Assembly (NCBI RefSeq): GCF_964199755.1 | Contig: NC_133903.1 | Location: 8,227,001-8,291,000 of the forward strand | Direction of reading: 5' to 3' | Length of the DNA: 64,000 nucleotides | From: Larus michahellis | Lineage: Eukaryota > Chordata > Aves > Charadriiformes > Laridae | Shown: in pieces, positions 1 through 64,000 of the stretch | How the letters are laid out: each line of letters begins with the position of its first letter | Numbering within the stretch: position 1 is the stretch's first letter | Made by a program: the position numbers and the translations under genes | The notes under the pieces: generated by a model | The model's input: only the letters and a program-made list of their open reading frames with translations | Told to the model about the DNA's origin: nothing | Database searches by the model: none

Positions 1-1180
1 TCCTGTGTTGCTACAATATAAAAACAGAAATTAGAGTTTACACAAATGCAACACAGCTTTTCAATTTACTTCCATCTGCACCCTTGACCATATGCCAATA
101 GCATTAAGAGACAGTTAAGGACTATTCTCAGTAATTTATCACACAGGAAACGGTTAATTTTCAAAGTTAACCGAGCACTTTCTATGACAGTCTAAAGAAA
201 CTATATAAATAACTAAAACCCCAGCATAACATCCCTTCTAGAATATACATATACTTAAATATATATCTATAAAAAGTTAAAGGACGCTGATATCATACGT
301 GCTGAATCACATAGTTGGCATTTGGCAAGACAGTTTTAACGGTCAAGTGTTATATCCAGTGAATGGCAGAAAACCCTCCACATTTGACAGTGCAACATAC
401 CACAACACAGCAACAAACCAGAACGGATCAGAGCAGCAGTAACTAAGAAAACCATGCTCACAGCTTGTAAGTTGCCAAGTACCTTTAAACAATGATGGAA
501 CTTACAGTGAACTATGGTAAATTACAGAAAAACAAAAGCATGTTTCATAAGGGTTGCAGTTCAATGATGCACTACTTAATTTTTAATCAAATTTATTCTA
601 AGGAAGGTACGGGGCTGGTAATACTTTGAGTTGAAAATCCTTTATCAGCCCCACAATGCTGCAGTGCTGCCAACAAAGCAAGCCTCATGCTGTACTTCAA
701 TTCCTATTCAGAGGCAGCACTTCAATATGCAAGAGGAGAATTCAGAACCCATGTTCACTTCAGTGCTGGGACAGCTGAAGGAACTTCTCTCTTGGTGTTC
801 ATTTTAAAGGCAGTTTTTGGAGATCAAATTCTTTTATGCCAACAAAAATTAGTTAGCTTTTAGATATAATTAGTTTAGACTGTGTTTGAGCTAACAACCA
901 CGAAATATTTCTATTATTTACCATTTCTTGTCTGAAATGGTAGGCTGTGCCTGGCACCACGACAAGGGGTATCTTGCAAAGCCCCAGCCTCCACTGGGAT
1001 GTTTTTCTGCTGCTAAAACTCCTCTGCACAGAGCCCTTCTTCTATCGCTTAGCTATGAGAAGAGAAACCCCAGCCCGCTTTGAGGAGGAACAGGACCCAG
1101 AGGTGACTGCAGAGTATTACAAGAGAACCGCCTAAATCCAACAGCTCCCCCACACCAGGAATTATGGAGACATCAATAAC
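1..1180 (-). other. UBFD1 intron (left edge of window)
   Basis: This stretch lies downstream of the last visible UBFD1 exon in the direction of transcription and should be intron 3. It is AT-rich, with no exon resembling the next UBFD1 segment, no CR1 and no RNA gene that I recognise. The short plus-strand reading frame at 947-1135 runs towards the exon and has no family resemblance. Confidence 0.7.
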
Positions 1181-1995
1181 CTTTTGTCTGCAAAGTGGTT
1201 CCTTTTTATTTTCTTCAGCTTTGACCTCCTGTTGAGCGGCTTCTTTGGGTGTATTTACCGCTAAAACATCATTGATAGTAGAGCCAACAACCATTATTTT
1301 AGCTCCGTTTGTTACTTTGATTTCCCGCAACGTTTTCTCCTCTGGTAGAAGTCCCTTGAACATAACTTTCTGCATAGCAGGTGGAAGGCCTAAGAGGCAA
1401 GAATAAGGGTTACGAGATGGCGTGACAGAGGTGAGAGGAGGCGCGGGCTGAGGCGGGAGAGGCGGCGGTGGCCCCGACAGACCTGTGAGCGAGTGGATCT
1501 TCTGCTTCAGCTCGGCCCCCGTGCTGTCCAGGCAAAACTTCACGTCGTACTTGTTCTTGTTCCAGATAACCTTCAGCTCCACTAGCTCCTTCCCGCCCTC
1601 CGCGTCGCCGCCGTTGCTGACAGACGCCTGCGGGGGATCCCGGCGCTCCTCGCCCTCCGGAGACCTCCCCGCCGCCGGCGAGCCGCCCTCTCCGCCGCAG
1701 CCCAGCGGCAGCTCCTGCGCCTCCGCCTCCATGCCCGGCTCCTCGGCACCTGCAGGCGAGCGGACAGGAAGAGCCTGGCCAGCGGGAAGCTGCCCCGGCC
1801 CGGCCCTACCCGGCCCGTCCGCGCTCCAACCCCAGAGCGCCGCTCACAGACCGCCCCGGGGCCGGCTCCTCGCCCCGGCACCTCCCCGTTTCCCCGCCCC
1901 ACCCCGCGCTGCCACCCGCCGCCTCGCCGCGCCTCGCCCCGCCGCCGGGACCGCGGGCTCCTACCATCGGCGGCGGCGGAGGCGGCGGCGGCCAT
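1181..1995 (-). CDS. UBFD1: UBFD1, ubiquitin-like domain protein, 5' coding exons only (partial)
   Basis: Coding exons on the minus strand are 1995-1965, 1749-1483 and 1389-1181. Phases join cleanly (31, 267 and 209 nt) into 169 residues. The ATG at 1995 is followed by a GCC-rich poly-Ala start, as in mammalian UBFD1. The only in-frame upstream candidate near 2025 is GTG, so I rejected it. Residues about 67-140 form a ubiquitin-like fold region (ELVELKVIWNKNKYDVKF, then KIMVVGSTINDVLAVNTPK), followed by an acidic/basic linker ending in PLCRQK. The C-terminal half and the remaining exons lie left of the window. The last donor (AAAAG|GTTATT at 1180) is not a strong consensus, so that exon end is less certain than the others. 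UBFD1 is reported to bind polyubiquitin and affect NF-kB signalling. That is family knowledge and is not visible here. Confidence 0.93.
1965..1992 (-). repeat. GCC trinucleotide run encoding poly-Ala in UBFD1 exon 1
   Basis: On the coding strand, seven GCC codons and one TCC directly follow the start codon. This gives [10 protein letters not shown]. It is a short (CGG/CCG)n-type tract inside the CpG island and could vary in length. Confidence 0.7.
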
Positions 1996-2132
1996 GATGA
2001 TTGTGTACAATCTGCCGCGGGGCACGCCGGGTAACGCACGCCACCGCCTGCTGGGCCGCGCCGGCTGCCGTAGGCGCCCCGCCCACTCCGCGCCAGGGGA
2101 TTGGCTGGGCGCGGCCGGGCGGAAGTAGCGGC
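1996..2132. promoter_or_regulatory. Bidirectional CpG-island promoter between UBFD1 and EARS2
   Basis: Only 137 bp separate the two divergent start codons. The interval is CpG-rich and lacks a TATA box. It holds a GC box near 2075-2084 (gccccgccc), an inverted CCAAT box at 2100-2104 (attgg) and an ETS-type site at 2120-2126 (cggaagt) just before the EARS2 ATG. This is typical of paired housekeeping genes. Actual start sites cannot be read from sequence. Confidence 0.75.
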
Positions 2133-5100
2133 ATGGCGCGGGCGCTGCGGGCGCTGCGGGGCGCGGTAGGGCTGGAGCGGGGTCCGGGGCCGGGCCCAGA
2201 GCGGGGTCCGCGGGTGCGGTTCGGGCCCAGCCCCACAGGTAACCCCCGGCCCCTTGCTGGGCCCTCTCCCGCCCTCCACACCCCCGCAGGTTTTGGGTTG
2301 AAAAACGTGAATTGAAATACTCCAGGAGCGGGGCGCGGCCGGTGCCGGGCGCTCCGCTGAGGTACCCCCTCGCTCTGCCCAGGGAACGGCAGCTCCCCGG
2401 GTGGGAGTCGCCCTCTCAGTGTGGAAATAAATACGGCTCGTAAGCAGCTGCAGCGTGTCGCGTCCCCTCAGAAATAGGGGAAGGTTATTTGGTCCCTTCC
2501 GGTGAAAGACCACCAAAATGGTATTTCCTAGCACGTGCCAGCTTGTAATTGATTTCCAAGTCACTTTCCACATTCTTGGAAGGCAGTTACCGATAATTTA
2601 GTTCCATAGCAAAGCCCCACAAAGCGTCTGTGCAGCACACCTCCCTGCCCCCCAGTTAGCATTTACTATCAATTTCCATTACAGGTAGCATTGCTCTTCC
2701 AGCTCATATTTAAAAATCTCTTTATTGGGCCTTAATTATTATGATCTCCTCTAATTTCCATATGATAACAGGTTTTCTGCATTTGGGTGGCCTTCGCACT
2801 GCTTTGTACAATTATATTTTTGCCAAAAAGCACCAAGGGACCTTTATTCTGAGAGTGGAGGACACAGATCAAAATCGAGTGGTGCCTGGAGCTGCAGAAG
2901 GAATAGAAGATATGCTGGATTGGGCAGGTATTTACAAACTTCTTTCATTTTTTACTCACTGAAGCAGACACACAGAAAGATCCACATCTGTGAAAGCGGC
3001 CCAATGTGCGGCTGTAACAAAGAGAGACAAGATGGAATGGTTGGAAGTTGGAGCTCACAGACCACACTGTAAACTGGTAAATTGTTTCTACATGGAGTGT
3101 TTGTTAAAGGGGATCTTGAGGTGTCAGTTTTCATTTTGAATTCTGTGCTTCTTTTTGAGCTTAAGAACTAGAAGTGAGAGTGATTTTTTTAATAAAGAAT
3201 TGTGATAAAGTTAAAGCCAGATCTCCCAGATGCTGCCATGAATGGGTAGGTAGGCTTTAAGGGACTAGGACTTTGCTGTTGAGTAGTAACTTTGAAGTAG
3301 AAAACATAATTGGCTAAGGTTTCAACTGTATTTTTGTGGTATCAGTGTTCTTTATTATAAAAAGGGTGGATGCTACTTTGTAGGTATACCCCTGACTGCA
3401 TTTTATTTTAGGTAGTGTATCAGAGCTGCTCAACTATTTACTAGGTTTTTGGTGTTTTTCCGCTTGTTGCTTCACACACAGTACTTTAAATTCTGATGAT
3501 GTTGGTTGGCTGCTGTTTATCTGCTGGGGAAGATTCCCCACCACAGGGGAATAACTCCTGTGGGTTTCACTCTGCCTTTTTCCGGGCTTTCTAAGTCCTG
3601 TCATACTGATATTTCAGGTATTCCCCCTGATGAGAGTCCTCGCCGCGGTGGTTCCTTTGGACCCTACCAGCAGTCACACAGACTTGACTTTTATAGGAGC
3701 GCCAGTGACGTGCTTTTGGAGAGAGGGGCGGCGTACCGCTGCTTCTGTACCCCTCAGCGCCTGGAACTGCTGAAGAAAGAGGCTTTGCGGAGCCAGCAGA
3801 CCCCGCGGTAGGGATTCCTTGTGCCTTGGGTGGTTCCCTCTGTGCTACACGTTTGCAAAAACTTACGTCAATGTGCACGGCAATAGGATTGTCATCTCAC
3901 TGCCCGTAGAGGGAGAAGCCAACATAACCCTTAGGGGAGTGACCCCCAGAGATGAGGTAGTTTGCTTGGACACATAGTGGGCAGGTTACAGCTAAAATTC
4001 AGGGATCGATTTAGAGTTTTGGGAATGTGAAAATGGCTGATGGGGTTGGCTTGTGTTGAACTGAGACCTTCGTTCTCCTTTCTCAAAGATATGACAACCG
4101 GTGTCGGCACCTGACGCCCACAGAAGTGGCTGAGAAGCTGTCACAGGGCCTTGACTGGGTAGTCCGCTTCCGGCTGGAGAAGGGAGTGGAACCCTTTGAG
4201 GACCTGGTCTACGGCTGGAACAAGCATGAAGTGGCTGACGTGGAAGGTGACCCAGTGATTCTCAAGGGGGACGGCTTCCCCACTTACCACCTGGCAAATG
4301 TGGTGGATGACCATTACATGGGCATCAGCCACGTTCTGCGTGGAACTGAGTGGCTGACTTCAACGTCCAAGCATCTCCTTCTCTACAAAGCCTTTGGCTG
4401 GGATCCCCCTCAGTTTGGTCATCTACCACTGCTTCTGAACAAAGACGGTGGCAAGCTGTCAAAAAGGCAAGGGGACATCTTTCTGGAGCGTTTTGCTCGA
4501 GATGGCTACTTGCCAGAGGCTCTGCTGGACATCATAACCAACTGTGGCTCTGGATTTGCAGGTAATGACAGCAGGCTCGGTACTTGCTAGGACACTTCTT
4601 GATGCTGACTTTGGGCAATGAGTTAGGTTTATTTTAATAGCCAAGAACTCTGGCAGTTTTTGAAGGGATCAGGAAGTGGGTGTTGGGCGACCAGTCTGTC
4701 ACTGAAATGCCACCAGGGCTTCTGCAGAGCTCCTGTGAAGACTGCGTGGTGTGTTGGAATGGTGGGAATATTTCTGCCTCTGTGCAGCCATTTAAAATGA
4801 GGCTGATGCTTAATGGGTTCCCACTTGGGACAACATTCATGTCAAGGTGAAGAAACTGTCTGTGAACTCTTGGGAAAACTTGTATTATGTGGTTAATAAC
4901 TGCAATGTCACGTATTACATCTGTCACACTTCTTGTTTAACCTGAAAGACCGTGAGAAGTTGAGTCAATGACTCCTTTTGTTGCTCTCGCTGTGTGGGGA
5001 TCACAAATTAACTTGTGTTTTGGGAACTCTGCTTGGGAATGAAACCTCTCTTGGGCAGTGGAGCCTCCTGGCTGAGCGTTACTAGTTTTTGGGTGACTGA

Positions 5101-8100
5101 TGCAAGGGGCATTCCACTGAAGAGCCAAGCAGAATGTCCCAGTTTCCAGTTCCTTGCCAGTAGTTAGCAGAGCCTGCTCTTAGGGAGAGGGCAGCTTCCT
5201 GTGCATGCCTGCTACAAGTTCCCTCCTGTTTGTTGCGATAAGTCCCTATTAACACAGCGAAAAGTGTCTCTCCTCTGTCACGTCTTCCATGGCTGTGCTG
5301 CTGCCCCAGCCTTGAGCCTGAGGCTTGCCACGAAAAGCAGTGACACTAGTTCCCCACAGGAGAGTGGGTGTGTATCATTCCCTTGTTGGGTTATTTTGCA
5401 GAGAAACAGATGGGGAGGTCTTTGGAGGAGCTGATCTCGCAGTTTGAAATCGGCAGAATTACAACCCACTCTGCCTTCCTGGATCTTGAAAAACTCCCAG
5501 AATTCAACAGGTATAAATATCAGTAGTAATTTTAAAATTAATAATCTGTACATCGCTGAGAATTTATTCCTAGTGCTTGCCTTTGGCGATTTTGTTTATT
5601 GGATCAGGCATGGTCCTAGTGCAGCAGCTTTTCGGCTGCGCTAGAGCAAAGTATAAGCTTACACTGTTCCTGTCTCCTTTCCCGTCCTGTGCTTGGACAC
5701 TGGTGTTGAATGCACTGTAAAAGCCCAGGTAGATGGTGTGTAGCTAGGAGGAGGCAAGGTTTTAAGTTTAGATTCAAACTAACATCTAAAAAGAGGCAAC
5801 ACTTCCAGAGGGTACTTCAGTGAGTACACTTATATGCTATGGGGATGTTGTGCTGCTGAGGGTTACCACATCTTTTGTCTTTGTGGTGCATTAGCACTTA
5901 AGGCTTTGTCGTAGAATGTCTGTCTGGGGTTTAATGTTGCTTTTCTAATAGTTTTAATTGGTTAATGTTGTGAGATTGGGATGATTAGATCCAATCTAAC
6001 CCAAAGCAGTCCAAAAGCAGTTTTCTTCTTTGTTACAGGATTCACCTCACCCATCATATTGAGAATGAAGGGCTGCGACAGAAGCTAATTAGAGAGGTGC
6101 AGTTGCTGGTGGAGCACGTCTATGGGGATCAACAAGTGGATCAAGAGGTTCTAGAAAAGGAGTATGTGGAGCGAGTCCTCCTGCTGAGAAAAGTATGACC
6201 AGAGATAGCATCGTGTCACCATTTTGGGGAGCTGAGGTTTTGTGGGATCCTGGATGAAGACTCAGCTGAGTCCTGGGCATTGCTTTGATCTGAGCTCTGA
6301 AGCTCCACAGCCTGCAAATGGCTGTCGCTGCCAGCTCAAGTGGTTGTGTGTGTGCTGAATGCCAAAATCTGATGGTATAGTTAGCTGACCTGTAGGAACA
6401 GGTATGGCGAATATCTTGGTGGTCTTTGCAGAGTTGTAAGCTCATGCATACTTTGCTGAGACAGCAGATATATAGCCAGGAGGATATATCCCTGCCATGG
6501 AAGCGAGTCATGGAATTGTAGGATGTTTCTTGCAAGACCCCTCTGGTTCCTGCTCAGAGCAGGACTGTCAGTAGTGTGGGATCAGGTCAGCTGTGGCTTT
6601 GTCTAGAAGAGTGATGACAAGCTCCAAGCTGGGCTTCCCCTCCTGAAGCCCAGGATGTGGCTGTCTTGTGGTGGGAAAGTCCAGCACCCGGGGCCCCTCG
6701 TGCCAGGAGACTGCTCACCTCTGGCTTTTGCTTACTGGGCAGCGTAAGGTGCTTCTGTTTTGCTACTGCTCCATGCTTTGGAAGCAAAGTCAAAGCAACC
6801 TCCTTGCAGAGGTGGATGAAGCTCTTGGTTAAACTAGTGGGGTTTGTGCACTGAGAGCCCTGGTCTCGTCTAAGTGACAGAGTGATGACTGTAAGGGGGA
6901 CAGAAGATATTGTGGCTCTTCCCAATGTCAGGAAGGAGGGTGAGCCCCGCTGTTTCCCAGTCTGCCCCTGGGATAGTATCTGAAGACTTGCTTGTGAAGA
7001 ATAAAGCCTTCTTTATAAGGGCAGGAAGAGACCTGACCCAGCGTGATGGCTTCGCTGTGGCAGCGGGACGGTGACTCATGTGACTTCCCACTGTCTGTGG
7101 AAAGGCGGCAGATGAACGTGGCAAGCCACTTCCCCGGGCTAACTCTGAGTCAGCCCGCACGCGGCTCTGCAGCACGAGTACAGCTGTGGCCCTTTGGGCT
7201 TCTTCTGTGTCCCTGCTCACACCAGGTGGTCATGGGTGTGAAAAACTCAGCTGCCTAAATGTCATCGATTCACATTTCCTCTAAGCAGTATGAAGTATGG
7301 GACAGTGGTGGGTTTGGACCCACTTCAACTGTTTGTTAAAGTCCAGAGGATGTGTTTGCTCCCCCCAGCTTAACCCTCAGCCTTGACAGCTTTGCTTTCT
7401 TTCTCCAGGGTCACATAAGCTTCCTGAAGAATCTGGTCTCATCTGATTATTCTTACTTATGGGTTAGGCCCTCAGTGTCCCGAGAGCAGCTACAGACTAT
7501 TTCTGCAGAAGTAGATGAAATAGGAAAACTAGTCTTAGGGTAAGTGTCTCTTCCCAGCTCTGTACACACCCACCTTGGCCACCCCAGAGCGTTGCTCTTG
7601 GCTGCTGTATTGATGTTGGACATGCTTATAGTTCTTATTTAATTTGCTCTACTTTGGAATGTGCTGTAGTTAATAACTAGGGAGAAATTCTGTGTTTTAA
7701 ATTGAAAAGCAGCTTGCCAGTGTGAAAGCTCCTATCGGTGGTCCCAAGCAAGAATTATCATGTCTGGATTTTGTAAAGCACCAAGCACAGCAGAGTTTGT
7801 GTGCCAGCATGGTGCTAATGAAGCAGTGGTGTTAGCAGGGTTTTTCTGTGCCACCAGATCTCCTGTGCTTTTATCTGCTGTAGCATCGAACTGGAGAAGT
7901 CCAAGGTGGTTTTAGTCAACATGTATTCAGTTTATGTAATGAGACTTCTGGATCTCTGGAATGAACTGAATTTGTGTCCAGCCAGAACCACTGTCACTTC
8001 TGAAGAGCTTGTCCCTGGGGGCGGCTTTTCCTGCTTCCATTTCTTTGTTTCTAGCTAGCAGCCTGCAGCTCTGGCTGCTCAGAAACATTGCTGGAGTGGC

Positions 8101-9713
8101 AGACAGTCTGCCCAGTCTAGGACTTCCCTTCTGCGCTAGTGAGTTTTGTGGGATTTTTCCAACAAGTTTCACTGCTGCCCCATGTCTTTCTGCTACTCCA
8201 CACCTTGCAGCTAGGCAGGTGGTATGTCAGTCACCTTTCCAGTTCAGATCTCACCTCTGGACTAAAATGAGCCCTGAAAACCAGTTTTGGCAGTAATTAA
8301 GGTGGCAGTATCTACAAATTGAGCTATTATTTCCAGCTATTTGTAAAGCTTGTTGCCCCCAGTCATTTCTCACAGTTGAGTGGTAACTGAATCCAAGTGA
8401 TGGTAATTTAAATGTCAGAATACTTGCTGTCCTGGAGAGATAATAGTACTGCTACCAACAGCTGAGTAGTATCAGCAATGACTCATGCATCTCTAAAAAT
8501 CATATTATTAAAAAAGAAATCAGAATTACTGCTTTTGCTGTGGTTTTCCTGGTCTTTGGCATAATTTCGTGATTTAAACTTGATGCTCGCATTTCTGAAC
8601 AAACTCTGCTTCTGGTGCTGTTGAAGTAAAGGAACGGTTTCACAAAGCAGAGTCTTAGCAGCAGTATGGAGGTGAAGCAGTCCCAGCCTCGGAGGGTACC
8701 CATGTACACGACCAACGCTGCAGCGAGCAGAGGGAGTACCCCGGCACAGGAGTGAAGGGCAGGAAGGTTTGCCTTGAACTGCTGCTGTTGCCAGAAGACT
8801 TTGCAAAACCAGTCTGAGGTAGCTGGCACTCATCAAAGTCATTAGTCATTTCTGGGTAGGAATCGTGTGTTTTGTACATCCACAGATTGTAAGGACGTTT
8901 TCTTTCCTAAAGGCTTATGATGAGGCAGGATGCTGTTTTGACTGTGGAGGAGTTGAACAAAGACTTGAGAAGCCTCCAGAAGCAAACCAAAGAGACTAAG
9001 TACAGCAGCGTGATGAAGCTCCTTCGCTTGGCTCTCAGTGGTCAGCAGGTAAAAAATAAAAATTTTGAGACTGGGACCTTCTTTTTTTTTAAACACCTGT
9101 CTTCTTTCTGAGAGCAAGATGCTGGTATTTGCAAGAATTGACATCAGTTTCTGTTACGAACGAATGTACTGACATACAGCAATTCTGGAAGAAAAGGCTG
9201 TTCTGAAAGTTTCAGAAAGGCGGAAGTTGTCAAAGCATGAATATGCTGGTCACAAATCTGAAGTTAGAAAGACCTCTGGACCAGCTCTATGAAGTTTGGG
9301 CAAGGTTATAGGTTTTGGGCAAAACTGGGATTTTATGTACAATCTGCTTTTACAAAGTTCAAACCCAAGTTCTACCAAAGTTTTTCAAAGCCTTATCCTA
9401 GCTTAGGCTCCGGCATCAATACTCCTGTGTCAGTCTGACCATTCTTAGCACTTCAGGAGAAAAAAAACCCAACCCTTGTTTTGAGATTGCTAATAAAACC
9501 CCTACCCTTGGCCTAACAGCAATCTGATAGCTAATCACTCTATCATTTCCGCCGTGATGATGCATAGCATAAGCACGTGCTGAAAAGCGTAAGTTTCCAT
9601 TTGTACAGTGACTTCTTCTGTGTTTTCAGCATGGACCGAGCGTTGCTGAGATGATGGTGACTTTGGGACCCAAAGAAGTTTGTGGAAGAATACACAAAGC
9701 ACTATCTAGCTAA
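2133..9713 (+). CDS. EARS2: EARS2, mitochondrial glutamyl-tRNA synthetase
   Basis: Nine coding exons: 2133-2238, 2772-2927, 3618-3807, 4089-4561, 5402-5510, 6039-6192, 7409-7539, 8913-9048 and 9630-9713. They sum to 1,539 nt, or 512 residues plus TAA, against about 523 in human. All introns are GT-AG with continuous phase. The enzyme attaches glutamate to mitochondrial tRNA-Glu (and to tRNA-Gln for later transamidation) in the matrix. The first ~25 residues are Arg-rich and lack acidic residues at the very start, fitting a mitochondrial presequence. The class I HIGH-type signature is at about residues 30-42 ([13 protein letters not shown]) and the KMSKS-type loop is KLSKRQG from about residue 273. 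The C-terminal part is the anticodon-binding helical domain, ending in [13 protein letters not shown]. The ATG (context gcggcATGg) is the first in the exon. It shares its promoter with UBFD1. Confidence 0.96.
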
Positions 9714-10164
9714 TATGAGACCGAAATGATACCGACAGCCAGCCCACGGACTCAGATGGTGTAGGAAGCACATGTCATTGTCCTAGACTTGTATTTTTTG
9801 ATCTCAACATGATTATCTTTGATCAGATGAGCTGGGCTTTGGACCAGGCAGGTGTCACCATGAATTTTCCAGGTCTGTATGTATCTGCACTACACATAAG
9901 CCAGTCTGTCTGGGAGAAGAACTAAATACAGATTTAGGTCCATCCTCCTGCTTTCATCTCGTGCAAATAGCCTGGTTTCCAGGTTGTGAGAAGAGACTTT
10001 TATCAGCATTTAAATTCAGACCGTGTGGACAGAAAGTCCATGCTTTAATGATAGCAGCATGGCTCGGCTCAAGCAATCGGTCCCTTTTTGGAGAAGGCCT
10101 CACAATTAGGGTGCCTACAGCTACGACGACACAGGTCCCCAACAAATACCTTGGTGAGGGTATT

Positions 10165-10208
10165 TTTATAAATATATATATATGTATATGATATAATATG
10201 TATATTAT
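10165..10208. repeat. AT dinucleotide-rich tract
   Basis: An imperfect TA/AT repeat (tataaatatatatatatg and similar) in the EARS2-GGA2 interval. It is a simple low-complexity tract. Confidence 0.7.
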
Positions 10209-10375
10209 AGCAGCTGCCCTCTTAGCTGCCCTGGTATCCTGCTGGGCTGAGTGAGCTGCTCGGGGAGAGGGACTCTCCTCCGTGTGTACTGTGTCATGCA
10301 TGTGGTTCTGCTAAAAATATCCCTGACAAGGAAATCGGGATGTTTTTTCCTCTTTTGGATGGTGACCTTTTAATT

Positions 10376-10381
10376 ATTAAA
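10376..10381 (+). terminator. Candidate EARS2 poly(A) signal (ATTAAA)
   Basis: ATTAAA lies about 660 nt after the EARS2 stop codon and before the GGA2 CpG-rich region. It is the only common-variant signal I found in the interval, and no transcript evidence is available. Confidence 0.35.
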
Positions 10382-10458
10382 TTAACGCGGTGACTTTTGA
10401 TTCCGTTCTCGCCAATGCGTGCTCGCCCTGCACGCCAGTGAGGGGAGGAGCAACCGGA

Positions 10459-10485
10459 GGGGTGGTGTCGGGGTTGGGGGGGGGG
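10459..10485 (+). promoter_or_regulatory. G-run cluster, potential G-quadruplex in GGA2 promoter
   Basis: Runs of 4, 4 and 10 guanines occur within 27 nt, about 150 nt upstream of the GGA2 ATG on the sense strand. The 10-G run can supply two G-tracts, so a four-tract quadruplex is possible. The role is inferred. Confidence 0.45.
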
Positions 10486-10635
10486 TTGTTTTACCAGCCC
10501 ACGCCCACAGTGTTACGCTTCCACGCCACGAAAACTCGCGTGGGAAGCCCACGGGGGGCAAGCAGGAGCACGCAAGGAGCAACGGCGGGTGGATCTTCTT
10601 CCTGCTCGTGGCGGGGCAGAGCGGAGCAAGAGTCC

Positions 10636-13600
10636 ATGGCCAGCACCGGGGAGCTGGAGCGGTGGCTCAGTGAGTGGGGCTGGGGGCTGCGGGTCGGGGA
10701 TGGCTTCGCTGCTGGCTCCTGCGCCGCTTCCAGCAGTGCCGGAGCCAGCGGCAAAGCCATCCTCGACCCCCAGCCCCCACTGGGTGGGCAGCGGAGCAGC
10801 TTCAGCTCCGTAGGGAAGGGTCCATCTCCTCCACGGAGCGCCTTCAGGGTCATGTTCATGGGTGCTGTCTTAACCTGCTGCATCTCTCCTGCTCCCCATC
10901 TCTCCTGTCCATCCTCGGCTCCAGTCCTGCCAGTGCTGTTTGTGAGCTGGAGTGGGCAGTAAATAGAGCCAAAAAAGACTTCTGCTCGACTCAGCCGTGC
11001 GGGCAGAGCTTTGGGATGGGCACTCACGCAGCCCTGTTGCAAAAGGCTAAACGGTGCCTGTGTTCCAGCACGGCAAGGGTTGCAGTCCGGTCCTGGGAGA
11101 GCTGCCTGTAAATGCTTTTCAACAGTTTCTTATGCTCTGTGCTAAAAGCAACATGGTGCTGTTGCTGCTTTCAACACCTCAGTTTATGCCTGACTTTGAC
11201 TCTCTCAGGACTGTGTTTTTAGGCAGATTTTAGTAACAGCTGTTTCCTGCTCCTCCTGCATCTTCCATTTCTGCCTTTTTTACAAAAAGTCCTAAAGCAG
11301 CTGGTAGCAGAGCGAGGTCTGAGCTGCTTCCTGCCTTGTGCTGCTCACTTGCACGCCTCTTGCACTGAGGTTGTTTTTTCTTTCTTTCTTTCTTTTTCCC
11401 CCCGCCCTGTGTAAGATAAGGCCACTGACCCAAGTATCCCCGAGGAAAACTGGGAATGCATCCAGCGTTTCTGTGACCAGGTGAACGCCGACACAGAAGG
11501 GTAAGGCAGACAGACAGCTCTTTGTGTTCGCTCTGTGCTGGGTGTCTGGCTCTGAGCTTCTCTTATGGCTGTGGGGGGGAATGGGACCTGTAAGCCACGG
11601 TGTGGGGAGCCTGGAGAGACAGCACAGAGTGCTCGCTGGGCTCTGCTGCTCCTGAGAGTGCAAATAAGTTGCAAAGAGGTGTATGCGAACGTGGTGGAGG
11701 TTGATGCCTAGGAATGGGCTCTGACATCCATTGCTGGAACCCACGAGGCAGCAGGTCCTGCCTGCTGTGCCCTCACCACTTGGGAGACTGGCCATGGATA
11801 CCCGCTGTGGGGTTCTGCAGGGAAGCCCTGAGCAAGCTCAGCCTTGGCTTTTCCTTTCAGAGAGATGGGAGATCTCTGCTGGGACTTTCCTACCATCCAG
11901 CTGACAGTCTCAGCTCTGTGGGAAGGAGCAGGAACTAATTAAGCACATGACCTGTCAAAGCTTAGTGATCATTTCTTTCTTTAGGGCAGACCCCTGTGCA
12001 TTCAGAGCCGCGTAGCCTGGCACTGTCTCCCACAGCAGCGTGTGCGCACAGGATCAGTCAGCAGGCTGTCTCGGGCTGTGCATCAGAGCTCCTGCGACTG
12101 CAGAGAGCCAGCTCTCATGGCCCTTGGCCAGGGAGAACCCGCAGCCTCTCCCAGCAGGCTCCCTCCCAGAGGACAGCCTCTGGACACGGCTGGAGATCAG
12201 CACTGGGGTCACACAAGCTGCTTCAATTCATCTCTTGCCCCTTGTGCGTGTGTGCGTGCCCTAGGCCGGCACTCTGCCAGAGGAAGGGTCTCTGTCATGC
12301 AGCAGGTTGTGAATCTGGCAGTTGCTCTTCTCTGCAGGGCAAAATCAGCAGCTTCTTTTTTTTTTTTCTTGGGAACTTGTGCATTGTCTCACTTGCTTCT
12401 GCTACTCCCCAGCCCATCGCTTGCACCGAGACTGCTGGCACATAAAATACAGTCACCTCAGGAGATGGAAGCTCTCCATGCTCTCACAGTAAGTGCTTTC
12501 ATCCGCATGCAAAGAGAGGCAGCAGGAACTTGGAAACAGAGTTTGGGGGGTAGAGAGAACAGCTGTCTTTTCTTTTTCTCTTAGATGTCTCTCCCTTTTA
12601 ACTTTCCATTGCACAAGAAACACAGAAACTAGGGTATAACGGAGGGAGTAACTGCTGTTGTTCCTTCCCGTGTCGCTCTGCTGAGGTGTTTCAGTGGACT
12701 GCAGCTCTTGCTGTTTGACCCATGGTCCCACCACAGGACCAGGGGCCCAAAAGTTATTAGTGATAGGTAGAACAAAGCAGATGGTCTTAAACCTGCTGCT
12801 TAAGAAGGTTGGATGAAGGAAAATTACATGTTCTTGCTGTAAAACTTTCTCAGTATCTGGTGTTTGTGAATGCAGTGCCAGAAAGTTCTTAGATTTAGTA
12901 TTATACTGGCAATTTTTTTTAAAATTCCCTAAGACCTGTGTGTACAGTTTCTGTTTGGTACTGTTTTGTTTTCTGCAGGTGCTAGAGACCTGTGTGAATA
13001 ACTGCGGTGAAAGATTTCACCATGAAATAGCAAAATTCAGGTTTCTGAACGAGCTGATTAAAGTGCTTTCCCCAAAGGTAGGTGGTTGTGGTTACGCTGG
13101 ATATTGCAGGTGGGATGCACTGTTTGTTTCACGCCAGACATGAAGACTTAGAATTAATCACACACAGAAGTAGAGCAGAATTTGTTCTGTGCCCAAGCAT
13201 AAGACCTGAATGTGAATCCCAATAAAAGATGCAAGCCAAGGGCTCTTTTTGTGAAAAGCTTTTTCCTTGTGGTTTCTCGTAACTGTGCTGGGATAGTCAG
13301 GGACTCTAAAGGAGCTTGAAATTCTTCCTGTGGCCCTTTTGGCTCTCAATGGTTTACAGGACTTTGGTTGGGGAAGTGACAGAGGACAGAGATGCCAGGA
13401 GCTGCCTAGAGCCTCTCCCATGTTTTCTTATGCTCTATCCTTAAACACTTGTCCTCCAAGTGCTCTCCTCCTTGCTTTCTCCTGCCAAAGGTTAGCCTGG
13501 CTTTGGGCCCTGTTCAACGGGCAGGTTCAGCTTACGTATTGGCAGGGGGGGACTGGACTTGAGGAGCGTTGGTGCAGTCCTTGTGCAGCACTTGCTCCAC

Positions 13601-16600
13601 CGTCGCCTGGCGCTTGTGCATTCAGTTGTGCTGTAGCTAACGTGGAAGCTGCAGAGTCCCTTCCTGCCGCTCTGCTTCCCTGGCTCGCAATATATTCATT
13701 CAATATATTCAGTATATTCATTCCTGCTCCCTGCTGTGGAGCACTTTGCTTCTGAGTGCAATCGCTGCCTCCTGAGAAGAGAAGCAGCCGTCAGAAATGA
13801 GGAGTTTAGTTTGAGAAGCTAAGTGAGCTGCCAGTTCAGAGCAGGTCCCCTGGCAGTGCCTCTCACGATGAAAAATGGAGACCTGTTTTATCAGGGACTG
13901 CATGATCTTCATGCCTTACTCCTCTCCACATCAAATAGCAGGCCTGGGACTTTCTTAAATACCCTTCTCAGCAACTCAGCAATCGATTCCCCTTTTTAGC
14001 GGGTCCTGTGCACATTTACCACTTGTACAGGCTTCATTTTCCATTACATCACCTCGATGTCAGAGGTGCAAAAAGCTGATTTCGGAGAAACGTTTAACCG
14101 AACAAGAGAACCTCTTCTCTCAATCCCAGGTATGATAAAGGTATTTCAGTGAAACAACAAAGTTTAAAGAATATATCACCACAGAGAGTTTTGTCTGCTG
14201 TTTTGACAGAACAGCTATCATTTAGTGAATTTAAAATGCCTTGTGTTTTGTAGGTTTGTGTGTGGCTTTTGTCATTCTTCCTGTTAATGCATTCAAGTGA
14301 GTGCTCGTAGGCAATAATGAGAGAAATCAGAGAAAACATCCAGATGCTGAAAAAAGGCAACTTTCATTTCTCATTTTGTTCAGGCTAGTGGTGCTATTTG
14401 CATTGCAGGCAGTTAAGGGAAGTATTTAAAGTCGAGCACAGAACTATTTTCACTAAAATAAAAGAGCCTACTTTTGGTTTCAGATTCAACTTCAGAGAAG
14501 TTTTGAAATGGTTTCATTTTGATTGTCATATAATATTTATGTAATTATCATATGCTTAATAGCATTGCTTGTATTTACAGCCACAGCTATACACGCTCAG
14601 CTATACACACTATTTCCTATACCACAAGATACAGTTGATAACACTGTGAATAAAGTGTTAGGAATCCATTTGCTACTTGGGCTCTGCACACAAACAGCTT
14701 GGGGCTAGACCCATATGCCATATCTGGCACTAATTCTTTGGTTGTAAACTTTTTTGTCTCACTTTACTTTCTTGTTTTCTTTTCTTTTCAGTACTATGGA
14801 ACCTGGTCTTCAGAAAAAGTCAAGTCAAGAGTCACAGAAGTAATATTCAGTTGGACAGTCTGGTTTCCTCAGGAAGTTAAAATCCGGGATGCTTATCAGA
14901 TGCTGAAGAAACAAGGTTTAGTTCTGTTATTTCAGTTTCCTTTTTAGCCTTCAAGTCACATTGTTTCAGACCACAGATATCTGTCCTCTTCACTTTGTGA
15001 CTCAGCTTTTTTCATAAAACATTGTGTGTCAGGATAAAAGGACAAAGGCCACGCTTAGAAGACTGTTTGGGTGCTTAAGGATGCGTGTAACTGTTTAAAA
15101 GAGATTTACTAAACAGTGTTACTGAGTCAAAGATCAGGCTAGCCTTTGTGGCCTCTATTCACACAGTGCTCGCCACTGTGGTGCAGGGAAGAGGTACAGG
15201 ACAAACTCAGAGTGAGCTTTGCTCTGGAGTACTCTCCCAGGATTATAAGGGATGGGTTCAGAGAGATCCTGAGCTGGACTTTTCATCCATTCCATCATAT
15301 TTAATAATCATTGCTGGTATTGCCATCCAGAAATTTTTCTAATCCCATCTTGATATCCCAGGTAATAAGCTTCATAACTTAACAAAGAAAATGCCATAAC
15401 TTTTTGTGGAAGTTCAGGGGAATGAGGGAATTTGTTTAGTTTCCCCCCCCCAGGTTTGCTTTGTGCATCTTTGAGCAAGGCTTTGCAAACCTTCCCCCGA
15501 GTCCTGCTGTGGAAACCTTTCTCACCGTCACTGCCTTTCCTTCGTGACGTGGGCTGGGGTGCTGAGCAGGGCTGCAGGGGTGCTGGGCGCCCTCCTGACG
15601 GGCAGCTCTCGGGTTCCGCCGCCCATCCAACGCCTGTGCGGTCAGCTGCTGCTGCTGCAAGTGCTGGCCGGAGAGGCACGAGGGGAGACGTCCATAAAAT
15701 CACTGCTCACGTTAAGGGCTCCTTTGGCATTCAGTTGTGTGTGTTTTGTGCTCTACGTTTCACGGCTGTACTGGTTGTTGCAATCCTGTGCGCCCGGAGG
15801 TCAATACTGGTGTGCTCCCGGTGCTCTTGCTATGGGCGGATTTTAGCGATTCACCCAGAGGGAGCTCAGCACATCCAAATTTTATTTTCTGCTCTGAAAA
15901 TCTCATTTGGCCTGTGCTTAATTCAAGAGAAAAAAGGAAGTCTTTTGTCTCGGGGTGTGCTAAGGCAACTCCTTGCTTCCCATCTCATCCTGTAAAGTTC
16001 TGGGGAGGAGTGAAGGAACTAGGTGCAAAATGCAATGTACTGTTGAGGATTGGTGTTTTAACAGCTCAGGCATCACTGAACAAATACTATTACTCATTCC
16101 AGGGATTGTAAAAGAAGACCCCAAAGTGCCAGAAGACAAAATTTTACCTCCCCCTTCCCCGAGACCTCAGAATTCTATTTTTGACACAGATGAAGAGAAA
16201 TCCAAGGTAAACCTTACGGTTTTCATGCCTATCCCCCTTCTGATTCGTATTGATGAGAAAACAGGCTCAGTCATATTGTGGAGGCTTTTGCTGTTTCAGG
16301 CAGAATATCTTCAGAGAATTCTTTGATGCTTTGTCAGAAATTTTTGCATAGTAAAAACTGAAACTCTTTTACAGAAAAACATCAGTTTCTATTAAACTTT
16401 CAGAGGGAGGGTTTTCCCAGGTCTTACAGAAGTTCTGCAGAGCCAGAGAGTTCCTGTTGCCAAACAGTGTGTGCAGGCAGCTGTGCGAAGCAGCAGTGTA
16501 ATCTGGATTAAATTATGGGACGTGAGCCCACGTATTTCCAGGTTCATAGAAACCACTACGACAGCGGGCGTCTCTCAATATCTGCCCTCCTGTGACGTGT

Positions 16601-19600
16601 GCCTGTAGTATAGTGCCCAGAGACTGCTGCTCACTGCTGTCCAATGCTCTCCCCTCTCACAGCTCTTAGCAAGGCTTTTAAAGAGCAACCACTCTGAAGA
16701 CCTGCAGGCTGCCAATCGTCTGATCAAGAGCATGATTAAAGAGGTAGGCAGCTCCTTGGGTCAGGAGCTGTGTTTGCAGCCAGGGAGGGTGGGAAGGGAC
16801 CTGGCAATTCAGTTTTTGACAGTGGGTCCTCTATACCTCATCTCCATAATGCTGCCCCAGGGGAGGGACGATTTTCAGTATTTGCTATTCTGAATTTAGA
16901 GTGTGGGATTGTTTGGGTTTTTTTCCCCTAAAATATGCCATTGCCAGGAGGAGGGAATATTTATACCCAGGAGCCTGTGTGGCAGGACACTTCCACGCTA
17001 GTGGAATCCTGGCAGTAGTACTGCGTTAGTGATCGAAAATTTCCAAAAAGAAACTCAGTTCCCAGTTGGGAAAAAGACACATCTGTACAGAAGTGCTTCT
17101 TTTCTGCACACAGTGTGTGTGCGTGTGTCTGTTCTCATTTCCCATCTGAAAAGGCACTCCAATTCTCTGCATAAATAGGAGATTAGGTGTAGCTTAACAA
17201 AATCCCTGCCGTCATTTTGAGAGTGTCCTTCTATATGGTAGAAGCCACCAACTCCCAACTCTGATTTTGAAGTCTTAGTCGTGTCTGTGATGAAATGAAT
17301 TCTTATGCACCAGCACCCTGGCCAGGATGCCCCGAGAAGGGCAGGAGGTTTCCATCTTCACCCTTGACAGGGAGGTGTGGTGCAGCACTGATCCTGGGGC
17401 TGCTGGGGGGTGAGTCCTTGAGCCTCCTCTACCTGCAATAAGACGTTAATAGGAAGCAACTCCCCAACAAGTGTGATCCAGAGTGACCCAGCCGAGCATG
17501 TGCACTGGCTGTATTAGCCCCATCATCATCTACTTTTATTTAATTTTCCATCAAAGGAACAAGAAAAGTCAGCTAAGGTGTCCAGAAGAGTGAATACCAT
17601 CACTGAGGTTTCTGAGAATGTTAAACATATGGATGAATTACTGGAAAACTACAAGAGGCAAGAATTATCCAAATCTGACCACGAGACCCTACAGGTACAT
17701 GCTCTTTTTCCTGCGTAAGAGGTTCTTTTGACTGGCTATGGCTGGGAGGGCCCACGGCAACAGGATTCAAAGGGCAGCACGGTGCACTCGGCTTCTGCCG
17801 GGGAAAGAGCATTACCATGGCTGAAATAGCTTCTAACGTATTTGATAAATAACAGCCCCTCCCATCAGCGTGGGGGAAGTTGGAATGGAACCATCTCCTG
17901 CGGTACCTGTTTGAGTTTCTGTCCAGTTTAGCTGGTCTTCTTCTGGTATCTTATGGGGAAATGGTTCTTCCTCCAGTAGTGGTGTAACACACAGGAATCC
18001 CCTTTAGCCTGGGCGGGGTGTGGTGAGATCTGACCAGAGAAGCTCAAAGCTGTGGGTTCTTCAGCTTGTGCTACGGTTTCTGTGATTCCCGTTTTTCTAC
18101 ACAGAGTTCCCTGATCTGCTGCTGCTGCTGCTCGTAACTGTCAGTGAATTAAGGAAATGTTTGATAGGGCTGTCAGAATAGCTTTACGGCCTCCAAATAC
18201 CTGAAACTCCACTAGGATGCCTGCCAGACTTTGTACGTGAGAACTTCTCCTGTGGCTATGTGTGATGACAGAGTTTGGAGTTAGGTCCTTTGGAAGGGCT
18301 GGTGCTGTAGATGGAAGAGGCTCTACTTTCAGACTGAAAAAATGTCTGCCTCCATGCATCTTCACTTCCTAAAACTCCAAGAAGAGAGTCATAAGCAGGT
18401 TTGCATTTTCTGAGGGTAGATGCAACTAATGGTTTTAATACTTCCCTCTGATTACTGTGATCGATCAGTTTACTCCTGGATACTTTTGAGTAATTTTACA
18501 CTGATCTATCCTACACCTGTGTGCATAGAGAGGATGTGACTGCTGAGGAGATACCAGCAAAGCCTCCTTTTTCCGGTGGCTGTACTTCCAGGCTACCGTG
18601 GGTTTTTAAGAGTGCAGTAACCTGTAGCATTGATACCCTTTGTCTGGACCTGGGCAGAAAGTGCATCTTCTAGAGGTAGTATCACTTACAGGTGGTCACA
18701 GGGATGGAGAAGTGTGAAAGTGTCTGGGACCTCCTGAGCAATGACGTGAAACATTTCCTTCCACAGACTCTGTTTCAACGCTGTGAGAAGCTCAGGCCAC
18801 TGCTCTTTCGCCTTGCCAGTGAGACAGTTGATGACGATGAGGCTCTAGGTAAGAGCCAAGACTGTCCTTGGATTTTTTGGGGGGTTAAGTTTATCTACCT
18901 TTCCTTTGACAAGTGGGGTGTTCCCTTCCACTGATTCCCACAGTGGAATGCTCAGGCACATGCTACCCTGCTGGTAAAGCTTTCCACTTTCACCTCTAAA
19001 CCGTGCCCATGGGAATTGGCAGTCTCCTCACAGTCCTCTCCAAGGAAGCTATCAATTTTCACTTGGAGCCCCAAATTAAACAGTGAACCCTGTTTCTTTC
19101 AGCCAAGGTGGTTTTCAGAGTTTGAGGAGTTCTGGTGTTCACAGAAGTGAAGGCTTTTGAGGTCTTTTCTCTACAGACCTGTCTATAAACACAGAAGGGA
19201 GAATACTTTTTTAATTTTGTAAGTATCATATTGAGGAGGGTCATATGAGCAGAATTTTTGAATTCCACAGTTGTGAAATTTAGCCCTTCCCACAAGATTG
19301 TGTTTCAGTCTTGTCCATATGCCTTGAAAACCTGACTGAAGTGATGCCTCGCTGAAAAGACATCTTAAACAGCAACCGTAAAAGCTCACCTCTGCCTCAA
19401 ACATTTCATTCATATCCATGAAAGCCAGGGTTCTTCAGCTGGGGAGTGCTGGATTAGAGACTCAAGTACACTCATAAAACTTGTGGAGAACAGCAAAGTG
19501 CATAACAGATGGCAGGAACTGTAAGTACCTTAGAGATAGGATCAGATTTCAAAGTGATCTTGATAAATGACAGAGAGGCCTGAAATCAGCAGATGTATGT

Positions 19601-22600
19601 GCAAAATGCTGCACTTCAGAAAATGGAATGAAAAAGTAGGCAGGATCTTAAGGCAGATTGCCCCACTAGACTTTGCTCCAGGCAAGTCCTTAGCTGCACA
19701 GTACCTTTCTTATGAGCAGTTTGGAGAGTGCTGTGGAACTGACCACTGTGTTAGAACGTTAATGGTTTTGTTTCTTCTCTTGTTTTCCAGCTGAGATACT
19801 GCAGGCCAATGACAAGCTCACACAGGCGCTCGGACAGTACAGGCAGGTTGTAGCAAGCCATGAAAATGGTGGTGGAGGAAGTTCAGCCACCAACTCTGCT
19901 GATGCACCAGGTAAAGAGCATCCTGCAGCGTTCCATGACAGCTCTGCTCCTGCATGTCATGTATGAGTGAAGTTTGGAAGGGAAGCGCTTCTTGGAGAAT
20001 AAATGTGAAGAATACATAATACAGGAAAACTACTATGTAACCATCATTTTCTTTTACATATGGTTGATAGAAAATATTCCTCAAGTTCTTCACCTGTGAG
20101 TCCTTTTGAGCATGCCTGTACCCATAAATATGCTGTTCCTTTCAGGAGGTTTCTCTTTAACTCTTTCTGCTATCTCCAAAGCATGCCGGCCAGCCCCAAG
20201 ACGCATGAAGAGCTATACACTGATTGACTTCTCTGAACTGGAGGCGACGTCCCAGTCCCCTACAGACCAATTTGCAGACATAACCACCACCTCCCGCCAC
20301 GGCAGCACAACCTCTACCTGTCTGCTCGATGAGGAGTTCAAGTCATTAGGTTTGTATGTGCAGTTCAGTACAGTGTTACCCTTGTTACTAGGATTCGTGG
20401 TGTTTAATAAAAATAGGAGAACTTGAATTTAATGTTGGTCCTAAGAGAAAGCAGACCCTTTCAGCCAGTGTCATAAGATTTGAAGAATGTAGTTTCTTTA
20501 ATGGTGTTAGACTGTAGTCAAACGGCTGTTAGACAACAAAGGAAGAATCTATGGAAAACTCTTGTTTTCTGTAATTGATCGGTGGCATTCTGGCATCTTT
20601 CGTAGGTCTCAGCAACTCTCCTGTTGAACAGAAACCACCACCTGATTTTGGCTTAGCAGAGGTGAGTGATCCTCAGGTATGTTAGTCCGTACAGTACAAA
20701 GGAAAAAAATCAGACAGGATTCTTGATCTCTTAGCTTTCTCTGGCAGCCTTTTTTTAATGCCACTCTGTTCTGAAGGGAAACTGGAATCCTCCTGCTCTG
20801 CAATGAATTTCTCAGTTGCAGTTTGCAACCAGATTACTCATATTATTATTATTTCTACTTTAATTAGTGTTATTAAAAAGTGTGATTCTTTTCAGTGGAA
20901 CAGGTCTCATTTTTGCTGATGTTATATAGCATGAACCAGAAGTGCCTTATTTTTCAGACTGCTGTACACAATGGATATGGTGAAATCGTAAGTGCTGTTC
21001 AAACGCTGGGACTGCAGGAGAGCTGGGAAGACAGCTCTTCAGAGAAGAATGAATTTCAGGGCCTGGGCGATCAGCTCTCTCCACCATCCAGGAGCAAGAC
21101 GTTATCCTTGTAAGCAAACTCTGCATAATACAGTCTGACTTTGGAGACGAGGAATACTGTTTTACAGCAGTGAGGTTTAGGAAAGCCTTTCAGCTACAAC
21201 TGGTTAGTGATGGCAAGCTATCCATCCGCGCATTGGCTCTTAAGCAGCAGTTATGCACCTATTAATTGCACTTTGTGTAATTGCACGCTAGGACCTTCCA
21301 AGGGTCAGAAACTTGGAGAGACAAATCCTGTGGCTTAGTAACAAGGCGTTCTTGAGCTAAAGGAACAAAAACCTTACAGTCAGGTCTTTTTATAATAACC
21401 CGTGACTCAAAAAACACTTTCCCTGGCTTTCTTCAGTCTGTGACAAAGTAGTTTCCAGGCATTCAGTGTAAGCCCAATAGTTCATGAACCAAATTAACTA
21501 TCCACAGAGCGGGTGGATGCTTATCCAGTCTGACATAATATGGGCCAAGAAATTTTACTGGATATTCACAGCTTCTTGCATTGTCTTTGAGCTAGAACAT
21601 ATTTTAAACTCACTGACTAGATCTCCAGAGAGTCTGTGCATAGGGAGAGCAGACTTCCAAAGCCCCTGAACAGTTTCGCATTAGTAACAGAAATGTCTGC
21701 CTTAATCAGTGTTGAAACAGCAGCTTCTTCCATATAAAATAGAGACAGTTGTCAAATTTCTCAAGAACTCAGAGTGTAAGCTTGTACTTTCTGTATACCT
21801 AAAAGTGATGAGAGATTGGGAACACAAAATGGACACAGGAGATGGTATATACCATGTAATCTCTCCAGTTAATATAAGCTTTCTACATGCTTTTCTTTCC
21901 AGGGATTTATCACCAATGAAATTGCCCTTTCCAGATCTTCCAAATAGCTCAATGGCAGATACGTCATTCTCCAGCCTAGGCTACGAGCTAAAGCCTGCTG
22001 CCTCTTTGCATCCAGCTTCTCATGATGCTTCTCTAGAAAACCTTTTTGTCCCTTTAATTTCAATCACACCAAGTAAGTGCAATGGTTTCTGTGCCCCAGC
22101 TCTGCTTACTAGAGGCTTACTAGAGCTCTTCTGTGATTTTTGCAGAGGAGCAAGCCAAAGCAGCTTCATGCTGTGTGGGCTGGCTGGAGAAAACTAATGT
22201 CTGTTCTATGAAGGACTTGATGTTTCTGAGAATTTGAGCAAGCGCTAGGGATTGTATCATGGTCTTAGCACCTTTAATCAAGCTTCAAGCAGTTCTTTTC
22301 CAGAGGCTTAAAAGATAATTATGTGTGGGAGTTGTCCCGCTTGCTAAAGCAGAGCTGTTTTTTCCACCTCTGCTTTTCGATTTAACACCGCATGGCCTGG
22401 CCCTGCAACCACTTGATGGAGTGTTTCCCTGCATGCGTGGTACCCCAGTGTCTCTGAGCAGGGCATGTCCTGTTAAGAGGACTGCGGAGCCTTGGCCATC
22501 GCTACTTTTGGAAGAGGATGGGTGCAAAGACATTCTGACCTGATTGTCTTGACTTCAATCTCTCAAGTAAAGGATTTACCAGATTTTGGAAGGGCTGGAT

Positions 22601-24423
22601 GGTGATAGCCAGGTGTGGATTTACCAGTCAATGGTGATAAGAGCTAATTCTTGTATGTGCTGAAGAGTTATGTTTTACTTTTCCCATCATATCTGTATGG
22701 GATTCATACCTGACATCTCTAGCTGACTCTTAAAACCTGAGCTGCTAGTCTCCCCATCTCTAGACATTGAGGTTCCTTTATTTGCCTTAGAGGCAAAATG
22801 TAACTCACAGGCAGGTGCTGTATGCTGCTTGGTCTGTGCGTTTCTTGGAGGAAGTAAAAGTTTGCATGAATGTTTCCTTTTAGCTGTTCCTTATCCTGTC
22901 TTTGCTGTTCTGCCCTCAGAAGGGAGGGGAATCCATTCTTTGTATCTGATTCTTCTTTTGTCTCTGGCAGGCAGTATCTGTCCACTTACTGTGTACGATA
23001 AGAATGGTTTCAAGGCTATGCTCCACTTCTCCAGAGACCCTGCTCCTGGCCGACCAGATGTGCTGGTGATGGTTCTTTCCATGCTGAGCACATCAGCTCA
23101 ACCAATTAAGGACATAGCATTCCAGGCTGCAGTTCCAAAGGTGAGAAACCTATGACAAGTAGCGGAGAGTGGGACTACTCAGAAATGTCCTGAGGAGAAG
23201 GTTTGCCATTTCTTGCTTAGGATTTGCCTTGCTCAGTGGAAATTGCATGGCCTCCTTTCTCTGAATGGTGAACTTGTATGGTGATGCCCTGGTGCCTGAT
23301 TTACAGAGTATATCCCTGGCCTTGAGACAAGAAGGCAGGGCTCCAGACATGCTGCTTTAGCCTCCTGGGTAAGGCACTTGTTCTGCCTGCATATGTGCAG
23401 CATAGAATTATCTATTTAGGAATATCTGCCTTTAGATGCAGGTTGTGGAAAGGCATGCTTTTTATTAAATGACAAAATCTGGCTGATGTGTCTTTAACCA
23501 GCTCTGTGGCTTTGTAATACTCCCAGTCTTTTTTCAGTGTGGATCAAAAAGCGTTCCTTTTGTTTTCTCTTTCAGACCATGAAAATAAAGTTACAGCCAG
23601 CATCCAGTTCTCAGCTGCCTGCCTTCAGCCCTTTCCTCCCCCCTGCGGTGGTATCGCAGGTCCTGCTCCTTGCCAATCCGCACAAGGTATGTGCGGTGAT
23701 TGAGTCTGCTGGTGGAGTGCTCTGAATGTCACTGTAGTGGGTCAGGTATTTGTATGAAAGGTAGGGAGATGCAGGAGAGAGACAGAGCAGTCTGGGCTAT
23801 GCTGGGAAGACATTTTTCCCACTGAAACAGCTTTTCAGAGATATAATCTGAAGGATCAAATGGGCAGTTGCTGCGGGGGCTTGCACAGTTCTACTTCAGT
23901 CTGCCTGCATAGGTGGCTCCTGGTAGACACTGTGCAGATGCTTGCAACTGATGGAACACGAGGCCACCCAAGGCACAAGCAATGGGTGGCAGTTCTGTTG
24001 CACTGATGAATAATCATGAGACCAATGACTGTTGTAAGGAATCCTCTGTCTCTGAGAAGGTTGGCCAGACCTGGATTGCCAGTCATGCCCTTGGGTTGCT
24101 TGCACAGGTCTCCCAGGGGGTTCCAGTCACTCCTTATATATATTTTAGGAAGATCTAGGTCTTGTTCTGTGCAAAGCTTCGCATGCCTGAAGTGTTACTC
24201 TTCCCTTTCAGAGGGTGTTTCACTGCAGGAAGGCTGTGAGGGGCGAGGCTGAAGGGGGCCCAGGAATCTGCCAACCATGACGTGCTCCTCTCTCTGTTCC
24301 TTTCTCTCATAGGATCCCATCCGTCTGAGATACAAACTAGCGTTCACGCAAGGTGTGCAGCCCTTCAGTGAGGTGGGAGAGGTGACTGGCTTCCCAGAAG
24401 CAGAGCTCTGGGGCAGGAGCTGA
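10636..24423 (+). CDS. GGA2: GGA2, Golgi-localized gamma-ear ARF-binding clathrin adaptor
   Basis: Seventeen coding exons: 10636-10669, 11416-11500, 12413-12488, 12979-13077, 14792-14915, 16103-16206, 16663-16743, 17557-17694, 18767-18848, 19791-19910, 20146-20349, 20606-20661, 20958-21109, 21903-22072, 22971-23140, 23576-23686 and 24313-24423. The total is 1,917 nt, 638 residues. GGA proteins sort mannose-6-phosphate receptors from trans-Golgi to endosomes. Domains: VHS (about 8-150, e.g. RFLNELIKVLSPK and FSWTVWFPQEVKIRDAYQML), GAT (about 165-300, LLKSNHSEDLQAANRLIK, RCEKLRPLLFRLAS), a Ser/Pro-rich hinge (about 300-510) and the gamma-ear GAE domain (about 510-638). The ATG is the first Met in the open frame. 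The N-terminus is about 26 residues shorter than human. The exon 11 acceptor is ambiguous: 20146, 20182 and 20194 are all in frame. I chose 20146 for its pyrimidine tract. Exons 5 and 11 use weak GTTT donors. No CR1 was found except an old fragment near 19500-19640. Confidence 0.94.
11370..11406 (+). repeat. TTTC microsatellite / pyrimidine tract
   Basis: A short (TTTC)n run followed by a C-run, just upstream of GGA2 exon 2 at 11416. It probably serves as that intron's polypyrimidine tract. Length polymorphism here would sit within about 10-45 nt of the acceptor. Confidence 0.6.
19500..19640 (+). mobile_element. Possible old CR1-like LINE remnant in GGA2 intron 9
   Basis: The stretch has wording typical of the 3' part of amniote CR1 ORF2: a block reading roughly 'aaagtgatcttgataaatg', then a 'tgcaaaatgctgcacttcag' block. 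It is degenerate and has no intact frame. A repeat-library search is needed to confirm it. Confidence 0.45.
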
Positions 24424-24738
24424 AGTTCAGCAGGGTTGGACATTGCCACGTTGCCTTAGCAGTGGATGGGGAGGGACTGTGTGCCAGCAACGCCAGCCTG
24501 GACTCTGTAATGGCTCCTTTCCTTGGGATCCGCCATCTCCTTCTTCCTTTTGGTTTCTGTGCAGGTGTCTGGCAGGAGGAGTGTAAGCTGGCTGCTTCTG
24601 CCACAGCCTTTTTCTGTAGCTGACCCTGCATTATAGGAGAGCCTTGCAGTCCGGGAGCCTTAATGCTTCTTCCCTACAAGTCTTTCCTGCTGCTTTCTGG
24701 GCCAATTTTCCCTCTACCCTGACACTTTTAATTTTTGA

Positions 24739-24744
24739 ATTAAA
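24739..24744 (+). terminator. Candidate GGA2 poly(A) signal (ATTAAA)
   Basis: ATTAAA occurs about 315 nt after the GGA2 TGA, followed by an A-rich run. The 24424-25427 interval otherwise holds the GGA2 3' UTR, some unremarkable sequence and the COG7 CpG island. Confidence 0.45.
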
Positions 24745-25153
24745 AACAACAACAAAAAAGCAATCCTATACCAACAATCAGTCCTTGTGGCAGACCTCTC
24801 GCAGCCAGGATCTGTTCCAGGGATGTACCCACCTCGTCCTCACTGCAGGAGGAATGGTGGGAGCCCGGCTACCTGGACTCTGCTGGATGTGGTTTATAGG
24901 GAAAGGGACAAAATGGAGAAAAGGGAGTAAAAAACGGGCATCCTTGGGGACCAGCCTGGGATAAAAAACTGCCGAGAGTCTCCCGCCTCAGGAGACCCTT
25001 CCACGACTCTGGCCTCCGTCCCTGGCAGCTCCGGAAGTTATTTTGGTACTAGTTTGCCCCGTATTGGGAGCCACCCCCTCGTCGTTTCTCCACAGACCCC
25101 GTTGAGGGTCGCCTCTTTCCGCCTTTAAGCCGGTTCCCGAGCCAGGCCGCTCC

Positions 25154-25170
25154 GGGAGGGGGGGTGGGGG
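25154..25170 (+). promoter_or_regulatory. G-run cluster, potential G-quadruplex next to COG7 inverted repeat
   Basis: Guanine runs of 3, 7 and 5 are separated by single bases. The 7-G run can be split into two tracts, giving four. It ends 12 nt before the extended inverted repeat begins at 25183. Confidence 0.45.
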
Positions 25171-25182
25171 AACAGGCCACGG

Positions 25183-25311
25183 GGCCTACGTTCCGCGGGG
25201 CCGGGCCGGCTTCCCCGCCGCCGCCGGCCCGGTCCTGCCCCGCCCACCGGGCGGGGCAGGGCCGGGCCGGCGACGGCGGGGAAGCCGGCCCGGCCCCGCG
25301 CAACGGGGGCC
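25183..25311. repeat. Long GC-rich inverted repeat upstream of COG7
   Basis: I paired the bases by hand. Core arms 25194-25245 and 25249-25300 (52 nt each) are reverse complements except for two positions: 25233/25261, a T-G pair, and 25221/25273, a C-A mismatch. The loop is 3 nt (25246-25248). Continuing outward, pairing goes on to 25183/25311 with three further imperfect positions (25193/25301, 25188/25306, 25187/25307). The whole element ends 116 bp before the COG7 ATG. It could extrude as a cruciform, or form a hairpin if transcribed. An assembly fold-back must also be considered. Confidence 0.9.
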
Positions 25312-25427
25312 ACCCTCCATTCCGCGGGTACGGTGGCCGGTAAGGGCCTTTCGGCGCGTTTCCTGGTTCCCTGTGAGGCCGCGGCCTGTGGCGGGGCCCG
25401 TCCGCCGCTGGGTCCCCACCGGCGGCG

Positions 25428-44854
<19,427 letters not shown>

Positions 44855-44986
44855 CTGTAATGTCCCTGCTGCTGGACACTGTTCAAGAGCTGAACTTTCT
44901 TGGGTTGTTTTTACTTCCCTATAAACTTTGCAAGGACAGTGAAAATGTCTCTGGGAATGAGGGGAATTTATTTCTGAATAACTTTT

Positions 44987-44992
44987 AATAAA
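44987..44992 (+). terminator. COG7 poly(A) signal (AATAAA)
   Basis: The first AATAAA after the COG7 stop codon, 133 nt downstream. Further candidates at 45360-45365 (AATAAA) and 45466-45471 (ATTAAA) would give longer 3' UTRs. Confidence 0.7.
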
Positions 44993-45465
44993 TGTCTTTG
45001 TCTAGGAAAAGCTCGTTCCATTTTTCCACCTTTAGAAATGAGGAAAGATGTCCTACAGCCAAATTTACCAAAAACTATCTGGATGACCTTGAGTAGACTG
45101 AGCAGCGCTGGCTTCTGACTAGAAATGTTCTGCCGGTTGCTGGAGAGTTCATGCTTCGTGGCGGTGAGATGACTGTCTTTTTCAGAAAATTTAATCAATT
45201 CTGAATCTAAAATTATGGGGTAGGTGCAACAAAGATCGACTGATTGGAAGCTTTTCTACCTGGAGGCAATCGTTATTGCTCAAGTCTGTCATTATTCACA
45301 AAGTCAAGAAGACAGTCTCGTCAGTGAGCAGATGAGGCATGAGCAAGCTCAACCCGGAGAATAAAACCAGTTTTGTAGGTTGTTCCTTGTGCGATTAATG
45401 TATTCTACTGAAAGCTATGAAGTTTATAAGAAATTTAATGGAAGTGTTGTTTTTGTGTAAAATTT

Positions 45466-45471
45466 ATTAAA
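45466..45471 (+). terminator. Alternative distal COG7 poly(A) signal (ATTAAA)
   Basis: A distal candidate about 610 nt after the COG7 stop. Another AATAAA lies upstream at 45360-45365. Which are used cannot be read from sequence. Confidence 0.45.
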
Positions 45472-45479
45472 GCTTGGTA

Positions 45480-48400
45480 TATAGATCTTTGTAAAACAAC
45501 TCGTCCAGACTAAGTATGCTTCCAGCGCTCCCACAGCTTTTTTTGTTAGGAAAAAATTGGACAAAATTCAAAGAGGGCCCAAAACTGGAATGCCAAAACT
45601 CTTCTGGTTTGGAGGGGAAACAACATCTTTCTTCCCCTTATCTTATCCTCTTACCACCAGATGCCATGGGAGAACGATTCTTTTCCCAGTGTCCGTGTCT
45701 TTGCCTCCTCTTTCCTTAATTTGGTTCCGGCTGCTCTAATCAGTGTTTAGCCCAATCCACAAATTTTTCTGCTGTCTTTGCTTTTTGGCTGGTTTTTTTT
45801 CCCAGGCAGCCTCTATCTTTCGGACAGCTGTCAGTTCTCATCCCAGTTTGGGGAGGCGAGGAGAGCAGAGGTGCTTTATAATCAGTTCTTGGGTTTTGTG
45901 GATTTTGGCACCTAAAAAAATTTCAGAGCTGGGAAGTAAAATTTGTTGCCTGGATTTTATTTTTTTTTTCTTGGCAGGGTTTTTAGTTAGATGGTTCCTC
46001 TTTTGTGTCAGGGTATGAAAAGTCTATTAAAAAAATCCCCAAATGAGTGGGAAATTTGGTACTGTGGTGTTGAGACTTCTCAGGTGTCTCGTTTGGCTGC
46101 GATTTGTGAAGCCTTTCCCCTGGAGAGCTCTGTGCTCGGTCCTGCTCCGTGCGCAGCTGAGTCTCCCAGCGGCTGCACTGCTGCTGCAGCAACAAAAACC
46201 CAAAAACCCTTGTGCATGTACACTTACCTGCAATCGGTCCATTTGGGGGAGAGAGCCAAGCCAGTAAAGAGCCGAAGTCAAGTACCTGAGACACTTTCTG
46301 CTTTTATTAGTTTGTCAGACGCCCTCTATAAACCAGCAGTAACTGGAATAGTAAACTGTCCGTGTCCTGCCAAAGAACATGCTGTTCTCTGAGATAGGTG
46401 AATCTCGCTGTTCGTGCCTCTCCCATCCTTCTCCTGCCTCGTTACTAGAAGGTGAGGACTTTTGATGCTGTTCTTTGCCTACTGCTATTGCATTTCAGAG
46501 GGCGAATGGCCCCGGGCAGGCACCCAACTGGAGCTGGAGGTGTGAGAAGCTGGAAGGTGCAGACACCTGAGACCTGCTGCTGCCTTTTCTGTCCGTTACA
46601 GCTCTGTGGCAGCAGACGCCGGAGCCCACCCCAGCGTGTCGGCAGCCGAGGTGCTGCGTTCCAAAGTGCCTCGGAGAGGGCTGGCCTGGGAAAACAGCTC
46701 TGCCTTCCCCCTCTCTCTGCAGCCTGTCTCATCGCAGCGAGCTCCTCACGATTTCATCAGCACAAGGAACAGGCCCAGGGTGTTCCACACAGAAAAGCAT
46801 CTGATGTCGCTGCAGTGTCTTTGTGTTTGAACAGCTATTCGGGTTCCCGCACAACCGGACTTATTGGTAGTGATGTTGACAGTGTTATCTGTTGGTGAGA
46901 GTGTGAGAATAGATGCCCAGGTTTTTGTTCTCAGCTTTTCTAGTGTTTTAAGCAATTGTTCCATTGTGTCTTTTGCAGGGAGAGGTGTTTTTTCACTGTT
47001 GTGAAATCGTTTGGAGGCCTTTGTCAAGATAAGTATTAGCTTGCGTGCATACATTGAGCACTGAATTGGGAGGGTGTCAGGTGCTTGTTTCTGACTGCTG
47101 CAATGTGGAATAAAGTGCTGTCACTTTTCAAGAACTCTCCTTTTTGGTAAAGGAGCCTGTACTGAGGGTTTGTGGTGCTCAGGGAGGGAAGCATCCCTTT
47201 AGGGAGAAGGGAAGTGAGGCGTCAGGCAGGAAAAGTCTAGGACAACTTGTAAGAGCTGGATTCCTCTGTCTTTACAAGTGTCCTAACTGCCTTTCGTCTG
47301 CCCTGTTGCTGCTCTGGGTGGTTTTATGTGCTTGCTGAGCTCATGCTGTACCCAGGGTTAGATGGTTTCCTCACAGAGCAGCGTGTTCGTGGGCTGTTGG
47401 TTATTTGCTCTTGCAAACGAGAACCATCTGACTGATAAGGGGCTGGGGGCAGCTTGTGGACTTGATAAGCAGGTGCTCCCTGAATCAGGGGTTTTATTCC
47501 TTATATCTTCCAATTCAGGTATTCTGTAGCTGCGGGTGACTGTAAATTACCCCTATTTTTCTACTCCTCATCCCAATCAAGATCGGAGGCGAGCATGGCT
47601 GCTCACCAGCCCAGGAAGGCTGGTGGTGAGGGAGGAGGTCTGTGCGCTGCATCCTCGCTTAACTGTGCCAGTTCGTAAGGAATCTGGCGCTGAAGGATGA
47701 AAGCGTCATATCCTTCTTCTCCTAGTGGAGAGTAGCAAGTCTACTGTTTGCTTAATGTGTAAAAGCTGGTTGTTTGTTGTTTCTGAGGCAAAACTTCTGG
47801 AGGCATCGTCCCCGATGCTAAATAGCCTGTAAAGCTTTTTGGTGGAATGAGTAGGAAGTTCTGCAAATGAAACTGCTCTGCTAAATGGCAGTGTCAGCTT
47901 CTAAATAACCCCCCTACCTCCTGATTTTTCAAGCGGTGGCAACTAAAACAACCGCAGCCTCTAGCTCGGGAGGTCCGTGAACCGTGGGCTGCCAGGAGGG
48001 AGAACCAGAGGAGGGGCTGTTCTGCACGTGCCCCGGCTGCAGGTTTTTCCCTGTGCATTGTTTTGCGAGCGCCGTCAGAATCAAAAGCCTCAGACCGGTG
48101 GGTTGCTGAAGCGACAGTGAAACCTCTGCACGGTTTAAAAATCTGCTTCTAATCTGCGTGGTGTCCTGCGCGTGCTGAGCGAGAGGTGGTGGGACTCCAG
48201 ACGCTGAGCTGAAACCCAGGAGGACGTGAAGGAGCGCACCACGGGTACACACCAAGCTCCGCTCATCCTCGCCCCTGCTTTCTCAACAGCAGAAAACCCA
48301 AATGGGCTGAGAAGGTGATTTCCAAAGCTATTTTGTTATTTAAGAATCTGAATTTAATTTTAAAAATGGGGTTAAGCTTCTTGTTCTTATGATGACCAAG

Positions 48401-49734
48401 TGAAATTGGAAAATGTCTGTAAAAAATTCAGATATCAGAAGTAACAGAAAACCAAACCTTTAGTTTAAGTTGCCATAAAATTTTAAAAATTCATGAATCA
48501 ACTCATAAAATTAAGGCTGCAGATGCTCTACGCATTATTATCTTGTAGCTACTGCAGCAGTGTTAGAACAGCTATACACCAGTACTTCAGGGTTTGACTT
48601 TTTCAGTGAGTTTTGAACACAGAAGTGCCCTCACGTGGCACGGCATCTCATCCGGCAGATCATCCCCCGGTTCCTTGGTCCTGCTCGTGGTGGTCTTCAG
48701 CAACTAGACCCACCGCTTCCACCGCCGCCGAGGGGAGATGGAGAGACCCTCATCACACCCTGCCCCAGCAGCTCTGCCCCGGAGCACCGTGCGCTTGGGG
48801 ACCTTCAAGCGGAGAAGGAGCGTGGACCCCCCTCGCTGCCCCATGCTCACGCCACGCTGGGCGCCGTGCCCAGAACCTCGTGTTCCCCGGTCCCATGATT
48901 TAACCACACAATCATGTTTCCTCTTGAAGTTTTACAAAAGTACTTCACTAAGGCAAGTCCAGGTGGGTTGTGATGGGCTCCTGGGAAAGCCGGGGGCCGG
49001 GTGAGCTCTCTGCGTCGCTCAGCCCAGGCCCACAGGGACCACCAAACGCCCCCCACCCCAGCTTGTCCCTGTGCTGGGGCGAGCGCAGCACCTCCTCCGC
49101 ACAAGCCGCTGCCATCAGCCTCTTGCCAGCGCTGAACTGCACCTGCTGCCAACAGGAAACTTAAAGGCAACTTTTTTATTTATTTATTGCCAGGAGTGGT
49201 ACTGTTGAACAGCCGGGCGCTTCCTCCCCACACCCGGGTCTTTATGGGGGCTGGGGTATTTATCTCGGACACATTAAGAGCCATGCCCACCTGCGGTGTG
49301 AGCGTTTATAAATCCTGAGCAGCAAACACCAACAGAGCATCCAGGGCTCCAGAAGCAAAGGGACTGTTTTCTTTCACTCTCTTTCCGTTGTGGTTGTTGA
49401 GGAGTGGAAATGCTGCGACCTCAGAAGTCCAAAGCAGCTTGGGTCCCAACCCCAGGGTCCGGCCCACGGCGCAGCACACACTGTGCCGTGTCTCAGCATC
49501 CGCCAGGCCACGGCCGTGCATCCACCATCAGGACGTCCTGGCCTCCCCCCAGCACTGCCTACCAGCGTGGCCACAACCCTCCCTCGACCCCCGGCCACAG
49601 CCCTCCGTGGCTGCCACCACCCCACTCTTCTCACTAAGGAGCGCTTCCCACCCGTGTCTTAAAAAGAAACGGTGACTAACGATTATATAGCAATACTGAC
49701 GTGTACAAGCTCTACACACTAAAGCCAGAGCCTG
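45480..49734. other. Intergenic region between convergent COG7 and SCNN1B
   Basis: About 4.3 kb between the ends of two genes that converge tail to tail. I see no exon with family resemblance, no CR1 and no RNA gene. There is an isolated plus-strand AATAAA at 47109-47114. From about 48600 to 49160 the sequence is GC-rich and open in several frames on both strands, which is what base composition alone would produce. Confidence 0.6.
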
Positions 49735-49751
49735 ACACTGACTTTAGGAGG

Positions 49752-49769
49752 TTTATTATGGGGTTTATT
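49752..49769 (-). terminator. SCNN1B poly(A) signals (two AATAAA on minus strand)
   Basis: The plus strand shows TTTATT at 49764-49769 and 49752-49757, i.e. AATAAA twice on the SCNN1B strand. They lie about 155-170 nt after the stop codon, which implies a very short 3' UTR of under 200 nt. Confidence 0.75.
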
Positions 49770-49923
49770 AGACAGAGCTTCTTCACAGGGGACGGTCGGG
49801 GAGGGGAGGACAGCCAGGGCTTTTTAGTTCCTTCCTAATTTTGATAGAGAGTAGAAGATCACTCAGCAAGTGGCAAACTGAGCACAGTGATGGCAGCCGT
49901 TGGGCAGTCAGGGGGTGCGCTGC

Positions 49924-52900
49924 TCACTCGGTTTCTGCGTCGCTGTCGGGACCGAGGACATCGAGGGGCTGGACACGCAGCGAGTCGTAGTTGGGCGGGG
50001 GGGTGCCAGGCTCGGGGGGCAACGCCTCGTCCCTGGGGAGGGCACCCCCATCCTCGTGCTGGAAGCCCAGGTTGGTGTGAGCCTCCACCAGCTCCGACAC
50101 CGTCGGGGGCGCGTCCGGGTACCGCGCCTGCGCCCGCTTCTGCTTCAGACCCTTGCACCAGCCGATCACGTTAATGATGGTGATCCACAGCGAGTCGATG
50201 ATGATTTCCCCAAACTCGATGAGGCACAGCACGGAGCCCCCCATCCAGAACCCGAACTGGCCTCCCAGGCTCGACAGCAGCCAGACGATCTGCGGGGAGG
50301 AGAGGGGAGTGAGCCGAGGCGGCGGAGCCTGGTCCCTCATCAGCCCCCACCGACCACCCTGTGTGCTGGAGCAGGGCCCCCAGCTCCTCCCTGCCGAGCC
50401 CCTCGCCTCGTGGGTGCTCCCTGGTGCTGCTTCGCAGTGACCTGCCCGGCGCCGGCCATTGGGGAGGGGAGGTGGCACTCACCGTCGTGGCGGCAGACTC
50501 CGAGATGGTGCGGTAGTTGTACTCCTGGAAGTAAATGTTCAGCTTGATGATCCCGTTTCTGTAAGGGACAAACGGCAGCTCAGAGCAGAGCCGGGCCGTG
50601 GGCATCCCGCGCCTCCACTCCAAGGGCTGCCCGTGGGAAGGTCCGCGCGCAGCCCGGCCGGAGCGGCTCATGGGTGTCCACCGAAACGTCTGCCGGGCAC
50701 ATGGAAAAAGTCAAAAAGTGCCACTGACTTCGAAGGGGAAAGATGTGGTTCTGAAGTTCCTCCTGAAGAAGCATCTGGAAGCTGCTCTGGGGCTGTTTGC
50801 ATTGCTTTTCACAACTGCCCTGGCTGGTTCAGAGGGGCTGTCACCCCCCCTCGGTGCCCTGCACCTCGTGTTCCCGTGTGCGCGCACAGAGCGGCTGCAT
50901 CGCCGCCGACCGCCGTACAGGGGGCTTAGTCTGTGAAGCCATTTCCTGCTTCTCTGGTGTTTTTTTTTCCCTTTGGGGAAAAAATCTCCTCTTTTCTCCC
51001 TAATTCAGGGTTTAGGTTCTCAAAGGGTAACTGAGCAGCTGCCCTGATTTTGGTGCATCCCCCCTGCTGCCACTGCTGTTGGCAGATTCAGAGCAGTATG
51101 AAGGGACGAACGTTATGATCCAGGAGCTGGACCCTGGTGGTTCCTAGCTCGAGAGCCTCCAGACTCCTGCCTGGGGCCGATGCGAGGTACTGCGCTTAAC
51201 GCCGATTTCACCTTAACTGCATGTGTGAGTTTGTCTGACCCAGATTGTCACTCTGGAGAGCAGAGGATACGCACGAAGCGCATTTCAGGTTCCCTTGATG
51301 TATCTTCCAGGCAAACGTGGAAGATGTCCCGCCAGATCTTGCCCTCCCTTTGCATTAGCACACGTGTGCTCTGGCCCATGGCCAAGGCTCATGTTAATCC
51401 GATGTTAACAGGCTCAATGGAGATGATAAAGCGGTTGTTCCTTTCGCTTACCTGTCCAGAGTCACATTTGTTGACATATCCCTTTCATAAGACAGAATAT
51501 GGAAAATCCAGTCCTAGGAAAACAACGTTTAGTCAGAACCGAGCGGAAGCATCCTCTCTGGGCACCCCCAGGGCAGGAACCCAAGGGTCTTGGTGCGGGA
51601 CCCCCGGGGAGGAGGCGCCGCCGCGGGGGGGGTTCCCTCCTCCCATCTCGTGCCCTGGCGGCTGCTGTTTGCCTGGACGCTGAAAATGTGTAATTTAGCA
51701 AAGAGGCACTTGCCACCCAGACATTAGCTCTGAAAATACTGGGTGATTCACGTGGCTAAGAACAGGTAATTATTAATGAACGTTTCAAAACAAGAAGTCG
51801 GTGTTACCTCCGAAGCTTCTGAGGGCCAGTCTGCCATGGAGATGGTCATCTTGTACTGCGTGTCGCTGGAGAGAGGAAAGGAGAGCATTGGTACAGAAGC
51901 TTCCCCTCCCCTGAAGTCACTGGAACTTCAGTTCTCGTGCAGAAAAGCAGCCCTGCGTGGTTTGCTGCCATTTTAGAAAGGTCAGAATTGATGGGAGAGG
52001 AAACGCAGGATCCCCTCCGCCTTTACAGCTGCCAGAAATGGCGTAGGTACTTACTTGCACGTTTCCTTACAAGAGTCGATACAAATCTGCCTGTGTCTTA
52101 TACTTGATCTCAGTGACGAATAGCAATATGCTGTTTGGTGAAAACAAAAAAATCAAAGCATCTGTTTAGATAAAGACCCCGCTTACTGGATTATATCAAT
52201 TTCATTTAATGAAATAGATATTTAGCTACGAGCCTGCTCCGCAGGTTTGCTGTCTTCCCCTCCAACCTTCCTTTCCTTGAGAAACTCGGGCAAAGCGGCC
52301 ACGCAATTGAATAATAAATTAAAAATACATTTTAATTTTCTGCAGGCAGTTTCTACGGAGTCAGCTTGCCCGGTGTCAGTGTTTTCGGCACAGCCCTGCA
52401 GGGGTAGGAGGGCGGCTGCTGCCGGCTTCTGCTCGCCCAGGGAACACCGTTTTCCCCCCCAGCCATACTCATCCTCGCGGGAGCCCATTGCCCCTGCTCG
52501 GACCAGTTTGTCTCTGAACTCTTCAGGCACAGAGGCCTGGAGCATCACCCCTTTTCCTCTTCCTTTGGTACCCAGAGGCTCCCATTACCTGCCCCGGCTG
52601 GAGGCAGCCGTCTGGGAGAGACCTGCCCCGGGGCAGCGCGGAAGCTGAGGTCCCTCAGCCCGTGGCCAGGACCAAGATTTCACCCCTTCTCCCCCAACAC
52701 TGACGCCAACGGCCATGGGGAAACTGTACAAAAGCCAAAGCCATTCACCTGTTGCATTTATAATAGCAATAAATATAATAGCTCCCGCCCCTCCTGCCTG
52801 CCGGGACCCTGGGAAGGCTCTGCAATGAGTGTTGTTCGTGTTCTTACCCCAACCTGGGTTATCTTCGTTATTGCAATAATTTACCCCTTCAGGTAAAGGA

Positions 52901-55900
52901 AACATATAGTGACCACATCCACAGATTTCAATCATGTGATTTTGGAAACAAGAGCGCAGGCAAGCCTGAAAAAGGGAAGAGGGAGCTGCTTAGACGTGGG
53001 CTGAACCCCCCTGCCCGCCTCTGCGCTGCCAGAGTCTACGCTGGCTGTGAGAATTACTCGGCTCTGAGGTATTTTCTCATTTTTTGCATTGAACAGAGGA
53101 TTTTGTGGCTGTACACAGAGAAGGTCGAAGCCGCAGAGGGAGCGGGTGCTGCCGGAGCCCACCCCTGCACGATGCCGTGATCCCATCCCATCCCTGCGTG
53201 ACGGCATGATCCCATCCTCCAGTGTGCCCTGAGCATCCCGGGCGGCACAAATCACACTCCCTTTACAATGGTGAGAGGAGGCGAGCGGATAAGCTGCCGC
53301 GCGCAGAGTTGCGCTGCAGTTAGGGTTCTCCTTGTGACGCATTTTTACTGCTGCTCCTCCAGATTTTAAGGTACGTCCCGGTTGTGAGCTGCCGGCGGGT
53401 AAGTCACCTCGCGGGAGCAGAAGGGAACTCAGTGCCTGCTCCCAGTCGCACAAGAAACTGCTCATTTCTTAACTATTTAGGGCTTCGTGGAAGTAATAAG
53501 GAGTTTCCAAAAAGGAATAAAAACATTCTGTTACATCCATAGACGCTGCTGTTGTCTCCGGGCTTCATACGGCGTACCAAAAAAGGGCTGGTTTCCACTT
53601 TAAAGCCGGGACTCTAAAAATACTTCAACATAAAGAGCAGGTTTTAGAAATACAAATTATCCTATCTTGTGCATCTGCTTCTCTCCTTGGAAGGATTGCC
53701 GCCGCGGCTTCGGCAGCTGCCGTTAGCTCAGCGAGGCATGACGCTAATCACCTGAGATCGGAGCGGGATCCTGGATGAACCAGCGCACAAAGCAATAACA
53801 GAGTCTATGAAAAGATAATTAAATTTAACAGCTCCAGCTAGGTAGAACAACCCGAGAATTTCGGTGCGATACAGAACGCTTACAGAGTTCGCCGCCATCG
53901 GGGAGGGATGGAAAAGCCCGATTTTGCTGAGAGGTCTCTGAAGTGACGTGAATTATGTGGACGCAGAACTCCAGCCAGCATTTAGCAACTTTTAAGTAAT
54001 AATGCAATCATTTCAAGTATTTGCTGAAACGTTATACAAGCATCTCAAAAAGTAGGGTAAAGTGGTCCGATTGTTCTCATTATATAAAGGCAAGAACGTT
54101 AAAACCCCCTGCTAAGACCGAAGCCCTCCCACTTGTCTGGGGTGTCTTCTTCAGGCTCTTGTAAATAACCCCCAAAATGCTTTTGATGTTTTCCTTATTG
54201 CCACCCTCCAGAAATGCTTCTCCCTTATGTTATGGCCTGTTACAAATTAACCAGTGCTTCATGTTTACACTATATTTTTCTACAGATTCAAGGTTTACAA
54301 ACACTCAACTTTCTCATCCCGATTTTAAAGTGAGGAAAAAGGCAAAGGTCTGTCTTCATTTCCCACGCAAAACGAGCAGGCATTTTCAGGGTGAAAAAAT
54401 GACTTAAAAGGCTTAAAAAGAGTAGGAGCGTTCAGGAGAGGAACCCCTCCTGTATATTTCTCTCCTGTCAGGGATAAATATGACATGTGTACACAAAATA
54501 CAAGCTGCTTTGCACATGGGAGGAATGTCATGGGGCACAAAAACTAAACCCCGGAGCCCAACAGTTCTCCAGAGAGCCCTGAGCAGCAGGAACCAGAACT
54601 GCTGGAAAGGGCTACCAAGGTGATCAGGGGACTGGAACACCTCTCTTAGGAAGAAAGGCTGAGGGATTTGGGTCTTTTTAGTCTGGAAAAAAGACGGCTG
54701 AGGGGGGATCTCATCAACGCTTACAAATACTTAAAGGGTGGGTGTCAGGGGGATGGGGCCAGGCTCTTTTCAGTGGTGCCCGGGGACAGGACAAGGGGTA
54801 ACGGGCACAAACTTGACTGTGGGAAGTTCCACCTAAAGGTGAGGAGGAACTTCTTTACCCTGAGGGTGGCAGAGCCCTGGCACAGGCTGCCCAGGGAGGT
54901 GGTGGAGTCTCCGTCTCTGGAGACATTCCAACCCCGCCTGGACGCGTTCCTGTGCAACCTGCTCTGGGTGACCCTGCTCTGGCAGGGGTTGGACTAGATG
55001 ATCTCCAGAGGTCCCTTCCAACCCCGGCCATGCTGTGATTCTGTGATTCTGTGAAAGGTGTCACATTAACGTCACAGCAAAAGCTTCCCAGAGCTGCAGT
55101 GACCGTTCCCGCTGCTGTCCTGGCTATGGCAACACACGCAGCTGTGGGGATTGCTCAACAAGCCCTTGAGTTTAGAGAATTTAGCCTGTTGGACATGGAT
55201 AACAACTACAGCCTACCCAACAACTAGATCGACCCCTTGCTAGTTGATCTACGTATAATTAAAAGCTTTCAGCCAAGCATGGAAATCGTAGGGGGGAAGA
55301 AAGGTATTCTCACAGCTGAAAAAGTAATTAATTGCCTTAATGGTGTGGCATGAGCAGTTATTCTTTTTGAAGGAGAAAACCTGCTCTGCAGCCTCCTGTG
55401 GCTTTGGTGGGCAGCCGGCAGAGGGGAGCCGCTCCGCGTTCCCAACTGGACACGCTGGAAGATGTCTTTTCCCGGTGTTTCCCACATTATTAAGGAACTG
55501 GCATTAGCCAAAGCTGTTGGGAGTTTCAGCCTGTTTCGGATGCTCTCCCCTGCACCTGCTGGCTCTGTCACCTTGGGGCGCCAGCAGTCAAAAAGGGGGG
55601 AAAAAACCAAAGAACCAGCAGGTTTTAAGGGACCAACGTCCCAGGCGCACCCTGCGCTCGCTTTGCCTGGTTTTCGGGATGAGTGGGAACCCTCCACTTC
55701 GGGGAGCCGAGCTCTGAGGCCACGGGAAAGGACCAGCATTAAACTGCGCTCGTATGTGGAGCTAAAAATACCTGCTTTTTTGTCTGCAAATTAGCACTTT
55801 GCTGGAAGGTCACCCAGGGCAGGGTCCCGGGTAACAGCAGAGACCCTGGGAGGTTTGCTGCGTTTCAGCTTTTGAGAAAATGACAGAAACGACCACTTTC

Positions 55901-58900
55901 CTCCCTCTCAAAATGAAACAAAATTCATACCTGGCTAAGGGAACATCAACTGCGGATGCCCTTTCCTGGCCGTACGAGCTGTTTTGGTGTGAGAATGAAA
56001 ACCGGAGATTACGCTAAACTGTGCCGCCTGCCAAGGCAATGTTCCTTATCTTTTGATGCAAGTCTGAATACCTGCATCGTTAGCTCTTCCTCCTGCAATA
56101 CACAGTTATTTTCACTGGATCCACTGGGATAGTTTCCAAACCTGGGGCTACTGAGCGTCCAGACTCAAGTGGTGGTTTATTACCAGAAAAGAAGGTTCCT
56201 GTACTTAGGTTATGCTTTCTACTTTAGCATTGCTGATGCTCCAGGAACCCTGCGTGCTACTCAAAGATTTCAACTGCCTTGATGGTGTTTCCTAAACAGC
56301 CTTGTTTGATTTAAACAAAACCCGTGTTTTACCTGTATGGAATAGGACGTATTATATTGGCTATAGAGATTTTTTACGGGGACATCAGACCCGTTCATGG
56401 TGCAGTCGCTGTAAGGATAGCCCATCCGTTCCAGTTCATCCTGAAAGAAAACCGAAAACAGCAAACTTCAGCAGATAGCGCTCCTCCCCAGGGCCCTGGT
56501 GCCCGTTTTCTAGAGACTCTATAATTCCTGTATTCCCCGCTGGCTTTGAAAAAAAAATCCAAGAATCATAGGCGGCAGAGCTGAAGCAGCCCATTCCCCA
56601 GGGCCGGATCGCGGCAGGTGAGGCTGTTCAAGAGCAAGGCACCTTCTGGCATGCTAAAGGAAGAGGAAACAATGACCTGAGCTCAATATTTTGGCTTCAA
56701 TAAAGCACTTTGCTGGGACAGTTACATAAAAGTCTCCATAAAGCGTTCCAGCCCCCAGCTAGCGTATGCCTTGATTCTTTTGGTTTGAGCCAGTTCAGCC
56801 AAGACTTAAAACAAACTTGGTTGCAGTCCCATCAGATAACATTATTCTCAGACAATCTGCTCTAGAGGAATGCCACACATACCACTAACACGCCGATGGA
56901 GGTTTCCGTCCCGGCCATTGCATAGATGCCCTGATCCTTAAGGAAGGGGAAGCTCTTCTGTTGATGCAGCATGAGCCTGGCCCCGGCAGCGGATGACAGG
57001 TAGGGGATATAGTCCTGCTGGCTGATGTCCAGAATTAACTTCAGCCCTGGGATACCAGAAAAAAACACTCAGAAGAGGATTTGTATCGAAATGTGAGTCT
57101 TTGGGGAAAAAAAAAAAAAAAAAGAGTCTATTTTCTTCTCGCCGTGCGCAAAAACCTCCGTTCTGTGGGGAAAAGCCGGGGTCTGGCTGCCATTGCAGCC
57201 TTGCATGTGCATAAATACACAGGACAGCGAATCCACAGGATGGGAATATCTGATAGAATGTTCAGACGTTGCCTCAGATACTTCAGCTATCCAGATGTTG
57301 CACTTCTGCAAAGTAACACCTGTAGTGGCATCACGTGTTTCTACGTGGCACATTCCCCTTGTAGGGGTTTATCCCCTCCTGGAAAAGTTACTCCCTGCTG
57401 GAGCGCTCCAGAGACACAGAAATCATAAATCTGTTATATCTGACAGAAATGGCCACTGAGAGAAAGGATAACTCCCAGCTCTTCTGCTCCTTTAGCTCCT
57501 TCCCCCTTAGCAAAGCTCTCTCTTACCAAACTCAGCTCCAGGGTTGGAAGAATTCAAAGCCTCTTCGTCCATGCCCCAGTTAAAGATGTAGCAGTTCCCG
57601 TGGTCTGGGTGATAGATTTGGGTGAAATTCCTGGAAGAATCATGCACATAAACCCGTGACTCTCAGGCAGGACTAAAGGGTGGTAAAAGAATTAATCTGG
57701 TGGGACCGGTGCTTGGTGGTTAGGTCTGGGATTCACTTTAAATTGCTTGGTTTGTTGAACGCCTGTATAGAAATTTCAGCTGATATAATTTCAATCAATC
57801 TGCTGTTGAAAAAAAAAAAAAGCAAAGCAGGGTACCGGTGTGTACTGAGACACGGCCACTGGGGATAACGCTTTGTCGGAACATAAAGGACTCATCTGTC
57901 ACGCAGATGAGACAGAAATAATTGCTTGATCTGAGCAATGGTAACAGCTTTTGGCTGGTGTTATCTCTCGTTCTTTGATACTAATTCTCTCTTCCTCTCT
58001 TTGCAGAAGGGGCAGGACTCCCTGCAGCCCGGGGTGCTGGCGTGCACTCACGTTTCTCAAAACTGTATGTATAAATTCGGCGTTCACAAGAAATAACGAT
58101 GGTTAAAATGCATTTCTCAGAGCCCTGTGTAAAAAGAGGGGGGGCTGTAACTGGGGGTTGTGCCAGGGGTACCCTGACTCAGCACCTGGGCTGGCAGCTG
58201 GGTATCGCTAAATACCCTGGGAAGGTCCCACAGATGCTGTTGGTATTGATACACTATGAGCAAAACAGCCCATCCAAAATAATACTCAAGCCAGCACTAT
58301 CCCAAATTAACCCGTTTCATCCACGATCACATCCAGAAACCTTCTGGGAAATGTTGTTAGAGTTAAGGATCAGCAGAAATCTCTTTATCAACTGATGTAT
58401 ACCTCAAAAAGAGAAAAGAAAAAGGCTGTCACGCCTTTAGCATCCTGTACCATTCCTGATGGGACAGAAAAGGGCACAGAAGAAGGCAGGGAGCTCGGTA
58501 TGTACCTACTTGTAGTTGCAGGGTTCGGCCCCATAGAGACACGCCAGGATCATGTCTTCTGCCTGGTAGCCCATCCTGATTCTCTCTTGCAGGGGGACTT
58601 TGGAGAGGATGCTGGTGGACTGCAGGATGTACCACTCCGTCACCGCCTGCGCCGCGCTGGTGAAGTTCCTGTAGGTGCAGTTGTCGGAGCCCTGATGGCT
58701 GCACTGGGGACACACAGCAGGCAGGTCTGAGCCTGTCCCATGTTGGGGGACAGCAGGAGAGATGTACGGCGTGCACACCCTCTCCCTGCACGCTCGGCTT
58801 GGTGCCAGCCCTGCCTGCTGCTCCCGGGGGAACGAGGGAGGTATGGCCAGACAGGAGCTGCGGAGCCGGCTCTCACATCCGTATGTGCTTACAGATGGGT

Positions 58901-61599
58901 CCCTCCCCAGGGAGATTTCCCAGCTGGGCAGATTCTCCATCAGTCCCAGCGTTATCTCTGCAAGCTTACAGAAAATATCACTTTTTGGCCAATTCCATAA
59001 GGCTGGCGTTGCCCCAGCTTCCAAGGTCTGTTCAGGCAGAGTCCTTGGAGCCTCCGTGGGGCAGAGGGTGCGGGTTGTGAGACCACCATGTGCCTCTGCG
59101 TGAGGACCACAGCAGGAGAGGGACAGGGGCGGCAGCCGAAGCCTCTCCCTGGCATTTTGGGTGCCGGACCCAAGGAACTGGTGAAGGTGGCGGGGAGCCT
59201 GTGTGGAGCTCCTCTGCCCCGGCTGCGCTGGGAGACCCCAGAGCACGTACAGCATTGTCCCCTGCGCGGCCGGCAGGCTCCACTGACCAACGCTGTGCAC
59301 AGCGCGGTTACTGCCCGTTGGCCACCAACTTTTCCAGCATCCCTCTCGCCAGAGGCTGACGGACCTGCTGGCAGGATCCACTCCATGCCTCTGATGCAGT
59401 GCTGGGCTGCTACGCACCGTCGGTCCTTTTTTCCGTGGGGCACCTGCTGATCATACTGATGTTACGCAGCTATGAAAAATTCACCACAGACTAACATAAC
59501 ATGGCTCCTTGCTGAGTTTCCTTTCCTTTAGGGAAGAATATTTAGGGTACGATCCTGCCGTATGCAGAAATCCAGCAGCTTCGGTCAGGTATCTGGCTGC
59601 GTGGGGATCTGCGGGGGATCAGACACCCCTCTGATATTTAAAAAAATCTTAAGATGTCTCTGTGCTGCCTTCCTCAAAAAACCAAGCAAATGGCTCTGCA
59701 GCATTGAAATAATGTGCCATAACTTGCAAACTGCCCATGGGCTCCATGTGCCCTGTACCGCGGGTGCTGCCAGCACGGGCAGCTCCGGGCCCCGGCCCAG
59801 CCGGACCAGAGCACCGAGGCAGAACGGCCACGGGCAGCTGGTGAGGAAGAGACTCTTCAAGATCAAGAGATCTCCATGCTGCAGCTCTGCCAAGATGCCC
59901 AGCGCTACCCGTCCCTTGTCCCTCCCCGTCTGCCTCCCGCGGGACCCCTCTCACCAGCTTCACTGCCAGCTTGTACTTCTTCTCTTCCGACGTCGCATTG
60001 GCTGGGGCAGGCGGAGGAGCTGTTTGGTTGCCCACAGCGGTTTGGTTGTCCACAGCGGTTTCATTGCCCGCAGCCGTTTGGTTGCCCACGGCGGTTTCAT
60101 TGCCCGCAGCCGTTTGGTTGCCCACAGCGGTTTCATTGCCCACAGCCGTTTGGTTGCTTGCAGTGGTTTCATTGCCCGCAGTGGTTTGGTTGCCTGCAGT
60201 GCTTTGGTTGCCCGCAGCGCCTTGGTTGCTCTCAAAGATGTCCAGGATGACGGGGTTGTCTTTGTCGTGCTCGTCGATGAGGACCAGGGGTATCTGGTGC
60301 CAGAGCTCCAGGTCGAGCGGTGGGGAGATGTTCTCGCTGCTGTTCCCTGGTGTGGGCTGCAGGATCCTCTCCAGCGCCGCCTCGATAAGCCTGTCCAGTT
60401 CTTTCAGCAGATGCTTCACCTCTGAGTATCTGCAGGACAAAGAGCAGTTACCAAGCGATGTTAAGGTTATGGGGACATGCAGCAGCTCCTCTGTTGCTCC
60501 GCTGGGCTGGACCTTCCTGGGGAGCTCAGATCCCTGCCTAAAGATTTACTGGAGAATGATGGGAGCTTCCATGCAGTGCATGGCCAGTTGGGACACGGGC
60601 ATCCCAGCAGCCTCCAGCCATCTGGAAAACCAGCCAGAGGATAAACAGTGGTAGGATAAACAGCGAGAGGAAAACCAGCGAGAGTTCTGCGGCGGTGAAT
60701 GGTGTTCTGTCAGTGCAGAACCGAATTGGTTGTATTTCGGTAATTCACTATAGTTTATGCAAAACCCTTGCCTTGGGCTACACTGTTGCATGGATATAAA
60801 TTTGAAGCAACTCTAACAAAAATCAGTTGCTCCTCTGAAATTACAATCGAGTTATATCACTGCAGCTCCCAGCAGACACGACTGTTTAACCAGCTCTTAA
60901 TGGCCGGAGCATGAGCGATAAGAGGTACGTTCATGGCGAGGAAGGAGAAAGAAAGGAATTGTGGGGAAAGATCGAGAGACTGATTTTCATTGTGACAAGC
61001 GAGTTGAACTTCGAGTTTTCCCTGAGCCAGGGAAAGTTTGCAGGGAGGCAATAACCATCATTAGATTAACTGATACAGTAAGGAAAAGCAGGCGAACTCG
61101 CAGGCACACGAACGCTCCTCTGGAGCTGAGCCGTTCACCCTTACATTGTTCTCCTTTATTTGGTTTTTAGTGACACTTTGGGAGTCAAAGGATCATTTTC
61201 ATTAATATGACATCTGAGACAGGAACGGACCCACAGTCCCTTATGCTAGCAGTATAAAAATAAATCAATTAGGCAAAGAAAAACTTACTTGAAAGGGTTG
61301 GCATTGCAGACCGTGACCGCCGGGAACTTCATGGTCTTAAAGCCAATAGAGAGAGATGAGGTGACGTTGTAGGAGAGGTAGGTGTTGATGAGGATACCCC
61401 ACTGCCAGAAGACCAGAGAGGCAAAGAGCAAGGTTAGGAAGAACCAGATTAATTTCTTCTTGGGCCCCTCTTTGATGATGCGCTTCGGGCCGTGGGTGTT
61501 GGTGTTGTCGCAGTACCAGACCAGCAGCTCCTTGTAGGTGTAGCCAGGGCCCTTCTGCAGGCGGTGCAGCGCCCGAACGAAGTACTTCTTCAGGTTCAT
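49924..61599 (-). CDS. SCNN1B: SCNN1B, epithelial sodium channel (ENaC) beta subunit
   Basis: Twelve coding exons on the minus strand: 61599-61289, 60429-59955, 58703-58510, 57630-57527, 57046-56883, 56440-56333, 52965-52848, 52130-52055, 51865-51808, 51513-51452, 50558-50483 and 50289-49924. They total 2,112 nt, 703 residues, against 640 in human; most of the excess is the exon 3 repeat. ENaC alpha/beta/gamma trimers carry amiloride-sensitive apical Na+ uptake. Visible features: the gating His-Gly at 36-37 (NTHGPKR), TM1 about 50-71, the post-TM1 motif [12 protein letters not shown], the Cys-rich extracellular domain, and TM2 about 583-620 with the pore region [14 protein letters not shown]. 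The C-terminal PY motif PPPNYDSL (679-686) binds NEDD4-2, and the PPPNY form identifies beta. The start is the ATG at 61599. An acceptor 8 nt upstream (exon begins 61607) implies a separate non-coding first exon, as in human. Oddities: the sequon array, Lys at residue 43, and a missing beta-specific Cys pair. Confidence 0.96.
54580..55053 (+). mobile_element. CR1 LINE 3' end, antisense within SCNN1B intron
   Basis: A comparatively well-preserved CR1 3' end. The C-terminal part of ORF2 stays open from 54668 to 54997 ([40 protein letters not shown]). It is followed by the 3' UTR and the repeated tail 'gattctgtgattctgtga'. It lies between SCNN1B exons 52965-52848 and 56440-56333, opposite to the gene's transcription. 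It is not a host gene. Confidence 0.92.
60021..60227 (-). repeat. 18-bp in-frame tandem array encoding N-glycosylation sequons in SCNN1B exon 3
   Basis: Eleven full 18-nt units (60227 down to 60030) plus a 9-nt partial unit (60029-60021) encode six-residue repeats of the form N-Q/E-T-A/T-A/V-G. They run from Asn172 to Thr240. The first unit reads NQGAAG and is not a sequon. The next eleven Asn residues are all N-X-S/T: one NQS, then ten NQT or NET. The array ends in a Pro/Ala stretch with another sequon (NAT, 248-250), and two more precede it (NSS, NIS). Because 18 is a multiple of 3, the array is open in every frame on both strands, which creates long spurious reading frames. Confidence 0.95.
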
Positions 61600-61607
61600 G
61601 TTGCTGT

Positions 61608-64000
61608 CTGCAGGTGGGAGAGGAGACATCAAAACAGCTAATCTGAGAGGCAGGGTTTGTATTACACCAAGTACACTTGTATGGTCAGCAAAGCAAAGGT
61701 GGAGTAGTTACGTGACGGCACGACCGTGGTTTTATAGCCCGGGAGAAACTCAGGGCAGATGTTCTGCAGGGCCACACCGTGGCAGGGGAATGGCATGGAG
61801 TCCTCCTGAGAGGGTACAAGGGGGAGGTTTGTGCTCCGCAGTTCCAAAAGTGGTGAATATTCTTGTCCTGTCCCTTCTAGGGTCGGTTTTGGCCTCACAG
61901 GAGTTAAATGACTTGGACCTGCTGGATATGGCTGTGCCTGCGGTGACCTGCCCAAGGACTGGCACCCCCGGGGGGCCCTGCAGACGTTGCAGTAAATAGA
62001 AAGACAACTTTTTAGGAAGTCGGTGTTTTGTGTGCAAGCTGGTATATCTCCAACATCGTCTGAAACCTTTGCCAACGTTAGATGGACCAAGCAGTACACG
62101 CACGAGCTGGTTTCAGGTAGAATTCAGGCTCACGGTGTTTAGGTTTCAAGCTAATATGGGGCTTAAGACAATTTTTCTTCAAAGTAAAAAGTATTACAGT
62201 GCACCAGGCTATCGGAGGGGGCAGGAGAAGAGGACCTGGAACCAGCAGCACCTTTCCCAGGACCAGGAATGCTGCTCGGTGCTGCTGCCCGCCAGAGGAA
62301 GGAAAACGGATTGTGTTTTTTTCACCAAATTCCTTTGTCTTTCAGATACTATCGGTATGCTTCCCCCGCTCATGTGAGGGATGCTGCATATTTTACATTC
62401 ATATTGCGAGTAAATAGAACATTTTGTGCTGCTATTTTAAGGTGAGAATTTGTGTTACTAAATCTTAATATCCTGAGGCAGGATTTCAAAACAAACCCGA
62501 GTCAGCTGCTTAGAACATTTCTCCGATTTAAACTGCGGGAGAACAGAATTAAAGATTAATGCTGTGTGTAACTCAGCATCCTAGAAGAAAGAGCGCTGAA
62601 ATAATACAGCGATATTTCCCTAATGAGCAGCACTCAGCAATGCAGAAACTAGATTACCATGAAGTTACTTGTAGATCGACTACTACCAAAGGTACAAGAA
62701 GAAGCTGAAAGGTGCGCACAGCCCTCTTGGGGAGTGGGAGCAACTGTCTCTTTCTCACTTTTCAAAAAAAAAGGTAATACCGATTCATTGATTTATTGGC
62801 CAGATCTGCAAAATCTCCTGAGTAGTGTATAGAGAGTTTGATAAAAGTATAAAACCAATAGATTTTGTGATGTCTCACCCCATGATGCAAAGAGAGACGA
62901 CGACTTTCATTGCACGCCCTATTGCATGTCATGTTAGACGTAGCCTAACACCATGAGGTCTCCATGGGAGAGCACTTTGGAAAGAAGAAACTGCTGCTTC
63001 CCTCCAAGATTTGAGGGCAGGCTCTACTCTCATGTGAAAGCCTTTTATTCTCCAAGGAACACGTTTCCTGGGTCTCAGACCTGCCGGACCCCCAACCCAC
63101 CAGCTCATTGTTGGCTCATCCTCCATCAACTCGTGCCACAGAGGTTCTCACCCCCTGCTGCCTGCAGAAAGGTTTATTCACAGCTTACATTGCATCAGAT
63201 GCTCGCTGCCTTTTGGGCAGGACTATAATGAAATCAGGAGGAACGCTGTCAGCCTCTGCTTAGTTACCCACGGCTGGAGGGAAGATGTATAAAAGCTGGT
63301 GAGGGACTTTTTAGAACGTTGGGTAATGGTAGGACTAGAGGGAATGGATCAAAACTAGAGATCGGTTGATTCAGATTAGACGTTAGGAAGAAGTTCTTCA
63401 CCATGAGGGTGGTGAGACACTGGAACAGGTTGCCCAGAGAAGCTGTGGCTGCCCCATCCCTGGAAGTTTTTAAGGCCAGGCTGGACGGGGCTCTGAGCGA
63501 CCTGATCTAGGGGGAGGTGTCCCTGCCCAGGGCAGGGGGTTGGAACTGGATGATCTTTAAGGTCCCTTCCAACCCTGACAATTCTATGATTCTATGTGAA
63601 ACACACACGACGCATCTGCCCGAGCTTTCTGCTGCCGCGTGTGAACACCAACCCCTCTCGAGGCACAGCCCCAGGACAGCAGCGGCAAAATACATTTAAA
63701 TCCAGAGAGACTAGCAAAGGCAAACTAGTAAATATTTTCCGCCTTTTAAGAAATCCAATAAAAGATTTAGATTAGATTAAAATTTAAAACACACTGGGCA
63801 AAATCCGGCCCGGCTGGACCTGACTGGCCGCATGCCCTGCAGCGTCTGTTTGCTCGTCTGTTACGGCCCGCGCCGGCCAAACACGGAGCGTGGGCTCCTG
63901 CCGAGAGGCTGAGACCTGCCACGGAGGCATCCCAGTTTGTCCTACAGATCTTCGTGGGTTGCTCATCAACCTGACATTGCTGGAAGAAGTTGTTATTTCT
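61608..64000 (-). other. SCNN1B 5' flank / first intron
   Basis: This lies upstream of the first coding exon of SCNN1B. An acceptor at 61608-61609 implies an intron here, with a non-coding exon further right that I could not place. There is no CpG island, no recognisable exon and no RNA gene. The only identified element is the CR1 copy near 63290-63597. Confidence 0.6.
63290..63597 (+). mobile_element. CR1 LINE 3' fragment upstream of SCNN1B
   Basis: A sense-orientation CR1 3' end with the 'ggaagaagttcttcaccatg', 'ggcaggttgcccagagaag'-like and 'gatgatctttaaggtccc' blocks and the tail 'attctatgattctatg'. The encoded ORF2 terminus is broken. It is antisense relative to SCNN1B. Confidence 0.88.

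Follow-up and report, generated by a model that had tools for sequence, protein, structure and literature searches.

The beta-ENaC gene (SCNN1B) of the gull Larus michahellis encodes eleven consecutive N-X-S/T sequons, one every six residues from N178 to N238, within its coding exon 3. With a confidence close to even, we read the sequence as that of an apparently working gull beta-ENaC whose disordered, permissive outer loop has been lengthened by an 18-bp coding minisatellite, most likely forming an N-glycan brush. ENaC sets sodium uptake in epithelia, those of kidney, gut, and lung among them. All positions are relative to the window, the 64,000-nt stretch of NC_133903.1 (8,227,001-8,291,000) in assembly GCF_964199755.1 that was analysed as a whole.

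Results

Gene structure and neighbourhood of SCNN1B

The exons were traced by tblastn with human SCNN1B, and exon ends were chosen by hand and splice sites by eye. The gene runs on the minus strand from 61599 to 49924 in 12 coding exons and encodes 703 residues with no stop; GT-AG ends were found at all 11 introns. The features needed below are as follows.

61289..61599, minus strand: first coding exon of SCNN1B (called exon 2), from the ATG (tblastn)
59955..60429, minus strand: coding exon 3, 475 bp, acceptor ..CTGCAG, donor GTGAGA
60213..60230, minus strand: unit 0, S-N-Q-G-A-A, a unit of similar sequence that lacks a sequon
60015..60212, minus strand: eleven whole 18-bp repeat units with a 36-bp higher-order period (Tandem Repeats Finder and translation)
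60021..60209, minus strand: eleven sequons, N178..T240, NQS followed by ten NQT/NET (translation of the spliced gene)
59991..59999, minus strand: twelfth sequon, N248 (NAT), after PPPAPA
58510..58703, minus strand: exon 4, starting at C263 (tblastn)
49924..57630, minus strand: exons 5 to 13, through the stop, including PPPNY (tblastn)

Judged by its sequence, the gene is beta-ENaC (SCNN1B), the full-length comparison being that with human beta. The first coding exon shows 78.8% identity with human beta residues 1-104, and identity to human beta is 115/167 aligned residues before the array loop and 313/445 after it. Among the 30 PDB sequences matched at E up to 1, all three with E below 0.1 were beta-ENaC (best 4.4e-15). 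The gull protein shares with human beta-ENaC (6wth_B, 6bqn_B) the segments flanking the loop, 16 of the 18 ectodomain cysteines, and the PPPNY motif. Five weak matches were obtained for exon 3 against Pfam, none above the cut-off, and Rfam at its gathering threshold and ARAGORN found nothing in the 64,000-nt window.

The neighbourhood is consistent with this assignment. Exons of SCNN1G (gamma) lie upstream of SCNN1B on the same strand (C12:8.306-8.317 Mb), which we take to be the human gene order too. Downstream, on the plus strand, are a domain of the glutamyl-tRNA synthetase type (4060..4590, EARS2-like) and exons that we recognised from their open reading frames as presumably COG7-like (25377..44854); the gene order around human SCNN1B is similar.

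The first-pass annotation had placed the array inside an ordinary coding exon, and the intact frame, the GT-AG introns, and the homologous residues on either side bear this out. A pseudogene is ruled out by the intact 703-residue frame over 12 exons, and an intronic repeat by the position of the array within an open exon flanked by homologous residues. Skipping of exon 3 would shift the frame, since 475 bp is not a multiple of three.

The repeat array

The tandem array of eleven sequons at residues 178-240 that had been claimed for SCNN1B exon 3 is present on the minus strand, and its 18-bp units are in frame. As a repeat, the array is far beyond chance. Tandem Repeats Finder reported it at period 18 (11.8 copies, 78% matches, score 228) and at period 36 (5.6 copies, 87% matches, score 264), and these were the top-scoring of its seven rows for the window. 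The 36-bp higher-order unit corresponds to an alternation of NQT and NET across much of the array. All but one of the eleven sequons are NXT, the exception being NQS; the X residue is glutamine in seven and glutamate in four. A twelfth sequon follows ten residues past N238.

Most units differ from one another in sequence, although two pairs (6 and 8, 5 and 9) are identical. Once unit 0 is counted, the sequon is absent from one of 12 units. At the corresponding codon, unit 0 reads GGC, unit 1 AGC, and unit 2 ACC. The intron immediately upstream of exon 3 holds a second, smaller tandem repeat of a 15-bp unit in 3.6 copies (60631..60684).

The loop occupied by the array

The first-pass annotation had also stated that human beta-ENaC has a short loop between the VLDLF segment and the MRLC segment. 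That statement was right: between VLDLF and KMAMRL, the human query, which is identical to PDB chain 6wth_B, has 22 residues. In contrast, the gull stretch has 87 residues and in the alignment replaces human beta residues 168-189. The gull loop contains 12 sequons and no cysteine (23 sequons in the whole chain), whereas the human loop contains C184 and C189 and no sequon (11 in the whole chain). Human beta has been reported to have the most predicted glycosylation sites among the subunits, namely 11.

A cryo-EM structure of 2020 modelled human beta 139-167 and 179-481 and left out 168-178, according to PMC7413742. Human beta-ENaC has been reported to have a ninth, beta-only disulfide in the GRIP, and its loop with this extra disulfide is described as lying near the beta-gamma interface. 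We infer that C184 and C189 form the ninth disulfide; the cited passages name no residues. These are the two ectodomain cysteines missing from gull beta, which would therefore lack this disulfide. The gene is still filed as beta, because the ninth disulfide is a structural feature of the human protein and no criterion of orthology. On this comparison of sequences, the array occupies a loop of which the human structure, too, leaves a part unresolved, and the cysteines that presumably order this loop are missing from it.

The suggested match with the protease-activation region of alpha and gamma is also supported. The array begins at the end of strand P2, and the second protease site of alpha and gamma is likely on the C-terminal side of P2 (Noreng 2018). 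The gull array loop is itself unlikely to be a protease-activation site, because it has no arginine and just two lysines.

Alpha, gamma, and delta subunits in the same genome

The gull alpha exon reads ..KRSSRS..RRQKRD.. and the gamma exon ..SKVRRS..GQKRK... These basic motifs are close to those of chicken (alpha RTSR/RQKR, gamma KVRR/RKRK, in the part of PMC8791634 consulted) and are retained at the presumed second protease site. The GRIP of alpha and gamma resembles the gull beta loop in that its P1-P3 region is disordered in the human map; it differs in its basic protease sites, and no sequon array was found in the matched exon pieces of gull alpha and gamma. The likely GRIP exon frame of gull delta-ENaC (110 aa on contig C20; 6400..6729 of locus L012, minus strand) resembles the beta loop in holding several sequons. 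In contrast to the array, its five sequons are scattered and mutually unlike, one of them is probably intronic, and no tandem repeat was seen in that frame. A further ENaC-family gene, on contig C9, matched the ENaC queries weakly; we take it to be ASIC5-like.

Genome-wide searches for similar repeats

In a search that passes over simple repeats and very frequent words, a 251-bp query of array DNA matched one place in the 1.4-Gb genome; no second haplotype copy turned up. This single match rules out an origin from a mobile element or satellite, as far as tested. A protein search for further sequon arrays, which favours the composition of the query and is no census, yielded 32 matches at E up to 10. 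These include the SCNN1B array itself, which is also one of the ten loci examined in detail.

A scan of sequon density over the nine other loci gave 11 per 66 residues for a repeat on contig C9 and 1 to 4 per 66 residues for the rest. The C9 repeat (C9:56010858-56011100; 1407..1752 of locus L022) is a perfect 18-bp tandem repeat with 19.2 copies and translates in one frame as (NSTAWR)n. It is a useful null example, since it demonstrates that 18-bp repeats reading as sequon arrays arise elsewhere. A short repeat on contig C4 (C4:23254158-23254277, locus L027) reads ..VGNASAVGNASAPAS.. with 18- and 36-bp periods at 71-75% matches, in the same style as the SCNN1B array.

Retention of sequons among the units

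Changes among units 1-11 were reconstructed by parsimony with a heuristic search, which gave 46 shortest trees of 16 changes. On these trees, the N codon underwent two changes and the S/T codon three or four, and all five or six kept the sequon: Asn codons exchanged C and T in the third position, Thr codons varied in their third base, and there was one Thr/Ser replacement. In the other codons of the unit, 8 of 11 or 7 of 10 changes altered the residue, as counted by hand on the parsimony reconstruction.

Comparison of sequon-breaking changes with residue-changing ones gave a Fisher p of 0.026 or 0.011, and the chance that all N (two) and S/T (three or four) changes would keep the sequon under random change is about 0.001 to 0.004. 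In a stricter comparison, with residue-changing events counted on both sides (1/5 vs 8/11 or 1/6 vs 7/10), p was 0.11 or 0.12. All these values are optimistic, because the array was picked for its intact sequons, copying makes the changes non-independent, and unit 0 was excluded. The sequon-keeping substitutions are weak and biased evidence for selection. Homogenisation between units could have kept the sequons without selection.

Discussion

The following course would explain the array. A site in the loop would have turned into a sequon through few base changes (GGC to AGC to ACC), and in-frame copying would then have multiplied the unit. With the loop presumably extended on the outside of the membrane, most of the eleven sites would be filled by oligosaccharyltransferase, giving a flexible brush. 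One N-glycan is about 2 kDa, and the brush would thus carry roughly 20 kDa of glycan. It would act mainly sterically and, more tentatively, may shield the outer face of the GRIP and the nearby interface. We predict that most sites would be filled because of the presumably extended position of the loop outside the membrane and the presence of NXT at all but one of the eleven sites. Glycosylation skips NXS sites, including closely spaced ones, more often than NXT sites (PMC4750078, in part), which favours good occupancy of the ten NXT sites. Occupancy may be reduced by the six-residue spacing and by the four sites with glutamate at X. The “mucin-like” patch of the first-pass annotation fits in its high density of sites and not in its chemistry, since the predicted linkage is N- rather than O-linked.

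According to the consulted parts of two reviews (PMC10178586, PMC10148893), ENaC subunits depend on their N-glycans to mature and to reach the cell surface, and the glycans affect protease activation; one of the two puts the glycosylated asparagines at 5 to 12 per subunit, compared with 23 sequons in gull beta. We give the greatest weight to a steric glycan brush, less to a tether or protease shield, and regard a neutral repeat as a serious rival.

A neutral coding minisatellite, in which an in-frame, hydrophilic repeat does the loop no harm, the sequon is incidental, and any glycans are invisible to selection, is the strongest competitor, somewhat less probable to us than the brush. The C9 repeat, which likewise reads as a sequon array, is in its favour, as are the identical units 6/8 and 5/9, which are expected from recent copying, and residue change at the sequon codons is not significantly rarer (p 0.11-0.12). 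However, N and S/T are kept in diverged units while four other positions change residue, and the sequon-keeping substitutions hint that the glycans, beyond a mere spacer, may be maintained. An assembly artefact, that is, a wrong copy number or a rare allele, seems very improbable. Short tandem repeats are sometimes misassembled and the array is known from one assembly, but most units differ, the surrounding gene is intact, and the array occupies a single genomic place with no second haplotype copy.

Two more specific roles are compatible with the brush, and we consider each of them unlikely. The glycans could serve as a mechanosensory tether, a special case of the brush, by binding extracellular matrix and raising the shear response. 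As reported in the consulted sections of PMC7958617, N-glycosylation motifs added to delta-ENaC raised the shear response, and hyaluronidase largely abolished the gain of the double delta construct. The same sections indicate that the position of the glycan matters: loss of delta N166, N211, or N384 changed nothing, three alpha sites had no effect, and the effective added sites mimic palm and knuckle positions, not the GRIP. One of the two added delta motifs gave no visible mass shift. The sections also cite a study in which several asparagines were replaced with no obvious change in shear activation. A tether is disfavoured here because, in that source, several natural ENaC glycans have no shear role and position matters.

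The other role, to which we assign a similarly low probability, is a protease shield, in which the brush limits protease access to neighbouring cleavage sites, above all those of gamma. The location of the human loop, with its extra disulfide, near the beta-gamma interface is consistent with a shield, and gull alpha and gamma retain their basic motifs; the effect of N-glycosylation on ENaC protease activation in the two reviews (PMC10178586, PMC10148893, in part) points the same way. However, the brush could point away from gamma.

Among known systems, gull beta-ENaC resembles engineered delta-ENaC (Barth 2021; PMC7958617, in part), also an ENaC subunit with sequons added on the outer domain. 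That construct was made by mutagenesis and has one or two sites mimicking those of the alpha palm and knuckle, whereas the gull has an array in the GRIP. No ENaC subunit with a comparable array was found among the matches listed from open-licence PMC papers; supplementary ENaC alignments may include birds that have one.

In-frame tandem repeats dense in glycosylation sites are also known from coding minisatellites of the MUC1 type, which carry O-glycans. In contrast to these mucin-type repeats, the gull repeat encodes N-glycan sequons, and it would show cleanly how a coding minisatellite can build a brush of N-glycans, not of O-glycans.

A bolder proposal, which we hold to be improbable, is that repeat expansion in a bird lineage gave beta-ENaC a selected multi-glycan arm that tunes gating through matrix-borne force or beta-gamma protease access. 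If true, this arm would be nature's version of the engineered glycan tether; its strength would depend on repeat number and might vary between individuals. Force sensing by ENaC has been probed with engineered sequons, and the gull genome encodes eleven consecutive ones within a single loop. Differences in repeat number would offer a natural dose series relating GRIP glycans to cleavage, self-inhibition, and the shear response.

Other features of the gene

Expression of SCNN1B in the hen, including the uterus, and primers for it are described in the consulted part of PMC3851161, which contains nothing on the array loop. Elsewhere in the gull genome, a 117-residue piece of beta-globin has its best matches among haemoglobin chains, most of them from birds. 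Within the gull gene, the intron between exons 7 and 8 holds what we take to be a CR1-like element of avian type, at about 54560..55050. In the first coding exon (61289..61599), human beta C43 and C64 are replaced by K and F; C43 is a palmitoylation site in mouse beta-ENaC.
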